Positions 1 through 64,000 of a stretch of DNA of 64,000 nucleotides are shown in pieces (the stretch's first letter is position 1; each line of letters starts with the position of its first letter). The notes under the pieces were generated by a model. That model searched no databases and was not told where the DNA came from. It worked only from the letters and a program-made list of their open reading frames with translations. Position numbers and translations under genes: made by a program. Origin of the DNA: Roseobacter sp. (lineage in GTDB: Bacteria; Pseudomonadota; Alphaproteobacteria; Rhodobacterales; Rhodobacteraceae); contig PCCY01000012.1 in NCBI GenBank assembly GCA_002731875.1, positions 1 through 64,000 on the forward strand, given 5' to 3'.

Positions 1-2
1 CA

Positions 3-47
3 TTAGGTTGGAAAAGCCCGGTCGCCTTCGAACGGAAGGTGGCCTAA
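3..47 (+). mobile_element. 3' end of an IS3-family transposase (orfB), cut by window edge
   Basis: Frame 3 from base 3 reads LGWKSPVAFERKVA and then a TAA stop. This resembles the usual C-terminal tail of IS3-family OrfB transposases (a GW-x-SPV-x-FE ending). The bases after the stop look like the non-coding end of such an element. Only 14 codons are visible, so the family call rests on a short motif; the rest lies left of the window. Confidence 0.5.
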
Positions 48-198
48 ACGAGCACCGGGGGCGGCACGAAAACGCGACAGGTCCAGGCGCTGATCGAAAT
101 CTCCCGGCAAGAGCACTGTTTCCCGCCCAAGCTCGTGAGACACGGGGCAGCACGGCCAACATTGGTGCCGTGAACAACTCGCGGCGCAGGACAGCGGG

Positions 199-750
199 AT
201 GGTCGTTATCCAAAGCAGCAAAGCCGAGATCGAACTGAGCTATCGGGACGTCGAGGAAGCCTACAAGATCGCGCTCAAATCACTGGCGCGTCGCTATCTC
301 GAGCTGCATGATGAAGTCGCGGACCTTGACGATATGATCGAGGCAATCGTCACAGATTTAGCCCCAGAGCTGATTGCACGTAACGGCGTGGGCCTGAACA
401 GCGCTGCACAGTTGTTACTCACGGCAGGTGATAATCCGGAGCGTCTCAGATCCGAAGCCAGCTTCGCTGCCTTATGTGGTGCCAGTCCAGTTCCAGCCTC
501 ATCAGGCAAAACAACACGACACCGATTAAACAGACGTGGTGACCGCGCGACCAACAGTGCGCTCCACATCATCGCGATAGGAAGGTTGCGGCTTGATCCG
601 AAGACTCAGGAATATGTCTAGCGGCGTATAGCAGAGGGCCACTCCAAACTCGAGGCAATCCGTTGTGTCAAACGATACATTGCACGTGAGATCTTCAACG
701 TCATCGCCTGCCGCCACAAACAAATCAATCAGGCTCAGATCGCCGCTTGA
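199..750 (+). pseudogene. IS110-family transposase remnant (C-terminal half, in-frame TAG)
   Basis: The translation matches the C-terminal transposase_20 part of IS110/IS116/IS902 transposases: an acidic helix (HDEVADLDDMIE), a GVG-x-NSAAQLLLTAGDNPERL segment, the SFAALCGASPVPASSGK motif and the RLNRRGDRATNSALHIIA motif. The N-terminal DEDD catalytic half is absent. A TAG at 619-621 interrupts the frame where a charged residue is usual (YV-stop-RRIAEGHSK); the same frame then continues to a TGA at 748-750 with a normal IS110 tail. It is therefore 5'-truncated and carries a nonsense codon, so it is presumably dead. Confidence 0.75.
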
Positions 751-769
751 CACTTAGAAGGGCGTCCAG

Positions 770-1081
770 GGCAGCCTGTTCACGTCTTTCGCTTGGACGA
801 ACAGGTTGCGGAGCGCAAACGTGCGCATCTTAATGGACGGCAAGGGCCGCTTCCTCGACAACATCTTTGTCGAACGGCTGTGGCGGTCACTGAAGTATGA
901 ATGCGTCTACCTGCATGCTTAGGAAACCGGGTCAGAGGCCAGAGATGGCGTCAGAAAATGGATCGAGTTCTACAACCACAAGCGCCCGCATTCTGCCCTT
1001 GTCGGCAAACCACCTGCTGTGGTCTATTGGCAGAGAATTGAAACAACCAACCCCGATCAGCAAGAGCAAAGAGGAGCTTAA
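770..1081 (+). pseudogene. IS3-family transposase orfB remnant (C-terminal third, in-frame TAG)
   Basis: The frame reads GSLFTSFAWTNRLRSANVRI followed by MDGKGRFLDNIFVERLWRSLKYE, the end of the rve integrase core of IS3 OrfB proteins including the last acidic catalytic residue (SLKYE). A TAG at 920-922 replaces the tryptophan normally found in the HAWETG motif; the frame then continues through the conserved FYNHKRPHSAL segment to a TAA at 1079-1081. The first two catalytic acids are missing. Bases after the stop, to about 1125, look like the IS terminal end. With the fragments at 3-47 and 199-750, this shows nested or successive IS insertions that have decayed. Confidence 0.75.
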
Positions 1082-1125
1082 ACTACGCCAGATCCTGTCC
1101 AACAAATGGGGAGTAGCTCAGTCGC

Positions 1126-1451
1126 CGAGTTTACCGCCGGCGCTTAGGTCAAAGAGGTTCGGATCATCGATTTCATCTGATCCGCAGTTTAAATTTCAAG
1201 CGGTTTGAGCTGCGATCCGGTCGAGAATGCTTTAGAAATGGAGACCTTCTTTAGATGCCTTCGAAAATCTTAAAGCTACACGTCTCAAATTTCCGCGGAA
1301 TTAGGGACCTGAAGTGACGTCCTGCACCTGGCCGCTGTAAATCTGTGCTTTGCGATACAACGGCAAGTGATCCGCGTATTTGCTGACAAGAACAAGCGCA
1401 ACCGTTGCCTGAAAGGACGCGCATGTATTCTGTTGAGCCGAGCAGCGAGAA
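1126..1451. other. intergenic, no recognised gene
   Basis: This stretch lies between the IS3 remnant and the convergent metallohydrolase gene. Short reading frames exist on both strands but none has a recognisable domain or a good ribosome binding site. No clear terminator or repeat was seen. Confidence 0.5.
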
Positions 1452-2273
1452 TTAAAGGTGCGGTCCCAGGCCTTTTATGGTGTTGTTTACAGGCGATGTC
1501 AGATCAAAAATCAGACGGTCGTTCGCTATGGCGTCGTACATTTCCGCGACCGCTGGATCATGACCGGGGATCAGACGATTCGGGCTGCCAGCAAGTCGTA
1601 ACATCTTGTCTTGGCTGTCGAGTGCGTTCCCGACATTTGCGATGATCGGAAACGGTTTGCCGCTGTCGATATTCGCGTAGAAATGCGCGGCATCCGAGGC
1701 CAGACAAAGACGCCCCCTCGCCGTCTCAACTGTCAGAGCCTGTAGCCCCAGAGAATGCCCGGGCACATGGTGCAACCGGATGCCATCGGCTAAATCGATA
1801 TCCCCGCTCACAAAGTCAACCCGCCCTCCATAATTTAGGGCGACCATGAGCTGGACGTCCGAAAGTTCAAACGGAGCCCGCATAAGCTTGTGGCGCATGT
1901 ATCGCCCAGTTGCGAAGTTCATTTCGCTCTCTTGCAAAACAAAACGCGCATTTGGCAGTTTGTCCATGTTGCCAGCGTGATCGTAGTGCAGATGAGTAAT
2001 TACCACGGTGTCGATATCTTCTGGCGCAACACCCAAACTCGTAAGCGCCTCGATTGGGCAGCGCAGGAAATCTCGGTTACGCGTCTGAGCACGTGCGGCG
2101 TTGAAGCCGGTATCGACCAAAAGTACCCTATCCGCGTTTTTGATGAGCCAGACATAGTAAAAAATTGGGAGCGGCCCGTCGTGGGGGTCTGCTCCCATGA
2201 AGTAGTCCGACGCGGGTCGCATCGACTGCGCGTACTTGATCGCATAGACCTCGTATTGTGCAGGATCTTTCAT
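1452..2273 (-). CDS. MBL-fold metallohydrolase, N-acyl homoserine lactonase-like
   Basis: A 273-residue protein of the metallo-beta-lactamase superfamily. The zinc motif HLHYDH is at about residues 94-99, with further ligands expected in VPGHS, ASDAAH and the PGHD segment near the C-terminus. Family members open lactone rings (for example AiiA-type AHL lactonases), but many homologs act on catabolic lactones. The start at 2273 is chosen because its ATG overlaps the stop of the upstream hydrolase gene (ATGA), which signals translational coupling; a longer frame to 2309 is less likely. It is the last gene of an operon with a hydrolase, a dehydrogenase and a carboxymuconolactone decarboxylase-like protein, so a catabolic lactonase is more likely than quorum quenching. 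The substrate is unknown. Confidence 0.8.
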   Translation of the reverse strand: MKDPAQYEVYAIKYAQSMRPASDYFMGADPHDGPLPIFYYVWLIKNADRVLLVDTGFNAARAQTRNRDFLRCPIEALTSLGVAPEDIDTVVITHLHYDHAGNMDKLPNARFVLQESEMNFATGRYMRHKLMRAPFELSDVQLMVALNYGGRVDFVSGDIDLADGIRLHHVPGHSLGLQALTVETARGRLCLASDAAHFYANIDSGKPFPIIANVGNALDSQDKMLRLAGSPNRLIPGHDPAVAEMYDAIANDRLIFDLTSPVNNTIKGLGPHL

Positions 2274-3505
2274 GGGCGGCGCTCCTCTATCCGTGCCAGC
2301 GCGGCGCAAAAGTGCGGCCGGAAACGGTCCGGATCCTCGATCATGGGGAAGTGGCCCAAACCGTCCATCTCGTGAAATGTCGCAGTGTTGCTGCCAATTT
2401 CGTTTAACAATTGCTGCGTATTTGCAGGGGAGGCAGAATAGTCATAGCTACCCGTTAGCAACTCGATCGGCACGCCGCAGGTGCGCAGTGCAGGTGCAAG
2501 TCGCTTGCCGTCGTATTCCTCGGAATAGTAGCCCAGATCGCCCATATAAACACCAGGCCGGGCTTGTGTATAAATCGCGCAGGCCTCGTCGCGTTGCTTT
2601 TGCGGGCAATTCGGGCCGAGCATGGCACGTACGTAGGCCGGATTGTGTTGGCTGTCGGCAATACGGGCGTCGGTGAGCAACTCACTTTTTCGCCCCGGCG
2701 AGGTGAGAGGCGCTTCGAGCGCCACGACCCCGCGCAAGAGGTCAGGACGTTGCGCGGCCACAGTCAACGCCATGGATGCCCCCATTGAACACCCGACCAA
2801 AATGACCGGCTCCTGTACTATCTCGTCTATAAAGGCTACCACCCATTGAAGGTATCGTGCTTCGGTAAGTTTGTACTGGGCGGTTGTTTCGACATTGTCC
2901 GCGCCGGAAGATAACCCGTGCCACGGCATATCGAATGCCAAAAGCCGGTGGTTCTTTTGAAGCTTTGTATCCGCAAGTTGATGCAGGAATTGCCGCGCAT
3001 CAGCTCCCGCAGTATGCAAGAAAACGACAGGCCAGCCCTGCCCCGCCTCCATATAATGAAGACGGGCAAACGTCCCGTCAGGCAAGGCAACTACCCGATG
3101 GCGGCTTGTGACATTCGACACGTCATGGAGAAAGTTAAAGCCAGTAAAGGGAGTCGGCGCGGGGCGCGCCAGTTCAATCAAACGTTCCAATGCAGCAAGT
3201 GCTTGAGCGAGCGCAATAGGCGAGCCTGTCACCGCCGGACCTCGCTCATTGCGGATCAGAGCCCCAAAAGAGTGAAGGCCCGGGGCCGGATCGACACGCA
3301 AGACCTCAGCCCAAAGTGCCATTGGCGCTTCGAGCGTAATGCCGCCCCCGTGAGTGTCGAGGAAACGCGGTTTCTCACAAAGGTGAAGCGTCCAAGACTG
3401 ATCGGCAATGCGTAAGGTTAACGGCAGGTCCAGCCCGCGACAAGACCAGCAAAAAATCGTGTCTTCGACGGCCTGCTGTAGCCAGTTTTTAATCTGGTCG
3501 GTCAT
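2270..3505 (-). CDS. alpha/beta hydrolase with N-terminal extension
   Basis: A 411-residue cytoplasmic protein. Residues from about 135 form an alpha/beta-hydrolase fold: an oxyanion-hole segment VVFLHTAGAD near 160, nucleophile elbow GCSMG with Ser240, an acid candidate in LTGSYDYS and the histidine in GLGHFPM near the end. The first ~130 residues are an extra domain I do not recognise, rich in aromatic residues. The enzyme probably hydrolyses an ester, lactone or C-C bond. Both gene junctions are 4-base ATGA overlaps (with the dehydrogenase upstream and the metallohydrolase downstream), so the three are translated together. Confidence 0.8.
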   Translation of the reverse strand: MTDQIKNWLQQAVEDTIFCWSCRGLDLPLTLRIADQSWTLHLCEKPRFLDTHGGGITLEAPMALWAEVLRVDPAPGLHSFGALIRNERGPAVTGSPIALAQALAALERLIELARPAPTPFTGFNFLHDVSNVTSRHRVVALPDGTFARLHYMEAGQGWPVVFLHTAGADARQFLHQLADTKLQKNHRLLAFDMPWHGLSSGADNVETTAQYKLTEARYLQWVVAFIDEIVQEPVILVGCSMGASMALTVAAQRPDLLRGVVALEAPLTSPGRKSELLTDARIADSQHNPAYVRAMLGPNCPQKQRDEACAIYTQARPGVYMGDLGYYSEEYDGKRLAPALRTCGVPIELLTGSYDYSASPANTQQLLNEIGSNTATFHEMDGLGHFPMIEDPDRFRPHFCAALARIEERRP

Positions 3506-4383
3506 TTATCGTTAGCTGCAAGAAAGGTAAATATTTCGGTATGGTCCGCACCTTTCTTAAGCGAGGCCTCTGCCGCACGCCATGTTTCCGCGGCAGCCTG
3601 CACGCCCGGCAGATGCTGGCCCACATGTTTCGACAGACTGGCGGCCAAACCAACATCCTTGGCCATCAATCCAAGACCAAAGCCCGCGGCTTTGAAGTTT
3701 TCAGACAGGATAAACTGCACGACCTTGTTTTCAGTCGAGTTGTTCCGCCCGGTCGAAGCATTGATGATCTCGATCAACCGCGCCGGATCAAGCCCGAATT
3801 CTTGCCCGATCAGCACCGCCTCGCAAGCAGCGGCAAGACCGGCGGCAGAGACGTAGTTGTTCAGTGCCTTGGTGGCATGGCCCGCTGCCAGCCCCCCCGC
3901 AGAGAACACCTTGCCCATGCTTTCGAGAACTGGCTTCACAAGATCAATAGCAGCGGGGTCATCACCGCCCAACATAATCGCAAGCGAACCGTTGACTGCT
4001 TTGCGTAGCCCGCCCGATACCGGTCCATCTAACAGCACGATGCCATGCTCTTTCAGGGCAGCGCCAAGCTTTCTGGTTTCAATTGGATCAGAAGAGCTCA
4101 TATCGACGATGATCCCGCCTTGCGTCATTGAACGCGCCACGCCGTCCGCACCAAGGCAGACGGTCTCGACAATCTTGGAATTTGGCAACATCAAAATGAC
4201 GATCTCGGCATGCTCTCCCACTTCAACAAGGCTGGAGGCGACTTGCAATTTACTGCCCTCGCCAGCCTTACGTGCGGCATCGGGAAGCGCGTCATAGATC
4301 AGCGGTGCATGGCCATTTTGTGCCATGCACCGCACCATAGGCGCGCCCATGGTGCCGATTCCAATAAAGCCAAGTTTGTACAC
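3502..4383 (-). CDS. NAD(P)-dependent beta-hydroxyacid dehydrogenase (HIBADH family)
   Basis: A 293-residue protein with the Rossmann motif GIGTMG (residues 8-13), the substrate-binding DGPVSGG motif (about 119-125) and the catalytic lysine in GHATKALNN (Lys172). These define the 3-hydroxyisobutyrate / tartronate-semialdehyde / L-threonate dehydrogenase family, which reversibly oxidises beta-hydroxyacids with NAD or NADP. Length is normal for the family. It sits second in the operon after the carboxymuconolactone decarboxylase-like gene and overlaps the hydrolase by 4 bases. The exact substrate cannot be told from sequence. Confidence 0.85.
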   Translation of the reverse strand: MYKLGFIGIGTMGAPMVRCMAQNGHAPLIYDALPDAARKAGEGSKLQVASSLVEVGEHAEIVILMLPNSKIVETVCLGADGVARSMTQGGIIVDMSSSDPIETRKLGAALKEHGIVLLDGPVSGGLRKAVNGSLAIMLGGDDPAAIDLVKPVLESMGKVFSAGGLAAGHATKALNNYVSAAGLAAACEAVLIGQEFGLDPARLIEIINASTGRNNSTENKVVQFILSENFKAAGFGLGLMAKDVGLAASLSKHVGQHLPGVQAAAETWRAAEASLKKGADHTEIFTFLAANDK

Positions 4384-4384
4384 G

Positions 4385-4765
4385 CTACTCTGCCTCCAGC
4401 TCGTCGAGCACAGTTTTTGCGATGCGGAAGCTGTCGACCATGGCTGGCACGCCGCAATAGATCCCTACCTGAAGCAAAATCTCTTTGATCTCAGCATGGC
4501 TCAGCCCGTTATTCACGGCTCCACGCACATGAGCGGCCAATTCATGCGGACGGTTTAGCGCACTTATCATGGCGAGGTTGATCGTGGAGCGTGTTTTACG
4601 GTCAATCCCGTCACGACCCCAGACTTCGCCCCAGCAGTAGGTCGTGACAAGTTCCTGAAGATCCTTAGTGAACTCATCAGCATTTTCAATTGCCTTGTCT
4701 ACATATGCGTCGCCCAAGGTTGCGCGCCGAATTACCATGCCTTTGTCGTAGGTAGCCTTATCCAT
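4385..4765 (-). CDS. carboxymuconolactone decarboxylase family protein
   Basis: A 126-residue protein of the PcaC/AhpD-like all-alpha family, with the conserved HVRGAVNNGLSHAEIKE helix and YCGVPA motif of PcaC-type members. It lacks the CxxC of AhpD, so it is not a peroxidase-type member. PcaC itself decarboxylates gamma-carboxymuconolactone in protocatechuate degradation, but no other pca genes are here, so it probably acts on another lactone or keto acid. It ends one base before the start region of the dehydrogenase gene. Confidence 0.8.
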   Translation of the reverse strand: MDKATYDKGMVIRRATLGDAYVDKAIENADEFTKDLQELVTTYCWGEVWGRDGIDRKTRSTINLAMISALNRPHELAAHVRGAVNNGLSHAEIKEILLQVGIYCGVPAMVDSFRIAKTVLDELEAE

Positions 4766-4781
4766 GTTTGGGTCCTTTTGG

Positions 4782-5465
4782 TTATTCTTTATCTAAATCA
4801 AGCTGTGAGAAACGGCGCTGAACGACCTCGGCAGCGGCTGCAACATGCGCCTCAGCCATATCTCTGGCCCGACGACCGTCGCCTGCACGGATCGCATTTA
4901 CGACCCTGCCAATTTCCTTGAGCGTATCGGGAAAACGGCCCGAAGCCGATAACGTCAGCCGCCTGAGCTGAACAATACGGTTGTTAAGTTGGGTAAACAT
5001 CAACTCGAGCACTTCGTTCGCGGTGCCATTCAACAGGCAGCGATAAAAATCGTTCTTTGCCTCGACTAAGGCATTGGGCTCTTCCTTACCCACCATCGCT
5101 TCAAGTCGGGCGAAGATATCGAAAAGCTCTTGGCGCTGCTCGTCCGAGGCCCGCTGCGTGAATTCCGAACAGGCCAATCCTTCGAGAGCGCCGCGCACAC
5201 GGTAAAGCTGAGCAGCCTCCTCGCGGCCTAATAGAGTGACGACGGGTCCCTTGTGAGGCACCAGTGTGATCAGCCCTTCGGAGGCAAGTGTTTGAATCGC
5301 CTCACGCAGCAGCCCACGGCTGACCCCGAACATCTCAGTCATCTCTCGCTCGACAAGACGGGCGCCGCCTTTGAGATCTCCCGACAGGATGGCTTCACGC
5401 AGACCGCGCACAAGGCGTGCGTTCAATGTGAGGTCTTCTCGGTCCAGTGCGTATTTCGAGGTCAT
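4782..5465 (-). CDS. GntR-family regulator, FadR/FCD type
   Basis: A 227-residue regulator with an N-terminal winged helix-turn-helix (RLVEREMTEMFGVSRGLLRE segment) and a C-terminal all-helical FCD ligand domain. The ATG at 5465 is preferred over an upstream TTG at 5486 because AAGGA sits 7 bases ahead of it. The gene is first in the leftward catabolic operon and divergent from the ABC importer, so it probably represses both until the transported compound or a breakdown product binds. Two inverted repeats in the shared promoter region are the likely operators. Confidence 0.85.
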   Translation of the reverse strand: MTSKYALDREDLTLNARLVRGLREAILSGDLKGGARLVEREMTEMFGVSRGLLREAIQTLASEGLITLVPHKGPVVTLLGREEAAQLYRVRGALEGLACSEFTQRASDEQRQELFDIFARLEAMVGKEEPNALVEAKNDFYRCLLNGTANEVLELMFTQLNNRIVQLRRLTLSASGRFPDTLKEIGRVVNAIRAGDGRRARDMAEAHVAAAAEVVQRRFSQLDLDKE

Positions 5466-5495
5466 TGCGTAATCCTTCAGGAGCAATCAATCATA

Positions 5496-5525
5496 TTGTC
5501 TAACAATCTGTCAATATAGTTGACA
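5496..5525. promoter_or_regulatory. putative GntR operators (two inverted repeats)
   Basis: The region between the divergent GntR and binding-protein genes holds TTGT-CTA-ACAA at 5496-5506 and TGTCAA-TATAG-TTGACA at 5509-5525, a perfect 6-base inverted repeat. Short AT-centred palindromes with TTGT/ACAA arms are typical of FadR-subfamily GntR operators. They lie where one dimer could block both promoters. Assignment to this regulator is inference from position. Confidence 0.55.
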
Positions 5526-5585
5526 AACAAACTGACGTCACACTACGCTATTTGAAAATGAAGGTCATCACTGGGAGGATGAAAA

Positions 5586-6812
5586 ATGAAGCGTAGTAAA
5601 CTATCGACCTCGGTTGCCGCACTTACCCGCCGCTCCGTACTTGCCACGGGGGCCGCTGCCCTTGCCATGCCAGCGCTGACAGGGCGCGGCTTTGCACAAG
5701 AAGCTGTGAATGTCGGGGTGATCGTCCCGCTTTCGGGTGCCAATGCACAGTTCGGTATTAACTCGCGCAATGGCATCCAGTTGGTCGCCGATGAGATCAA
5801 TGCCAACGGCGGGATCAAATCAATGGGCGGAGCGCAGATCAATCTGGTCATAGCCGATGCAACCTCGAACCCGACACAGGCGGCCACCGTGGCACAGCGC
5901 ATGATGTCGCAAGATAATGTCGTTGCTGTGTTGGGCGCTTTTGCCTCGTCGCTGACGCTCGCCATCTCCGAAGTAACGGAACGGCGCGGCGTGCCGCTTC
6001 TGACCATGTCATTCTCGGACCAGATCACCGATCGCGGTTTCCAAAATGTGTTCCAGATCGTTTCGCCGGGCAGCCAGATTGGTGCCGCGACGTTCGACTT
6101 CACACGCGCTCTGGCACAAGAGGCAGGCCAAACACTCGAAAAAATCGCAATCATGTACGAAGATACGGCTTATGGAACGTCGCAATCAGCCGGTCTACGT
6201 AAAGCCGCACAGGACGCAGGTATCGAAGTGGTGATGGACGAGGCATACCCTCTCGGCATCACTGACGTCAGCCCGCTTATCAACCAGTTGCGCCGCTCTG
6301 ATGCGCAAGTAGTATTCCCCGTGTCCTATCTCAACGATTCCTTGCTGATCGTGCGCTCGATGCGCCAGCAAGGCATCAATATCCCCACCATCGGCGGTGC
6401 TGCAGGGTATATCATCCCCGACTTCCGCGAGGGTCTGGGCGATCTGGCGGACAATGTTCTGTCGATCTCTCCGGCGGCTTATGATCAGGCGCCAGACTAT
6501 ACCGAGCGTTTCCGTGAGAAATTCGGCTATTTCATGGTGCATGAAGCGCAAGAGCATGCGGCCTGCATGGGATGCCTGCACTCCGCTCTCGAGGCTGCCG
6601 GATCCGCCGATCATGCGGCAATCCGAGAACAACTACAGAATAGTGTCTTTGACCAAGGCTGGGCGACCGTCATGTCCGGCGGCAAGGTTGAATTCGACGA
6701 AATGGGCCGCAACATCCATGCTTCGCCTCTGATGGTGCAATGGCGCGGTGGGGAACTGGTGACCGTTTATCCTAAGGAATACGCCACCGGCGAAGTCGTC
6801 TGGAACAGCTAA
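5586..6812 (+). CDS. branched-chain-type ABC importer, solute-binding protein
   Basis: A 408-residue periplasmic binding protein of the LivK/peripla_BP_6 type. The N-terminus carries a Tat-like signal (RRSVLATGAAALAMPAL, Arg15-Arg16) with probable cleavage near residue 38, and the mature part opens with VNVGVIVPLSGANAQFG, typical of the family. A strong GGGAGGA ribosome binding site lies 5-10 bases upstream. It is the first gene of a complete five-gene importer and is divergent from the GntR/catabolic operon, so the ligand is likely that operon's substrate rather than leucine. Confidence 0.85.
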   Translation: MKRSKLSTSVAALTRRSVLATGAAALAMPALTGRGFAQEAVNVGVIVPLSGANAQFGINSRNGIQLVADEINANGGIKSMGGAQINLVIADATSNPTQAATVAQRMMSQDNVVAVLGAFASSLTLAISEVTERRGVPLLTMSFSDQITDRGFQNVFQIVSPGSQIGAATFDFTRALAQEAGQTLEKIAIMYEDTAYGTSQSAGLRKAAQDAGIEVVMDEAYPLGITDVSPLINQLRRSDAQVVFPVSYLNDSLLIVRSMRQQGINIPTIGGAAGYIIPDFREGLGDLADNVLSISPAAYDQAPDYTERFREKFGYFMVHEAQEHAACMGCLHSALEAAGSADHAAIREQLQNSVFDQGWATVMSGGKVEFDEMGRNIHASPLMVQWRGGELVTVYPKEYATGEVVWNS

Positions 6813-6836
6813 GTAATCACTCAATTTCCAACTCAG

Positions 6837-6867
6837 GGTCCTGAACGGTACTCAGCCGTTCAGGACC
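6837..6867 (+). terminator. hairpin after binding-protein gene (attenuator or mRNA stabiliser)
   Basis: GGTCCTGAACGG (6837-6848) and CCGTTCAGGACC (6856-6867) form a perfect 12-bp stem with a 7-base loop in the gap between the binding-protein and first permease genes. No T-run follows, so it is not a classical terminator. Hairpins here in importer operons commonly stabilise the binding-protein mRNA and raise its level over the membrane subunits. Confidence 0.6.
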
Positions 6868-6891
6868 AGTGGCAGCAGGATCCCGCAGACT

Positions 6892-7782
6892 ATGCAATCG
6901 ATCACCACCTTCTTTCAAACGCTGATCGACGGCGTTTTGATCGGTGGCGTCTATGCCGTCATTTCAATCGGGCTGAGCCTTGTGTTTGGCGTGATGCATA
7001 TCGTCAACTTTGCCCATGCAGAGTTTCTCATGCTGGGTATGTTTATTGCATGGTTTGCCTGGGCCTACGCCGGAATCGACCCGATGCTGGGCGCGTTCAT
7101 TGCCCTGATTATCACATTTTTTATCGGCATGGGCATGCAGCGGGTGCTGATCAAGCCGATCATCGGCGCCCCTCAAGTTGCACAAATCTTCCTCACCGTC
7201 GGATTACTCTTTGCCATGGAAAACGGTGCGCTTTTGCTCTTCGGGGCCGATTTTCGGTCTGTAAGTACTTCCTACCAGACACAGGCTTTAACCCTTTTTT
7301 CGGGCGAGTCCGGTCGAATCCTTGTACCGCTGGATAAGCTCTATGCTTTCTTGATGGCTCTCCTGAGCGGCGCCTCGCTTTGGTTTTTTCTTAACCGCAC
7401 TTCATGGGGGCGTGCAATGCGCGCCACGTCCCAAGACCCGATGGCGGCCAAGCTGACGGGGATCAACACCGACAAGATGTATATGATCGCCTTCGGCCTC
7501 GGCGTCGGCACCACCGCTTTTGGCGGTGCGGTTATTCTGCCCTATATCACCGCTTCTCCGACCGTCGGGTCGCAGTTTGTGGTGCTGATGTTCACCGCCG
7601 TTGTCCTTGGCGGGCTGGGCTCGGTTGCCGGGGCCGTAGTTGGCGGCATCATGGTCGGGCTGATCCAGTCCTTCTCGGCACTGATATTGCCGATCCAGCT
7701 CCAAAATCTGACGCTCTTCGTAATTTTCATTCTGGTGCTCGCTCTCAAGCCTGAAGGGCTGACCGCACGGAGACGCTCATGA
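6892..7782 (+). CDS. ABC importer inner-membrane permease, LivH type
   Basis: A 296-residue hydrophobic protein with about eight membrane segments. It has the LivH signature near the N-terminus (GGVYAVISIGLSLVFGVMHIVNFAHAEF) read in two parts around the conserved NFAH, and the late GGLGSVAGAVVGGI motif that contacts the ATPase. It forms the translocation pore with the next gene product. The stop overlaps the LivM-like start by 4 bases (ATGA). Confidence 0.9.
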   Translation: MQSITTFFQTLIDGVLIGGVYAVISIGLSLVFGVMHIVNFAHAEFLMLGMFIAWFAWAYAGIDPMLGAFIALIITFFIGMGMQRVLIKPIIGAPQVAQIFLTVGLLFAMENGALLLFGADFRSVSTSYQTQALTLFSGESGRILVPLDKLYAFLMALLSGASLWFFLNRTSWGRAMRATSQDPMAAKLTGINTDKMYMIAFGLGVGTTAFGGAVILPYITASPTVGSQFVVLMFTAVVLGGLGSVAGAVVGGIMVGLIQSFSALILPIQLQNLTLFVIFILVLALKPEGLTARRRS

Positions 7783-8765
7783 CCCGTTTTTTCTATCCTT
7801 CCCTCGCAGTGGTGGCTGTTACAGTCATGTCGCTCTTGCCGCTGACACTCGACCCACAAGGATATGAGATTCGCATCTTGTGTATTGCAATGCTTTTTGC
7901 GGCCTTGGGCCAAGCCTGGAACATTGTAGGCGGTCTGGCCAACCAGATTTCGCTGGGGCATGCGGCCTATTTCGGGATCGGGGCCTATACTTCAACCATC
8001 CTGTTGCGGCTGTTCAGCCTTTCGCCTTGGCTCGGTGGAATCTTGGGTATGGTGCTGGCCGTGCTTTTCGCCCTGCTGCTCAGCGTGCCGACGGTGCGCC
8101 TGAAGGGGCACTACTTTGCTCTGGCAACATTGGGAGCCGGAGAGGCGATGCGCGTCATCGCTAATAGCTGGACCAGCGTCACAGGCGGTCCGGTCGGCAT
8201 ATCCGTCCCCTACTCCCGCGAGAGCAGCCTTTGGATGATGCAATTTCCCACGGTCTTGCCCAACTATTACCTATTTTTGATCGCCTTGGTGATCATTTGC
8301 CTCGTGTTCTGGAAGATCCAGACTGGCGCCTTGGGGTTCCGGTTGCGGGCCATAAAGGAAAACGAACAGGCCGCTGAGGTTATCGGCGTAGACACCTATC
8401 GCGCCAAACTGATCGCAAGCACGGTCTCGGCCGCGATTACTGCCTTTATGGGTACGCTCTATGCGCAATTCCAGTTCTTTTTTGACCCCGATACGGTGTT
8501 CGGTGTGGCGACGATTTCGGTCAAGATGGCACTGATCGCAATTCTGGGCGGCGTCGGCACGCTTCTTGGACCACTGCTCGGGGCCGCGTTCATCATTCCG
8601 ATGGAGGAGTTTGCCAACAGCTACTTCGGAGCCTCTGTCGCGGGGCTGTCGCAATTCGCTTACGGCGTTATCCTCGTGGTGATCATCCTGATCAACCCCC
8701 GAGGTCTGGTGGCCCTTATCGGACAGATCAAGAACCGGATTTTCTCGAAAGGAGGGTCGCAATGA
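7779..8765 (+). CDS. ABC importer inner-membrane permease, LivM type
   Basis: A 328-residue multi-spanning protein with the LivM hallmarks GGLANQISLGHAAYFGIGAY near residues 47-66 and GGVGTLLGPLLGAAF near 255-270. It is the partner of the LivH-type permease. The gene overlaps both neighbours by 4 bases, so subunits are produced by coupled translation. Confidence 0.9.
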   Translation: MTRFFYPSLAVVAVTVMSLLPLTLDPQGYEIRILCIAMLFAALGQAWNIVGGLANQISLGHAAYFGIGAYTSTILLRLFSLSPWLGGILGMVLAVLFALLLSVPTVRLKGHYFALATLGAGEAMRVIANSWTSVTGGPVGISVPYSRESSLWMMQFPTVLPNYYLFLIALVIICLVFWKIQTGALGFRLRAIKENEQAAEVIGVDTYRAKLIASTVSAAITAFMGTLYAQFQFFFDPDTVFGVATISVKMALIAILGGVGTLLGPLLGAAFIIPMEEFANSYFGASVAGLSQFAYGVILVVIILINPRGLVALIGQIKNRIFSKGGSQ

Positions 8766-9520
8766 CAGCCCCTATCCTTCAGGTCCAGAACCTGACCCGA
8801 CGGTTTGGCGGCCTTGTAGCCGTCAACGACGTCAGCTTTGAATTGGACCCCGGAGAAATTGTCGGCCTGATTGGCCCCAATGGTGCCGGTAAGACCACCC
8901 TCTTCAACGTTCTGACCGGCATCTACCCCCCGAGTGCGGGGCAGATCCTGCTGCGCGGTGCACCAAGTGGCGGGTTGAAGCCGCACAAGATAGCTGCCCG
9001 CGGGATGACAAAAACCTTCCAGAACGTCGCCTTGTTCATGGAATCCTCGGTACTTGATAATGTGGTCACCGGCGGGCTGTTGAAAAACACCCTCCCCGAG
9101 GCCCGCAAGAAAGCCCGCGCTATACTGGAGCGGGTCGGACTTGCCAGCATCGCAGACAAAAAGGCCGGTGATCTGTCCTTCCCCGAGCGTGCCCGCGTAG
9201 AGGTGGCCCGCGCCCTATGCACCGAGCCTGACATTTTATTACTCGACGAGGTCATGGCCGCGCTTACCCCCGCCGAAATGGAGGACGTCATCACGCTGGT
9301 GCGGTCTTTGCGGGACGAGGGCATTACCTTTGTCGTGGTCGAACATCACATGAAAGCAGTGATGAAATTGTGCGAACGGTTGTTGGTCCTCAATTTCGGC
9401 GAGTTGATCGCCGATGGCACGCCCGCAGACATTGCCCAGAATGATCGGGTTATCGAAGCCTATCTGGGATCGTCCTTTGCCAAAAAACGCCAACACCAAG
9501 CGCCGGAGGTTCTGGCATGA
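8762..9520 (+). CDS. ABC importer ATPase, LivG type
   Basis: A 252-residue ABC ATPase. Walker A is GPNGAGKTT (about residues 39-47) and Walker B is [13 protein letters not shown]. The signature is [15 protein letters not shown] rather than LSGGQ, a variant also seen in LivG homologs of catabolic Liv clusters. The H-loop is in [11 protein letters not shown]. It energises import together with the LivF-type subunit that follows with a 4-base overlap. Confidence 0.9.
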
Positions 9521-10251
9521 CGAAACCATCGGCAACCGGTGCCCCGCTTTTGACTATCGAAAACCTCTGCGCGTCTTACGGGGGCGCATGGGTACTCAAG
9601 GACGTGTCCCTGACCATGCAGGTAGGCGAATTTCTGGCGATCATCGGCGCAAATACTGCTGGAAAAAGTACCTTACTTAAGGCGATTTCCGGTCTGATGC
9701 CTCAGACCAGAGGAAACATTTCTTTTTTGCGGCACGACTTGCTGAACACTCCCGCCCACTGCGTGCCGACATTAGGCATCGCTCACGTCCCCGAAGGCCG
9801 TCATGTATTTACGGAAATGACCGTAGAAGAAAATCTCCGCACGGGGGCCTTCACGCGGGGAAAGTCCTCTGGGGTTGGCGACTCAATAGCGCGTATTTTC
9901 GACCTGTTCCCCCGTCTCAAAGAGCGGCGCACCCAGCTGGCGGGCACGCTCTCAGGCGGCGAGCAGCAGATGGTGGCCGTCGGGCGTGGCATGATGCTGG
10001 ACCCCAAGCTGCTTATTCTGGATGAACCGAGCCTTGGCCTCGCGCCAATTGTGGTCGAAGAGATGCACGATCGATTTCACGAGATCCACAACAGCGGTGT
10101 CTCTGTCCTGCTGGTAGAACAAAACGTTTCCCTCGCACTTGAAAGCGCAGGACGGGCATATGTAATGTCTTCGGGCAGCATTGAGTTTGAGGGAATTGCG
10201 ACAGAGTTGGCCCAAGATGATCGAATTCGTCGCGCGTATCTCGGAATCTGA
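9517..10251 (+). CDS. ABC importer ATPase, LivF type
   Basis: A 244-residue ABC ATPase, last gene of the importer. Walker A reads GANTAGKST, keeping GxxxxGK[ST] but with Thr where LivF proteins normally have Gly. The signature is LSGGEQQMVAVGRGM and Walker B LLILDEPSLGLAP; the H-loop histidine position reads VEQNVSLALE, normal for LivF. The protein should be functional. Transcription probably ends in the following 320-base gap, although no clear intrinsic terminator was found. Confidence 0.88.
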   Translation: MTKPSATGAPLLTIENLCASYGGAWVLKDVSLTMQVGEFLAIIGANTAGKSTLLKAISGLMPQTRGNISFLRHDLLNTPAHCVPTLGIAHVPEGRHVFTEMTVEENLRTGAFTRGKSSGVGDSIARIFDLFPRLKERRTQLAGTLSGGEQQMVAVGRGMMLDPKLLILDEPSLGLAPIVVEEMHDRFHEIHNSGVSVLLVEQNVSLALESAGRAYVMSSGSIEFEGIATELAQDDRIRRAYLGI

Positions 10252-10572
10252 ATTGATAGGTGCCGAGTATATTAAACCGTGAAAGCTGCACTTGTATCCA
10301 ACATGCTTCGACCTGCGTTATTAGCTCAAACGGTTCGGGGGCTCCGGTATCCTCCCATCAGGCTGTTGTTTGGATCAAACAGGGGATGCAATCGAAGGAC
10401 TGTGTCATGGACTGTGATTAAGACAAGCGACATCAAGGCTGGCTGCAATCATATATAATTGGTAGCCAATACTAAATAGCCGATAACTTGGCCCAGGACA
10501 ACGACAGAGAAATCTTGCCGCCACAAGACTGGGTCGAATGCACGATTCATCTGGCAAGTGGCTTCAGTCGCG
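10252..10572. other. intergenic, no recognised gene
   Basis: This gap separates the Liv importer from the broken aldehyde dehydrogenase gene, and the two genes converge on it. A GTG-started frame of about 59 codons begins near 10279 but has no recognisable domain. The base composition is more AT-rich than the flanking genes, consistent with decayed sequence. Confidence 0.45.
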
Positions 10573-11505
10573 TCACCGCATCACGAAGGGGTTCGCCATG
10601 GGCGTGTCCGACGTATTGATCCAAGTCGTTTTCGTGCGGGTATAGTCATAGATCGCATCTACGCCTGCCTCTCGTCCGTAGCCTGAGTGGTTATATCCCC
10701 CAAAGGGCGCGATGGGTGAAATAGCACGGTAGGTGTTGATCCAACAGATCCCAGCCTTGAGCCATTTTGAAACGCGGTGTGCACGGGAAAGGTTTTGCGT
10801 GAACACACCCGATCCAAGCCCGAATGGCGTACTATTGGCCAGCGATATGGCCTCCTCTTCGGTGTCAAAGGGGATCAGGGACATGACGGGGCCGAACAAT
10901 TCAACATGCACGGTTTCGATGTCATGCCTATCACATTGTACCAGGGTCGGCGCCATGTAATTGCCCGGCCGCTCCAGTGCTGCGCCGCCAAACCGGATCT
11001 GTGCGCCCTGCGCCTTCGCCTTCGCCAGAGCTGCAATGATATGATCAATCTGCGCCTTGGTACAAAGCGGCCCCAAATGCGTGGCGGCATCCAGAGGATT
11101 ACCGATAACGATGCTTTGAACCGTGAGCGCGATACGCTCTGTCAACGCTTCGAGGATAGGCCGGTGGATCAGGCCGCGCGATCCGGCGGCACAACTTTGC
11201 CCCGATGCCCCGAAGTTGCCCGCGACCAGCCCGTTGGCAGCGCCATTCAGATCGGAGTCATCAAAGACGACGATCGGGGACTTTCCGCCCAGTTCAAGCG
11301 AGGTCACGGCAAAGTTCTCGGCCGAGTTGCGAACCACATGGCGCGCGGTTTCAGGCCCGCCGGTAAAGGCGATCCGGTCGACATCAGGATGACGGGTCAA
11401 AGGGATGGCGCAACTCTCCGTGTCCCCTGTGATGACCGAAACCACGCCAGCCGGGAACCCCGGCCTCTTGGACCAACTTTGCGAACGCAAGCATCGGAGC
11501 GGCGC
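10573..11505 (-). pseudogene. aldehyde dehydrogenase, 5'-truncated and frameshifted
   Basis: The readable frame covers the C-terminal two thirds of an NAD(P)-dependent aldehyde dehydrogenase: GFPAGVVSVITG, IAFTGGPETARHV, the glutamate motif LELGGKSP, the region of the catalytic cysteine (FGASGQSCAAGSRG) and the FGPVMSLIPF and PFGGYNHSGYGRE motifs. Near 11455-11460 a run of four Gs shifts the frame: upstream, a different frame reads APMLAFAKLVQEAG, which joins correctly only if one G is removed. The first ~180 residues (N-terminal cofactor-binding part) have no counterpart upstream. It is a relic, decayed by truncation plus a 1-base insertion. Confidence 0.8.
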
Positions 11506-11607
11506 AACATTGCACAATTCCGGGCCACCGATGAAGACGCCGCGGATATACTCGGCGCGAGCACCTATGTGCGCCGAATTGAACAACTGGCTGAGGATCT
11601 GCAGCAT

Positions 11608-12197
11608 AAAAGTGGACTTTCGTACCGGACCATAGCGAACACTTTGGCGCTATATGAATTGCTTGAGCACGTTTATGATTCCGACCGCATTGAAATTTAT
11701 ACTGTAACGCTCGTTCAATTCAAACTTGATTTTCGATCTACAACGACGGACATATATCCCAATGTTATTAAGGGACTGGTATTATGGCAAAAAATCCTAC
11801 CATCCCAGCCACTTTTCTTCGACACATTAGAAACTGCGATGTGTCAAACACGTCTGGCGCGGTTTGTGTGTCACAGCGTTTTGAGGCTGTGACCGAAGGT
11901 GGTACAAATAGTCTTGCGCTTTATTCCGCTCGGCAGCGTAGTACGTACCACATCGGCACAGGGTTCATCCGTAGGTTTCAGACCCCTGGCCAATCTTTTA
12001 ATTGCAGTAAATGCGCTTGAGGGGCGGCATCAACCGTAACAGGTCCCGTCCAACTTCATCCCGTCCGCCCCGGATTGCGTGCCCAAGGCGCGGCGGCCAT
12101 GGGCACGTCGTGATCTGATGATGCCCAATGATTTCCGACAACTGTTTGCGCTGCGCGACGACTCACATCTGGCACTTAACCCCAGTGTAGGCTTACA
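11608..12197. other. intergenic, decayed DNA
   Basis: About 590 bases between the aldehyde dehydrogenase relic and the end of the amide operon. A plus-strand frame antisense to the relic runs into it but has no recognisable domain. A short stretch near 12115-12238 could encode a peptide fragment (MMPNDFRQLFALRDDSH) that I could not assign. No terminator with a T-run was found for the leftward amide operon. Confidence 0.4.
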
Positions 12198-13976
12198 TCA
12201 CATTGCAACCAAGTGCCCCGCTCCCATTGCCCTGTACTGAAGAATCTGAGGAGATTGACCGACTGGCATCACCGGGCTCACGAGTTCTGTTGCCGGCTTT
12301 TCACTGGCGGGTATTTTGCGTTCTGGGTCCGGGAACGGTGCGGCCGCGATAAGACGTTGCGTGTATGGATGCTGCGGATTTCCAAACACCTGAGCACTGG
12401 TACCGATTTCGACGATTTGGCCCAGATACATCACGGCGACGCGATCGGCGATGTTTTCGACCACTGCCATATCATGCGAGATAAACAGATAGGACATGCC
12501 GAACTCAGACTTCAGCTCCTGCAAAAGGTCTAATACAGTTGCCTGCACCGATACATCCAAAGCTGAGACGCTTTCGTCGGCGATTATCAGTTTCGGGTTC
12601 AAAGCTAACGCCCGCGCAATACAAATTCGCTGACGTTGTCCGCCAGAAAACTCATGCGGATAGCGATCAAGTGCTTCAGGACCAAGACCGACGCGGTTGA
12701 ACAGCTCTGTCGCGCGATCCGTTCGGCTTTGAGGCGTACCGATCTCATGAATGACCATCGGCTCTCTGACCAGATCCCCCACGGTCATGCGGCCGTTAAG
12801 CGCTGCCATAGGATCCTGGAATACCATCTGCATCGCGCGCGTGTTGGCGCGTTGCGACTGGCGGTCACGCATAATCGGTTTGCCGGCAAACGTCACGACC
12901 CCCTCATGCGGGACAAGTCCGGTCAAAGCACGCGCAATAGTAGACTTGCCGCACCCGCTTTCACCCACGATGGCGAAAGTCTCCCCGGGAAAGATCTCGA
13001 AGTTTACTTTTTCGACGGCATGGACGCGTGCTTGAACACGGTCCAGAATACCCCCGCGGAGATCATAGGTTACCCTCAGGTCTCTCACTGAAACCAAAGG
13101 TTGTACTGTGGTATCTACCTTGGTTTCGCGTCCCTTTCCCATGCGTGGCACACTGGAAAGCAGTTGCTGCGTATAAGGCATTTTGGGATCGCGAAACAGC
13201 GTGCGAACCGCAGCCTCCTCGACCAGCTGGCCCTTTTGCATCACCAGAACACGGTCCGCCATCTCGGCGACAACGCCCATATCATGGGTGATCAGGATCA
13301 ACGCCATACCCATTTCTGACGTGAGTACGCGCAACAGGTCCAGAACCTCACGCTGCACGGTCACATCCAATGCCGTGGTCGGCTCGTCGGCTATCATCAC
13401 ATCAGGGCGCAGCGCAATCGCCATGGCGATGACGACCCGTTGGCGCATACCGCCAGATAGTTCATGCGGATACTGTCTCATCCTGCGCTCTGGTTCGGTC
13501 AAGCGCACGGCCTTGATCGCCTCGAGTGCACGAACACGTGCCGCGCGTCGCGACATCGGCTCGTGCGCGCGTATCGCTTCGGTTAGCTGATCTCCAATCC
13601 GCATCACGGGGTTCAAGGCAGTCATGGGTTCTTGGAATATCATAGCGATACGGTCGCCGCGTAGACGCTGTAGCTTGTGTTCGGACAACCTGGTGAGGTC
13701 GGCACCGTCGAATATGATCCCGCCGCCAGAGATGTGAACCGCAGGCGGAGGCAGCAAACCCATTATCGCCAATGAGGTGAGCGACTTTCCTGAACCGCTT
13801 TCACCTGCGATGGCAAGCGTTTCACCGGCTTCAAGATCGAAACTGAGATCTCGTACAAGCGGCTGAATACCCGCATCACTGCGCACAGAAATATCAAGAT
13901 TACGTACAGATAAGATTGGGGCCCGATCACCGGCAGCTACAGTCGCTGCCGATGAGGTTGGTGTGGAGGCAGTCAT
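12198..13976 (-). CDS. Dpp/Opp-type ABC importer ATPase, two fused ATPase domains
   Basis: A 592-residue protein with two complete ABC cassettes in tandem, equivalent to DppD fused to DppF (GsiA-like). Cassette 1: Walker A GESGSGKS, signature LSGGMRQRVVIAMA, Walker B VMIADEPTTALD. Cassette 2: Walker A GESGCGKST, signature FSGGQRQRICIARAL, Walker B LIIADESVSALD. Both carry the family's C-terminal oligopeptide-transport region. The ATG at 13976 overlaps the amidase stop (ATGA). It is the last gene of the amiC-led operon and powers the importer formed by the two permeases and binding protein. Confidence 0.92.
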   Translation of the reverse strand: MTASTPTSSAATVAAGDRAPILSVRNLDISVRSDAGIQPLVRDLSFDLEAGETLAIAGESGSGKSLTSLAIMGLLPPPAVHISGGGIIFDGADLTRLSEHKLQRLRGDRIAMIFQEPMTALNPVMRIGDQLTEAIRAHEPMSRRAARVRALEAIKAVRLTEPERRMRQYPHELSGGMRQRVVIAMAIALRPDVMIADEPTTALDVTVQREVLDLLRVLTSEMGMALILITHDMGVVAEMADRVLVMQKGQLVEEAAVRTLFRDPKMPYTQQLLSSVPRMGKGRETKVDTTVQPLVSVRDLRVTYDLRGGILDRVQARVHAVEKVNFEIFPGETFAIVGESGCGKSTIARALTGLVPHEGVVTFAGKPIMRDRQSQRANTRAMQMVFQDPMAALNGRMTVGDLVREPMVIHEIGTPQSRTDRATELFNRVGLGPEALDRYPHEFSGGQRQRICIARALALNPKLIIADESVSALDVSVQATVLDLLQELKSEFGMSYLFISHDMAVVENIADRVAVMYLGQIVEIGTSAQVFGNPQHPYTQRLIAAAPFPDPERKIPASEKPATELVSPVMPVGQSPQILQYRAMGAGHLVAM

Positions 13977-14920
13977 TCGAACACGCAACGCGGGAAATAG
14001 AAGGACACAACCCAGTTCGGCATATCAACAATTTCCGAAATTCGCAGATCGCCACATGTCGATACCAGCATATAGGCATCTTCTGCTGACAAACCTTGCG
14101 TTTTGCCTAACAAATCGACCATCTGGCTTACGGCTTCTTGTGCGCCGGTCATCAGGTCCGGACCAATACCGGTGGTGACTTCATACCCCTTGGAATCCAA
14201 ATGGTTGGTAACGGGACCCGGTGTTGTGAAGCGCGGCATTTTGAGATGCGCGTCTTTTATCAGGTCGAGCGTTACCGTGGCATTCATAGGGCTTTCGATC
14301 GCGGTGCCGCAGACCTCGCCATCGCCTTGTGCTGCGTGGGTATCACCGATGGAGAACAATGCTCCGGCGACTTCGACCGGCAGGTACAGGGTTGTTCCCG
14401 CGGCCAGGTCCCTGATATCAAGGTTGCCCCCGACGCGCCGTGGTGGGACGACCGAGTGCAACCCCGGTTCCGCAAGAGCGCAACCGATGGTACCAGCGAA
14501 AGGCTTAAGCGGAACGCGCCCGTTTTTGCCAAACAAGGCTGGCTCCAGCGTATCCGGATCATACTTCCAGATCGTCAGCGCCGGATTCTTGAACTGATCG
14601 GCCAGCAGGCCGAAACCGGGTATATTTGCGGTCCAACCGAAGCCGGAAGGTTTAAAACCTTCAATGGTGATTTTCAGCGCGTCGCCGGGCTCGGCCCCGT
14701 CCACGTAGACGGGACCTGTGACCGGGTTGATCTTGCCAAAATCCATAGCCGCGACATCGGCGACGGTACTGTCCGCATTCAGCTGACCCGCTGAGCTGTC
14801 GTGGCATTCGAATTCGATTGTTTCACCAGGTGCCACCGTGATGGCTGGGACAAACGAGTTGTCCCAGCCAAAGTGGTGGCTTGCGCCGTGAATGGTATAG
14901 TCAGGACATTTATTGCACAT
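13973..14920 (-). CDS. acetamidase/formamidase family amidohydrolase
   Basis: A 315-residue cytoplasmic protein of the FmdA_AmdA family, which hydrolyses short amides such as formamide or acetamide to the acid and ammonia. Family features seen: an N-terminal beta segment with the WDNSFVPAITVAPGETIEFE motif, NPVTGPVYVDGAEPGDAL, the GDTHAAQGDGEVCGTAIE motif with the conserved His/Asp/Glu, and the late STCGDLRISEIVD. It overlaps the binding-protein gene by 11 bases. Its presence inside an AmiC/AmiR-controlled import operon argues that the imported ligand is an amide. This family is unrelated to the nitrilase-type AmiE of Pseudomonas. Confidence 0.88.
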   Translation of the reverse strand: MCNKCPDYTIHGASHHFGWDNSFVPAITVAPGETIEFECHDSSAGQLNADSTVADVAAMDFGKINPVTGPVYVDGAEPGDALKITIEGFKPSGFGWTANIPGFGLLADQFKNPALTIWKYDPDTLEPALFGKNGRVPLKPFAGTIGCALAEPGLHSVVPPRRVGGNLDIRDLAAGTTLYLPVEVAGALFSIGDTHAAQGDGEVCGTAIESPMNATVTLDLIKDAHLKMPRFTTPGPVTNHLDSKGYEVTTGIGPDLMTGAQEAVSQMVDLLGKTQGLSAEDAYMLVSTCGDLRISEIVDMPNWVVSFYFPRCVFE

Positions 14921-16550
14921 CGTTTACATACACATAGTCATAGTTAACAGGGATAGAGACCGGATCGACATACAGCTTGTCATCGCCGCCCATACGTTCG
15001 GACCTCATGGTGTAGCGCTGCTCGTTAAACACTGGCACCCAAGGCGCGTCTTCCATGACTGCCATGTAGATATCGGACCACATTTTCAGGCGCTCATCGA
15101 CCATAGCTGGATCGGTCATGCTGTCAGCTTTGACCGCCATCGCATCGGTATCCGCATTGCAGTACCATGACCAGTTCCAGCCGCCCGGCACGGCCCCGTC
15201 ACAGCCCAGAATCGGGCCGTAAAAGTTAGACGCATCAGGGAAATCGGCAATCCACGCCATACCGCCCGACCAGATCATCGGTGCTTGGTCAGCTTCACCG
15301 CCCGCAGCAATGACGCTGGCCTGAGCAAGGGATTGGATCGTGGCTTTCACCCCGATCTTCGAGAGGTCCTGCTGAATCGCTTGCGCGATGCGTGGGTTCG
15401 GATCGGTGTTCATCACAAACAATTCGGTCTCGAAACCATCAGGGAACCCGGCCTCAGCGAGCAGTGCTTTGGCGGCTTCAGGGTCATAGGAATAGCCTTC
15501 ATAACCTTCTGTGTAGCCGGGCATGGAAGGTGGAAGCGGTTGCGTTGCCGGAACGGCACGGCCGTTGATGACTTGGGTAATCCGTTCTTTGTTGATCGCC
15601 ATATTGACTGCTTTACGCACATCGACATTGTCGAAAGGAGCCATTTTCACGTTGAGCGTAATGTAGCCCGTATGAAGCTGACCACCTTCGATCACACGCG
15701 CTGCTTGCTCCGGGTCACCCATGACCTCTTGGAATTTAGCCGGCGGAATACCATCACCTGGCACGTCGACTTCACCGTTTTGCAGACGTAGCAACGCAAC
15801 GATTGGCTCCTGGCCTACCTCGAAAGTGACGCTATCCAGGTAAGGTAAGCCTTCACGCCAGTAATCTTGGTTTTTCTCGAAAACCAACTTTTGTCCGATG
15901 GTCCAGTCTGCCAACTTAAATGCACCCGTCCCCATCGCGGTCTTGCCGAAATCGGCCCCTGCGGCTTCTACCGCTTCCTTTGCCACCACAGAGGCGAAGT
16001 TGAGGCCCATCACGTGCAGGAAGGTCGCATCCGGGCGTGACAGGGTGATCTCTACGGTTTGCTCATCCAAAACTTTGACGCCAGACAGTCCAGTTGCCGT
16101 GCCCGATGATACGGCATTATATCCTTCGATCGAACCAAAGAAACCCGCGCCAGGGCTTTGGGTCGCAGGATCGGTCACGCGATCCAGCGAGTATTTCACA
16201 TCATCGGCTGTCATCACGCGACCGTTGTGAAACTTGACCCCTTCGCGAAGTTTAAACGTGAAAACCTTACCATCTTCCGAAATGTCATAGCTTTCGGCCA
16301 GCCCAGGGCGCAGCTCGGTTGTGCCCGGCTCATAATCCATAAGACCATCGTACAAAGATTTGATCATGGACCAGTTCTGCCAGTCATACCCGATAGCAGG
16401 GTCCAAGGTGGCGACGTCGTCTTTATAGGTCACGGTGATGTTGCCACCCGATTTTGCGTTCGGATCAAGATTGGAATGGGCATCGGCTGCAACCATCTGA
16501 GGCAGACCGAGGGCTGCGACCAAAGCCGAGGTTGTAAGTAGTTTTTTCAT
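14910..16550 (-). CDS. ABC importer solute-binding protein, family 5 (Dpp/Opp type)
   Basis: A 546-residue periplasmic protein. It has a Sec signal peptide (MKKLLTTSALVAALGLPQMV, cleavage after VAADA or nearby) and the SBP_bac_5 pattern: GYDWQNWSMIKSLYDGL, the LAESYDISEDGKVFTFKLRE strand pair and the FHNGRVMTADDVKYSLDR signature. It captures an oligopeptide-sized or cationic ligand; here an amide or amidated compound is inferred from the adjacent amidase and AmiC/AmiR. A 29-base gap separates it from the upstream permease gene. Confidence 0.9.
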   Translation of the reverse strand: MKKLLTTSALVAALGLPQMVAADAHSNLDPNAKSGGNITVTYKDDVATLDPAIGYDWQNWSMIKSLYDGLMDYEPGTTELRPGLAESYDISEDGKVFTFKLREGVKFHNGRVMTADDVKYSLDRVTDPATQSPGAGFFGSIEGYNAVSSGTATGLSGVKVLDEQTVEITLSRPDATFLHVMGLNFASVVAKEAVEAAGADFGKTAMGTGAFKLADWTIGQKLVFEKNQDYWREGLPYLDSVTFEVGQEPIVALLRLQNGEVDVPGDGIPPAKFQEVMGDPEQAARVIEGGQLHTGYITLNVKMAPFDNVDVRKAVNMAINKERITQVINGRAVPATQPLPPSMPGYTEGYEGYSYDPEAAKALLAEAGFPDGFETELFVMNTDPNPRIAQAIQQDLSKIGVKATIQSLAQASVIAAGGEADQAPMIWSGGMAWIADFPDASNFYGPILGCDGAVPGGWNWSWYCNADTDAMAVKADSMTDPAMVDERLKMWSDIYMAVMEDAPWVPVFNEQRYTMRSERMGGDDKLYVDPVSIPVNYDYVYVNDVQ

Positions 16551-16579
16551 TATAATTTACTCCTGTTGGATAGGTATTA

Positions 16580-17500
16580 TTAGCGGACCTTGATCCGCGG
16601 GTCGGCAAATAAGGACGCAATGTCTGCGACCAGATTGCCAATGACGATGGCGCAAGCTGATACCAGCGTGACGCCCATGATGATTGGTATGTCCACACGC
16701 TGGATCGCCTGCCATGCGAGCTGTCCGATGCCAGGCCATCCGAAAACGGATTCCACAACAACGATACCGCCCATAAAGATGCCGACGTCGATCCCGATCA
16801 TCGCGATGATCGGCAGAACGGCATTTGGCAAAGCATGACGCAGCAAAACACGCATGCGGCTCAATCCTTTGGCGCGCGCTGTACGAATGAAATCCTGTCG
16901 CAGGACATCAATCATCGAAGATCGCATCATGCGACTGTACCAGCCCGATCCAAGGATACCCAAAGTGATAGATGGCAGAACCATGTGTGCGAACGTGCCG
17001 TAACCGCCTATCGGGAACCAATGCAGTTGGACAGCAAAGACGTAGAGCATCAGCAACCCTACGACGAACTGCGGAGCAGACACGCCGATGAAGCTTGCCA
17101 TCATTAAGGTGTTATCGGTAGCCGTACCTCGCCGCAGTGCAGCTACCACCCCCATGGTGATTCCTAAAACCAGTTCACACACGATGGCACCTAACATCAA
17201 AAGCAAGGACGCGGGCAACCGAGCGGCTATAAGCGTACTGACTTCGGTCTTTTGCAAGTAAGAGCGCCCCAGATCACCCTGTACCAGATTACCGAGATAC
17301 CGCGCGTATTGAACGATGAACGGCTGATCCAGACCAAGCTGAGCACGAATATTCGCGACGGTTTCCGGTGTCGCTGAACGGCCGGCAATCTGACGCACCG
17401 GATCGGCTGGAAATAGGTACAGCAGCGCAAAAGTGATAAACGAAACACCCAGTAGAATAAGACCGGACTGGAGCAAACGCTTGATGATAAAGGCCACCAT
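16580..17500 (-). CDS. ABC importer permease, DppB type
   Basis: A 306-residue membrane protein with about six spans. The first (MVAFIIKRLLQSGLILLGVS) followed by TFALLYLFPADPVR is typical of DppB/OppB, as is the ATPase-contact EAA loop around RTARAKGLSRMRVLLRHALPNA read in two parts. Its start overlaps the stop of the DppC-type gene (TAATG). It pairs with that protein to form the channel. Confidence 0.9.
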   Translation of the reverse strand: MVAFIIKRLLQSGLILLGVSFITFALLYLFPADPVRQIAGRSATPETVANIRAQLGLDQPFIVQYARYLGNLVQGDLGRSYLQKTEVSTLIAARLPASLLLMLGAIVCELVLGITMGVVAALRRGTATDNTLMMASFIGVSAPQFVVGLLMLYVFAVQLHWFPIGGYGTFAHMVLPSITLGILGSGWYSRMMRSSMIDVLRQDFIRTARAKGLSRMRVLLRHALPNAVLPIIAMIGIDVGIFMGGIVVVESVFGWPGIGQLAWQAIQRVDIPIIMGVTLVSACAIVIGNLVADIASLFADPRIKVR

Positions 17501-18384
17501 TATTCGCGCCCCCGTTGTGTAGGGTCTAGCACATCACGCAGCGCATCACCGACGAGATTGAAGGCCAGGGCCAATGTTACGATCGCTAAGCCGGGAAAGA
17601 ACACCAACCAGGGAGCCGCCTGAAAATATGTTTGATTCTCGAAAATAATGTTACCCCAGCTCGGCGTGGGAGGCTGAACCCCCACCCCAAGAAAGCTCAG
17701 CGTCGCTTCAAGTAGAACCGTGGTCGAAATGCCTAACGTACCCCACACAATAATCGTCGGGGTAAGGTGCGGCAGGATGTGCCTGAACAGGATACGCATA
17801 TTTCCTGCACCCAATGTACGCTCTGCCGCTATAAACTCACGTTGTGACAGGCTTGCCGTTTCGGCATACAAAACACGCGCGGTTTGCACCCAGTTCACCG
17901 TGGCAATCACCATTGCAACGATCCACAGCGACGGCTGGAAGATCGCAGCAAGACAAATAGCCAGCAAGAGCGCGGGGAACGCCATCATAAGGTCGGTAAA
18001 CCTCATGAGCATGTTGCCCCAAACACCTCCGAAATAGCCTGCCGTTACACCGACAAACGTCCCGATAATCAAGGCCACACCATTCGCCAGAACACCGATG
18101 ATGAGCGAAGTACGCGCACCGTATAAAATGCGGGTCAACAAATCCCGGCCAAGCAGATCCGTCCCCAGTGCAAATTGGCCCCCCGGTGCCATCGGAGCAC
18201 CTTGCAAGGTGAGACCATCGAACATTTGGTCGTTTGGTTCATAGGGAGTGAGGTAAGGTGCAAAAAGAGCACCAAATACTGTCAGGGTTATCAAAGCCAT
18301 GCCAAAAAGCGCAAGTTTACGCTTTTTCAGTCGCTGGCAAACTGTCGGTGGCATAAGTACTGGTGTCGCCTCAGCAAATGCCAC
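17500..18384 (-). CDS. ABC importer permease, DppC type
   Basis: A 294-residue membrane protein with the DppC/OppC layout: an N-terminal span, then the GTDLLGRDLLTRILYGARTS motif, the EAA loop around REFIAAERTLGAGNMRILFR and the LGVGVQPPTPSWG motif near the C-terminus. It overlaps the amiR-like gene upstream by 14 bases and the DppB-type gene downstream by one, so the sensor, regulator and transporter are tightly coupled. Confidence 0.9.
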   Translation of the reverse strand: MAFAEATPVLMPPTVCQRLKKRKLALFGMALITLTVFGALFAPYLTPYEPNDQMFDGLTLQGAPMAPGGQFALGTDLLGRDLLTRILYGARTSLIIGVLANGVALIIGTFVGVTAGYFGGVWGNMLMRFTDLMMAFPALLLAICLAAIFQPSLWIVAMVIATVNWVQTARVLYAETASLSQREFIAAERTLGAGNMRILFRHILPHLTPTIIVWGTLGISTTVLLEATLSFLGVGVQPPTPSWGNIIFENQTYFQAAPWLVFFPGLAIVTLALAFNLVGDALRDVLDPTQRGRE

Positions 18385-18970
18385 GATCGGCTCCTCTCGC
18401 CTCTGAATGCTTCACGATCTCCACCGCTGCGTCCTCCATTGTCATTTTCCACGCCATCGCAAGTTGGCGTAAATCGTCATATGCGGTCTCTTCGGAGCCG
18501 GTCTTCTTCGCTAATAGGGTTACTGCTTGCACAATTGTCTGACGCGCCGACACGCGATCCCGCAGGGCACCAATCTCGGCCAGCAGTGCTTTGCGTCTTT
18601 CGAATGATTGCCGCGCCATCAAAAGGGACGCAAAGACGCCACTTGCGGCCAGCGGCTTGACCAAAAGTGCATCTGCACCTGTTTTGGATGCCCATTCGAT
18701 CCGTCCCGGCGCTTCGGATCCGACCAGTGCAATCATCGGCATTGGTGACTGACCTGTTGCCCAGGGAAACTGAGCATCGTGGCCTGCATCTGTATCGTAA
18801 AGAATGAAATCTGCTGTGATCGCGGAAGCCGGCAGTGTCGGCCACGCCGTTTCCACCTCAAGACCGATCGCGCGCAACTGACGCAGTAACACCGGCAAAC
18901 GGTCATGTGCAGGGTGCAAAACAATTGCTCGAGCACCTTCCAATCCCGCTATATCGATCGGCGGACTCAT
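18371..18970 (-). CDS. amiR: ANTAR-domain RNA-binding antiterminator, AmiR-like
   Basis: A 199-residue protein. Residues 1-115 resemble a degenerate receiver domain (ARAIVLHPAHDRLPVLLRQL, no clear phospho-acceptor Asp). Residues ~118-185 are a coiled coil running into a three-helix ANTAR domain (VSARQTIVQAVTLLAKKTG, then ETAYDDLRQLAMAWKMTMED). In Pseudomonas aeruginosa AmiR binds the leader of amidase mRNA and stops it folding into a terminator; AmiC holds AmiR inactive until an amide binds. Here the gene follows amiC with an ATGA overlap and a leader terminator sits upstream of amiC, so the same mechanism is inferred. Confidence 0.85.
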   Translation of the reverse strand: MSPPIDIAGLEGARAIVLHPAHDRLPVLLRQLRAIGLEVETAWPTLPASAITADFILYDTDAGHDAQFPWATGQSPMPMIALVGSEAPGRIEWASKTGADALLVKPLAASGVFASLLMARQSFERRKALLAEIGALRDRVSARQTIVQAVTLLAKKTGSEETAYDDLRQLAMAWKMTMEDAAVEIVKHSEARGADRGIC

Positions 18971-20046
18971 GCTTGCACCACTTTCAGCATCGGATCACTA
19001 AATCTTGGGTGTCGCGATGGTCGGGTGAGGTAAGGGTCGGGTGCAATATCCGACCAGCTATGCAGGATTTTAAATGCGCCGCTTCGGACCTGCGCGATAT
19101 GCACGTCGAGCGACTTGTGTTGGGTCGCAGGATCAATGCCGTAAAGGGCCCCGTGTTGCGCCAGATAACTGTCAAATGGACCGTTTGCTCCATGCGCCAG
19201 TGCTTCAGCCAAAGTCAGCACAGACTGATACGAGGTACGCTCCAAAGAAGACCCCTCCCCGTTCGCTGTGGGGGTTTTGCAAAAGGATGGACCAACCGAG
19301 ATCAACCCTTCTGCCGCTTCCCCGAGCACGGGAAGCTCTGCTTCGGTCAGATTACATGACAGCAAGGGGCAATTGTCGGGTGCGAAATGAGAATCACGTT
19401 TTCCCAATTCAGCATAGGCGTTGATGAATGCGTACGAGGAGGCCCCTACAAGTGAATTCAATATGAACTTCGGGCGACTTCTTTCTATCTCGTCGATTAG
19501 GCTATCAACAGACGTGTCACCCAGCGGCAGGTAACGTTCACCTAATACAGCACCGCCCGCAACCTCAAGCCGCGTGCGCATCACCCTACACGTCTCCCAT
19601 CCCCAGATGTAATTGGACCCGACAAGATAGACGGACATGCCGAAGTGGCGTGTTGCCCAGCCCAACAGCGGAAGAATGTTCTGGTTTGTAGCAGCGTGCG
19701 AATAAACAACACGAGCCGATGTCTCGAACCCCTCGTATGGAACGTTGTACCATAGTGTTGCCTGGGCACGATCCAGCTCGGGGATAACTTCCTTTCGGCT
19801 TGAGGACGTGACGCAGCCCACCACATGTTTTGCAGAAGAACTGGATAGGATTTCCGCGCACATCGGGGCGTAATTCGTAAGCTCTCCAGCGGGGTCCCGG
19901 ACGATTGGGTTGAAGAAGATCGGCAGATCATGGTTGGCGTTGACACGTTCAATCGCCGACATTGCCCCGGCGAACAACGCCTCAGACAACAACCGATAGG
20001 TGCCTGAGCGAGAGTACAATACACCAAGATCAAACGTCTTCGACAT
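18967..20046 (-). CDS. amiC: AmiC-like amide-sensing repressor of the antiterminator
   Basis: A 359-residue protein of the periplasmic-binding fold (peripla_BP_5), without a signal peptide, as expected for a cytoplasmic AmiC. It opens with DLGVLYSRSGTYRLLSEALF and contains EVIPELDRAQATLWYNVPYEG-like and YLVGSNYIWGWE segments found in AmiC/UrtA-type sensors. The ATG at 20046 is chosen because the fold begins there; upstream codons run through the leader hairpins. AmiC binds short amides and releases AmiR. First gene of a seven-gene operon. Confidence 0.85.
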   Translation of the reverse strand: MSKTFDLGVLYSRSGTYRLLSEALFAGAMSAIERVNANHDLPIFFNPIVRDPAGELTNYAPMCAEILSSSSAKHVVGCVTSSSRKEVIPELDRAQATLWYNVPYEGFETSARVVYSHAATNQNILPLLGWATRHFGMSVYLVGSNYIWGWETCRVMRTRLEVAGGAVLGERYLPLGDTSVDSLIDEIERSRPKFILNSLVGASSYAFINAYAELGKRDSHFAPDNCPLLSCNLTEAELPVLGEAAEGLISVGPSFCKTPTANGEGSSLERTSYQSVLTLAEALAHGANGPFDSYLAQHGALYGIDPATQHKSLDVHIAQVRSGAFKILHSWSDIAPDPYLTRPSRHPRFSDPMLKVVQA

Positions 20047-20057
20047 GGTATCCCCAT

Positions 20058-20102
20058 AAAAAAAGCCCCGACACCGCCAACCTAAGTTGCTTCTGTCGAG
20101 GC
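20058..20102 (-). terminator. leader intrinsic terminator just upstream of amiC (attenuator)
   Basis: Read in the direction of transcription, GCCTCGACA (20102-20094) pairs with TGTCGGGGC (20073-20065), 9 bp with one G-T pair and a 20-base loop, followed immediately by a run of seven T (20064-20058). It ends 11 bases before the amiC ATG, with the whole operon behind it. A terminator before an AmiC/AmiR operon is the expected target of ANTAR antitermination. Confidence 0.8.
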
Positions 20103-20107
20103 CCGAA

Positions 20108-20151
20108 TGCCCTTGCTTGGCCAAGGCCAAAGCATGATCTGATTTAAGATC
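20108..20151 (-). promoter_or_regulatory. leader hairpins upstream of the amiC attenuator (possible AmiR target)
   Basis: In the transcript, GATCT-TAAATC-AGATC (20151-20136) forms a stem with a 6-base loop. It is followed by a GGCC-containing hairpin (20133-20115) and then the 5' arm of the terminator. ANTAR proteins bind two short stems with 6-base loops having A at position 1 and G at position 4; these loops do not match that rule exactly by eye. The layout (hairpins then terminator) fits, the sequence match is unproven. Confidence 0.4.
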
Positions 20152-20246
20152 ACCTAATTTTAATGCCCCAGAATCGTTACTCGCGCAATTTATTTCCCCG
20201 GAATTGTGACAATAAATCTGCAACACCTGAGTGACAGCTTAATTTT

Positions 20247-20542
20247 TAAGCAGCTTTGGGAAAAACCGCATGTATGGGGAAAGAAACTCGGCTTGAATGC
20301 GCACCATCTATGCAGCCTCTGGTGTTCCCGATGCGGGACGCATGGATGACCCGATTACCGGCACGCATGTCTATTATGTTCCGCCACTGCCGCCGCCACA
20401 AAGGATGCTGCATCGCGGCCCGCCCTTTTCACGACATTCGCAGAAGACAAGTAATTCAAGGGCGGCGTTATTGTGCAGACGTCCGTGTCATGTCACGGGA
20501 GCATTCCATTGGTCGGAAGAATCGTCGGTAATGATCAATGCA
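20247..20542. other. intergenic, no recognised gene
   Basis: Between the amiC promoter region and the araC relic. The amide operon promoter should lie around 20230-20300 (leftward). Plus-strand frames here have no recognisable domain. Confidence 0.4.
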
Positions 20543-21265
20543 TCACACCACGGCCACTGGCGATTGACGCGCATCGCTCCACCGCCGTGGCGACTGACCA
20601 TATCGGCGTTTGAACCCTTGGCTGAACGGCGAGGCGCTGACGTAGCCAATCTTCAGCACGGCTTTGGAAACGGTCATGCCGTCTGCTATCTTCATCGCGG
20701 CGCTGTTCAGGCGCATGGACTATACGAAGTGGATCGACGACATCATGGTCGCCTGATTGAACTTGCGATGAAACATGGCCCGGCGCATACCAGCGCGACC
20801 CGCCATGTCGTCAATGGATACCGACACATCCAGCCGGGACGACATATACGCGATTGAGCCCGCAACGGCATTGCCGGCGGCAAAGGCCTCTAGAGCAAAC
20901 GCCCCTGCTTCGCCTTCCAGGATGGCAGAGTACAGCTCGCGCAGCCTTGCATTACCAAGAATGGCAACGTCCGCCGCACTTTCCCCAAGCTGCACCAACC
21001 GCAGGAGCGCGTCGAGAAAGCCAACGTTATAAACGTCGTATAGCGGGTTCTCGGCGGGTGCTGTGGGAGTCCCGGCCTCCATCGGCATGGACGTCGGACA
21101 GCACAGATCTTCGCTGCTGTCATTGACGTAGCGCAGCCCGTCAAAAATCGTTTCCTTGCCGACGAGGATCACGGAATTGACAGCCTTAGCCTGAAGCTTG
21201 CTAACCCGCGCGGCAACCCTTGTTAGTGAACGGTTTTCAGCGTCCATCCCTAAGGGCGGGGGCAC
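20543..21265 (-). pseudogene. AraC-family regulator relic (in-frame TAG, internal deletion)
   Basis: The frame shows an AraC_N-type sensor domain fragment (YLCCPTSMPMEAG-like: DLCCPTSMPMEAGTPTAPAE) and the first helix-turn-helix (VSIDDMAGRAGMRRAMFHRK). A TAG at 20720-20722 stands where AraC proteins have lysine in FVKSMRL; the same frame then continues with SMRLNSAAMKIADGMTVSKA, IGYVSASPFSQGFKRRYGQS and stops at 20543. The sensor domain is shorter than usual, as if bases were lost after LYDVY, and no good start is seen. Non-functional unless the amber codon is read through. Confidence 0.7.
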
Positions 21266-21796
21266 CTCAAGTAATCCGTTCGGGAAATCAAGCGAACCTG
21301 CGGTGGTACCTGCTTTGCGGTGTTGCGCAATGCTACTTGCAAAACCGGTTGATACGGCGGTTCCTTCAACGCCAAAGACAATGTTGGCGAAAATCGAAGC
21401 CCCCGCCGACGGGTACCGACACTGGAATTATTGACGAAATCAGGCATCAATTATGATCACCTGGCCCGAACTGGAGCCAATAATCCAGGGCGCGAACACT
21501 TTGCCGGTCAGTTGGACCTGACCCGACAGGCGGACAGAGGTCAGATGCGCAAAGGACAGATCGTTTTCGACCGTCCGGAGGTAGAACACAAGACAACAGC
21601 TCGGGGCCCGACCGGGCCGCTAGGAGTCTGCTGGGCTAGACATGACGTAAGGGAAACGTGCTAATTTCGATTAATGAACTTAACGGACGGAACATCTAAC
21701 CCCATCTGTTGTTGGGTCACCGCAACGATACAGCGCGGCGCTTTGCTTCCGCGTTACGCTGTGAACGAAATTGAATTAAGATAAGGACTGCTTTCA
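21266..21796. other. intergenic, decayed DNA
   Basis: About 530 bases between the araC relic and the DJ-1/PfpI gene. On the minus strand a peptide FYLRTVENDLSFAHLTSVRL (about 21600-21540) in an open stretch suggests a gene relic that I cannot name. The promoter of the next gene should lie within the last 100 bases. No repeat or RNA gene was seen. Confidence 0.4.
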
Positions 21797-22471
21797 ATGA
21801 AAATTCTTATGGTACTTACCTCGCATGACCAATTGGGCGACACGGGCAAGAAAACCGGCTTCTGGCTCGAGGAGTTTGCCGCGCCTTATTATGTTTTTAA
21901 AGACGCAGGGGCCGACATCACGCTTGCTTCGCCGAAGGGCGGGCAACCGCCGCTGGACCCGTCCAGCGATGGAGAAGATTCACAAACCGAAGATACCAAG
22001 CGGTTCAAATCGGATGAGGCGGCACAGCGTGAATTGGCAAATACGGTCAAGCTCGACTCGGTTTCGGCCGATGATTTCGACGCCGTCTTTTACCCCGGCG
22101 GCCACGGCCCGCTTTGGGATCTGGCGGAAGATGCACATAGCAAGGCGCTGATCGAAGGCTTCGCAGCCAATGACCGCCCTGTCGCGGCGGTATGTCATGC
22201 GCCTGCGGTGTTCAAGCACGCAAAGGGCACTGACGGCAAATCCATCGTGTCAGGCAAGACAGTGACCGGCTTCACCAATACCGAAGAAGAAGCGGTTGGC
22301 CTGACAAACGTCGTTCCTTTCTTGGTCGAAGACATGCTCAAATCCAATGATGGTAACTATGAAAAGGGGGATGACTGGGCGTCTTTCGTTGTGACTGACG
22401 GTAAGTTGGTGACCGGGCAGAACCCCGCGTCTTCGGCAGAAGCGGCACGTAAGTTGCTGGAACTTCTTTGA
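21797..22471 (+). CDS. DJ-1/PfpI family protein (type 1 glutamine amidotransferase-like)
   Basis: A 224-residue protein with the DJ-1/PfpI fold. The nucleophile elbow is AAVCHAPAVF with the reactive cysteine at about residue 134, preceded by FYPGGHGPLWDL, and an N-terminal GFWLEE supplies the conserved glutamate. Members close to this one (YajL/HchA/Hsp31-like) have been linked to detoxification of glyoxal and methylglyoxal or to chaperone activity. It has its own spacing (AGGA about 10 bases upstream of the ATG) and appears monocistronic. Confidence 0.85.
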   Translation: MKILMVLTSHDQLGDTGKKTGFWLEEFAAPYYVFKDAGADITLASPKGGQPPLDPSSDGEDSQTEDTKRFKSDEAAQRELANTVKLDSVSADDFDAVFYPGGHGPLWDLAEDAHSKALIEGFAANDRPVAAVCHAPAVFKHAKGTDGKSIVSGKTVTGFTNTEEEAVGLTNVVPFLVEDMLKSNDGNYEKGDDWASFVVTDGKLVTGQNPASSAEAARKLLELL

Positions 22472-22478
22472 TCCAGAC

Positions 22479-22507
22479 ACACCGGGGGGGTATGCGCCCC
22501 CCGGTGT
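22479..22507 (+). terminator. strong GC hairpin after the DJ-1 gene
   Basis: ACACCGGGGGG (22479-22489) and CCCCCCGGTGT (22497-22507) form a perfect 11-bp stem with a 7-base loop, starting 8 bases after the stop codon. There is no T-run on either side, so it may be a weak or factor-assisted terminator or an mRNA 3' stabiliser. Confidence 0.5.
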
Positions 22508-22697
22508 ACGCGAATGGGGTTCGCCGTCCGATATTCGCGGCTGGTATCTCATACCGCCACGTGAATTGAGGACGTTTAACACCTCGGTCTCGCGGGCTTC
22601 ATGTTTGCGACTGCCGCGTTGACGCCCTCCCGACAGGGGCAATATTTCTGTCCGATCCGTCTTGGCACGCGCCGCGTCAGACGCTAAAACGAAATTT

Positions 22698-22732
22698 CCC
22701 GGTCGCAGCCTACCCGGGTATCAAAACAAGGG
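22698..22732 (+). promoter_or_regulatory. probable preQ1-I riboswitch over the queC ribosome binding site
   Basis: CCCGG (22698-22702) pairs with CCGGG (22713-22717), enclosing a loop TCGCAGCCTAC; an A-rich tail TATCAAAACAAGG follows. The CCT of the loop can pair with the AGG of the tail to make the H-type pseudoknot of preQ1-I riboswitches, and TCGCA plus AAAACAAGG match the conserved family positions as I know them. The AAGGG at 22728-22732 is the queC Shine-Dalgarno (7 bases before the ATG), so preQ1 binding would hide it. The four queuosine-precursor genes follow directly. Confidence 0.75.
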
Positions 22733-22739
22733 TCATAGA

Positions 22740-23447
22740 ATGAAAACCATCGTCGTCTGCTCTGGCGGACTTGATTCCGTTTCGCTTGCTCACATGGTGG
22801 CAAACGAAAACCAGCTTACGCGGCTTGTGTCGTTCGATTACGGACAACGCCACCGTAAGGAACTGGATTTTGCCGCCGCCTGCGCCGAAAGGCTGGGCGT
22901 GCCGCATGATATCATCGATCTGCGCGCCATCGGCAGCGCGTTGGCGGGTTCTGCGCTAACCGATGACATCGACGTCCCGGATGGGCATTACGCAGAAGAA
23001 AGCATGCGGGTCACCGTGGTCCCGAACCGGAACGCCATTATGTTGACAATTGCATTTGGCGTGGCCGCGGTTCATGGCGATCAGGCGGTCGCGACAGCAG
23101 TTCACGGGGGCGATCATTTCATCTATCCCGATTGCCGGCCCGGCTTCGTGCAGGCGTTCGAGAAAATGCAAAAGGCTGCTTTTGAAGGATATGCCGAGGC
23201 AACGTTGTATACGCCTTTCGTAACCCGGACCAAGGCCGACATCGTCATCGCAGGGCAGCGCCACAACACCCCATTTGCCGAAACCTGGTCTTGCTACAAG
23301 GGTGGTGAACTGCACTGTGGTCGATGCGGCACCTGCGTGGAGCGACGCGAAGCGTTTCATCTGGCGGGTATCGATGATCCGACCGTGTATGAAGATGCGG
23401 ATTTCTGGTCCGAAGCGATAGCCGCCAAGGATGCACCCCATGTATAG
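22740..23447 (+). CDS. queC: 7-cyano-7-deazaguanine (preQ0) synthase
   Basis: A 235-residue enzyme that converts 7-carboxy-7-deazaguanine, ammonia and ATP to preQ0 for queuosine tRNA modification. It has the PP-loop CSGGLDSVS at residues 7-15 and the zinc-binding cysteines of QueC near the C-terminus (WSCYKGG, then HCGRCGTCVER). The ATG at 22740 is chosen over an upstream in-frame ATG because the PP-loop must be close to the N-terminus and because AAGGG of the riboswitch is correctly spaced. It overlaps queD by 8 bases. Confidence 0.95.
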   Translation: MKTIVVCSGGLDSVSLAHMVANENQLTRLVSFDYGQRHRKELDFAAACAERLGVPHDIIDLRAIGSALAGSALTDDIDVPDGHYAEESMRVTVVPNRNAIMLTIAFGVAAVHGDQAVATAVHGGDHFIYPDCRPGFVQAFEKMQKAAFEGYAEATLYTPFVTRTKADIVIAGQRHNTPFAETWSCYKGGELHCGRCGTCVERREAFHLAGIDDPTVYEDADFWSEAIAAKDAPHV

Positions 23448-23793
23448 GATCACCAAAGAGTTTCACTTTTCCGCTTCGCACCAGTTGGGCCACCTGCCAA
23501 TTGACCACCAATGCGCCCGGTTACACGGCCATAACTATATCGTCGTCGTCGAGCTTGCGTCAGATCAGCTCAACTCAGACGGGTTCGTGCGAGATTACGG
23601 AGAGTTGAAGGCGTTCAAGACCTACATCGACGAGAATTTTGATCACCGTCACCTGAACGATGTGATGACCAACATGACGACCGGAGAAAACCTGGCCCGG
23701 CATTTTTATGACTGGTGCGCAGCGCTTTGGCCGGAGACCGCAGCGGTAAAGGTAAGCGAAACCCCAAAGACCTGGGCGGAGTACAGACCATGA
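23440..23793 (+). CDS. queD: 6-carboxy-5,6,7,8-tetrahydropterin synthase
   Basis: A 117-residue protein of the PTPS/QueD family, the first pathway-specific enzyme of preQ0 synthesis (from dihydroneopterin triphosphate). Zinc ligands are the His in FSASHQL and the two in RLHGHNY; the catalytic cysteine is in HQCARLHGH. An in-frame ATG at 23431 is possible, but 23440 matches the family start ([10 protein letters not shown]). The stop overlaps the queE start (ATGA). Confidence 0.93.
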
Positions 23794-24500
23794 GCACGCT
23801 GCGCATCGCCGAAATCTTTGGCCCGACGATACAGGGTGAAGGTGCGTTGATCGGCGAACCCACGGTGTTTGTTCGCACCGGTGGGTGCGATTATCGCTGC
23901 GCGTGGTGCGACAGTCTTCACGCCGTGGACACTTCTTACCGAAGGACGTGGATGCCCATGACACCTGATGCGGTCTGGGACCGGATCGTGCAGCTGTCCC
24001 TTGGCAAGCCCCTAACGGTATCCCTTTCGGGGGGCAATCCAGCCATCCAGGATTTCAGCGAGGTCATCGCGCAGGGCCACGCAAACGGATATCGGTTCGC
24101 CTGCGAGACCCAGGGATCGGTGGCAAAGCCGTGGTTTGCAGATCTAGATACATTGGTGCTTAGCCCCAAGCCGCCGTCAAGCGGTGAAACGGTGGACTGG
24201 AAGGTCTTCGACGCCTGCGTGAACGCGGCAGGGCCTGCGACGACGACGGTGATGAAAATCGTGATCTTTGATGATCTCGATTACGCTTGGGCGCAAGACA
24301 CCGCCAAAAGATACCCCGACTTGCCGCTGTACCTGCAACCCGGAAATCCCCAGGTCGATCCTTCGGTGTCGATAGCGCCGCAGGACCTGTCGGACAGATT
24401 GCTGTGGCTGGTTGAAAAAGTGATGGCGGACAGCTGGTTCGCGCCGCGTGTTCTGCCACAGCTTCACGTCATGCTTTGGGGCAACAAACGCGGGGTGTGA
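23790..24500 (+). CDS. queE: 7-carboxy-7-deazaguanine synthase (radical SAM)
   Basis: A 236-residue radical SAM enzyme. The cluster motif is [16 protein letters not shown], a CxxxCxxC, after the FGPTIQGEG opening typical of QueE; the GNPAIQ segment and late LQPGNPQ are also family features. It rearranges 6-carboxytetrahydropterin to 7-carboxy-7-deazaguanine. Translation is coupled to queD by a 4-base overlap. Confidence 0.94.
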
Positions 24501-24521
24501 CCCCCGAAAAAGGAATATGTG

Positions 24522-24983
24522 ATGGAAACGATTTATAGTGATCTGAAACAGCTGGGTGGGCAGACGGAATTGCCGGCGTCGCCTGAACAGGCGACCCTTG
24601 AACGGGTGGTGAACCCGCAGGCAGATGTTTCGTATTGCGTTCGGTTTACCGCACCGGAATTCACATCCCTGTGCCCCATGACCGGACAGCCGGATTTTGC
24701 GCATCTGGTGATCGACTATGTGCCTGATGGGTGGTTGGTTGAATCCAAATCGCTCAAGCTGTTTCTTGGTGCCTTTCGTAATCACGGTGCGTTCCATGAA
24801 GACTGCACCGTTTCAATAGGTCGCCGTCTGGTCGAATTTCTCGCACCGCGTTGGTTGCGCATCGGCGGCTACTGGTATCCGCGCGGCGGCATCCCGATAG
24901 ATGTGTTCTGGCAAACCGATGCCGTCCCCACCGATGTCTGGATACCCGATCAAGGCGTTCCTCCGTATCGGGGTAGAGGTTAG
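24522..24983 (+). CDS. queF: NADPH-dependent preQ0 reductase (unimodular QueF)
   Basis: A 153-residue T-fold enzyme that reduces the nitrile of preQ0 to the amine preQ1, giving the ligand of the upstream riboswitch. The catalytic cysteine is in [14 protein letters not shown] and the substrate-binding QueF motif is ESKSLKLFL. Short type I form. ATG at 24522 is preferred to a GTG at 24519 because AGGA is 7 bases upstream. Completes the set from precursor to preQ1; tRNA insertion and later genes are not in the window. Confidence 0.94.
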
Positions 24984-24992
24984 GTACGCATC

Positions 24993-25019
24993 ACCGGCGC
25001 GGGGGGCTTGAGCGCCGGT
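24993..25019. terminator. hairpin between convergent queF and transporter genes
   Basis: ACCGGCGC (24993-25000) and GCGCCGGT (25012-25019) form an 8-bp GC-rich stem with an 11-base loop, exactly filling the gap between two convergent genes. No T-run on either strand; it probably still serves as a two-way stop or 3' stabiliser. Confidence 0.5.
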
Positions 25020-25913
25020 TCAGACCGGTACCGGGGCGCGCCTGCGGACACTTATCAGCAACCCGACCGTCAGAAGGGCCAGCGCCGACATCCCGATGAT
25101 GCTAAGGTTTTCCCCCAGGATCACCGCCCCCAGCACCCCACCGACACCGGGAACAGCGGCCAGGATCGACGATGTATTCGCGTTGCCGATCCGGCGCGAA
25201 GCGTGTGCGATAAAAAGCAGTCCAATCAGGTTGGGCACGAAACCTTGGTATATCGCTTGCAACAGCAATGGCCCCATCGGTGCCTCGGCCAGCCCTGACG
25301 GCAGCCAGATCGCCCAGATTGGCAGATAAAGCGCGGCATTAACCACGGTGCCGCAAAAGATGATCTGCATCGCGCTAAGCTGCCATCGTTCTGAGAGAAT
25401 GACGTAGAACGAGAAAAATACCGCGCCGATGACAAACAGAATATCACCGATCCAAGCCGTTTCGGTGGTAGTGGTCGTGCCATCCCATGCCAGGACAACC
25501 GCGGAAACCAGGATCAGCGCAGCACCCACTATTTGCCGCGGCGTCGGGTTTTTGCGCAGCAAGACGATCCCGATCACAATCCCGACGAGCGGCAGTATTC
25601 CATTCATGAAAATACCGCCGTGCGACGCAGGTGCATAAACGAAACCGTTAAAAACGCTTAGAATATAAACCGGGCCTAGAATGAACGACAGGATCGCAAT
25701 TTGCACAAGGGCCATGCCCCGCCACGGTTTATAGTAAAGACATAACGGCACAGCCACGAGCGACGCCAACCCGTAACGCATTGCGGCCAAGTCATAAATC
25801 GTAAGCCCGCTTTGATTTGCGACGCGGCTTACGATCAACCAAAACGACCAGACAAACACGATAGACCATGCTGCGGCATAGCCAGAGACTTGGGACGGAG
25901 AGCTGGGTGTCAT
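25020..25913 (-). CDS. EamA/DMT-family membrane transporter
   Basis: A 297-residue protein with about ten membrane segments arranged as two EamA repeats (roughly residues 12-140 and 155-290), typical of the drug/metabolite transporter superfamily. Members export amino acids, purines or other metabolites. There is no operon partner: queF converges on one side and a 515-base gap lies on the other. Substrate unknown. Confidence 0.85.
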   Translation of the reverse strand: MTPSSPSQVSGYAAAWSIVFVWSFWLIVSRVANQSGLTIYDLAAMRYGLASLVAVPLCLYYKPWRGMALVQIAILSFILGPVYILSVFNGFVYAPASHGGIFMNGILPLVGIVIGIVLLRKNPTPRQIVGAALILVSAVVLAWDGTTTTTETAWIGDILFVIGAVFFSFYVILSERWQLSAMQIIFCGTVVNAALYLPIWAIWLPSGLAEAPMGPLLLQAIYQGFVPNLIGLLFIAHASRRIGNANTSSILAAVPGVGGVLGAVILGENLSIIGMSALALLTVGLLISVRRRAPVPV

Positions 25914-26428
25914 CTGCTAAGCCAATTATTGTTGATACCATTCCCGACATCAGTAGGAACTGCATGAGAGACGCGCAAGGGCCGCTAAGGTTGAACGCAC
26001 CAGCACCAACATGCCCCCCAAGCCGAATTGAGGTCCTGATTTGTGCCCCGCCCAGCTTTGTTCGGTAACGTCGCCCGCACGACACGGTCATATGCAAACG
26101 CGGAATTTATCCAACGGAAAAAAGCGCTTGGACACTGGGGCAATAGTATTGACGTTACTCGCAATCTGTTAAATAGAAAGCTTTGCATCGCCTTCACGTA
26201 ATAACCCGATATGCCAATCCCACCCGTCACCGACGGTACAGTTCAGCCGCATTTATTCTTTATCGTCCGTGATCGACGGCAGAAAACCTTAAACCCGCCT
26301 ATATGAGATCATTTTCTGAACGCGTTGGCACGAACCGTCTGAATTCTGGCGGCTACCCTCCGTAACATATTGAACTTCTTCCAATTTTGTGAATTCTGCA
26401 TTGCAGCAATCTTCAGGAATCATTATTG
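25914..26428. other. intergenic, divergent promoter region
   Basis: About 515 bases between the leftward EamA gene and the rightward glucan operon; promoters for both should lie here. A minus-strand frame at 25985-26230 has no recognisable domain. The composition is AT-richer than the genes. No repeat or RNA element was recognised. Confidence 0.5.
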
Positions 26429-28018
26429 ATGTATCGACATAACAAGTTCGGCTCGCTGTCGCGTCGGTCTTTTCTACAGGCTAGCGGTTCCGCGCTGGCT
26501 GTCACCGCGCTGTTATCGTCGCAAACCAATGCAGAGTCAGTCCAAACATCCCCAACCGCTGTGCCGTTTTCATTTGAAAGTCTGGTCCAGAATGCACGGC
26601 AACTGGCATCGCAAACCTATACACCGCCTGCACAGGTCGGGGCACCTTTCACCGATCTCGATTATGATGATTACCGCAATATCCGCTTTCGGGAACGTCA
26701 TGCGCTCTGGGCTGGTCCGGCCGCCAGGGCGGTCATGCATACTTATCATCCTGGGTGGCTTTTTGACAGCACGGTCGCCTTGTTCGACGTAGCCGATGGG
26801 ATGGCTCAGCCGCTTCGGTTTTCATCGGACGACTTCATCTACGGTGATGCCGCCTTGGCAAAAATTCCAGACGGGACCGAACTGCCAGGCGTTGCCGGAT
26901 TTCGGATCAACACGCCTTTGAATTCCGAATTCCAGTTTGACGAAACCTTGTCGTTTCTGGGTGCCAGCTATTTCAGAGCCTTGGGCGCCGGAAACCGCTA
27001 TGGGTTAAGCGCACGTGGGCTCGCGGTTAACACCGCGATATCTGAACCAGAAGAATTCCCCCGCTTCTCTGCTTTCTGGCTGGAACGGCCACAGCCCGGA
27101 CAGACCCAAGTGACATTCTATGCGCTGCTGCAAAGTGAATCCGTCGCCGGAGCCTATAAATTCGCCCTGACACCAGGGCAGACCACGGTGATGGATGTGA
27201 GTGTCGAATTGTTTTTTCGCAGTGATGTCGAACAGCTTGGGGTTGCTCCGCTAACGTCCATGTATCTGTTTGGTGCAAACGACCAAGGCGGATTTGACGA
27301 CTATCGTCCCCGCGTTCATGACAGCGAAGCGTTGATCGTCAACACCGATCAGGAAACGCTTTATCGTGTGCTCAACAATCCGCCTCAACTGGCTAATTCG
27401 TATTTCGCGGCACAGTCGCCCCGCTCCTTCGGTCTGGTCCAGCGGCATCGGTCGTTTGACGACTATCTTGATGCCGAAGCACGGTACGAACTGCGACCGT
27501 CGCTCATGGTCGAACCACAAGGTGATTGGGGTGATGGTACGATCCGTCTTATCGAAATCCCGTCCGATCTCGAGGGGAATGACAACATTGTGGCGTTCTG
27601 GACTTATGACCGTGGCTTCAAGGCCGGCGATCATACATCGTTTTCGTATCGCATGCATTGGGGCAGTGCGCCCGCCGGTGCGTCGTCCGATTTAGCACGG
27701 GTGGCTCGTACCTTGGCGGGGGCCGGCGGGGTTGCAGGGGTCAAACCGCAAACCGATCGCCGAAAGTTCGTGATCGACTTCGAAGGAGCCGTGTTCGCGA
27801 CGCTGCCGGCCCGCGATACGGTCTCGGCAAACATAAATATCACCAACGGCACATTGGCTGGCCATGTACTTCAACGTGTCGATGGTCACGCCGATATGTG
27901 GCGCTTGGTGCTTGAGGTCACCGCAGACGGCAAACCAGCTGTCGAGTTGCGGGCAGACCTGGTGAATGATGAACGAAAGCTGACAGAAACATGGACTTAT
28001 CAATGGCTGAAAGAATGA
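26429..28018 (+). CDS. opgG: periplasmic glucan biosynthesis protein, OpgG/OpgD (MdoG) family
   Basis: A 529-residue exported protein needed to build the backbone of osmoregulated periplasmic glucans. It starts with a Tat signal (SRRSFLQASGSALAVTALL), followed by the MdoG domain: FTDLDYDDYRNIRF, HPGWLFDSTVALFDV, the SYFRALGAGNRYGLSARGLA motif and RSFGLVQRHRSFDDYLD. The Tat signal is more OpgD-like, but the position at the head of an opgG-I-H-C operon supports OpgG. The ATG at 26429 is used; the preceding TTG is an artefact. Confidence 0.88.
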   Translation: MYRHNKFGSLSRRSFLQASGSALAVTALLSSQTNAESVQTSPTAVPFSFESLVQNARQLASQTYTPPAQVGAPFTDLDYDDYRNIRFRERHALWAGPAARAVMHTYHPGWLFDSTVALFDVADGMAQPLRFSSDDFIYGDAALAKIPDGTELPGVAGFRINTPLNSEFQFDETLSFLGASYFRALGAGNRYGLSARGLAVNTAISEPEEFPRFSAFWLERPQPGQTQVTFYALLQSESVAGAYKFALTPGQTTVMDVSVELFFRSDVEQLGVAPLTSMYLFGANDQGGFDDYRPRVHDSEALIVNTDQETLYRVLNNPPQLANSYFAAQSPRSFGLVQRHRSFDDYLDAEARYELRPSLMVEPQGDWGDGTIRLIEIPSDLEGNDNIVAFWTYDRGFKAGDHTSFSYRMHWGSAPAGASSDLARVARTLAGAGGVAGVKPQTDRRKFVIDFEGAVFATLPARDTVSANINITNGTLAGHVLQRVDGHADMWRLVLEVTADGKPAVELRADLVNDERKLTETWTYQWLKE

Positions 28019-28176
28019 GCCCCGCACGCTTCGCGGATGACACCCTAGAGGAGGTCGATTTCGCCAGTCTCGCGCCGCGTTACGCCCCCTTGGATATGCC
28101 CCGGCAAGTTCTTGAGCGTGAACAGCGCCCGTCGGTTACCTCGGTGCTGGCGCGCCTGTTCCTGCGTAACGCCTGA
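28015..28176 (+). CDS. opgI: small protein in the opgI position
   Basis: A 53-residue acidic-then-basic peptide (opening MSPARFADDTLEEVDFASL, containing RYAPLDMPRQVLERE) whose ATG overlaps the opgG stop (ATGA). It ends 1 base before the opgH start, so it is held in place by tight spacing on both sides. In Rhodobacter sphaeroides the operon is opgGIHC, and opgI is a small gene of unknown function there; this gene has the same place, and I assign the symbol on position only. No signal peptide or membrane span. It may be a partner or detached N-terminal piece of OpgH, whose Rhodobacterial form is short at the N-terminus. Confidence 0.6.
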   Translation: MSPARFADDTLEEVDFASLAPRYAPLDMPRQVLEREQRPSVTSVLARLFLRNA

Positions 28177-28177
28177 T

Positions 28178-29947
28178 ATGCAACGCCACCTTTGGCCCCA
28201 CGCGACCCGCCGTTCCCGTATCGTGGCAATCGGCTTTGCATTGGCATGCGCGGTCGCCGCCGCAGCGACGTTGGCGCAGGCAGGGTTAAACTCCGGTTTT
28301 GACATCTGGGACGTCATGGCTGTCGCTTTGATTGCCCTGACGACGGCGTGGCTTGCCTGGGGGGCAGCCCAGGCATTTTTGGGGTTGGCCGCCCTTGAAC
28401 CCATGCCTGCTTTGCCGCTTGGGTCTACGGATATCCCGGCCACTGCAATTCTTGTTCCGGTCTGCAATGAAAACCCGGTCGAACTCTATGCCCGCCTTGT
28501 TGCAATGCGGCATTCAATGCAGGCACAGGCCCTGCCGGTCGATTTTATCGTTCTGTCGGACACACACGATCCTGCTGCGTTAAAGCTGGAACGCCTGGCG
28601 TTGGCCCCGCTGTTTTCCGAAACCACTGCCCTCAACCGATTTTTCTACCGCAACCGCAAGGATCGGCACGGACGCAAGGCGGGCAACGTGGAAGACTTCA
28701 TTCGCAATTCGGGCGGTGCCTACGAATACGTTGTCATTCTGGACGCCGATAGTCTGATGGAAGGGAAGACCATCCAGCATCTTGTGGCGCGTATGCAGGC
28801 TGATCCCGGTCTCGGGCTGTTGCAAACCCTGCCTCAAATCTTTGGCGCTTCATCCATGTTCGGACGTGCCATGCAATTTGCGGCGAGCTTTCATTCGGCG
28901 GTATTTGCGCGGGGGTTGGCGCGGCTTCAAGGTCGCGCAGGCCCGTTCTGGGGGCACAATGCCATTGTGCGTGTCCGTGCGCTTGCCCAGTGCTGCGCAT
29001 TACCCGAACTGTCAGGGCCAGCCCCTTTTGGCGGCACCATTCTGAGCCACGATTACGTCGAAGCGGCGCTGCTGGTGCGGGGCGGATGGCGTGTCGAGAT
29101 GGATCCCCGGATCGGCGGTTCATACGAGGAAGGCCCCGACAACGTGTTGGCCCACGCACGGCGCGATCGTCGGTGGTGTCAGGGCAATCTACAACACATC
29201 CGTCTGCTGGCTGCACCCGGTCTTCACGGGTGGAGCCGTTTTGTTTTTGTCCAAGGGATATTGGCTTACCTTGTCTCAGTGGCGTGGGGCGCGTTTCTGG
29301 TGGTTTCTTTGCTGGCGACGGCCACCAACAGCAATCCGAATTACTTTCCAAATGCCTATCAATTGTTTCCTGTGTTCCCCGATGACAAGACGTTCCAGAT
29401 TGTGGTGCTTGCCTTTGGTATCGGGGGTCTGCTGCTGCTGCCCAAGATCGCCATCTACATCGAAGCAGTCGCCGTTGGCCGCGCTTCGGGGTATGGGGGG
29501 GCGTTGACCGCGCTCAAGTCGGTGGGTGCCGAAATCCTTTTGACGGCAATGATCGCGCCGCTGATGCTGATGTATCAAGGTCGCGCCGTCTTTGAAGTGT
29601 TCGCGGGCAAGGACGGTGGCTGGCCTGCAACCGCGCGCGGCGAAGGTCGGTTGAGCTTTGGACAAAGCTGGCGGGCCGGTCGCTGGATTTCACTGTTCGG
29701 GATCGGCGCGACCGCGCTGATCTATGCGGTGGCCCCTGATCTTATGCTATGGTTGCTGCCGGTCTCTGTCCCGATGGCGGTTGCGCCCGCTCTTATCGCG
29801 ATAACATCCCGCCCTTTGAAAAGCAGCGTATTTTCGTCCCCGCATGACTTGCATGTGCCGCCTGTTATCCAGACCTATCGCGCGGCCTTGGCGCAGACCT
29901 CGGCCGAGAAAGACCTATCCTATGGAACGTTCCCCCGCTCTGTCTGA
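28178..29947 (+). CDS. opgH: membrane glucan glucosyltransferase OpgH (MdoH)
   Basis: A 589-residue inner-membrane GT2 glycosyltransferase that polymerises UDP-glucose into the periplasmic glucan backbone. Catalytic motifs: VLSDTHDPAAL, VVILDADSLMEG (DxD region), SHDYVEAALL and RRDRRWCQGNLQH (the Q/RxxRW motif). Two membrane segments precede and several follow the catalytic domain. It is about 250 residues shorter than E. coli OpgH, lacking the long cytoplasmic N-terminus and C-terminal tail. ATG at 28178 is chosen, directly after the opgI stop; it overlaps opgC by 26 bases. Confidence 0.92.
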   Translation: MQRHLWPHATRRSRIVAIGFALACAVAAAATLAQAGLNSGFDIWDVMAVALIALTTAWLAWGAAQAFLGLAALEPMPALPLGSTDIPATAILVPVCNENPVELYARLVAMRHSMQAQALPVDFIVLSDTHDPAALKLERLALAPLFSETTALNRFFYRNRKDRHGRKAGNVEDFIRNSGGAYEYVVILDADSLMEGKTIQHLVARMQADPGLGLLQTLPQIFGASSMFGRAMQFAASFHSAVFARGLARLQGRAGPFWGHNAIVRVRALAQCCALPELSGPAPFGGTILSHDYVEAALLVRGGWRVEMDPRIGGSYEEGPDNVLAHARRDRRWCQGNLQHIRLLAAPGLHGWSRFVFVQGILAYLVSVAWGAFLVVSLLATATNSNPNYFPNAYQLFPVFPDDKTFQIVVLAFGIGGLLLLPKIAIYIEAVAVGRASGYGGALTALKSVGAEILLTAMIAPLMLMYQGRAVFEVFAGKDGGWPATARGEGRLSFGQSWRAGRWISLFGIGATALIYAVAPDLMLWLLPVSVPMAVAPALIAITSRPLKSSVFSSPHDLHVPPVIQTYRAALAQTSAEKDLSYGTFPRSV

Positions 29948-30989
29948 TCATCCGGGCCGCCCGACAACGCGCAGCGTATCCACCCCGGTGCGTGCGCGCG
30001 ATGCCCGTATTGATGCGTTTCGCGGGTTGGCGCTGATCATGATTTTAATTGATCATATGCCGGGAAACCCGTGGGAGGCGTTGACCATACGCAATATCGG
30101 CTTTTCCGACGCGGCCGAGGCGTTTTTCATCATGTCCGGCATCGCGGCCGGCATTGCATATTCACCCGCGATCATTCGCTGGCTGAACCACGATACCCGC
30201 CTGTGGGATGCCGTGGGGCCGATGTGGAAACGAGCCTGGAAACTTTATACCGTCCACATCCTGCTGACTGTCGTTGCCATCGCCCTTTATGCTTGGGCAG
30301 CCGAGATGTTCTTGCGCGAAGAGTTCCGCATCGTCCACAATCTGGGTATTTTGTTTGACCGCCCCGGCCCCGCGATGATCGGGATGGTGACGCTTGGCTA
30401 TCAGATCGGCTATGTCAACATACTGCCGACATATATGGTTTTGTTGATCATCGGTCCCATGGTAATCGCCGCCGGGCTGTACGCACCCCGCCTGACGATC
30501 CTTGCCGCCTTCGCGCTATGGCTATTCGCGGGGGCCACGCAACTGAACCTTCCAAACAATCCCGGTGGCGGAGGGTGGTTTTTCAATCCGTTCACCTGGC
30601 AATTCATTTTTGTGATCGGGTTGGTCATCGGGATAAGCCACCGGACCAACAGCCGCTTTTTCCCTTTGTCACCTTTGATGTTCAAGATCGCATTGGGTTT
30701 TCTGATCTTCGCATTCGCCTGGCGGTATATGCCTGTGCTGGGACCATTCATGAACCACAAGATGTCGCAACTCGGCGCATTGGGTGCCCCTGCAAATATC
30801 GTGACCCATGACAAATCAATGCTGGCGCTACCGCGTTTGCTGCATGCGGTTGCGCTGGTGTATGTGCTCGCTTCGCTGCCGGTCGTATCAAGAATTTGCG
30901 CACACCGCGCAGCAGCACCTTTGCGATTGATGGGAAGACAGGGCCTGCTGGTTTTCGGGCTGGGAACGGCGCTCGCGTTGTTTGGCTAG
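29922..30989 (+). CDS. opgC: OpgC-like glucan substitution protein, ended by an in-frame TAG
   Basis: A 355-residue multi-span membrane protein of the OpgC acyltransferase family (RIDAFRGLALIMILIDHMPG opening, SDAAEAFFIMSGIAAGIAYS, then about ten spans). It adds succinyl or similar groups to periplasmic glucans. The stop is TAG at 30987-30989; beyond it the same frame stays open for 56 codons to a TGA at 31158-31160 and encodes a further hydrophobic segment (ILMVIEPHVMWLPWVLPVVG) that looks like the family's last membrane helix. The TAG probably arose from CAG (Gln). The protein as annotated may lack its last span; a functional effect is uncertain. Confidence 0.8.
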   Translation: MERSPALSDHPGRPTTRSVSTPVRARDARIDAFRGLALIMILIDHMPGNPWEALTIRNIGFSDAAEAFFIMSGIAAGIAYSPAIIRWLNHDTRLWDAVGPMWKRAWKLYTVHILLTVVAIALYAWAAEMFLREEFRIVHNLGILFDRPGPAMIGMVTLGYQIGYVNILPTYMVLLIIGPMVIAAGLYAPRLTILAAFALWLFAGATQLNLPNNPGGGGWFFNPFTWQFIFVIGLVIGISHRTNSRFFPLSPLMFKIALGFLIFAFAWRYMPVLGPFMNHKMSQLGALGAPANIVTHDKSMLALPRLLHAVALVYVLASLPVVSRICAHRAAAPLRLMGRQGLLVFGLGTALALFG

Positions 30990-31239
30990 ATCTTGATGGT
31001 GATCGAACCCCATGTCATGTGGCTCCCTTGGGTGCTGCCCGTGGTGGGAGCCGGACTTTGCTATGGTGCCGCTGTCATTGCTGACACCGCAAAACACCAG
31101 TTCCACGGCAAAGCCAAAGGACAGACATTCAGCACCGGCGCTCCGGTGTCCATTACTTGACCGTCCCCGGTGGTGGGAGCGAAAGAGCGTGTGGTTCAGC
31201 GGGGGGGTCGCAAATAGACACTGCGCCAGCAACAGCCGG

Positions 31240-32184
31240 TCAAGGCCTGCCAACCCCGGTTCTGACCGGCGTTTTTCGTGCCCTGAACGAAAACAGGCGT
31301 CCGTCTGTCACGGCGAACCCCAGGCCAATGATGGCAAACCCGATCCAGGCATCAAGCTCCATTCTTTCACCAAGAAACAGCGCGCCAAGCCCAATGGCGA
31401 ACGGTGGGATGAGCAATGTGACAAGCAATAGATTGGCGGCTCCGGCACGCCCCAGAATGGTGAAGTAAAGCACAAACGCCAATGCTGTCGACAACGCCGC
31501 CATACCTAACAGGGCACCCCAAACCTGTATTGAAAGTGCAAATTGCGGCGGACCGTCAAACACGAATACGATGGGGATCATCAACACCGTACTGCCGGTC
31601 AACATGCCCAAGGCATTCATAAGCGGTGGCTGGCCAGCAAGCGCAATTTTTGCCCAAACACCTGCAAATGCGTAACACAATGTCGCTCCGAGGACGGCGA
31701 GCTGTGCAAGATTGCTGAGGCTGAAATTGGTCAACGCCTCTGGTCCCATGATAAAGGCCACGCCCGCGACACCCAAGGCTGCGCCCACAATCTTCTTCAT
31801 TGTCAAAGGCTCGTCCGGCAGCAAAGCCCCTGCTACAACGGCCGCAAACACGGCGGTGGTGCCGTTCAGGATCGATACCAGTCCGCTGTCAATCTGCGTC
31901 TGTCCCCAAAATATCAAGGAAAACGGAATGGCATTGTTAAGTGCCCCCATGACCAGATATGCACCCCACACCCGCAAAGATCGTGAGATCTCAATCCCCT
32001 TGGAGAGCACGACAAACGCCAATATCGGTGCCGCCCAAAATACGCGATGCAACGTAATGGTGAGCGGCGGCACCTCGGTCAGAGCGACTTCGCTAAAGAA
32101 AAACGAACCTCCCCAGACTGCGGCGAGCAGTACCAACATGATAGTCGATTTCAGATCCAGGGTGAGCGCCGGGGCTTTGGTCAT
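31240..32184 (-). CDS. EamA/DMT-family membrane transporter
   Basis: A 314-residue protein with ten predicted membrane segments in two EamA repeats (LLAAVWGGSFFFSEVALTEV opening, second repeat from about residue 155). It is distinct from the EamA protein at 25020-25913. It converges with opgC and is followed upstream by a small gap. Substrate unknown; metabolite exporter likely. Confidence 0.85.
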   Translation of the reverse strand: MTKAPALTLDLKSTIMLVLLAAVWGGSFFFSEVALTEVPPLTITLHRVFWAAPILAFVVLSKGIEISRSLRVWGAYLVMGALNNAIPFSLIFWGQTQIDSGLVSILNGTTAVFAAVVAGALLPDEPLTMKKIVGAALGVAGVAFIMGPEALTNFSLSNLAQLAVLGATLCYAFAGVWAKIALAGQPPLMNALGMLTGSTVLMIPIVFVFDGPPQFALSIQVWGALLGMAALSTALAFVLYFTILGRAGAANLLLVTLLIPPFAIGLGALFLGERMELDAWIGFAIIGLGFAVTDGRLFSFRARKTPVRTGVGRP

Positions 32185-32415
32185 GTTTGACGGTTCCAGA
32201 TGGTTAGGTTGCTAGCCTCTGGTAACCTGGCAAGCCTGCTGGAAACGACCCGTTTCGTGCGGATAGGATCAAGGCCGCCCATTGTGAGGCATCCAGCCCC
32301 GTAACCACCACGCGCGCCATGGTGCGTTCCCAGTGAGGGCAAGACCACATACCAACTGCCACGCCTTCCAAGTTAGCCGTTCCAAGTCGCCCTCCCCCAT
32401 AGGGACGTCCCAACC
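32185..32415. other. intergenic, no recognised gene
   Basis: A minus-strand frame at 32204-32440 encodes a possible short peptide (WERTMARVVVTGLDASQW within it) without a recognisable domain; it crosses the terminator hairpin and is probably not a gene. The EamA promoter should lie near 32190-32260. Confidence 0.4.
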
Positions 32416-32456
32416 AAAAAAGGCAACGCCACCAAAACACACAGGTGGCGTTGCCT
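32416..32456 (-). terminator. intrinsic terminator of the malonate operon
   Basis: Read leftward, AGGCAACGCCACC (32456-32444) pairs perfectly over 13 bp with GGTGGCGTTGCCT (32433-32421) around a 10-base loop, followed by TTTTT (32420-32416). It lies about 110 bases beyond the matB stop and ends the leftward TRAP-matA-matB transcript. Confidence 0.85.
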
Positions 32457-32564
32457 CAGCTCAAACTCGTTCCCGACACTGGTTATCCTGAAACTCGTGA
32501 TACTCATTAAAAAAACAATTCTGAAGAACCGCCCGCCGCTGACGCAAACAGGGGCGGAAATACG

Positions 32565-34076
32565 TTATTGCGCGTAATTTTCGTATTCCTTGCGCAATAG
32601 GTTCTTTTGGACCTTGCCCATCGTATTGCGTGGTAACTCGCGCACGAAGATGAGCGCGCGCGGCTGTTTGAACCGCGCCAGTGACGTCGAGATATTCCTC
32701 AATATCTGGTCCGGCTCGGGGTTTGCAGAGGGTTTTGCGACTACTATACCCAGGACGGCTTCACCAAAATCCGGGTGCGGCACCCCGATAACGGCGCTTT
32801 CCAACACTCCGGGTTGATCGTCTATCAGCAGCTCTATTTCCTTGGGATAGATATTATAGCCACCGGAAATGATCATATCCTTGTCACGTCCGACGATGCT
32901 GACATAACCGTCATCGTCGATCCGGCCCAAATCACCGGTGATGAAAAAACCGTTCTCGCGTAGTTCCGCAGCAGTTTTTTCGGGCATTTCCCAATAGCCC
33001 TTGAATACATTGGGGCCACGCACTTCGATCTGGCCGATCTCTCCGTTTGCAAGGGTATCACCGGTGGCAGGGTCTGTTATCTTGAGCTCAACCCCCGGCA
33101 ACGGGAAGCCGACTGTCCCGGCCTTGCGTTCCCCGTCATAGGGGTTTGAGGTGTTCATATTGGTTTCGGTCATCCCGTAGCGTTCAAGAATGCGGTGGCC
33201 GGTGCGATCTTCGAACTGAACATGTGTCTCGGCCAAAAGCGGTGCTGAACCCGAGATGAACACGCGCATGTCCCGGGTCCGGTCACGGGTAAACCGGGGG
33301 TCCTCCAGTAACCTGGTATAAAACGTCGGCACGCCCATCATCGCCGTTGCGCGGTGCATGTTTTCCAGCAGAAAATCCAAATCGAACTTGGGCAGGAAAA
33401 TCATCGACCCACCCGCTGCCAGCGTCACATTCACCGCCACGAACAACCCGTGGGTATGAAAGATCGGCAAGGCATGAAGCAACACGTCCTGTGCAGTAAA
33501 CTGCCAAAGCTCTGCCAGGGTTTGCGCGTTCGACAGCAGATTGTTTTGGGTCAGCATAGCCCCTTTGGACCGCCCGGTGGTTCCCGACGTATAAAGGAAC
33601 GCAGCCAAATCATCGCCGTCACGGTCGACCGTATCAAAGTCTGCTGGTTGCCGGTCTGCGCGTTTAGCAAGGCTGCCGCCCTGATCTTGGTCAAGCGTTT
33701 CAAGGAACGCCCCCGTGGACTTGGCCAACACTGACATTTCGGCGCGACGATGGTCCTGGCAGACAAAAAGGGCCGCACCGGAGTTTTCGACGAAATAGCT
33801 TACTTCATCAGCCGTATAACCGGTATTCAGTGGTAAAAAGACCAGCCCCGCTTGCGCGCATGCTGCATAAAGCGCAAGCGCATCCGGTGACTTGTCGATT
33901 TGGGCAGCAACCCGGTCACCGGGTCTGACCCCCAGCGATACCATCGCATGAGCAAGTTGAGCCGCCCGCGCTAGAAAATCCGCGTGGCTTAGCGATGTGC
34001 CATTCTCAAGGTGCAAGAACGGGGTGGTTTTACCTGCGTGGCGGCCAAACAGGGTATCATACAAAGGGTTGGACAT
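32565..34076 (-). CDS. matB: malonyl-CoA synthetase (MatB-like)
   Basis: A 503-residue adenylate-forming ligase that makes malonyl-CoA from malonate, CoA and ATP. Motifs: P-loop YTSGTTGRSKGAMLT, A5 ERYGMTETNMN, A7 FITGDLGRID and the catalytic lysine region near the end (PRNTMGKVQKNLLR). The ERYGMTET and NTMGKVQKN wording is typical of MatB rather than other acyl-CoA ligases. It follows matA with a one-base stop/start overlap. Together MatB and MatA turn malonate into acetyl-CoA and CO2. Confidence 0.9.
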   Translation of the reverse strand: MSNPLYDTLFGRHAGKTTPFLHLENGTSLSHADFLARAAQLAHAMVSLGVRPGDRVAAQIDKSPDALALYAACAQAGLVFLPLNTGYTADEVSYFVENSGAALFVCQDHRRAEMSVLAKSTGAFLETLDQDQGGSLAKRADRQPADFDTVDRDGDDLAAFLYTSGTTGRSKGAMLTQNNLLSNAQTLAELWQFTAQDVLLHALPIFHTHGLFVAVNVTLAAGGSMIFLPKFDLDFLLENMHRATAMMGVPTFYTRLLEDPRFTRDRTRDMRVFISGSAPLLAETHVQFEDRTGHRILERYGMTETNMNTSNPYDGERKAGTVGFPLPGVELKITDPATGDTLANGEIGQIEVRGPNVFKGYWEMPEKTAAELRENGFFITGDLGRIDDDGYVSIVGRDKDMIISGGYNIYPKEIELLIDDQPGVLESAVIGVPHPDFGEAVLGIVVAKPSANPEPDQILRNISTSLARFKQPRALIFVRELPRNTMGKVQKNLLRKEYENYAQ

Positions 34077-35332
34077 CAGATCGTTCCTTTGGTGTCGTTC
34101 TTCTTGGCAGCTCGGGCGAGCGCTTTAACATCGGTCGAGGCAGCAACGGCGAAAGAATCCGCGAAACCCTCGTGGTTCTGCGCGTTTGCCGACAAATCAT
34201 AAAGATAGTTCACCATTGCCCCATATGACTGCACCTGACCGCTTTCCGATGTGTCTGCCTTGACATGTACCGCATGTACCATCGCCCCATTTCCCAGATG
34301 AAACCGAGCGACCGGATCACGCGGTGCCCCGTCGTCGCGTTTTGCGTTCAACAGGTAATGCGCCGCGAGCGATTGAAGATTGTCCGGCGTGACGGTCTCC
34401 TCGATCCCCATATCCTTGGCCCAGGCGGCCAAGCCGGGTATGGGCGAAAGCGTGACAAACGTCTTGAGGCCGGGAAGCTGTCTGGAAAGATCATCCACCA
34501 CTTGCTTGATCAACGAGTTGCCAAAGGAAATACCGGCCAGTCCTGCCTGACAGTTCGAGATCGAATAGAACACAGCCGTGTCGGCCTTGTCGGCATCCAG
34601 AACATCGCGCCCGTCGGCAAGAACCTTCTGGATCGATCCGGGCACTCCCTTGGTCAACGCCACCTCGACAAATATCAATGGTTCATCCGGCATCGCGGGG
34701 TGGAAAAAGGCAAAGCAGCGCCGGTCCGTAGGTTGCATGCGCCGCCGCAGATCGCTCCAGCTATCAATGGCGTGTACGGCTTCGTATTGGATGATCTTTT
34801 CGAGAATATGCGCCGGGCTTTCCCAGTTTATCGGCATCAGCACCAGAAATCCGCGATTGAACCATGATGAGAACAGATGCCTGAAATCCAGATCCAGAGC
34901 TTCCAGACTCGGGTTCGCCCGCGCCATTCCAAGCAGGTCGCGACGCATCGCCACCAGACTGCCTGTCGCGCTTGGAACCTGATTCAGCCTGCGCACGAAC
35001 TCCTGCCGCCGGGGTTCTGCTGCCTCCATATAGGCCCGGTAATTCGCCTTTGACGGGGTCGCCTCGTACATCTCCAAGGTCGCACGTACCTGAGCAGGGT
35101 CGATATCGAGATCCACGGCGAGATGCGTGAAGAACCCCAGCTTTTCGGCATCATCCATCACGGCGTAACGGTCAAGAATTTGCCGCGCGAGGGTCATGCC
35201 GCGAATTTCGCCCCGATTCCCGATAAGATCAGCGATCAGTTGCTCTATGGGGCGGCTATCCCATTTCGCACGCGATATCGCCCGCGACGGCCGGTCAAAA
35301 ACGGTCGACAGCAAGTCAGCCAGCAAGCTCAT
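34076..35332 (-). CDS. matA: malonyl-CoA decarboxylase (MatA/MCD)
   Basis: A 418-residue MCD-family enzyme that decarboxylates malonyl-CoA to acetyl-CoA. It has the helical N-terminal domain and a C-terminal GNAT-like catalytic domain with FFHPAMPDEPLIFVEVALTK, FYSISNCQAGLAGISFGN (catalytic Ser region) and HLGNGAMVHAVH near the end (catalytic His). ATG at 35332 is chosen because it overlaps the stop of the TRAP permease gene (ATGA); the longer frame to 35389 would run into that gene. Confidence 0.92.
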   Translation of the reverse strand: MSLLADLLSTVFDRPSRAISRAKWDSRPIEQLIADLIGNRGEIRGMTLARQILDRYAVMDDAEKLGFFTHLAVDLDIDPAQVRATLEMYEATPSKANYRAYMEAAEPRRQEFVRRLNQVPSATGSLVAMRRDLLGMARANPSLEALDLDFRHLFSSWFNRGFLVLMPINWESPAHILEKIIQYEAVHAIDSWSDLRRRMQPTDRRCFAFFHPAMPDEPLIFVEVALTKGVPGSIQKVLADGRDVLDADKADTAVFYSISNCQAGLAGISFGNSLIKQVVDDLSRQLPGLKTFVTLSPIPGLAAWAKDMGIEETVTPDNLQSLAAHYLLNAKRDDGAPRDPVARFHLGNGAMVHAVHVKADTSESGQVQSYGAMVNYLYDLSANAQNHEGFADSFAVAASTDVKALARAAKKNDTKGTI

Positions 35333-36645
35333 ACCGCCGCCCCCATAACCAGATCCGGCAGCCATGTAGCGATCCCGGGAAACAGGCACAGCAGAAGGAT
35401 CGCCAACACCATGCAGAGAACGAATGGCATTGATCCTGACAGGATAGTCTTGAGCGGGATATCAGGCGCGATGCCGTTGATGACATAGAGGTTCAGCCCT
35501 ACCGGCGGTGAGATCAGACCGATTTCCATGTTGATGGTCAGCACAACAGCGAACCAGATCGGGTCGAAACCCGCGGTCACGATGATGGGCAGCAGGATCG
35601 GAGCAGCCATCAGAATGACCGCGACCGGCGGAAGAAAGAAACCGGCAATCAAGAGGAAAATATTGATCGCCCCCATCAGCCACCAGCGGTTGACGTCCAG
35701 CGTGCCGATCCATTCGGCGATGGACTGCGTGATGTACAGGCTCGACAACATATAGGAAAACACACCCGCCGCCGCGATGATAAACAGGATCATCACCGAT
35801 TCACGCGTGCTGTCACGCAGCACCACCCATAGATCGCGCGGGTTCCATAGTTTGTAGATCACCATTGCGATCAACAGACACAGCAGCGCGCCGACAGCCG
35901 CAGTTTCCGACGGTGTCGCAATACCACCGTACATCGCGTACAGCACACCCAGGATGATGATCAAAAATGGCAATACACGCGGCAGGATTTCAAATTTTTC
36001 CCGCCAGCTATAGGCGCGTGCGGTCAGCAGCTCTCGGTCGCCGGAGCGCGCGGTGGAATAAAGCGACCAAGCCATGAACAAACCGACCAGCATTAGACCG
36101 GGCATGACGCCTGCCAGAAAAAGGCGGCCGATCGAACTTTCCGTCGCGATCCCGTATACGATCATCGTTACCGAAGGTGGAATCAAGATACCCAATGTGC
36201 CGCCAGCGGCGATCGATCCCGCCGCGACCCCATCCGGATAACCGCGCTTGCGCATCTCGGGGATGCCCATTTTACCGATCGCCGCGCAGGTTGCCGGGCT
36301 AGACCCGGACATGGCAGCAAACAATGCGCAGGCTCCGAGGTTTGATATCACCAACCCGCCCGGCACACGGGTCAACCAGCGTTCGAGCGCCTCGTAAAGA
36401 TCAGCGCCGGCCCGGGTGGAGGCAATGGATGACCCCATGATGATGAACATCGGAATGGCCAGCAGAGCGAAATTATCAAGTTTGCCAAACAATATTTCGG
36501 GCATCAGCTCTAGCGAGCGGGCACCATCAAACACCAGAAGAAAGCCGGCAGATACAATAAGCAATCCGATTGCCACGGATACACCGGAAAAGAGAACGAG
36601 AATCGTGGTCAGGGCGACAAGGCCGCTAAGCGTGAGCGGATCCAT
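35329..36645 (-). CDS. dctM: TRAP transporter large permease (DctM)
   Basis: A 438-residue membrane protein with about 12 spans and the DctM motifs FGKLDNFALLAIPMFIIMGS, SGSSPATCAAIGKMGIPEM and GTLGILIPPSVTMIVYGIAT-type segment. It is the sodium-driven channel subunit of a tripartite importer. Overlaps dctQ by one base and matA by four, so the importer and malonate enzymes form a single translational unit; malonate is the inferred substrate. Confidence 0.9.
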   Translation of the reverse strand: MDPLTLSGLVALTTILVLFSGVSVAIGLLIVSAGFLLVFDGARSLELMPEILFGKLDNFALLAIPMFIIMGSSIASTRAGADLYEALERWLTRVPGGLVISNLGACALFAAMSGSSPATCAAIGKMGIPEMRKRGYPDGVAAGSIAAGGTLGILIPPSVTMIVYGIATESSIGRLFLAGVMPGLMLVGLFMAWSLYSTARSGDRELLTARAYSWREKFEILPRVLPFLIIILGVLYAMYGGIATPSETAAVGALLCLLIAMVIYKLWNPRDLWVVLRDSTRESVMILFIIAAAGVFSYMLSSLYITQSIAEWIGTLDVNRWWLMGAINIFLLIAGFFLPPVAVILMAAPILLPIIVTAGFDPIWFAVVLTINMEIGLISPPVGLNLYVINGIAPDIPLKTILSGSMPFVLCMVLAILLLCLFPGIATWLPDLVMGAAV

Positions 36646-37205
36646 CAGGAATCCTCCAGTCCGAAAGGGAGATCAATTTTCAGTACGACAGCAACCAGGT
36701 CAGCGGTCAACTGAAGCATGAGAAGCCCCAACCCGACCGGCAATGACAGATAGGGTATCCACAGACGGACCCCCCAGACCGTATCGGATTTCCAGCCGCG
36801 CTCGTAAGCAAAGTGCCAGAATTCCGCACCATACCAGAACATCACCGCGATGATCGCAATGGAAATTGTCAGCGTCAGAATACACAGATAAAAGCGCACG
36901 GGTCTGGGTAACATCAACGGGATCAGGTCAACATTTACGTGCCCCCGCAGACGCTGCACATAGGGTAGACCGATCAGCGTGGCAGCGATCACCAGATAGA
37001 CCACCATTTCGGTTTGCCAGATCGTCGAATGGTTCAGAACGAAGCGCACAAAGATCATCTGGCAGGTGATGGCGACAGCCAGGACGATCATGGTGGCAGA
37101 CGTCCACCCTGCCAGTGTGGAAATAGCCCCAACAGCCTTGAGAAAATAGTTGTTGCCCACGCGCGCTTGCGTGACGGTTTGGTGGCCTGTCATCAGAACA
37201 CTCAC
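36645..37205 (-). CDS. dctQ: TRAP transporter small permease (DctQ)
   Basis: A 186-residue protein with four membrane segments, typical for DctQ, including QTEMVVYLVIAATLIGLPYV and GHVNVDLIP. It partners DctM. The gene lies between the binding-protein gene (after a hairpin-containing gap) and dctM. Confidence 0.85.
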   Translation of the reverse strand: MSVLMTGHQTVTQARVGNNYFLKAVGAISTLAGWTSATMIVLAVAITCQMIFVRFVLNHSTIWQTEMVVYLVIAATLIGLPYVQRLRGHVNVDLIPLMLPRPVRFYLCILTLTISIAIIAVMFWYGAEFWHFAYERGWKSDTVWGVRLWIPYLSLPVGLGLLMLQLTADLVAVVLKIDLPFGLEDS

Positions 37206-37225
37206 ATATAGGAAAGAACGGGGAT

Positions 37226-37248
37226 GAGGCGGCAGCGCCTGCCGCCTC
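37226..37248 (-). terminator. hairpin after the TRAP binding-protein gene
   Basis: GAGGCGGCA (37226-37234) and TGCCGCCTC (37240-37248) form a 9-bp stem with a 5-base loop, 8 bases after the dctP stop. No T-run follows in the leftward direction. As with the hairpin at 6837-6867, it probably protects the binding-protein mRNA and lowers read-through to the permeases. Confidence 0.6.
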
Positions 37249-37256
37249 GGTTAAGG

Positions 37257-38240
37257 CTATTCGACGGCCAAGGCCATATCGAGCAGCTTTTGTCCGTCTG
37301 GCGTGTCTTCCACGAATTTCGCGTAAGACGTTTTTTGTGCCAGCGCACGCCATGCATCGAAATCAGCCTGGCTCATCGTTGCGATCTCGACGCCAGCTTC
37401 GCGGAATACATCAGCCGAAGCTGCGTCTTCCTTTTTCGCTTCCTCAAGATAGAACGCCTGCGCCTTGGCGGCGGCATCAAGCAATGCAGCTTGCTGTTCT
37501 TCGTTCAGAGCTTCAAATGTGGATTTGTTCATCAACATCGGCTGATACATGAACCACAATGCCACATCACCGGCAGGCGTATAGCATTTCACCTGTTCGT
37601 AAATGCGATAGGACACAAATGACGATGAAGACGTGTTGGCAGCGTCCAGAACGCCGGTCTGCATTGCATTGTAAATTTCAGATGACGACATGGAGGCAAT
37701 TGACGCGCCGGCACCGGCCAGCATCTGTTCAAACGCCTTGCCCGCCGCACGGGTCTGAAGCCCGGCTACGTCTTCGGGCTTGGTGATACAGCCCTTGGTG
37801 CCCGCGAAGCCCCCGGCCAGATAACCGTGCACCAGCACCATCACATCATCCTGGGCCATTATTTCTTGCAAGGCCTTCATGAAATCTGAATTGTTCAACC
37901 GTGCCGCGTGATCATGGTTTTTCACCAAACCCGGCATCAACGTCAGGTTATAGGCAGGTTGCTGGCCGCCGGCATAGGAAAGCGGCAGGATTGTCATGTC
38001 CAACTGACCACGGCTTAGCGGTGTATATTGCTCGCGCGCTTTGAACAGCGACTGAGAGCCGAAAATTTTGATGTCCAGATCAACATCGGCCGCAGCCACT
38101 TCGTCGGCGACGATTTGTGCAACCTTGTTACGGACGTCCTGATTTGACCATTGGTGCGACAGGCGCAATTCTTCAGATACAGCAGCCCCCGCGACGAAAG
38201 TCGCAAGTGCCGCAACAGTGGACAGCAGTTTCAATCTCAT
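37257..38240 (-). CDS. dctP: TRAP transporter solute-binding protein (DctP family)
   Basis: A 327-residue periplasmic protein with a Sec signal (MRLKLLSTVAALATFVAGAA) and the DctP fold: LRLSHQW opening, QSLFKAREQYTPLSRGQLDM, the ligand-arginine region GLQTRAAGKAFEQM, and QTGVLDAANTSSSSF. The context (matA, matB, MatR-like regulator) makes malonate the likely ligand. First gene of the leftward operon. Confidence 0.88.
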   Translation of the reverse strand: MRLKLLSTVAALATFVAGAAVSEELRLSHQWSNQDVRNKVAQIVADEVAAADVDLDIKIFGSQSLFKAREQYTPLSRGQLDMTILPLSYAGGQQPAYNLTLMPGLVKNHDHAARLNNSDFMKALQEIMAQDDVMVLVHGYLAGGFAGTKGCITKPEDVAGLQTRAAGKAFEQMLAGAGASIASMSSSEIYNAMQTGVLDAANTSSSSFVSYRIYEQVKCYTPAGDVALWFMYQPMLMNKSTFEALNEEQQAALLDAAAKAQAFYLEEAKKEDAASADVFREAGVEIATMSQADFDAWRALAQKTSYAKFVEDTPDGQKLLDMALAVE

Positions 38241-38321
38241 TGTGTTTCCTCCCAGAAAGCTCGGCCCCTTTTTTACAGACCTTACAGCGCACAGTCCCGC
38301 TTGCTGGATTACAAGTCAACC

Positions 38322-38337
38322 TTTTTGTATACAAGAA
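38322..38337. promoter_or_regulatory. putative MatR operator
   Basis: TTTTTGTA-TACAAGAA is a 16-base near-perfect palindrome (core TTGTATACAA exact) between the divergent dctP and matR-like genes. As I recall, the Rhizobium MatR operator has a similar TCTTGTA/TACA core. It lies about 85 bases upstream of the dctP start and 43 upstream of the regulator start. Confidence 0.65.
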
Positions 38338-38379
38338 TTACATCCTTGCGTTTATTTTAGCTCGGTATATCGTTGCCGT

Positions 38380-39036
38380 ATGAACATCCGTACCGCTGAC
38401 AAAATTTCAAAAGAACTGGAACGCCTTGTTTTTACCGGCGAATTACAGAATGGAGAGCGATTGGATGAGATAAAGCTCGCTACTTTATTCGGTGTCTCAC
38501 GCACCCCCGTGCGCGAAGCGATCCAAAAGCTCGCCACCTCCGGGCTTGTCCGACAAGAGCCCCGGCGCGGGGCCTTCGTCCACCAGCCCGGCCCGATGGA
38601 GCTGATTGAGATGTTTGAATTCATGGCGGAAATCGAAGCGACCTGCGGGCGATTGGCGGCCAAACGTATTTCGGAAGAGGCGCTTGCCGAGCTCGAGCTT
38701 GCCAATGAAAAATGTCAGCGCTCTCTCGATCAGGGGGATGCAGACCAATACTATCTTGAGAACGAACATTTTCACCACATTATCTACAAGAGTGCGGGAA
38801 ACGAATTTCTTGAACGCGAAGCACTGAAACTGCACAGACGGTTGAAGCCGTTCAGGCGTATTCAGCTGCACCTGCGTGGGCGTATGAAACAATCCATGGA
38901 CGAGCACCGCGAAATTGTGAAAGCGCTTACCGATGCGGACAGTACCCGCGCAGCGGATACCTTGCGCGATCACGTGGCAATTCAGGGCGAAAAGTTCAAT
39001 CACCTGATGACGAGCCTCAAGGACAAGTCAATTTAG
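38380..39036 (+). CDS. matR: GntR-family regulator, MatR-like
   Basis: A 218-residue FCD-type GntR regulator: N-terminal winged helix (LDEIKLATLFGVSRTPVREA) and an FCD domain with metal-ligand-type histidines (NEHFHHIIYKSAGN, DEHREIVKAL). The ATG at 38380 is chosen because the DNA-binding domain starts there; the longer frame to 38218 overlaps dctP. It is divergent from the malonate operon, as Rhizobium matR is from matABC, and presumably releases the operator when malonate binds. Confidence 0.8.
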   Translation: MNIRTADKISKELERLVFTGELQNGERLDEIKLATLFGVSRTPVREAIQKLATSGLVRQEPRRGAFVHQPGPMELIEMFEFMAEIEATCGRLAAKRISEEALAELELANEKCQRSLDQGDADQYYLENEHFHHIIYKSAGNEFLEREALKLHRRLKPFRRIQLHLRGRMKQSMDEHREIVKALTDADSTRAADTLRDHVAIQGEKFNHLMTSLKDKSI

Positions 39037-39233
39037 CGACAGTTCGGGTGACCCGCGCACCATCCCCGCCGAACGGAACCTACCCGATGGCGTTTTCCGT
39101 TCAGAGCCCAGGACAAAGCGCACCTACGGGCTTTCGACGGGCCAGCCGTTACGTCATACGATAGAAAGCGGGTGGACAAAGAGACAAATCCTCTATGTTT
39201 TCTGCAATGCTATGGCAAAAAAAGAGAGACTTC

Positions 39234-41672
39234 ATGACAAATTCCCGATTGGTCCCGATGGCGAAGCAAACTTGGCTTACGTTGTTCGGGGCGTTTTTAG
39301 TCGCGCTCCTTCTTTCTTTCGTACCTGCCATCGCCAACGCGCAGTCGCTTTTTACCGGGGGATCGTCAAAGTCTGAGGCCCCTGCGTCAGAAAGCCCGAC
39401 AGCGGATCCGGCCAACGCGGACCCGCTGGCCACGCTGCTGACAGTTCTCAAGGACGACAAGGCGCGAGCCGCGCTTATTGCGGATCTCGAGTCGTCCATC
39501 GGGGGTCCCGCCCCGACCGCGACGACCGACGTACCAGTCTTGGAAAAGGTCGTGAAAGTCGCAAAAGAAGACGGCACTTCGCTTGGGCGTCGTATCGCTT
39601 TGGTGACGCAAAGGGTCGGCGAAGATACTGTAGCAACGTTGTCGGGCTTCTGGGCATCGCTCAAGGGCGGCGGCGGCGTGTTTTCCGGGCTTAGTGGGGC
39701 CGAGCTTTCTGTATTGCTCGATGCGATCCCCGGCCTGCTTACGGTTATTGCCATCACTGTCGTCTTGTTCGTGGTCCTGCGCAGGTTGGCACGTGGTCTT
39801 TACGCCCGAATGGGCCGCACTGCCGAAAACGGCGGCTTGCTACGGTCGATCGGCCTTTTTCTCGGGTCGAACTTGCTGGACGCGCTGATCGTCGTGGTCG
39901 CATGGGCAGCGGGGTATCTGATCACAATCCTAGCTGTCGGCGATTTCGGCCAGATAGGTATCCGCCAAACCATGTATCTGAACGCCTTTTTGCTGGTAGA
40001 GATGACCAAGGTCGTCATCCGGTCATTCCTGTCGCCTATCGCTTCGGGTCTGCGGCTGGTACCGGTCAGCGATTCAGCCGCAAGATCGCTGACGCGGTAC
40101 CTTAGCATCGTGGTCAGCGTCCTGGGCTACGGTCAGCTGCTTATTGTACCGATCGTGAACCAAAGCGTGAATACAGCCGCGGGTGCCGGTGTGTCGGCGG
40201 TTCTGTCGGTTCTCGTGTTGCTCTATCTGGTCTATATCGTCCTGCGCCGCCGCAAGGACGTGACGCGATGGCTGCAAAGCGAAGCGGATCCGGCCATGGC
40301 CGAAGACGCCGAAGGCGTCGACCCCGTGGTTATCCAAAAAGCCCGTAACGGATTTATCGCGCGAATGCTGAACGGCTTAGCGGGTATATGGCACTGGGTC
40401 GCCCTGTTGTATATCGCGGTAATGTTCACCGTCTTGATGACGCAATCTGCCGAAATCACGCTGAATGCCATTGTCGGATCGGGTAAGATACTTGCTGCCA
40501 TTCTTATTGCCGCCTTGCTGTCGGGCTGGTTAACCAAAGCTGTACATCGCGGCATTCCGTTACCCGAAGATATCAATGCCAAGCTTCCGTTGCTAGAGCG
40601 CAGGATCAACCGGTTTGTACCGCGCGCCTTCAGCGTGTTACGGCTGATCTTGCTGGTATTGGTTCTAATGTTCACTCTGGACGTTCTGGGGATGATCGAC
40701 ATGCGCGGCTGGCTGGAAAGCCAGGTCGGGTTGTCGGTAACCACTGCGCTTATCTCGGTCGGGTTGATCCTGTTCGTATCCTTCGCCATCTGGCTCGCCC
40801 TGACGTCTTTCGTGGATTATAAACTGAACCCTGAATACGGTGCGATACCGTCGTCGCGTGAAACCACGCTGCTGACATTGCTGCGCAACGCGGCCACCAT
40901 TGCACTGGTCATCCTGACATTGATGTTTGTGCTAAGCGAGATCGGGCTGGATATCGGGCCGCTTCTGGCCTCGGCCGGGGTGCTGGGTCTGGCGATCGGT
41001 TTTGGTGCGCAAAAGATGGTGCAGGACATCATCACCGGGGTGTTCATTCAGTTCGAGAACGTCATCAACGTAGGCGATGTGATAACCGTAGGCGGCACTA
41101 CCGGCACGGTGGAAAAACTGTCTGTGCGATCTGTTTCACTGCGCGATGTGCAGGGCGTGTTTCACATGATCCCGTTTTCCACTGTGGATATGGTCAGCAA
41201 TTACATGCGCGGCTTTGCATACACGGTCACGGATATGGGCATCGCCTATCGCGAAAACGTCGAAGAAGCCAAACAGGCGATGTTCGATGCATTTGAGCGG
41301 ATGATCGAAAAAGAGCCCGATATTTCGACCAACGTCATCGGAGATCTGGAATGGTTCGGGGTGCAATCGCTGGGAGACAGCGCCGTTGTCCTGCGCACCC
41401 GCATCAAGACTGAACCAGGCAAGCAATGGGGCATCGGTCGAACCTTCAATGGCTACCTCAAGGCTGTATTCGACGAACGCGGTATCGAGATTCCGTTCCC
41501 GCAACAGACGATATGGCTTGGCGAGAACAAGGATGGATCGACCCAGCCTTTCAAGATCGCACCGCCTTCGGATGGGCGCAGCGAGCCTACACCCCCAAAT
41601 ACCCCCACAAAGGAAATCACGTCTGACGATGTTCCAGACAGTGACGATTTCGACGCTGGCCCGGATCGCTGA
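39234..41672 (+). CDS. large MscS-family mechanosensitive channel
   Basis: An 812-residue membrane protein. A signal or first membrane helix (WLTLFGAFLVALLLSFVPAI) leads into a ~120-residue periplasmic region, about ten further spans, then the MscS core from about residue 575: the pore helix LLASAGVLGLAIGFGAQKMV and the beta domain with FENVINVGDVITVGGTTGTV. The charged C-terminus is rich in Pro, Ser and Asp. It resembles E. coli YbiO in architecture. It opens on hypo-osmotic shock. ATG 39234 has an AGAGAG site 6-8 bases upstream. Confidence 0.88.
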   Translation: MTNSRLVPMAKQTWLTLFGAFLVALLLSFVPAIANAQSLFTGGSSKSEAPASESPTADPANADPLATLLTVLKDDKARAALIADLESSIGGPAPTATTDVPVLEKVVKVAKEDGTSLGRRIALVTQRVGEDTVATLSGFWASLKGGGGVFSGLSGAELSVLLDAIPGLLTVIAITVVLFVVLRRLARGLYARMGRTAENGGLLRSIGLFLGSNLLDALIVVVAWAAGYLITILAVGDFGQIGIRQTMYLNAFLLVEMTKVVIRSFLSPIASGLRLVPVSDSAARSLTRYLSIVVSVLGYGQLLIVPIVNQSVNTAAGAGVSAVLSVLVLLYLVYIVLRRRKDVTRWLQSEADPAMAEDAEGVDPVVIQKARNGFIARMLNGLAGIWHWVALLYIAVMFTVLMTQSAEITLNAIVGSGKILAAILIAALLSGWLTKAVHRGIPLPEDINAKLPLLERRINRFVPRAFSVLRLILLVLVLMFTLDVLGMIDMRGWLESQVGLSVTTALISVGLILFVSFAIWLALTSFVDYKLNPEYGAIPSSRETTLLTLLRNAATIALVILTLMFVLSEIGLDIGPLLASAGVLGLAIGFGAQKMVQDIITGVFIQFENVINVGDVITVGGTTGTVEKLSVRSVSLRDVQGVFHMIPFSTVDMVSNYMRGFAYTVTDMGIAYRENVEEAKQAMFDAFERMIEKEPDISTNVIGDLEWFGVQSLGDSAVVLRTRIKTEPGKQWGIGRTFNGYLKAVFDERGIEIPFPQQTIWLGENKDGSTQPFKIAPPSDGRSEPTPPNTPTKEITSDDVPDSDDFDAGPDR

Positions 41673-41689
41673 GCCTTATAAACGAATAA

Positions 41690-41723
41690 AAAGCCCGCAG
41701 TCGTTGATCTGACTGCGGGCTTT
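41690..41723. terminator. bidirectional intrinsic terminator
   Basis: AAAGCCCGCAGTC (41690-41702) pairs perfectly over 13 bp with GACTGCGGGCTTT (41711-41723), with an 8-base loop and A/T runs on both sides. It lies between the convergent mscS-like and TPP-enzyme genes and should stop transcription both ways. Confidence 0.88.
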
Positions 41724-41744
41724 CTGTCACCGTTCAGGTGTAAT

Positions 41745-43316
41745 TCACATCACGGCTTCTATGAGATAGGGTCCTTTGGTCGCCAACCCGGTCTCCAGAG
41801 CCAGTTCCAGCGCTGCGCAATCGGTTACCTGTGTTGCGTCCACGCCCATGGATTTTGCCATTTCGACAAAGCGCAACGTCGGTTGGTCCAACGAAAGCAT
41901 GTCGATCGCCTTGGGGCCTGCGTTGCTGACGCCGACATTGGTCAGCTCACCCCGAAGGATCTTGTAGACCCGGTTGGCGAATATCACGATCGTCACGTCC
42001 AGGTTTTCCCGGGCCATCGTCCACAACGACTGAATGGTGTACATCGCGCTTCCGTCGCCCACCAAGGCAAGAACCTTGCGTTCGGGGCAGGCCACGGCGG
42101 CGCCGATTGCAACCGGCATGCCATAGCCGATAGAGCCGCCGCAGTTGTTCAGCCACGTATGCCGCGGCGCGCCAGCGGTCGCCGGAAAAAAGCTGCGTCC
42201 GGTCGTGATTGCTTCGTCCACGACAATAGCGTCACGAGGAATGCTTCTGGCCAGTACATCGGCGATACCGCCCGGCTCCAACGGACCTGTGGGTTTATCT
42301 GGCACCGCGTTTGGCGCAATGCCGGCGGGTGGGGTTTCGGCGGCCCCCACGTTGTCGCATACAGCGTTCAGCGCCCCCGCGATATCCTGCGATGTCCGGC
42401 AAAGGTCGATGATCTGCGTGCCCTCAGCCGTCAGGATCGCCGGTTTGTCCGGATAGGCGAAAAATCCGATGGGCGCGCGGGCACCGATCAACACGATACG
42501 CTTGAACGGCTTCAATACCTCTAGTGCTTGGTCGATCGGGTATGGCACCCGATTTATCACGACCCGCCCTGCCCCACGTTCGAGCCGGGCGTTGGCCCAC
42601 TCACACAACAGCTTGCAGCCGGTTTTCGCCGATATCCGACCTGCGATTTCCAGCATATCCTCGGTCAATGCCGCGCCGCCCAACAACAGCAGGCTGTCAG
42701 GACCCGATAGCGCCGCGACGGCATCATCCAAAGCGGTCGCATCGAACGGTGGCCGCGGTTGCGGTGCCAGTGGTTCAGCAACCTTACCACCCGTGTTCCA
42801 TGCGGTGTCACTGGGCAACATCAATGTCGCCACCTGCCCCGGTGCCAGATTGGCAGCCTGAACTGCCTTGGCCGCGTCTGCCCCGACGTCTGAGGCTGAC
42901 ATCGACGTATGCACCCAGTGCGAAACGGGTCGCGCGATCCCTTCGATGTCGGATGTCAGCGGGGCGTCAAGCTCGATATGGCTTACCGCGTGTTCGCCCA
43001 CAATGTTGACGATCCCTGAACCGGCTTTCTTGGCATTGTGCAAGTTCGACAACCCGTTGGCCAACCCCGGCCCGAGGTGTAACAACGTGCAGGCCGGTTT
43101 GCGGGCCATCCGAAAATACCCGTCTGCGGCACCTGTCGCGACACCTTCCTGCAGCACCAGAATGGATCTCATTCCCGGCACATGATCCAGCGCGGCGACA
43201 AAGTGCATCTCGGAGGTGCCGGGATTGGTAAAGCACGTGTCCAGCCCGCTCTCAAGCAAGGTTTTCACCAGGCTTTCGGCACCATTCATAAGCGTATCAT
43301 CGGTTGATTGACTCAC
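41745..43316 (-). CDS. thiamine-diphosphate enzyme, acetolactate synthase/benzoylformate decarboxylase-like
   Basis: A 523-residue enzyme with the three-domain layout of TPP decarboxylases: N-terminal Pyr domain with FTNPGTSEMHFVAALD and the cofactor-activating glutamate in LVLQEGVATGAADGY, a central domain, and the PP domain with GDGSAMYTIQSLWTM ending in the FANRVYKIL region that replaces the usual NN. Such enzymes decarboxylate 2-keto acids or condense aldehydes. It forms a two-gene operon with the CoA ligase upstream (16-base gap). The real substrate is not evident; it is unlikely to be the biosynthetic acetolactate synthase because no regulatory subunit is present. Confidence 0.8.
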   Translation of the reverse strand: MSQSTDDTLMNGAESLVKTLLESGLDTCFTNPGTSEMHFVAALDHVPGMRSILVLQEGVATGAADGYFRMARKPACTLLHLGPGLANGLSNLHNAKKAGSGIVNIVGEHAVSHIELDAPLTSDIEGIARPVSHWVHTSMSASDVGADAAKAVQAANLAPGQVATLMLPSDTAWNTGGKVAEPLAPQPRPPFDATALDDAVAALSGPDSLLLLGGAALTEDMLEIAGRISAKTGCKLLCEWANARLERGAGRVVINRVPYPIDQALEVLKPFKRIVLIGARAPIGFFAYPDKPAILTAEGTQIIDLCRTSQDIAGALNAVCDNVGAAETPPAGIAPNAVPDKPTGPLEPGGIADVLARSIPRDAIVVDEAITTGRSFFPATAGAPRHTWLNNCGGSIGYGMPVAIGAAVACPERKVLALVGDGSAMYTIQSLWTMARENLDVTIVIFANRVYKILRGELTNVGVSNAGPKAIDMLSLDQPTLRFVEMAKSMGVDATQVTDCAALELALETGLATKGPYLIEAVM

Positions 43317-43332
43317 ATCTAATTCCTTTGAA

Positions 43333-44901
43333 TCATGTTTTCACCGCGTCCCAAAAGGGTACCCGCAGTTCTTTTTTGAGGATCTTGCCGATAGAGCTGC
43401 GCGGCAGCGTATCACGGATTTCGACAGCGGAGAGCCGTTGGCTTTTCCCCAGCTTTGCATTGGCATCAACGCAGATCTGGTCACCGGTTCGGGTCGCACC
43501 TGCACGAAGCACCACAAGACCATAGGGGGTTTCGCCCCACGCTTCGGACGGCACGCCGATGACAGCGGCATCGATCACATCCGGATCCGCCAGCAACATC
43601 AGTTCAAGGTCATCAGCATAGATGTTCAAGCCGCCCGAAATGATCATGTCTTTCTTGCGGTCCGACAAGATCAGGAAACCGTCTTTGTCGAAGCGACCCA
43701 TATCACCGGATCGGAAAAACACTCGCCCCGCATCGTCGCGCCAAATATAATCTGCCGTCAAATCATCGCGCCCGTAGTATCCGGCCATCATGGTGGGTCC
43801 GCGGCCGCAGATTTCTCCGACTTCGTCGCTTGGCACTTCGTTCCCTGCTTCGTCAATCAAGCGGATCTCGTTTCCAGGGGCCGGTTGGCCGACCGTATGC
43901 AACTTGTCGGGATGCTCTGCCGAATTCAGGACGGTGACACCCCCGCCTTCGGTCAGCCCGTAGTATTCCAGCAGCTTGCCAGGGAACCGCGCCAGAACGT
44001 CGGCCTTGACCGCGGCGCGCAGCGGCGCAGAGGTCGAGAACTTGACCTTCATCGAGGTCAAATCGAACGTTTCGAAATCGGGAACGTCCATGATCCGTTT
44101 ATACTGCACCGGCACAAGCATTGTATGGGTGATCTTTTCGCGCTCAACGATTTCCAGATATCCGCGCGCGTCGAATTTCGGCATCAGGTATACGGTGGAC
44201 CCGCCGTATAGAGTGGGAAGGAATGACACAATCGTGGTGTTGGAGTACAGCGGCGTCGACAGCAAGGTTCGCGCGTCATCATCATAGCCGTTGGGGGATA
44301 CCCGATCCATCTGCGCGGCGCGCATCCAGTGGTTATGCAGGATCCCTTTCGGCGTGCCGGTCGTGCCTGACGAATAGATCAGGTTAAATGCATCAGACAT
44401 ATCGATGGCGATGTTCGGGTCCGTGACATCCGCCTGTTCCACCGCCGCGCTGAAGGATTGGAAAGCCGGATGATCAAAATCAAGCGCGAACCGGGCGATA
44501 TCAAGATCGGTGACAAACCCTTCGACAAGATCAAGATATTGCGCCGCGACAAAGATCGCCTTTGCACCACAATCGGTTAACATTTTCTGTAACGCATCCG
44601 GAGATGCCATCGTCGACAGTGGCGTTACGCAGGCCCCCGCTCGCAGAATACCCATGAAAAGCGCTGCATACGGAATCGAGTTGGGCGAAATAATCGCGAT
44701 GTTATCGCCCTTGGCAACGCCCATCGACAGAAGCAGATTGGCAATCTTGTTGATCCGCCTATCGAACTCTCGCCAGCTTATCGACGTGTTTTCACAGACC
44801 AGCGCCAGTTTGTCCGGATGGGTCTGGGCGTTGGCCCGCACGACTTCCACGATTGTGCGGGTAGGTGCAGTTGCAGGCGCAGGAGGATTGATCGCTAACA
44901 T
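43333..44901 (-). CDS. acyl-CoA synthetase (AMP-forming)
   Basis: A 522-residue class I adenylate-forming enzyme. Motifs: P-loop IYSSGTTGTPKGILHN, A5 EYYGLTEGGG, A7 FRSGDMGRFD, A8 KDMIISGGLNIYADDLE and a C-terminal catalytic lysine in RSSIGKILKKELR. ATG 44901 is chosen over 44928 because CAGGAAG lies 6 bases upstream. It activates an unknown carboxylic acid to its CoA ester. The pairing with a TPP enzyme is unusual and may define a small catabolic route. Confidence 0.85.
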   Translation of the reverse strand: MLAINPPAPATAPTRTIVEVVRANAQTHPDKLALVCENTSISWREFDRRINKIANLLLSMGVAKGDNIAIISPNSIPYAALFMGILRAGACVTPLSTMASPDALQKMLTDCGAKAIFVAAQYLDLVEGFVTDLDIARFALDFDHPAFQSFSAAVEQADVTDPNIAIDMSDAFNLIYSSGTTGTPKGILHNHWMRAAQMDRVSPNGYDDDARTLLSTPLYSNTTIVSFLPTLYGGSTVYLMPKFDARGYLEIVEREKITHTMLVPVQYKRIMDVPDFETFDLTSMKVKFSTSAPLRAAVKADVLARFPGKLLEYYGLTEGGGVTVLNSAEHPDKLHTVGQPAPGNEIRLIDEAGNEVPSDEVGEICGRGPTMMAGYYGRDDLTADYIWRDDAGRVFFRSGDMGRFDKDGFLILSDRKKDMIISGGLNIYADDLELMLLADPDVIDAAVIGVPSEAWGETPYGLVVLRAGATRTGDQICVDANAKLGKSQRLSAVEIRDTLPRSSIGKILKKELRVPFWDAVKT

Positions 44902-45006
44902 GGGGGCTTCCTGATTTGATTCACGCAAATACCGCGCAACATTATTGCGTCGGCATCACGTGAATCAGTTGTAACGATCAGGAAGGAACTTGCAAACGGA
45001 TGTATC

Positions 45007-46746
45007 CTATCCCGTTTGCGTAGTGAGCGCCCGATACGCCTCGTGTTGGGACAGGAATACGCGGCCAGTCAGATCGTCGATGAAATGCTGTTTTTTCAAG
45101 CGATCCATTACAGGGCCTTTGACCTCTGACAGGTGAAGCTGAATCCCCATATCCCTGAGCCGGGCGTTTACTGCCTCGAGCGATTCCAGTGCGCTTAGGT
45201 CGATCTCGTTTATCGCGGAACACATCAGCACGACGTTCTTCAGCTTTTTGTCGTCCGCCAAGCGGTCATAGATGTAATCTTCGAGAAAATGAGCATTGGC
45301 GAAATACAGGCTTTCGTCGATGCGCAACGTCAGCAACGTTGGGTCGGTTTCGACCTTGTGGCGATGGATGTTACGAAAGTGTTCAGTGCCGGGAACCAAG
45401 CCGACTTCGGCAATGTGCGGTCTGGTGGTTTTATACAGATGCAGGAAAATCGACAGGATCACGCCGCAGGTGACCCCCAGTTCAACACCGTCCCCCAGCG
45501 TCACCAGCATTGTCGCTAACACAGCCGCGAAATCAGCCTTGGAATAAGCCCAGGATTTCTTGAGAATGCTGAAATCGACCAACGTCAGTACAGCGACAAT
45601 AATTGTCGCGGCCAAGGTAGCCTGCGGCAGGAAAAACACCAACGGCGTCAACGCGAGGGCCGCGATGGCAAGTCCTACGGCGGTAAAGGCCCCCGCCGCC
45701 GGAGTTTCCGCCCCTGCATCAAAGTTCACCACAGAACGTGCAAAGCCACCGGTCACAGGAAACCCCCCTGTGAAAGCTGCGCCGATGTTGGCAGTCCCCA
45801 GGCCAATAAGTTCTTGATCGGGATTGATGCGCTGGCGTCGCTTCGCCGCCAGGGTTTGTGCAACTGAAATCGATTCAACAAACCCGATAACCGAGATCAA
45901 GATCGCAGGTAGCAGCAGGCTCCCCATCATGTCGAGGGAAAAGTCGGGAAGTGTCAGCGGCGGCAAGCTTTGTGGTACCGACCCCACAATCCGCACGCCC
46001 ATGTCGGCAAGGCCCAAGATCCAAACCGCGACAGTGGTCAAGACCACTGCGGCCACTGGTCCGGCTTTGGTCGCCACGTCTGCGACCCTGGCACTGGCAC
46101 CTTTTGATTTCAGAAAGGGTTTCAATCCTCTGCGGACCCAAAACAGAAACGCTGTGGCTGAGACACCGATGATCACCGTGACCCAGTTGGTATTGCCCAA
46201 ATTTTGCCAAAGCGAGACAAGAAGCGAAATCAAGTTGTCGCCAGATGCGCTGATACCTAGGATATGCTTGATCTGGCTTGCCGCGATGATGACACCCGAG
46301 GCGGTGATAAACCCAGCGATGACCGGGTGTGACAGGAAATTGGCGAGAAAACCCAGCTTGAATACACCCATCGTCAGCAAGATAACGCCCGATAGAAACG
46401 CCAAGGTCAATGCGGCTACGGCATAGCCCATCGTGCCTTGGTCGGCGATATTGCCAAGCGCCGCTGCGGTCATCAGCGACACAACAGCCACCGGGCCTAC
46501 CGCCAACGCCCGGCTGGTACCGAATACCGCGTATAGCAGGATGGGTACGATGGAGGCGTAAAGCCCCGCTTCGGGCGGCAGCCCGGCCAGCAAGGCATAC
46601 GCCAATGATTGAGGGATCAGCATGATCGTCACGATCACTGCCGCCATCAGGTCATTCGATAGAGTCGCCTTGTTATAACTGCGCCCCCAATCAAGTATGG
46701 GCAAATAGTTCCGCAGTCTTTGGGGCATCTTGACGCCTGCTTTCAT
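45007..46746 (-). CDS. SulP-family anion transporter with STAS domain
   Basis: A 579-residue SLC26/SulP permease: about 12-14 membrane segments (ATLSNDLMAAVIVTIMLIPQ, LPPEAGLYASIVPILLYAVF, GLGTANIGAAFTGGFPVTGG) and a C-terminal cytoplasmic STAS domain from about residue 445 (VVLMCSAINEIDLSALESLE). Family members move sulfate, bicarbonate or other anions. Its place next to a persulfide-dioxygenase-like gene and the sox island suggests sulfate or a related oxyanion. A GC hairpin lies 7 bases before its ATG. Confidence 0.88.
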   Translation of the reverse strand: MKAGVKMPQRLRNYLPILDWGRSYNKATLSNDLMAAVIVTIMLIPQSLAYALLAGLPPEAGLYASIVPILLYAVFGTSRALAVGPVAVVSLMTAAALGNIADQGTMGYAVAALTLAFLSGVILLTMGVFKLGFLANFLSHPVIAGFITASGVIIAASQIKHILGISASGDNLISLLVSLWQNLGNTNWVTVIIGVSATAFLFWVRRGLKPFLKSKGASARVADVATKAGPVAAVVLTTVAVWILGLADMGVRIVGSVPQSLPPLTLPDFSLDMMGSLLLPAILISVIGFVESISVAQTLAAKRRQRINPDQELIGLGTANIGAAFTGGFPVTGGFARSVVNFDAGAETPAAGAFTAVGLAIAALALTPLVFFLPQATLAATIIVAVLTLVDFSILKKSWAYSKADFAAVLATMLVTLGDGVELGVTCGVILSIFLHLYKTTRPHIAEVGLVPGTEHFRNIHRHKVETDPTLLTLRIDESLYFANAHFLEDYIYDRLADDKKLKNVVLMCSAINEIDLSALESLEAVNARLRDMGIQLHLSEVKGPVMDRLKKQHFIDDLTGRVFLSQHEAYRALTTQTG

Positions 46747-46753
46747 TCTCTAT

Positions 46754-46776
46754 CGCCCCCCCCTTGCTCGGGGGCG
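46754..46776 (-). promoter_or_regulatory. hairpin over the SulP ribosome binding region
   Basis: CGCCCCC (46754-46760) and GGGGGCG (46770-46776) can form a 7-bp stem immediately upstream of the SulP ATG (46746). The only purine-rich segment that could act as Shine-Dalgarno is within one arm, so folding may limit translation. No independent evidence. Confidence 0.35.
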
Positions 46777-46841
46777 CAGTCTTTATCTCATCCTCTGGTT
46801 GCAGAGGTATTTATTATGGGGAAACGTCCTTTACGCGCGGA

Positions 46842-47729
46842 TCACAAGCCATTCACCGGTACTTTCAGCACCGGGTTCCCGTCTTTATCCTTGGGCATAT
46901 GACCAGCCCGCATGTTCACCTGAAGCGACGGAATAATAAGTTTGGGCATCGCCAGCTGCGCATCGCGTTCGGTGCGAAAAGCGATGAATTCCTCTCGGGT
47001 CTTGCCCCCGCCTACGTGAATGTTATGCGCCTTTTCCTCGCCGACCGAGGTCTCCCACTTGATATCGCGACCGTTGGGGCCGTAATCGTGGCACATGAAC
47101 AAACGCATATCATCCGGGAGCGCCAGGACTTTTTGTATGCTGTCATACAGCTCTCCTGCGTCGCCACCCGGAAAGTCGGCGCGAGCGGAGCCGCCATCGG
47201 GCATGAACAAAGTATCCCCGGTAAAGGCAGCGTTACCCATGACATGCACCATGCAAGCGGGGGTGTGACCCGGCGTATACATCGCGAAACAGGTCATCTT
47301 GCCGACATTGTAAGTGTCGCCATCCTTGAACAAGGCGTCGAATTGCGATCCGTCGCGTTGAAATTCGGTGCCTTCATTGAAAACCTTGCCAAAGGTTTCC
47401 TGAACGGTCATGATCTTTTCACCAACGCCGATCTTTCCGCCCAGTTTTTCCTGAATATAGGGTGCCGCCGACAAATGGTCGGCATGAACATGTGTTTCAA
47501 TAATCCATTCGACGGTCAGCCCCCGCCTTTCGACCTCGGCAATTAGCGTATCGGCGTGGTCATAGGTGATCCGCCCGGCGGCATAGTCGATATCCATGAC
47601 AGAATCGATTATGGCGCAAGAGGTGGATTCCGGATCACGCACCACATAGCTGATCGTATTTGTGGCAGGATCGAAAAACCCTGATACCTCGGGCACGACG
47701 TTCATGTTAACAGGATAGCCTGACATCAT
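46842..47729 (-). CDS. MBL-fold hydrolase, persulfide dioxygenase/Blh-like
   Basis: A 295-residue cytoplasmic metallo-beta-lactamase-fold protein. The metal motif HVHADH follows VEWIIET, with the other ligands in YTPGHTPACM, FTGDTLF and CHDYGPNGRDI. This wording (SAAPYIQEKLGGKIGVG, GGSARADFPGGDAGELYDSI) is typical of ETHE1-like sulfur dioxygenases and the Blh protein regulated by BigR. It would oxidise glutathione persulfide to sulfite. ATG 47729 has GGAG 6 bases upstream; the frame to 47765 is longer but less likely. Divergent from the exported MBL gene. Confidence 0.8.
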   Translation of the reverse strand: MMSGYPVNMNVVPEVSGFFDPATNTISYVVRDPESTSCAIIDSVMDIDYAAGRITYDHADTLIAEVERRGLTVEWIIETHVHADHLSAAPYIQEKLGGKIGVGEKIMTVQETFGKVFNEGTEFQRDGSQFDALFKDGDTYNVGKMTCFAMYTPGHTPACMVHVMGNAAFTGDTLFMPDGGSARADFPGGDAGELYDSIQKVLALPDDMRLFMCHDYGPNGRDIKWETSVGEEKAHNIHVGGGKTREEFIAFRTERDAQLAMPKLIIPSLQVNMRAGHMPKDKDGNPVLKVPVNGL

Positions 47730-47798
47730 CGTATACTCCGTCTTGTACGTACTGCGCTTGATCAAGAAGGCTTGCCAAGCTACTACATATTAAACATA

Positions 47799-47812
47799 TT
47801 CATACTATGGAA
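47799..47812. promoter_or_regulatory. putative SoxR-type operator in divergent MBL promoter
   Basis: TTC-ATACTATG-GAA is an imperfect dyad between two divergent sulfur-linked genes, in an AT-rich 105-base gap. Its left part TTCATACTA is also found, inverted, in the soxV-soxS gap (58070-58062), and the TTC-N8-GAA pattern recurs at 56667-56680 before soxX. BigR/SqrR/SoxR-type ArsR proteins bind AT-rich dyads in such promoters. Confidence 0.45.
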
Positions 47813-47834
47813 TTTTTAAAGGGGAAAGTGGTTT

Positions 47835-48746
47835 ATGCAAATTGACAGGCGTGCGTTCCTGGCACAAGGCTTCGCGACCAGCGTCCTTCTTGGATTTCCG
47901 GGCCTGCTGCATGCACAGATGACGTTGGGGCAGATGACGTTGGATGTAGTCAGCGATGGCCATCTTGTCCTTCCAGGCAGCTTTGCGTTCAACGATATGC
48001 CCAAGGACGAGCTCATGCCGATCCTCGAACGGATGAACCAGCCCTTTGACCAGCTTACTCCCCCGTGCAATCTTAGCCTGCTGCGGGGCAACGGGCGTGT
48101 GGTGCTGTTCGACGCAGGATCCGGCACTGAATTCATGCCCACCGCCGGCAAGTCACTTGCGGCGCTGGAAGCATTGGGCGTCAGTCCCGATGATATCACT
48201 GACCTGATTTTCACCCATGGCCACCCCGATCACCTTTGGGGCGTGCTGGACGATTTCGGGGACCCGTTGTTCACGAACGCCACGCATTATATGGGGCAAG
48301 CGGAGTGGGATTACTGGACCGACCCCAATACCGTCAGCACAATCGGAAACGCGCGGCAGGCTTTCGCCGTCGGGGCCGAACGCCGGCTTCAGGTTATTGC
48401 CGAACAGACAACGTTTTTCTCGGATGCCGAGGAAATACTACCTGGTGTGGGCGCACGTATCACGCCGGGGCACACCCCGGGACACATGTCTTTCGAGGTT
48501 CGCGACGGCAATAGTGCCGTGATGATCGTCGGTGACAGTATCGGCAATGACCACATCGCGCTGGCGCGTCCTGACTGGTTGTCACCAGCAGACCAAGATC
48601 CGATTTTGGGTGCGCAAACCCGCGTGGGATTAATCAATGATCTCGTGGCGGCGCAGATGCCTATCGTAGGCTTTCACCTGGGCCAGGGTGGCCTGGGGCG
48701 GATCGAGAAAACCGATGACGGATTTTCCTTCAGGACCGAGGTTTAA
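47835..48746 (+). CDS. exported MBL-fold metallohydrolase (SoxG-like position)
   Basis: A 303-residue protein with a Tat-type signal (MQIDRRAFLAQGFATSVLL, cleavage after LHAQ). The metal motif is intact: FTHGHPDHLWG, then TPGHTPGH, IVGDSIGND and GFHLGQGGLG. Sox clusters of Paracoccus contain soxG and soxH, periplasmic MBL proteins of unsettled function; this gene and the next fit those roles. It starts a rightward pair, 4 bases before the next ATG, with a GGGGA site upstream. Confidence 0.75.
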   Translation: MQIDRRAFLAQGFATSVLLGFPGLLHAQMTLGQMTLDVVSDGHLVLPGSFAFNDMPKDELMPILERMNQPFDQLTPPCNLSLLRGNGRVVLFDAGSGTEFMPTAGKSLAALEALGVSPDDITDLIFTHGHPDHLWGVLDDFGDPLFTNATHYMGQAEWDYWTDPNTVSTIGNARQAFAVGAERRLQVIAEQTTFFSDAEEILPGVGARITPGHTPGHMSFEVRDGNSAVMIVGDSIGNDHIALARPDWLSPADQDPILGAQTRVGLINDLVAAQMPIVGFHLGQGGLGRIEKTDDGFSFRTEV

Positions 48747-48750
48747 AGAT

Positions 48751-49701
48751 ATGAAGCGTTTCGTTTTTACCGCCGCTGTGGCGCTGACCACGGTGCCAGC
48801 CTTTGCCAGCGAAGATATCGCCGATCAATACCCCGGTTCGGTTCTGTATTCAAAACCGTACGAGTTCATCCCCGGCGTCTATTCCGCTATCGGTGCGACG
48901 GCCCCGCCCACCTATGAAAATGCCGGTCATAACAATAACCTGAGCTTTATCGTCACCGGCGACGGCGTGGTTGTGATCAACGGCGGCGGATCCTACCAGC
49001 TTGCCAAGGCGCTGCACGACGAAATCAAGGCGGTTACCGACCAACCTGTCAAGCTGGTGCTGGACGAAAACGGTCAGGGCCACGCGATGCTGGGCAACAG
49101 CTATTGGGCTGAACAAGGCGTCGCAATCGTGGCCCACACTGACGCCGCCAAAGCGTTCGAAGAAAACGGCGCGCAATCGCTGCGGTCCGCTCAGTCCATC
49201 GCCAAGGAACGCGCAGACGGCACCGAACTGGTACCGCCCACCGAAACATTCGATGACAAATACGTTGTCGACATGGGGGATTTCCATATCGAGGCGCTTT
49301 ACCTTGGCCCCGCGCACAGCCCCGGCGACATTGTCGTATGGCTGCCAGAGCAAAGCCTGGTGATATCTGGCGACATGGCCTTTAATGAACGTTTGCTGCC
49401 GATATTTTCCGATACGATAACATCAGAATGGCTGGAGACATGGGACAACGCGTTCGAGCCTCTGAACGCGACTTATGTCATTCCCGGTCATGGGCATCCG
49501 ACAAACATGGCGCAGGTCCGTCGCGATACCAAGGGGTATTTGGAATATTTGCGCGGTAAAATCGCAGAGCATCTGGATGCCGGCGGCACGCTTGCAGATG
49601 CCTATTATGTCGATCAGTCCCCCTATGCCAACCTTGACACATTCGAGGAACTGGCGACGATCAACGCGGGTCGAGTGTTTGAACAGATGGAGTTCGAATA
49701 G
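48751..49701 (+). CDS. soxH: exported MBL-fold protein with altered metal site (SoxH-like)
   Basis: A 316-residue protein with a Sec signal (MKRFVFTAAVALTTVPAFA). The fold matches SoxH-like MBL proteins (GVVVINGGGSYQLAKAL, AHSPGDIVVWLP, VISGDMAFNE, VIPGHGHPTNM). The usual HxHxDH is replaced by NGQGHA (within LDENGQGHAMLGN), and the Asp of VVVIDAGG is Asn. Half of the dinuclear metal site is thus lost while the later ligands remain. ATG 48751 follows GAGG. It probably acts in the periplasm with the Sox system; a binding rather than hydrolytic role is possible. Confidence 0.75.
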   Translation: MKRFVFTAAVALTTVPAFASEDIADQYPGSVLYSKPYEFIPGVYSAIGATAPPTYENAGHNNNLSFIVTGDGVVVINGGGSYQLAKALHDEIKAVTDQPVKLVLDENGQGHAMLGNSYWAEQGVAIVAHTDAAKAFEENGAQSLRSAQSIAKERADGTELVPPTETFDDKYVVDMGDFHIEALYLGPAHSPGDIVVWLPEQSLVISGDMAFNERLLPIFSDTITSEWLETWDNAFEPLNATYVIPGHGHPTNMAQVRRDTKGYLEYLRGKIAEHLDAGGTLADAYYVDQSPYANLDTFEELATINAGRVFEQMEFE

Positions 49702-49706
49702 AGGGT

Positions 49707-50147
49707 TTAAAACCCGTCCAGAGCGGTTTTGGTAATCTCATCCAACAGCGCCTGGACCTCTTGCATAGGACCGTCGGGGAACGTGGGGTATCCGACGGTG
49801 ACTTTGCCTTCGATATCGGCAACGAAGATGCTGTACGGGCAATGTACGATATTCATTGGGTCTGCTTCCATCACCCGTCGCGATACCACGGCCGAGCAGA
49901 ATAGATACACGTCAGCCGCCTTGAATATCTCGACGTCGCTTCCGACATCGGGGCCGGTGCGGTTCAGCATTTCACCGGTATGGCTCACATAGTCGACGAC
50001 CAATCCCTTACCGATGATCGCATTCTCGACCGCAAAGGTCGCGTCCTCGAAGCTGCCATCGTAATCATAGGTAATAGCCTGCCCCTCAGCGAACACAGGA
50101 GTAGAAAGCGCGTAGATTGCGGCTGCACACAAAACTTGTCTCATCAC
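49707..50147 (-). CDS. exported DUF302-family protein
   Basis: A 146-residue protein with a signal peptide (MMRQVLCAAAIYALSTPVFA) and a DUF302-like domain (YDGSFEDATFAVENAIIGKG, then VYLFCSAVVSRRVMEADPMN and CPYSIFVADIEGKVTVGYPT). DUF302 proteins are often found near sulfur-oxidation genes; their function is unknown. It lies 121 bases downstream of soxD on the same strand and may be the last gene of the sox transcript. It converges on the soxH-like gene with a 5-base gap. Confidence 0.7.
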   Translation of the reverse strand: MMRQVLCAAAIYALSTPVFAEGQAITYDYDGSFEDATFAVENAIIGKGLVVDYVSHTGEMLNRTGPDVGSDVEIFKAADVYLFCSAVVSRRVMEADPMNIVHCPYSIFVADIEGKVTVGYPTFPDGPMQEVQALLDEITKTALDGF

Positions 50148-50268
50148 TTAACCTTTCGCTGGGGAATGAAAATCGGGTTGGGACATTCTAGCATGCGGAT
50201 ATGCGTCACACCAACCGGGTAAGTGGGGCCGGCATAAAATCACCGCCCCCAACTTGTTATAGTGCTAC

Positions 50269-51354
50269 TTATTGCTGAGAGAACGTCGACAGGTAGGCGA
50301 TCACCGCCTCAATGTCGGACTCTTTCTTCAGCCCACCAAAGCCCATTTTGGTGCCTTTGATATAAGCTTTGGGTCCTGCAAGAAAGGCAGCAAGGGTTTC
50401 ATCGTTCCAGACCATCCCTTCGTCGTTCTTTTCCTTGAACGCCTTGGAATACTTGAAGTCTTCGATGTGACCGACGGTGGCTCCCACTACCCCGTTCAAC
50501 ACCGGACCCGAGCGGTTTTTTGCGCCGTCGCCAACCTGGTGGCAGGCTTTGCACTTACGAAACACCTTTTCGCCATCTTCGATCAAGGCAGGATCGACTG
50601 CGGCGATCTCGGCTTCCTGCTCTTGAGCAGGAGCAGGCTCGGGTGTGGCTGCGGGTTGCTCTGCCGCGGCTTCTTCCTTCGGTTCCGTTGTCGCCGAGGC
50701 CTTGGTCTCGGTCGCACCGTCCGCAGTTTCGGGCGTTACGTCCAGTACTAGCGCGCGCATGGTCACTTCGACCTTGTCCTTGCAGTCTGTCATGCAAGGT
50801 TCGCCCGTCCACTGGGGAATTTCGACTTCCATACGGTTGTCCTGGATGAAACCATCGGCGTTAGGCATCTTCACATCCAGGAAGTTGTCTTTGGACAAGA
50901 CGAAATCATCCTCCACCAAATCGTTGGAATACAAGATGTAGGCAACGATGGCATAGACCTCATCGTTGGTCAGGGTACCTGCGTTACCGTAAGGCATCGA
51001 GCGGCGAATATAGTCGAATGTGGTGGACAGGTAGGGCCAATACGACCCGACTGTCTTTACAGGATCCTCGCGGTTCAGCGTACCTTTGCCACCGGCCAGT
51101 TTCGGCCAGTTGTCAATACCTTCGGCAAAGTCGCCATGGCAGGCGGCGCACTTCGTGGCAAAGATCTCTTCGCCATCAAGCACGTCACCCTCACCGTCGG
51201 GCAGACCCGTCCCGTCGGGATGAATGTCTAGATTCCACGCAGATATTTCTTCGGGCAGAGCGGCGCGCCCCAACCCCAGAGGCTGAGCAACAGCCGGTAG
51301 CGACAACATCGTCGCGACGGCGGCTAGAGACAGTGATTTAAGAAACTTCGACAT
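50269..51354 (-). CDS. soxD: SoxD, diheme cytochrome c subunit of sulfane dehydrogenase
   Basis: A 361-residue periplasmic protein with a Sec signal (LKSLSLAAVATMLSLPAVAQ). It has two cytochrome c domains: heme motif CAACH near residue 70 and CKACH near residue 270, joined by a low-complexity linker rich in Ala, Pro and Glu (about 215-255). With SoxC it oxidises the sulfane sulfur on SoxY, taking six electrons. ATG 51354 lies inside the soxC end (17-base overlap) with GGAGG upstream. Presence of SoxCD predicts complete thiosulfate oxidation to sulfate without sulfur globules. Confidence 0.93.
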   Translation of the reverse strand: MSKFLKSLSLAAVATMLSLPAVAQPLGLGRAALPEEISAWNLDIHPDGTGLPDGEGDVLDGEEIFATKCAACHGDFAEGIDNWPKLAGGKGTLNREDPVKTVGSYWPYLSTTFDYIRRSMPYGNAGTLTNDEVYAIVAYILYSNDLVEDDFVLSKDNFLDVKMPNADGFIQDNRMEVEIPQWTGEPCMTDCKDKVEVTMRALVLDVTPETADGATETKASATTEPKEEAAAEQPAATPEPAPAQEQEAEIAAVDPALIEDGEKVFRKCKACHQVGDGAKNRSGPVLNGVVGATVGHIEDFKYSKAFKEKNDEGMVWNDETLAAFLAGPKAYIKGTKMGFGGLKKESDIEAVIAYLSTFSQQ

Positions 51355-52609
51355 TTTCGGCCTCCCCATTCGGGCGTACCCACCAGGTTTGAATACAGTT
51401 ATTGTGATAGATCGAGTTCAAGCCACGCACCTCGCGGAGCTGCGTCTTGGTCGGTTGGACGTACCCGGTTTCGTCCATCGCGCGAGACTGCAGGAACATC
51501 TCCTCGCCATCCCAATCGACGTCCAGATAGAAACGTGTCAGGGCGCGCTTCTCACCTGGCTTGGCCAACCGGGCGGTTTCCCAGGTTTTGCCGCCATCTC
51601 TGGACACATCCACGCGGGTGATTGCGCCGCGTCCCGACCATGCCAGACCGGTAATGACCAACGGGCCTTTCCCGTGCGTGATCGGTGCCTGTGGACTGGG
51701 GGATGTGACAACCGATTTGGCGTCCATTTCCCATGTCCATTTGCGGCTGATACCGTCCGCCAACGTGTCGGTGTATTTCGACGTTTCTTCGCGGCTCTCG
51801 ACGGGGGCATCCATCACTTCGATACGGCGGATCCACTTGATCCACATGTTGCCTTCCCAGCCCGGGACGACCAGACGAACAGGATAGCCGTGTTCCTTGC
51901 GCAATGCTTCGCCGTTGGCCTTGAAAGCGACCAACACATCGTCCAGCGCCTTTTCCATTGGAATGGACCGCCCGTTCGAGGACGCATCGGCACCTTCCAC
52001 ATAGACCCATTTGCCAGCAGTGTCATAGCCGGCTTCTTCCAGCAAAGTCCGCAACGGCACACCGGAATATTCCATGTTGTGGATCATGCCATGGGTGAAC
52101 TGAGCACCGTTCAACTGGGCCCCTGCCCACTCCATGCCTGTATTCGCCGCGCATTCACAAAAATACACGTGATTTTCGCGTGGGAAACGCTCCAGGTCCG
52201 CATATGTGAAAACCAACGGCTTTTCGACCATACCGTTGATCATCAAGCGATAGTCTTCCTTGCGCAATTCGATCGCGCCGGAATGGTGGCGTTCAAATGC
52301 AGCACCCTGCGGGGTAATTGTCCCGTCAAGCGCGTGGATTGGCGTGAAGTTGATCGAGCTTATTGTATCCGCAGTCAACCATTCGACGTTGCGGCGGATA
52401 ACATCGTCCTCGAACCGGATCGGCATGCCATAGGGCGTGGCATCGACGCCGTCACCGAAAGACTGCGCCCATTCCTGGGGTTCAGTGATCAGCGGGTCCG
52501 GCGTTTCGGCGCGGGCTGTGCCCGCGGCCATCGCACCGACCCCGGCTGTTGCTGCACCACGCAGGAATGCGCGGCGGCTTGGTCGCAAGTTGTCAAAGGC
52601 GTCCGACAT
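51338..52609 (-). CDS. soxC: SoxC, molybdenum subunit of sulfane dehydrogenase
   Basis: A 423-residue molybdopterin protein of the sulfite-oxidase family, with a Tat signal (SRRAFLRGAATAGVGAMAAG). The Mo-ligand cysteine is in HVYFCECAANTGME; the dimerisation domain follows from about residue 300 (PLVITGLAWSGRGAITRVDV). Forms the SoxCD complex with the overlapping soxD product. Lies 34 bases after soxB. Confidence 0.94.
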   Translation of the reverse strand: MSDAFDNLRPSRRAFLRGAATAGVGAMAAGTARAETPDPLITEPQEWAQSFGDGVDATPYGMPIRFEDDVIRRNVEWLTADTISSINFTPIHALDGTITPQGAAFERHHSGAIELRKEDYRLMINGMVEKPLVFTYADLERFPRENHVYFCECAANTGMEWAGAQLNGAQFTHGMIHNMEYSGVPLRTLLEEAGYDTAGKWVYVEGADASSNGRSIPMEKALDDVLVAFKANGEALRKEHGYPVRLVVPGWEGNMWIKWIRRIEVMDAPVESREETSKYTDTLADGISRKWTWEMDAKSVVTSPSPQAPITHGKGPLVITGLAWSGRGAITRVDVSRDGGKTWETARLAKPGEKRALTRFYLDVDWDGEEMFLQSRAMDETGYVQPTKTQLREVRGLNSIYHNNCIQTWWVRPNGEAENVEVS

Positions 52610-52643
52610 GACAAACTCCTCCTATATATTTGAGTTATTTAGG

Positions 52644-54347
52644 TTACGCGCCGTCGACTGTGACGCTGTTATTCGGGTCAAGAGATACGGTGCCCAACTT
52701 TCGAATGTGGCTTTCCACAACATCCCAGATCGGAGGACCTTCCGTGCCTTCGTTTACGCTGGCCCAACCTGCAATCTGATAGGTCTTGGCCGGATCAATC
52801 ATTTCGCCAGTCTTGAGCAATGTCATTTCGGTGATGCGGCTGCCTTGTGGCTTTGACACGTCAATGCGGTACCCAAGCCCGCCGACACGCACCATGTCAC
52901 CGCCCTGCTGGTAGTATGGGTTCGGGTTGAAGAGGTTGTCGGCCACGTCTTCCAACACGACGTGCAGGAATTCGCCGGTCATCTCTGTGCGATAGGCGTT
53001 GGGATACGTCATCGAGGTTACGTTCCAGATATCCTCGCGGGTGATATCCTGCCCTGGCAAGATCGACGGCCCCCACCGGACGCCCGGGCTCAGCGCAATA
53101 TCTGCTTCGCGTTCGGAAAGCAAAGCGTCGCAGATCAGATCATCCCAAGAGCCGTTGAAATTGCCGCGACGGTACAGCAGCGTGTCTTCGCCCGTACGCC
53201 CGATAACCTCGGCCAGCTGCTCGGTATAGGGGGCACGCTGTTCGTCGATCACGGCGGTCACGGCCTTGTCAGGTTCAATCACATCCGAAAAAATCGGGAT
53301 CAGCTTGTGGCGGAAACCCATCATACGCCCGTTCTGGACATCAAGATCGACGCGGCTGACAAATTTCCCGTTCGATCCTGACGCAACGATGATGGTTTCG
53401 CCCTCCAGCACCGGTTCAGGCAGCGCGTCATGGGTATGGCCCGACAGGATCACGTCGATGCCCTTGACGATACCCGCCATCTGCTTGTCGACGTCGAACC
53501 CGTTGTGGCTGAGACAGACAACCAGTTCCGCCCCTTTGGCGCGAACTTCGTCCACCATTTCCTGCATACGCTCATCGCGGATGCCAAAGGAGTATTCGGG
53601 GAACATCCAGCCGGGGTTGGCGATCGGCATATACGGGAACGCCTGACCGATGACCGCTACTTTGACACCGCCGGTTTCATAGAACTTGTAAGGGGGGAAC
53701 AGGGCGGTAGGTTCGTCCCATTCGGCGTCAAAAATGTTTTGACCGAGAGCGGCAAAAGGTAGGCCTTCGACGATTTCATTCACACGCTCGGACCCCAACG
53801 TGAATTCCCAGTGAAAGGTCATCGCGTCGGGCTTCAGGGCATTCATCACGTTGACCATATCCTGGCCTTGGGTCTGGTAACACGTATAGCTGCCGTGCCA
53901 TGTATCGCCGCCATCCAGCAGCAACGCGTCGGGCCGGTCCGACCGGATCTTGTTGATAACGGTGGATACGCGATCAAGCCCGCCCATCTTGCCGTATGCC
54001 TGTGCAAGGGCGGTAAAATCATTGTAGGTCAGTGCATAGGCCGAGGGGCTACCGTCTTCGATTCCGTATAGCTTGCGAAAGTCGGCACCTGTGACGTGTG
54101 GAACGACCCCGTTGTTATTTCCCATCCCCAGATTGATTGACGGTTCCCGGAAATAAATCGGCTTAAGTTGCGCGTGGATGTCGGTGATGTGGATCAGACT
54201 GACATTACCGAAGGTATCGAACTCCAGCAATTTGTCTTGGGTCAGGGCCTGCTGCGCGGCCAACTTGCCCCAGTTACCAAAGGAGGATGCCCCATAAAGA
54301 GCAGTTGCAGCCATACTGGCTTGAAGAAAGTCGCGACGAGAGATCAT
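52644..54347 (-). CDS. soxB: SoxB, sulfate thiol hydrolase
   Basis: A 567-residue periplasmic enzyme of the 5'-nucleotidase fold that releases sulfate from the SoxY-bound cysteine-S-sulfonate. Tat signal ISRRDFLQASMAATALYGAS. Dimanganese ligands: LIHITDIHAQLKP, LLDGGDTWHGS, TFHWEFTLG, CLSHNGFDVD and LSGHTHD. It is the first gene after a terminator hairpin that follows soxA, so its transcript level may be lower than that of soxXYZA. Confidence 0.95.
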   Translation of the reverse strand: MISRRDFLQASMAATALYGASSFGNWGKLAAQQALTQDKLLEFDTFGNVSLIHITDIHAQLKPIYFREPSINLGMGNNNGVVPHVTGADFRKLYGIEDGSPSAYALTYNDFTALAQAYGKMGGLDRVSTVINKIRSDRPDALLLDGGDTWHGSYTCYQTQGQDMVNVMNALKPDAMTFHWEFTLGSERVNEIVEGLPFAALGQNIFDAEWDEPTALFPPYKFYETGGVKVAVIGQAFPYMPIANPGWMFPEYSFGIRDERMQEMVDEVRAKGAELVVCLSHNGFDVDKQMAGIVKGIDVILSGHTHDALPEPVLEGETIIVASGSNGKFVSRVDLDVQNGRMMGFRHKLIPIFSDVIEPDKAVTAVIDEQRAPYTEQLAEVIGRTGEDTLLYRRGNFNGSWDDLICDALLSEREADIALSPGVRWGPSILPGQDITREDIWNVTSMTYPNAYRTEMTGEFLHVVLEDVADNLFNPNPYYQQGGDMVRVGGLGYRIDVSKPQGSRITEMTLLKTGEMIDPAKTYQIAGWASVNEGTEGPPIWDVVESHIRKLGTVSLDPNNSVTVDGA

Positions 54348-54399
54348 TCGGAGGCCTTGTCTCGCGCATTCACATGCGCATGTTTGAATGGGTTAAGTA

Positions 54400-54431
54400 A
54401 AAAAACCGCCTCGCACCAGGCGAGGCGGTTT
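54400..54431 (-). terminator. intrinsic terminator between soxA and soxB
   Basis: Read leftward, AAACCGCCTCGC (54431-54420, complement of the right arm) pairs over 12 bp with GCGAGGCGGTTT (54414-54403) around a 5-base loop and is followed by further T residues (down to 54399). It sits 8 bases beyond the soxA stop and 53 bases before the soxB ATG, inside what is otherwise one operon. Confidence 0.85.
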
Positions 54432-54438
54432 CAGAATA

Positions 54439-55293
54439 CTAGTTACGAACGGAGGGGCCCTCGACAGACAGACCGTTGCCACGTGAGCCTACGTACAGCT
54501 CAAGCGCCACAAACTCGGGGCTTCCGGGCTTGAAGGTTTCGGCACGCGTATCACGGACACAGCCCTTGAAACGGGACTGAACAGCGTTCAACTTGTTGTT
54601 TTTCAAGCGATAGGTTGGAAATCCGTTGATTTGACCTTGGCTCAGGTGATCAGCGCGGATCATGTTGCCATAATTGTCTTCATGACAATTTGCGCAAGAC
54701 AACTCCAACTGACCAAAGCGGGTGTAATAGATCTCTTTACCCTTTTCCCAAGTGGATTGCGCAGGGCCGTCGATTGCCACATTCACGGGAAGACCGCGGG
54801 AAACAGATGACAGCAAAGCGACCATATTGACCATCTCGCCGCCGGTGTAATCCCACTTTTCGGCCCCCATGCGGTTTTCCCGACAATCATTGACCTGCAT
54901 TTCCAAGGTGCGCACTTCACCAGCCGCTTCGACATACTTGGGATACACGGGGCGTACCCCTGCCATTTCGGACGACGCGCCGTGGCAATCTGCACAGGAT
55001 TTACCCTCTGAACCCTCGGCGGTATTCCAGGCCTCTTCGCCTTGTTCAACGAAGATCATGCCCGGATTATCGAAATCATCGGCCTCCATGGCACGCGTTT
55101 CTTCCCCTCTGAACAACCAGCCCGACATGATTTCATCCATCGTATCGGAAAGATGCGCCGGCGCTTCGGTGCGGGTGACTATTTCGATTTCACCGTTGAT
55201 CACCAGATTGTCGTCCGCAGCTTCGGCCATAGCACCTGATGCCGCAAAAAGCGCCATCATACCGGTAGCCAGACCTCTAGTAAGCATGTTCAT
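54439..55293 (-). CDS. soxA: SoxA, diheme cytochrome c of SoxAX
   Basis: A 284-residue periplasmic protein with a signal peptide (NMLTRGLATGMMALFAASGA). Two heme motifs are present, CADCH near residue 105 and CANCH near 205, so it is the diheme form. The axial cysteine persulfide ligand is in RFKGCVRDTRAE. SoxAX attaches thiosulfate to SoxY. ATG 55293 is chosen because GGGAGGG lies just upstream. Follows soxZ by 27 bases. Confidence 0.95.
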   Translation of the reverse strand: MNMLTRGLATGMMALFAASGAMAEAADDNLVINGEIEIVTRTEAPAHLSDTMDEIMSGWLFRGEETRAMEADDFDNPGMIFVEQGEEAWNTAEGSEGKSCADCHGASSEMAGVRPVYPKYVEAAGEVRTLEMQVNDCRENRMGAEKWDYTGGEMVNMVALLSSVSRGLPVNVAIDGPAQSTWEKGKEIYYTRFGQLELSCANCHEDNYGNMIRADHLSQGQINGFPTYRLKNNKLNAVQSRFKGCVRDTRAETFKPGSPEFVALELYVGSRGNGLSVEGPSVRN

Positions 55294-55320
55294 TATTGTC
55301 CCTCCCAAGAATACAGACGT

Positions 55321-55650
55321 TTATCCGATCGCGATCTCTTTGCTCTCTTCATAGATGTCGCCATCGTCGTCATACCAGGTAAACTTGAACGTCCCGGCCT
55401 CTGGCACGACGGCGTCAAATTCTAGATATGGGTTTGTTGAAATTGCCGGATCAAGCTCAATATCCACTACGTTTTGATCGTTAAAATCGCAAGTGAAACG
55501 ATTGATGATCGACCGGGGAATCAAGTTGCCATCGCTGTCTTTGCGCTGACCTGATTCCATCTTGTGGCTGATCAAAGTCTTGATCGTGATCGTTTCGCCA
55601 GCCGCAGCCGACTTTGGTACCTTGACGCGAGGTTTTACACCAGTTGCCAT
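55321..55650 (-). CDS. soxZ: SoxZ, partner of the sulfur carrier
   Basis: A 109-residue protein of the SoxZ family (RVKVPKSAAAGETITIKTLI, SHKMESGQRKDSDGNLIPRS, FKFTWYDDDGDIYEESKEI). No signal peptide: it is exported as a complex with Tat-carrying SoxY. Lies 21 bases after soxY. Confidence 0.95.
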   Translation of the reverse strand: MATGVKPRVKVPKSAAAGETITIKTLISHKMESGQRKDSDGNLIPRSIINRFTCDFNDQNVVDIELDPAISTNPYLEFDAVVPEAGTFKFTWYDDDGDIYEESKEIAIG

Positions 55651-55671
55651 GTCATATATTCCTTTAAAACC

Positions 55672-56091
55672 TTAGCCGCCGCAGCCGCCGATTGTCACTT
55701 TTACTGTACTAGAGGACTTGGCGAAGCTTCCATCGGCCAGCTTGGCGATGGCGATCACGTCCTGGGTGCCGGCAAGACGAATCCGTGTGGATGCGTGCTG
55801 CGAACCCGCCAGAGGGCCAAATTTGAATGTCGCAACCTTTGGCGTGGGGTTACCCATCGCCAACACCATGATCTCGGTGGCACCAGGTGCATCAACCTCG
55901 ATCGGCACGGTATTGCCGTTTTCAGCAATCTCCGGGGCCGTCAGGGTCACACCTGTATCAGCCATTTCCGCTCCGCCGGTGAAGGCCGCTATCACGTCAT
56001 CGCCGGCAGATGCCAAGGCGAACCTCGGCATAGACAGTACGGCAAAGGCGCTTGCGCCCATGACGATTACATTACGTCGTGTAAATTCCAT
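55672..56091 (-). CDS. soxY: SoxY, sulfur carrier protein
   Basis: A 139-residue protein ending in the carrier motif GGCGG, whose cysteine holds the sulfur intermediates through the Sox cycle. Tat signal FTRRNVIVMGASAFAVLSM. ATG 56091 is used (AGGAG 9 bases upstream) rather than the longer frame to 56109. Lies between soxX and soxZ. Confidence 0.95.
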   Translation of the reverse strand: MEFTRRNVIVMGASAFAVLSMPRFALASAGDDVIAAFTGGAEMADTGVTLTAPEIAENGNTVPIEVDAPGATEIMVLAMGNPTPKVATFKFGPLAGSQHASTRIRLAGTQDVIAIAKLADGSFAKSSSTVKVTIGGCGG

Positions 56092-56127
56092 TATTTTACT
56101 CCTGAACAAATCCCTAGGAACGGGATC

Positions 56128-56601
56128 TTAATCTTTAAGTGTAGCGAGATACGCCACCACATCTTCGACCTGCTGCGCCGACAAAAGCGGGCCCAACGTA
56201 TCATCAGCGGCCTCGCCAGTGAAAGCCTTACCCGGACGGATAAAACCAGTGTCCTTATAGAAGGCTGGCATCATCGTCCCCTCGAACATCATCTTGGCAT
56301 TCGCCACGATTCCGCGCAATTCGGCTTCGCTCCAGCGATCACCGGCACCATCCAGCACCGGGCCGATTCCGCCCTGCCACGGCACATCGGCCAACGCGGT
56401 AACCTGATGGCAAGCAACGCAGTTACCCAGCTTTTTGCTGCCAATGATTTTTGCCCCCTCTTCGGGGTTACCCGCAACGCCGGTCAGCGATTGCTCCACC
56501 GCGCCGTCGGTATAAGTTACGGCGGTCGGCGCGATCTCAGCGGCAACCGCGCTTGCAGCCATCCCCACGGACGCCACCAAGGCCATTACGGAAATTTTCA
56601 T
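56128..56601 (-). CDS. soxX: SoxX, monoheme cytochrome c of SoxAX
   Basis: A 157-residue periplasmic cytochrome with a Sec signal (MKISVMALVASVGMAASAVA), heme motif NCVACHQV near residue 65 and the methionine ligand in EGTMMPAFY. It is the first gene of the main sox operon (XYZABCD). ATG 56601 is used, with GGAGG 6 bases upstream. The preceding gap carries a dyad likely bound by SoxR. Confidence 0.95.
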   Translation of the reverse strand: MKISVMALVASVGMAASAVAAEIAPTAVTYTDGAVEQSLTGVAGNPEEGAKIIGSKKLGNCVACHQVTALADVPWQGGIGPVLDGAGDRWSEAELRGIVANAKMMFEGTMMPAFYKDTGFIRPGKAFTGEAADDTLGPLLSAQQVEDVVAYLATLKD

Positions 56602-56661
56602 GCGTCCTCCCAAAGACTCTTATTTGCTAAATCCTAGACTCCGCGCCATTATGACGCAACT

Positions 56662-56686
56662 ATAAATTCGATTTTTTGAATTTTAT
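56662..56686. promoter_or_regulatory. putative SoxR operator upstream of soxX
   Basis: ATAAATTC-GATTTTTT-GAATTTTAT is an AT-rich dyad in the soxW-soxX gap. In Paracoccus pantotrophus SoxR binds the soxS-soxV and soxW-soxX intergenic regions, matching the two positions seen here. The exact SoxR recognition sequence is not confirmed. Confidence 0.5.
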
Positions 56687-56698
56687 AATGAAGCAAAG

Positions 56699-57265
56699 TT
56701 AATTACCTTGCGCCGACAATTCGCGCGCGAGGTACTTCTGGAAACTCTCATCCCCCTCGTACGCTTTTTCCTCGACCCATTTCAGCATGCCAAAGGTTGT
56801 CCCCGGCCCAAAGGCACCCGGCACCGTGGCAACAGCCGCTTGAGCCGCCGACTGTCCATCGTCGACCGTTTCGGGCAAAAATACCATGGTCGGCGTGAAA
56901 AGCATGCCCCACTTGCGTACCATGTCTTTCTCGGGAAGCGCCTCACCGTCGAAATCCGTGACCTCCACGTCTCCGAACATGTTGAGCTGCACCACAAAGA
57001 AGTTTTCGCGGATATAGGCATCGATATTCGGCAACGGAAAGATTTCTTGATGCATCTTGGCGCAATAGATACATCCACGCTGCTCGATGATCAGCATCAG
57101 ACGCTTACCTTCCGCATTCGCGTCCGCCAGGTCCTCTCGGAGATCCTTGAAGGTTTCTCGCATCCAGGTCGTCTTGTGCAAGCCGTCGTCGCCCATTGTA
57201 ACGGCTAGGGCTGCCGTGGAAAACATGGAAAGTAGAACAATCAGGCATCTACGAATAATGGCCAT
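56699..57265 (-). CDS. soxW: SoxW, periplasmic thioredoxin
   Basis: A 188-residue thioredoxin-fold protein with a signal peptide (MAIIRRCLIVLLSMFSTAAL) and active site RGCIYCAKMH (CxxC). The cis-proline is in LFTPTMVF. It receives electrons from SoxV and is thought to keep SoxY in the active reduced form. Lies 12 bases after soxV. Confidence 0.9.
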   Translation of the reverse strand: MAIIRRCLIVLLSMFSTAALAVTMGDDGLHKTTWMRETFKDLREDLADANAEGKRLMLIIEQRGCIYCAKMHQEIFPLPNIDAYIRENFFVVQLNMFGDVEVTDFDGEALPEKDMVRKWGMLFTPTMVFLPETVDDGQSAAQAAVATVPGAFGPGTTFGMLKWVEEKAYEGDESFQKYLARELSAQGN

Positions 57266-57277
57266 ACCCCATATCCC

Positions 57278-58018
57278 TTAACCAATCGCAGTGAAAATCG
57301 GAAAGGTTTCAAGCATCCACTGCGCAATGTAGTTTACCGAATTGGTGGCAATAAGTATACCAAATAGGATTAAAAGCGCCCCCATTACCTTTTCCACGGT
57401 ACCCAGATGCTGCCTGAAGCGTGCCATCCAGCGCATGAATGGCCCGATGAAAACGGCAGCCAGCACGAAAGGAGCCATCATCCCCGCGCCGTAGGTGAAC
57501 AGAAGCAGTGCTCCGGTTCCGGCGGTATCGGCCCCCGCCGCGGTGAACAGGATTGCCGCCAGCACAGGCCCCACGCAAGGGGTCCAGCCAAAGGCAAAGG
57601 CAAGGCCGATTACATATGCGCCCACCAGGCTGGATGACCCGGTGACACCGGCGTCGGCGCGGAATTGGCGGTAAAGAATGCCGATGCGGATCACCCCCAG
57701 AAAGTGCAATCCCATCGCGATGATGATCGCAGCCGCCAGCCAGCGCAGAATATCGAAATAGTCCCGGACCACCTGGCCGAATACCGTGGCGACCGCCCCC
57801 AGGCCGACGAAAATCGTGATGACCCCTGCCGCGAAAAACAACGATGCAAGCAATGCCCGGCGGCGTACAGATGCATCGATCGGGCCGTCGGCGGTGATCT
57901 GGTTCATCCCGACGCCGGCCAGATAGCTAAGATAGAATGGGACTATGGGCAGTACACACGGGGACAGAAAGGACAACAGTCCCGCGAATGCGGCGCCATA
58001 ATAGGTTATATCAAACAT
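57278..58018 (-). CDS. soxV: SoxV, CcdA/DsbD-type membrane electron carrier
   Basis: A 246-residue protein with six membrane segments of the CcdA family. The redox cysteines are in FLSPCVLPIVPFYLSYLAG and GWTPCVGPVLAAI. It carries reducing equivalents from cytoplasmic thioredoxin to SoxW. Divergent from soxS; the start lies 33 bases from a dyad in the shared promoter. Confidence 0.92.
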   Translation of the reverse strand: MFDITYYGAAFAGLLSFLSPCVLPIVPFYLSYLAGVGMNQITADGPIDASVRRRALLASLFFAAGVITIFVGLGAVATVFGQVVRDYFDILRWLAAAIIIAMGLHFLGVIRIGILYRQFRADAGVTGSSSLVGAYVIGLAFAFGWTPCVGPVLAAILFTAAGADTAGTGALLLFTYGAGMMAPFVLAAVFIGPFMRWMARFRQHLGTVEKVMGALLILFGILIATNSVNYIAQWMLETFPIFTAIG

Positions 58019-58050
58019 TCGTGAGGCCTTTGACTTGTGTCATTCACATA

Positions 58051-58070
58051 TTCACATTAGGTAGTATGAA
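58051..58070. promoter_or_regulatory. putative SoxR operator between soxV and soxS
   Basis: TTCACATTAGGTAGTATGAA is a 20-base imperfect palindrome in the divergent soxV-soxS gap. The position matches one of the two SoxR target regions known in Paracoccus. Its TAGTATGAA half also occurs (inverted) between the two divergent MBL genes near 47799. Confidence 0.55.
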
Positions 58071-58089
58071 ATCAACAGGTGAATTTATC

Positions 58090-58467
58090 ATGCGTTTGCG
58101 TACTGCTCTTTTTGCTATCGCGACCTCGTTTCTGCTTGCAGGTGCTGCATTTGCGGAAACCGCTTTGATCATGGTCGAAGAACAGGGCTGCGTCTGGTGC
58201 GCCCGTTGGAACAAGCAAATTGCCCCGATCTACCCCAAAACTCCCGAGGGCAAGGCGGCCCCCTTGCGGCGCATCGATATCAACGCCGAACGACCCGATG
58301 ACCTGACTTTCGCCCGAAGTTTGCGATTTACGCCGACTTTTGTATTAATGATCGATGGAAATGAGGTATCACGGATCGAAGGCTATCCGGGAGAAGACTT
58401 CTTTTGGGGTCTTCTGGGGCGCATGCTCTCCGAAGCCGAGGTCCCAATTGCGCAGGGAGGCAGTTGA
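58090..58467 (+). CDS. soxS: SoxS, periplasmic thioredoxin-like protein
   Basis: A 125-residue protein with a Sec signal (MRLRTALFAIATSFLLAGAA) and a thioredoxin CxxC (EEQGCVWCARWN), with the cis-proline in FTPTFVLM. In Paracoccus SoxS reactivates SoxYZ. An ATG at 58066 is possible, but 58090 has AGGTGA 7 bases upstream and gives a proper signal peptide. Followed by soxR after 76 bases. Confidence 0.88.
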   Translation: MRLRTALFAIATSFLLAGAAFAETALIMVEEQGCVWCARWNKQIAPIYPKTPEGKAAPLRRIDINAERPDDLTFARSLRFTPTFVLMIDGNEVSRIEGYPGEDFFWGLLGRMLSEAEVPIAQGGS

Positions 58468-58543
58468 ATTCATGACGAAAGCGATGTCAGACCCCGTGTC
58501 GCCTCTTTGCTCCCCCCTTGAAAACCGACAAGGAGCATAGTCT

Positions 58544-58879
58544 GTGGGTCTTCCCGTTTTCGACAAAAACATGTGCGCAGAAGATCTCGATAAAATGGCT
58601 GACAACGCGGTCAGAGCATCGAATTTTCTGAAGGCCATCAGCCATGAAGGTCGGTTGATGATCCTGTGCCATTTAGCCTCCGGCGAAAAATCTGTCACCG
58701 AACTCGAAGAATTGCTGTCGGCACGTCAGGCGGCAGTCTCTCAGCAATTGTCCCGGCTCCGGCTCGAGGGGCTGGTCGTACCACGCCGGGATGGGAAGAC
58801 AATCTTCTACCGCCTCGCTGATGATCGTCCCAAGCAGATCATGGAAGTGGTGTATGATCTTTTCTGCCGGGCGGATTAG
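58544..58879 (+). CDS. soxR: SoxR, ArsR-family repressor of sox genes
   Basis: A 111-residue winged-helix regulator with recognition helix SARQAAVSQQLSRLRLEGLV. Cysteines lie at LMILCHLASG (helix 2 region) and YDLFCRAD (last helix), the pair that forms a persulfide-sensing di- or tetrasulfide bridge in SqrR/BigR-type proteins; a third is near the N-terminus (NMCAED). GTG start at 58544 is supported by AAGGAG 8 bases upstream. It represses sox transcription until thiosulfate or reactive sulfur appears. Confidence 0.9.
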   Translation: MGLPVFDKNMCAEDLDKMADNAVRASNFLKAISHEGRLMILCHLASGEKSVTELEELLSARQAAVSQQLSRLRLEGLVVPRRDGKTIFYRLADDRPKQIMEVVYDLFCRAD

Positions 58880-58884
58880 ATAAG

Positions 58885-59961
58885 GTGACAGCCTTTGGTG
58901 CGGCGCTGCTGGAGATGTTTTCAGAACCGACGCTCATGGCCATGGCGGGGCTGTTCGGAGGCATTTTGCTTGGGCTCGCGGCCCGTATAGGGCGGTTTTG
59001 TTCGTTAGGGGCCATCGAAGACCTTTACTATGGTGCCAGTTCGGTCCGGTTTGCCATGTGGGGGATTGCACTCGGTGTCGCAATCATAGGGACGTTCGGA
59101 CTGTCCAGTGTCGGGGCGTTGGCCTTGCCTGACACGCTCTATTTGGCGATCGCATGGAACCCCTGGGCCAGTGTGGTGGGTGGTCTGATGTTTGGGTACG
59201 GCATGGCGCTCGCGGGCAATTGCGGCTATGGAGCACTGGCCAGACTCGGCTGCGGCGACCTTCGGTCCTTCGTGATCCTGTTGGTCATGGGCATGTCAGC
59301 CTATATCGCGCTTGGCGGTCCCATGTCATCTCTGCGCCTCGCGCTTTTCCCGATTGAACCGGCAGCGGAAACCCCGGGAAGCATCGCCTATCTGCTCGCT
59401 TCCTACCTGCCCTTTGACCTACACGTCATCGGCATCGCCATCGGCATTGCGATAATCGGGGTCACGCTTTTGCACGCTGGCCTGCGCAAGAATCCTGCCG
59501 CACTGTGTTGGGGGCTGATCGTGGGCGTGGCGATTGTTTCCGGCTGGGCCTTCACACAGTGGATATCAACCCACGGATTTGCCCCTCACGTCGTCATCTC
59601 CCACACCTTCACGGCCCCCGTCGGCGAAACAGTGCTCTATTTCATGACCTCATCCGGCAACTCGGTAAGCTTCGGCACCGGCTCAGTCCTGGGGGTGATA
59701 CTGGGCGCTTTCATCGGCTGCTTGATCAAGGGCCACGGCCGCTGGGAAGCCTGCGATGACCCGCGCGAATTACGCCGCCAGATCGGCGGGGCCGTGCTGA
59801 TGGGGTTCGGTGCCGTAATCGCCGTCGGCTGTAGCATCGGACAAGGATTATCCGCATTTTCCGTATTAGCCTATGGCGCACCGGTGACCTTGGCCTGCAT
59901 CGTCATCGGGGCCTTGATCGGCCTGCGCCAGCTGGTCGAAGGGTTTCGCCGGTTCGCCTGA
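58885..59961 (+). CDS. soxT: YeeE/YedE-family membrane transporter (SoxT-like)
   Basis: A 358-residue protein with about ten membrane segments and the cysteine motifs of the sulfur-transport YeeE/YedE family: LAGNCGYGALARLGCGDLRS and AVGCSIGQGLSAFSVLAYGA. E. coli YeeE imports thiosulfate through such cysteines; soxT genes follow soxSR in other sox clusters. It starts with GTG at 58885, 5 bases after the soxR stop; an ATG at 58915 is an alternative. A role in signalling thiosulfate to SoxR or moving sulfur across the membrane is inferred. Confidence 0.85.
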   Translation: MTAFGAALLEMFSEPTLMAMAGLFGGILLGLAARIGRFCSLGAIEDLYYGASSVRFAMWGIALGVAIIGTFGLSSVGALALPDTLYLAIAWNPWASVVGGLMFGYGMALAGNCGYGALARLGCGDLRSFVILLVMGMSAYIALGGPMSSLRLALFPIEPAAETPGSIAYLLASYLPFDLHVIGIAIGIAIIGVTLLHAGLRKNPAALCWGLIVGVAIVSGWAFTQWISTHGFAPHVVISHTFTAPVGETVLYFMTSSGNSVSFGTGSVLGVILGAFIGCLIKGHGRWEACDDPRELRRQIGGAVLMGFGAVIAVGCSIGQGLSAFSVLAYGAPVTLACIVIGALIGLRQLVEGFRRFA

Positions 59962-60228
59962 ACGCCCTGCCCGCCTCCCCCCTGCTGACTTGGCCCGCCG
60001 TCCCGCCGCCTTTGTCATCCCCTGACCGCAGGAGCGCCGCACTCCCGCAGCCCCTCGGACACCCCAAACCGGTGGGTCTGCCTCATCGCGAAACAAAACG
60101 GTCGGTATATAGAAAATCGCGGCTCCCCTTCCAAATGGTCTAAAATCCTCGCCGAAGGCTCCGCCGATTGCCTCCGCTAGGATCAGCCCTTATATCGAGC
60201 TCAGCTCTCATCCATAAGGCCCGCTCAT

Positions 60229-60918
60229 ATGACCTTCGACAGAACCGTGAAAATCGCCCCTTCCATCCTTGCCGCCGACTTTGCGAATTTTGGCGCGGAA
60301 TGCGCCGCTATTGAAAAACAGGGGGCAGATTGGGTCCATGTCGATGTGATGGACGGTCATTTTGTGCCCAACATCAGCTTTGGCCCCGCCACGTGCGCGG
60401 CGATCCGTCCCCATATCAAGGGCGTGATGGACGTGCACCTGATGATCGCACCGGTAGATCCGTATATTGATGCGTTTGCCCAGGCTGGGGCCGATGTCAT
60501 CACCGCCCATGTCGAAGCCGGGCCCCATATTCACCGCACCCTGCAGGCAATCCGGGCGGCAGGTGTCAAAGCCGGTGTCGCATTGAACCCGGGCACGCCC
60601 GCCGCAGCGGTCGAACATCTGCTCGATATCGCCGATCTGGTGTGCGTGATGACGGTGAACCCCGGCTTTGGCGGCCAGAAGTTCATCGACATGACCGACA
60701 AGATCAGAACCCTGCGCGCCATGATCGGGGATCGCCCCGTGCACATTGAAATAGATGGCGGTGTCGACGTGAACACGGCGCCGGGCGTGACACAGGCCGG
60801 CGCGGATGTGCTTGTGGCGGGCTCCGCAGTATTCAGAGGTGGATCGGTCAGCAATCCTGAGCCATATGGCGAAAATATCCGCGCCATCCGCGCGGCCGCT
60901 TCGGGCACTTACGTCTGA
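60229..60918 (+). CDS. rpe: ribulose-phosphate 3-epimerase
   Basis: A 229-residue TIM-barrel enzyme interconverting ribulose-5-phosphate and xylulose-5-phosphate in the pentose phosphate pathway. Family motifs: KIAPSILAADFANFGAE, WVHVDVMDGHFVPNISFGP (metal ligands His, Asp), VMDVHLMIAPVD, TVNPGFGGQKFI and EIDGGVDVNTAPG. Normal length. Single gene followed by its own terminator; the preceding 267-base gap has no recognised feature. Confidence 0.97.
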   Translation: MTFDRTVKIAPSILAADFANFGAECAAIEKQGADWVHVDVMDGHFVPNISFGPATCAAIRPHIKGVMDVHLMIAPVDPYIDAFAQAGADVITAHVEAGPHIHRTLQAIRAAGVKAGVALNPGTPAAAVEHLLDIADLVCVMTVNPGFGGQKFIDMTDKIRTLRAMIGDRPVHIEIDGGVDVNTAPGVTQAGADVLVAGSAVFRGGSVSNPEPYGENIRAIRAAASGTYV

Positions 60919-60949
60919 ATACGCAACCAGCATTGCGCAACAACCTCGC

Positions 60950-60983
60950 GGGTGGGGTATCGCAAATACCCCACCCATATTTT
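60950..60983 (+). terminator. intrinsic terminator of rpe
   Basis: GGGTGGGGTAT (60950-60960) pairs perfectly over 11 bp with ATACCCCACCC (60966-60976), with a 5-base loop, then ATATTTT. It lies 31 bases after the rpe stop and may also slow the convergent leftward operon. Confidence 0.85.
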
Positions 60984-60993
60984 CTAAACCCTG

Positions 60994-62487
60994 TCAGGCA
61001 AGCTCATTCTTGAATGTCTCGATCAATTTGTGCTTGAGAATTTTACCTGTCGGGGCCGCAGGAAGCGCAGTGCCAATGATGAACTGGCTGGGGCGTTTGT
61101 ACCCTGTCAGGCGCTCTTTCACGAAAGCGCGTAGCGTTTCAGGGTCAAGTGTATCGCCTTCAGCGATCTGGACAAAGGCCAACACTTCCTCGTCGCCATC
61201 CTTTCTGCGACCGACCACCGCTGTCTGGATAACCTGGGGGTGGTCATTGATCGCGGCTTCGACTTCGGGTGGATACACGTTGAACCCACCATGGATGATC
61301 AGTTCTTTGGAACGGCCAAGAATATGCAGATGGCCTTGCTGGTCAATCGTGCCCAGATCGCCGGTTCGCAACCAGCCTTCCGCGTCGATTGCTTTTGCGG
61401 TCTCTGCCGGGTTTTTGTAATACCCTTTCATGATATGTGCCCCGCGGGTCAAGACCTCGCCACATCCCGGACTGCTGCCAGCCACGGTGTCGTCGATCTT
61501 GATTTCTACCCCTGGCAAGGGCGGGCCGACCGAAATGTCTGACGACCCCAGTGGGTTGCTGGTGGCAGACGTACCTGCGGTGGTTTCGGTCATGCCATAC
61601 CCGTTCTGGATCGCGACGCCATAGAACGCCTCTGCCTTGCGCTTCCAGGCGGGGTCCAGCGGTGCGGCCCCTGACGAGACATAGCGCAATGTCTCGGATC
61701 CAAGCTGCGTAAGGCCTTTTTCCTTGGTATACTGCATCAGCAGCGCATGCATTTGTGGAACGGCAGACAGGAAATGCACGCCGGTGGTCAAGGCCGTGTA
61801 CAGCTTTTCAGCCGAGAACCTCGCCTCGAGCCGGACATGCGCCCCGGCACAGCACGACGCCGTCATGACCGAGCATAGGCCAAAGACATGGGTCAGCGGC
61901 AGAACCCCATAGACGACATTGCCCGCGCTGATCCCTCGAAGCTTGGCAGAGGCTTTCCCACCAAAGCGCACGTTGTCATGGGTAAGCATCACGCCTTTCG
62001 GGTCGCCGGTGGTTCCGGTGGTATACAGCAAAACCGCCACATCGCACAGGTCAGCGTCCGGATTGGACGCGATCGGGGTTGCAAGGTGCAGACTGCCAAA
62101 TGCCCCGGTTACCTCTTTGCCGCCCATGGCATCGCTGTGTTTGACCGCGTCGCTTGATGCACAGGTTGTCATCAAGATCGCCGCGGGCGTTGCATGATCG
62201 ATGATGCGTTTAATTTCTGCGGGACTTTGGCGGGCATTGACCGGAATGATCACCGCGCCCGCTTTCCAGGTGCCAAAGACCGTGGCGACGGCCGCGGCGC
62301 AATTTTCGGAAAGCATCAGAACCCGGTCACTGGGCTGCACGCCTGCGTCGCGCAGCAGCGTGGCGACGTCATCGCTGGCTCTGTCAAACTCATCAAAGCT
62401 CCACTGGGTGCCGATGCTGTCGCTCAATGCCGGCTCTGCGCCGCGGATCGCGACCTGCTCGGTCAGAAATTCCTCTACGCGTCTCAT
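60994..62487 (-). CDS. acyl-CoA synthetase (AMP-forming)
   Basis: A 497-residue class I adenylate-forming ligase. Motifs: P-loop LYTTGTTGDPKGVMLTHDN, A5 NGYGMTETTAG, A7 LRTGDLGTID, A8 KELIIHGGFNVYPPEVE and lysine in PAAPTGKILKHKL. It probably activates an aromatic or branched fatty acid to its CoA ester for the enoyl-CoA hydratase and acyl-CoA dehydrogenase encoded upstream in the same leftward operon. An 81-base gap separates it from the hydratase gene. Confidence 0.87.
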   Translation of the reverse strand: MRRVEEFLTEQVAIRGAEPALSDSIGTQWSFDEFDRASDDVATLLRDAGVQPSDRVLMLSENCAAAVATVFGTWKAGAVIIPVNARQSPAEIKRIIDHATPAAILMTTCASSDAVKHSDAMGGKEVTGAFGSLHLATPIASNPDADLCDVAVLLYTTGTTGDPKGVMLTHDNVRFGGKASAKLRGISAGNVVYGVLPLTHVFGLCSVMTASCCAGAHVRLEARFSAEKLYTALTTGVHFLSAVPQMHALLMQYTKEKGLTQLGSETLRYVSSGAAPLDPAWKRKAEAFYGVAIQNGYGMTETTAGTSATSNPLGSSDISVGPPLPGVEIKIDDTVAGSSPGCGEVLTRGAHIMKGYYKNPAETAKAIDAEGWLRTGDLGTIDQQGHLHILGRSKELIIHGGFNVYPPEVEAAINDHPQVIQTAVVGRRKDGDEEVLAFVQIAEGDTLDPETLRAFVKERLTGYKRPSQFIIGTALPAAPTGKILKHKLIETFKNELA

Positions 62488-62568
62488 GTTCCTCCTGCCT
62501 CCCCGCAGTCATTCAGTCCCGGTGCAATTCGTTCGAATCCACCGGGCATAGGCATATTCGGCAGCCTG

Positions 62569-63342
62569 TCAGTCGCCGTAATTCGGTTTACGCTTGTTCA
62601 GAAATGCCGCGATGCCTTCGGCGGCCTCATCTGCGCCGGTGGCGTGGGCCATGGCATCGCCTTCGGCATCCAGTTGCGCAGCCTCGGTAACGTCATAGGC
62701 TTGTGCGACCAACCCGCGAATAGCGGCTTGAGCGTCGCGCGGACCCTCGGCCAGACGATCGGCCAAATTCATTGCTTCATCGAAAGCCTTGCCTTTGTCC
62801 GTAATCACATTGACCACGCCAAATTCGGCCATCCGATCAACGGTGACCGGCGCGGCAAGCAAACACATTTCCATCGCCAATTGCCGTGGCAGCGCACGCG
62901 CAAGAGAAGCAGTCAGCCCCCCATCGGGCACCAGCCCTGCCTTGACATAGGCCGCCGTAAATTTCGCACCCGTGGCCGCGACGATCAGATCGCAGGCCAT
63001 CGCAAACGACAATCCGGCCCCCGCCGCCCCGCCTTCGACAGCGGCGATCACCGGGACAGCGCTGGAACGGATTGCACGAATCAGATTGTGCAGCTCTTCG
63101 ATTTTGCCCCGGCGCTGGTCTTTATCCATTTCGCGCCGGGCGATCAGAATGTTAAGATCGCCTCCGGCGCAGAAAAAGTCACCCTCTGAGGTCAAGATCA
63201 CTGCGCGAATGCGCGGCTCCTTGGCCAGCTCCATCGCCTGCCCGATACACGCATAAAGCTCTGGCGACAGGGCACCGCGTTTGTGTGCGTTACCATTCCA
63301 AACGACAATCCGGTCGCCTTTGTCTTCGATCCGTGCGGTCAT
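62569..63342 (-). CDS. enoyl-CoA hydratase/isomerase family protein
   Basis: A 257-residue crotonase-fold enzyme. The oxyanion-hole segments are FFCAGGDLNIL and VEGGAAGAGLSFAMACDLIV; the first catalytic-glutamate position of true hydratases reads GGLTASLARALPRQLAMEMC here, so isomerase or other activities are possible. The ATG at 63342 overlaps the thioesterase stop (ATGA); the longer frame is spurious. Part of a beta-oxidation-like operon. Confidence 0.87.
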   Translation of the reverse strand: MTARIEDKGDRIVVWNGNAHKRGALSPELYACIGQAMELAKEPRIRAVILTSEGDFFCAGGDLNILIARREMDKDQRRGKIEELHNLIRAIRSSAVPVIAAVEGGAAGAGLSFAMACDLIVAATGAKFTAAYVKAGLVPDGGLTASLARALPRQLAMEMCLLAAPVTVDRMAEFGVVNVITDKGKAFDEAMNLADRLAEGPRDAQAAIRGLVAQAYDVTEAAQLDAEGDAMAHATGADEAAEGIAAFLNKRKPNYGD

Positions 63343-63800
63343 TTCAGTTTCTCCTGGGGGACCCGTTTGAACACGCCGGTGGATGTCGCAATGACTGTGC
63401 CGTCTTCGTGGACCAGTTCGGCGTCGATATACAACAAGCTGCGCCCGCCGCCTTTGACCGTCCCTGTTGCGGTGACACGTCCGGGCAGGCCAGCGGCGAG
63501 GAACTGTGTCGTCAGCGAGATTGTCAGAAACGGGTGCATGCCGGTTGGGTCGACGCTCAGCGATCCGGTCATACCGCACGCGTTGTCCAACAACGTGGCC
63601 GCGATACCGCCATGGAGAACCCCATGGCGGTTCAGGTGCTGTGGACCCAAGTCTAGATAGCAGCGCCCATGCGCCGGATCGGATGTATCAACGACATATC
63701 CGACCAGCGTCTGGGTGCCGGTCTCGTCCCGGATCAGCTGGCTTTCATCAGGCTGCGGCGATAGCAATGTAGCGCTCCAGATGATGGTCCGTGTCGCCAA
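63339..63800 (-). CDS. PaaI-family hotdog thioesterase
   Basis: A 153-residue hotdog-fold acyl-CoA thioesterase. The catalytic motif is HGVLHGGIAATLLDNACGM (the HGG-x-x-x-x-x-D pattern). It hydrolyses acyl or aryl-acyl CoA, possibly to rescue CoA from dead-end intermediates. With this ATG it overlaps the acyl-CoA dehydrogenase gene by 53 bases; a shorter start (TTG near 63766) would reduce the overlap. Confidence 0.83.
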   Translation of the reverse strand: MATRTIIWSATLLSPQPDESQLIRDETGTQTLVGYVVDTSDPAHGRCYLDLGPQHLNRHGVLHGGIAATLLDNACGMTGSLSVDPTGMHPFLTISLTTQFLAAGLPGRVTATGTVKGGGRSLLYIDAELVHEDGTVIATSTGVFKRVPQEKLK

Positions 63801-64000
63801 AGCGGTGGTCTGACATGATGATACGCTTGGCGATATGGGCCAGTTCGTATTCTTGCGTCATCGCGATTCCGCCATGCATCTGGATGCTGTCTTCGGCAAC
63901 CAGGCGGCCCGCGCGGCCCAACAGGTTCTTGGCGGCTGAAACATGGCTTTCGCGGCTTTTGTACTCAGCCTCAAGATGGCCCGCCGCTACGATCACTGCC
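63748..64000 (-). CDS. acyl-CoA dehydrogenase, C-terminal part (cut by window edge)
   Basis: The frame is open to the right edge. The 84 visible residues are the helical C-terminus of an acyl-CoA dehydrogenase: SAAKNLLGRAGRLVAEDSIQ, MHGGIAMTQEYELAHIAKR and a final HHLERYIAIAA. The QMHGG motif marks FAD-contact residues of the family. First visible gene of the leftward operon with thioesterase, hydratase and CoA ligase. Confidence 0.85.
   Translation of the reverse strand, partial: AVIVAAGHLEAEYKSRESHVSAAKNLLGRAGRLVAEDSIQMHGGIAMTQEYELAHIAKRIIMSDHRFGDTDHHLERYIAIAAA

Follow-up and report, generated by a model that had tools for sequence, protein, structure and literature searches.

A conserved leader with mutually exclusive hairpins precedes amiC in a widespread, putatively mobile amide operon

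Seven genes in the window (the whole 64,000-nt stretch of DNA that was analysed) join an amide sensor pair to a peptide-type importer and an acetamidase/formamidase family enzyme, which raises the question of how such an operon would be switched on and which amide it would serve. The genes are tightly packed, all lie on the minus strand, and occupy positions 12198-20046, as called from open reading frames (ORFs), translations and Pfam:

18967..20046, minus strand: amiC, AmiC-like amide-binding sensor, 359 aa (ORF, Pfam, homology to 1pea, pocket residues)
18371..18970, minus strand: amiR, AmiR_N pseudo-receiver plus ANTAR RNA-binding antiterminator, 199 aa (ORF, Pfam, PDB match)
17500..18384, minus strand: dppC-type permease, GTG start (ORF, Pfam, NCBIfam)
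16580..17500, minus strand: dppB-type permease (ORF, Pfam, NCBIfam)
14910..16550, minus strand: dppA-type solute-binding protein, SBP_bac_5 (ORF, Pfam, NCBIfam)
13973..14920, minus strand: fmdA, acetamidase/formamidase family enzyme, 315 aa (ORF, Pfam, NCBIfam)
12198..13988, minus strand: dppDF, fused double ABC ATPase; TTG start as called, start uncertain (ORF, Pfam, NCBIfam)

Five of the six gene junctions overlap, and the sole gap is the 29 nt between dppB and dppA. The Pfam domains across the operon are Peripla_BP_5, AmiR_N with ANTAR, two BPD_transp_1 permeases, SBP_bac_5, FmdA_AmdA and a double ABC ATPase. The initial annotation had described seven packed leftward genes and a hairpin with a seven-T run that stops 11 nt short of the amiC ATG, and the ORFs, the Pfam domains and a reading of the sequence agreed with it.

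The sensor pair was likewise identified correctly as AmiC/AmiR. The window AmiR matched AmiR_N at 56.5 bits and ANTAR at 36 bits, both above the Pfam cut-offs, and its top PDB match was 1qo0_D; an NCBIfam search returned no family for it. AmiC was homologous to 1pea in the PDB comparison. Its pocket is conserved, with the Ser85 equivalent found in 124 of 125 sequences (one gap), the Tyr150 equivalent in all 125, and the Tyr104 and Pro107 equivalents in 119 each; we take these four to be the residues that hold the amide in AmiC. Two further sites have changed. Opposite Thr106 of the P. aeruginosa protein, 103/125 sequences have V, C or L, and opposite Thr233, 118/125 have N, so the ligand may differ from that of P. 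aeruginosa AmiC.

We ranked 387 loci by AmiR, and 73 of the best 80 carried the seven genes in identical order. Of the other seven, five were interrupted by a contig end and two had a different Dpp set, retaining AmiC-AmiR-FmdA with another Dpp-type transporter. A Phytobacter plasmid (L127) also has the seven genes in the window's order. Gene content, order and their conservation are direct observations. The initial annotation was right that the layout is unlike the classical ami operon, but the locus is not an oddity: these counts describe a widespread, fixed operon.

The P. aeruginosa ami operon, as described in PMC3369931, resembles the window in having an amide-binding repressor (AmiC), an ANTAR antiterminator (AmiR) and a leader terminator, the last with a short hairpin at its 5' base. 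There the leader precedes amiE, whereas in the window it precedes amiC, and the locus is therefore not of the classical ami type. The window also differs in its Dpp-type importer, in its FmdA-family enzyme and in a hairpin loop with A1 and Y4-R5 rather than A1-G4. The AmiE amidase fold is unrelated to FmdA.

The window leader contains the following elements, given from the 5' end of the transcript:

20134..20153, minus strand: P1-like hairpin GTGATCT / AGATCAT (one G-U), hexaloop TAAATC (sequence; seven pairs in the fold)
20116..20131, minus strand: extra hairpin TTTGGC[CTTG]GCCAAG between P1 and P2 (sequence and leader comparison)
20100..20111, minus strand: P2 antiterminator-type hairpin GGC[ATTCGG]GCC; loop 20108-20103 with A1, C4 and G5
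20065..20102, minus strand: intrinsic terminator stem-loop, its 5' arm starting with the GCC of P2 (sequence, fold and comparison)
20058..20064, minus strand: seven-T run of the terminator (sequence)

The terminator arms are GCCTCGACA (20102-20094) and TGTCGGGGC (20073-20065), followed by T7 at 20064-20058 and, 11 nt on, by the amiC ATG at 20046; RNA folding lengthened the stem to 11 pairs. Because the 5' arm of the terminator opens with the GCC of P2, the two hairpins are mutually exclusive. A close relative (L002) has GTGATCT[TAAATC]AGGTCAC at the P1 position, and the inserted hairpin between P1 and P2 is absent from it. A simple terminator scan did not return the window terminator, presumably because it takes loops of at most 8 nt, and the window scan listed no promoter near the leader. 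Rfam gave no match at the gathering threshold in the 64,000-nt window, and a permissive Rfam scan of the leader gave only matches far under their gathering scores.

Taken alone, the window leader stood out only mildly (fold z -1.90 and -1.59 against shuffles), and the argument that the element is more than chance comes from its conservation across amiC leaders rather than from this score. A strict test, with GGC-N6-GCC joined to a long stem and then at least four T in 8 nt, was passed by 111/122 amiC leaders and by 5/610 dinucleotide shuffles; when the T requirement was dropped, P2 joined to a long stem was found in 118/122 leaders and 58/610 shuffles. The four motif-less leaders (L009, L013, L014 and L016) all belong to distant AmiRs, and L010 and L015, which have no amiC start, were excluded from the leader counts. 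The fold behind the 118/122 count overshot the terminator in L036, L039, L091 and L112. The initial annotation had placed an attenuator before the sensor gene and named the absence of a conserved hairpin-terminator from homologous leaders as a result that would speak against it. Such an absence did not occur, and the attenuator is conserved in the leaders of several Alphaproteobacteria families.

For finer comparison we kept 98 distinct leaders, each differing from every other kept leader at more than 7 of 70 positions, as some loci duplicate one genome. At least two of the three nucleotides of P2's GCC strand were paired in the terminator stem in 95/97 of them, and the terminator pairs varied in a compensatory manner (pair 5, for example, is CG in 76, TA in 12, TG in 5 and GC in 4 of the 97); L052 was excluded from both analyses. 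In the P2 loop, A1 was present in 98/98, R5 in 96/98 and G4 in 2/98, with C4 in the window. Because the search pattern prescribed GGC and GCC, the invariance of these P2 letters carries no weight, whereas it left A1, Y4 and R5 free. On these comparisons the leader is a real conserved element whose predicted hairpins exclude one another, as in ANTAR antitermination.

ANTAR leaders are already known in Alphaproteobacteria from the NasT hairpins of Bradyrhizobium, as reported in PMC6759348. The EutV target of Enterococcus faecalis resembles the window leader in having a hexaloop hairpin that excludes a terminator and in loop position A1. Among 120 AmiRs, several of the EutV RNA contacts are also kept: the R142 equivalent in 120, an aromatic residue at Y164 in 120, R168 in 120, M172 in 118 and E at E160 in 98. 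Others are mostly lost, with K149 replaced by V in 117, K143 by Q in 111 and N173 by A in 89, and these changes would count against an ANTAR-antitermination model. The target also departs from the dual-hexaloop form of EutV in that G4 is absent and a second hairpin is found in about half of the leaders. A nearby upstream hairpin was detected in 52/98 leaders, compared with a mean of 12.1 and a maximum of 23 in 200 mononucleotide shuffles, with loops of 4-7 nt and not only six; the search spanned 6 nt from P2, so that the hairpin counted for the window is the inserted one, not the P1-like one further up. The missing canonical G4, together with this count of 52/98, would also weigh against an ANTAR target. 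The L127 leader can form P2 as GGU[AAUGAA]GCC with canonical A1 and G4 when read by eye, while the RNA fold gives the terminator and not P2.

We consider it probable that the locus is a self-contained, mobile amide-scavenging operon whose own AmiC/AmiR pair regulates it by way of a derived ANTAR target. Transcription would begin a short way upstream and would by default end at the terminator before amiC, with basal read-through yielding AmiC and AmiR, held together silent. Binding of an amide to AmiC would free AmiR, which would then grip the P2 hexaloop; as the 3' strand of P2 is the start of the terminator 5' arm, the terminator could not form while P2 is held, and all seven genes would be transcribed. 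The Dpp/Opp-type importer would carry the amide into the cell, where FmdA would split it into ammonia and an acid. In this scheme ligand release, RNA binding and read-through are modelled on AmiC/AmiR and EutV. The circuit may also be self-amplifying, as had been proposed; the leader governs the inhibitor (amiC) and the activator (amiR) together.

Two other readings of the leader do without this switch. The hairpin could work independently of AmiR, either by attenuating transcription constitutively or by terminating a transcript that comes from upstream. Terminator strength by itself accounts for both stem and T run, P2 consists of just three base pairs, and the window leader folds only mildly better than shuffles. 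However, A1 of the loop is not part of the terminator and is useless to it, yet it is invariant although the pattern does not require it, while the 30 nt upstream of the element hold at most 0.4 bits per position among the 98 distinct leaders. The element is also located 15-41 nt before amiC in 110/118 leaders, and we regard an AmiR-independent hairpin as improbable. Alternatively, AmiR could target another RNA or promoter elsewhere, with the leader read by something else, such as translation or Rho. The non-canonical loop and the inconsistent P1 would fit such an arrangement. The exact leader pattern found the leaders of G000, G005, G023, G034 and G035 and missed those of G014 and G026, also with close AmiRs, so that diverged targets may escape it. 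Against a target elsewhere, this pattern occurs at one site in the window's genome, at the amide operon, and of the seven distinct sites that it has across 60 genomes, five are amiC leaders; a reversed control pattern matched once. We think it very improbable that AmiR acts elsewhere.

A different doubt concerns the substrate. FmdA matched Pfam PF03069 (FmdA_AmdA) at 199.4 bits (cut-off 27) and did not reach the NCBIfam FmdA formamidase equivalog (125.2 bits, cut-off 500). The importer has domains of the Dpp/Opp (peptide/nickel) family, namely SBP_bac_5, BPD_transp_1 with OppC_N, and an oligo_HPY ATPase. The top models for the permeases and binding protein were Opp/Dpp/Gsi/Nik, all under their curated cut-offs, and among the models searched no equivalog for either kind of protein passed. 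Urea/formamide systems with FmdDEF or UrtABCDE importers share with the window the use of amides, the FmdA name and a UrtA-like sensor fold, and differ in that the window importer is of the Dpp/Opp type and its FmdA scores 125 bits against the NCBIfam cut-off of 500.

An apparent counterpart is on a plasmid of Klebsiella sp. KOS9 (pKOS9-W1), where a 2026 paper describes an operon of about 8 kb with amiC, amiR, two permeases, a binding protein, an ATPase and an acetamidase (PMC13209695). We liken it to the window by the gene set as described there, and matched gene order against Phytobacter L127, Phytobacter being a genus among the >99% matches that the paper reports for the plasmid operon. Acetamidase activity was reported after growth with acetamide, and according to the authors the single acetamidase gene of the strain, which they call amiE, lies within this operon, apparently identical to that of the window (PMC13209695). 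We suggest, by extension from these related plasmids, that the substrate is acetamide or a similar short amide. Molecules as small as acetamide do not usually enter through a Dpp-type importer, which counts against a short amide.

The same AmiC/AmiR switch might instead serve a larger, peptide-like amide, for example an amidated dipeptide; its uptake would require the Dpp importer, and FmdA would act on it or on a product. The Opp/Dpp/Gsi/Nik best fits, below cut-offs as they are, favour such a substrate, as do the two loci with a different transporter, which is still of the Dpp type, and the changed Thr106 and Thr233 sites, which would allow a different ligand. The retained amide-holding positions of AmiC and the acetamidase activity of the Klebsiella strain, with its apparently identical operon (PMC13209695), argue against it. 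We find a larger amide unlikely, and the 'peptide-sized amide' of the initial annotation is not favoured, since acetamide is the only substrate for which we found experimental support, of an indirect kind, from the Klebsiella operon as reported in PMC13209695.

The operon appears to have been published already, as the acetamidase operon of a Klebsiella plasmid (PMC13209695), the only paper among the matches listed that we recognised as describing the gene set. Its components belong to familiar types, and it is in the RNA switch that it deviates from the textbook case. One tentative explanation, which we hold as possible although doubtful, is a derived ANTAR code: AmiR would recognise R at position 5 of the loop instead of G at position 4, the K149-type contact of EutV would have been lost, and lineages in which no P1 was detected would need just one hexaloop. 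Such a code would let the 'one hexaloop per dimer' model be tested on natural variation. It could also be followed through a mobile operon in which the sensor pair has diverged faster than the enzyme; between the window and L127, FmdA is 70% identical, AmiC only 35%, and AmiR aligned over only 43 aa. If the switch works, the leaders form a large natural set (118, with 387 amiR relatives of any closeness) in which RNA loop and ANTAR protein vary together, and from which ANTAR recognition rules could be read. It would also account for an operon for nitrogen scavenging that is frequent in marine and soil Alphaproteobacteria, has received little study and is apparently shared with enterobacterial plasmids.

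A peptide-pattern scan of viral contigs found no AmiC relatives. Neighbouring genes were considered as a guide to the substrate and set aside, as nothing outside the seven genes was widely common: none of 625 adjacent ORFs at 83 loci exceeded 6 matches, in a clustering based on crude calls of the longest ORFs (110 aa or more), from which homologues of the seven genes had been removed beforehand. Second Dpp clusters, left out of this clustering, adjoin the operon at four loci (L075, L096, L102 and L113).

The operon encodes, in transcription order, an AmiC-like sensor, an AmiR-type ANTAR protein, DppC-type and DppB-type permeases, a DppA-type binding protein, an enzyme of the acetamidase/formamidase family (FmdA) and a fused double ATPase (DppDF). 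The P. aeruginosa AmiC structures 1pea and 1qo0 align with the window AmiC, as does the AmiR of 1qo0 with the window AmiR; a family-profile search gave no equivalog above cut-off for the permeases or the binding protein. The initial annotation had described this gene set preceded by a terminator in front of amiC, and its reading of the sequence was accurate, with the terminator lying where it had put it:

12198-20046, minus strand: seven-gene operon (ORFs, translations, domain/family profiles)
20046, minus strand: amiC ATG (sequence)
20064-20058, minus strand: terminator T7 run (sequence)
20102-20094 and 20073-20065, minus strand: terminator arms (sequence; the fold gives 11 pairs)

Because the window leader, folded alone, beat shuffles by only a small margin (z -1.90 and -1.59), the case for the leader rests on comparison. 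A GGC[6 nt]GCC hairpin (P2), joined to a long stem whose 5' arm opens with the GCC, was present in 118 of 122 amiC leaders and in 58 of 610 dinucleotide shuffles. With a T tract added, this form was found in 111/122 leaders and 5/610 shuffles, or 1/610 if A at loop position 1 (A1) was also required. Of 97 distinct leaders, 95 have at least two of the three GCC nucleotides paired inside the terminator, whose arms show compensatory variation. The GGC and GCC letters belonged to the search pattern and A1 did not; A1 occurred in all 98 distinct leaders, and the 30 nt upstream carried at most 0.4 bits per position.

Gene content, gene order, mutually exclusive hairpins and a conserved loop are the observed parts of a model best read as AmiC/AmiR antitermination of the operon's own leader. 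An amide would release AmiR, which would bind P2 and so permit read-through of the terminator. Since amiC and amiR both sit behind their own attenuator, inducer would raise both proteins, which may amplify or only sharpen the response. The exact leader pattern matched one site in the window's genome and seven distinct sites across 60 genomes, five of them amiC leaders (one for the reversed control pattern). Across the 60 genomes this pattern pointed to no regulon larger than the operon; as it did not recover the leaders of G014 and G026, two of the genomes compared, a diverged second target may exist.

The P2 loop departs from the textbook ANTAR code. The target hexaloops of EutV, NasR and AmiR carry A1 and G4, as far as described in the available text of PMC3369931, and the EutV structure shows G4 stacked against Tyr164, with Arg142, Lys149 and Glu160 holding it (PMC8934654, available text). 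The operon leaders share A1 with the EutV target, but G4 is rare (2 of 98 distinct leaders), position 4 being otherwise C in 75, T in 14 and A in 7; position 5 is G in 68, A in 28, and C and T in one each. When the EutV contacts were mapped onto the window AmiR and compared across 120 AmiRs, R142, Y164 (as an aromatic) and R168 were kept in all 120, M172 in 118 and E160 (as E) in 98, whereas K149 was V in 117, K143 was Q in 111 and N173 was A in 89. The two G4 leaders, at loci L008 and L012, both occur with distant AmiRs, and because these combine G4 with V at the K149 position, a simple K149-G4 link is weakened. The leader of plasmid locus L127 is readable as GGU[AAUGAA]GCC, with A1 and G4. 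That of plasmid locus L128, GGGC[AGUUUC]GCCC, has A1 but neither G4 nor a purine at position 5 (R5), so the R5 rule is limited to the close clade. An upstream hairpin close to P2, termed P1, scored in 52 of 98 leaders (shuffle mean 12.1, maximum 23); among the leaders where it did not score are those of Rhizobium relatives (L067, L070, L087, L094 and L101, for example) and many from Rhodobacteraceae. This patchiness would fit the single hexaloop given as the minimal site in the portion of a 2022 paper available to us, despite that paper's statement that termination is prevented only when every hexaloop is contacted. A departure in the RNA code of an otherwise known kind of system is testable.

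Of the AmiC residues that we take to hold the amide, Ser85 was kept in 124 of 125 proteins (one gap), Tyr150 in 125, and Tyr104 and Pro107 in 119 each; the Thr106 position is V, C or L in 103/125 and the Thr233 position N in 118/125. The ligand is likely an amide, of whatever size.

Sensor and catabolic genes have diverged unevenly. Between the window and L127, identity is 70% for FmdA, 70-71% for the permeases, 66% for DppA, 56% for DppDF and 35% for AmiC, and the AmiR alignment spans only 43 aa; against L128 it is 72% for FmdA, 37% for AmiC and 39% for AmiR. Judged from these identities, the sensor pair and its RNA have either evolved far more rapidly than the catabolic genes or been replaced. 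FmdA matches occurred in 1171 PLSDB plasmid records (868 at 60-80% identity; 754 from Klebsiella) and AmiR matches in 276, of which Klebsiella accounts for 20 (about 26% identity among the matches listed); the smaller AmiR number fits its faster divergence.

The enterobacterial case examined, Phytobacter pTMTA97301 (L127), matches the window in all seven genes and their order over 7.8 kb, an arrangement that Sinorhizobium sp. B11 (L128) and Sulfitobacter sp. OXR-159 (L129) also carry on plasmids. A 2026 paper (PMC13209695, available text) describes a Klebsiella plasmid operon of about 8 kb that comprises amiC and amiR together with genes for an acetamidase, a binding protein, an ATPase and two permeases. 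It shares >99% similarity with plasmids of Phytobacter, among others, and acetamide-grown cells showed an acetamidase activity of 3355 U/mg. Because of its size and gene set we take L127 to be this operon, which we know by its description rather than its sequence; if so, the operon has been published already, in an account whose available text does not describe the leader.

Close AmiRs (E <= 1e-30) were found in 40 of 394 same-family genomes and matches at E 0.001 in 10 of 60 relatives, the window's own genome counted in both. Scanning genome contigs with an alignment of 31 AmiRs gave 387 relatives of any closeness, the nearest named one being Sulfitobacter litoralis (94% AmiR identity), which makes the window probably Sulfitobacter DNA. 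Among the best 80 of these 387, the order AmiC-AmiR-DppC-DppB-DppA-FmdA-DppDF was exact in 73 and agreed up to the contig end in five; the other two (L052, L064) have AmiC-AmiR-FmdA and then a different Dpp-type set. Going by record titles, the 80 presumably belong to Rhodobacteraceae, Rhizobiaceae, Phyllobacteriaceae and Aurantimonadaceae. A record titled Bacillus subtilis (L086) also has the operon, with a leader near-identical to that of Pseudochrobactrum L119; the title is probably a mislabelling or contamination.

After homologues of the seven genes were set aside, each of the 625 neighbouring ORFs had at most 6 matches; with no widely shared neighbour, the cassette looks like a sharp-edged unit. 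Its flanks in the window are:

5586-10251, plus strand: complete ABC importer of the branched-chain-amino-acid type, next to the operon (two ATPases, two permeases and a binding protein)
10573-11607, minus strand: aldehyde dehydrogenase gene, just downstream of dppDF (match covers only profile positions 166-460 of 461)
20540-21265, minus strand: regulator gene of AraC type, lying upstream of the leader (AraC_N fragment closed by a stop)

The aldehyde dehydrogenase looks N-terminally truncated and the AraC-type regulator, in which sequence read as HTH-like runs on in frame past the stop, looks broken, so that decayed genes would lie on both flanks, as after insertion.

At L113 a second, divergent FmdA-DppDF-DppC-DppB-DppA cluster (35-50% identity) adjoins the operon on the opposite strand. 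The window's genome holds a second AmiC/ANTAR pair (L013, G000:C19:144529-145053; AmiR identity 29%) without a GGC-N6-GCC leader, and the relative G026 carries a close AmiC-AmiR pair twice, the two leaders being nearly the same (L005 and L011, contigs C3 and C4).
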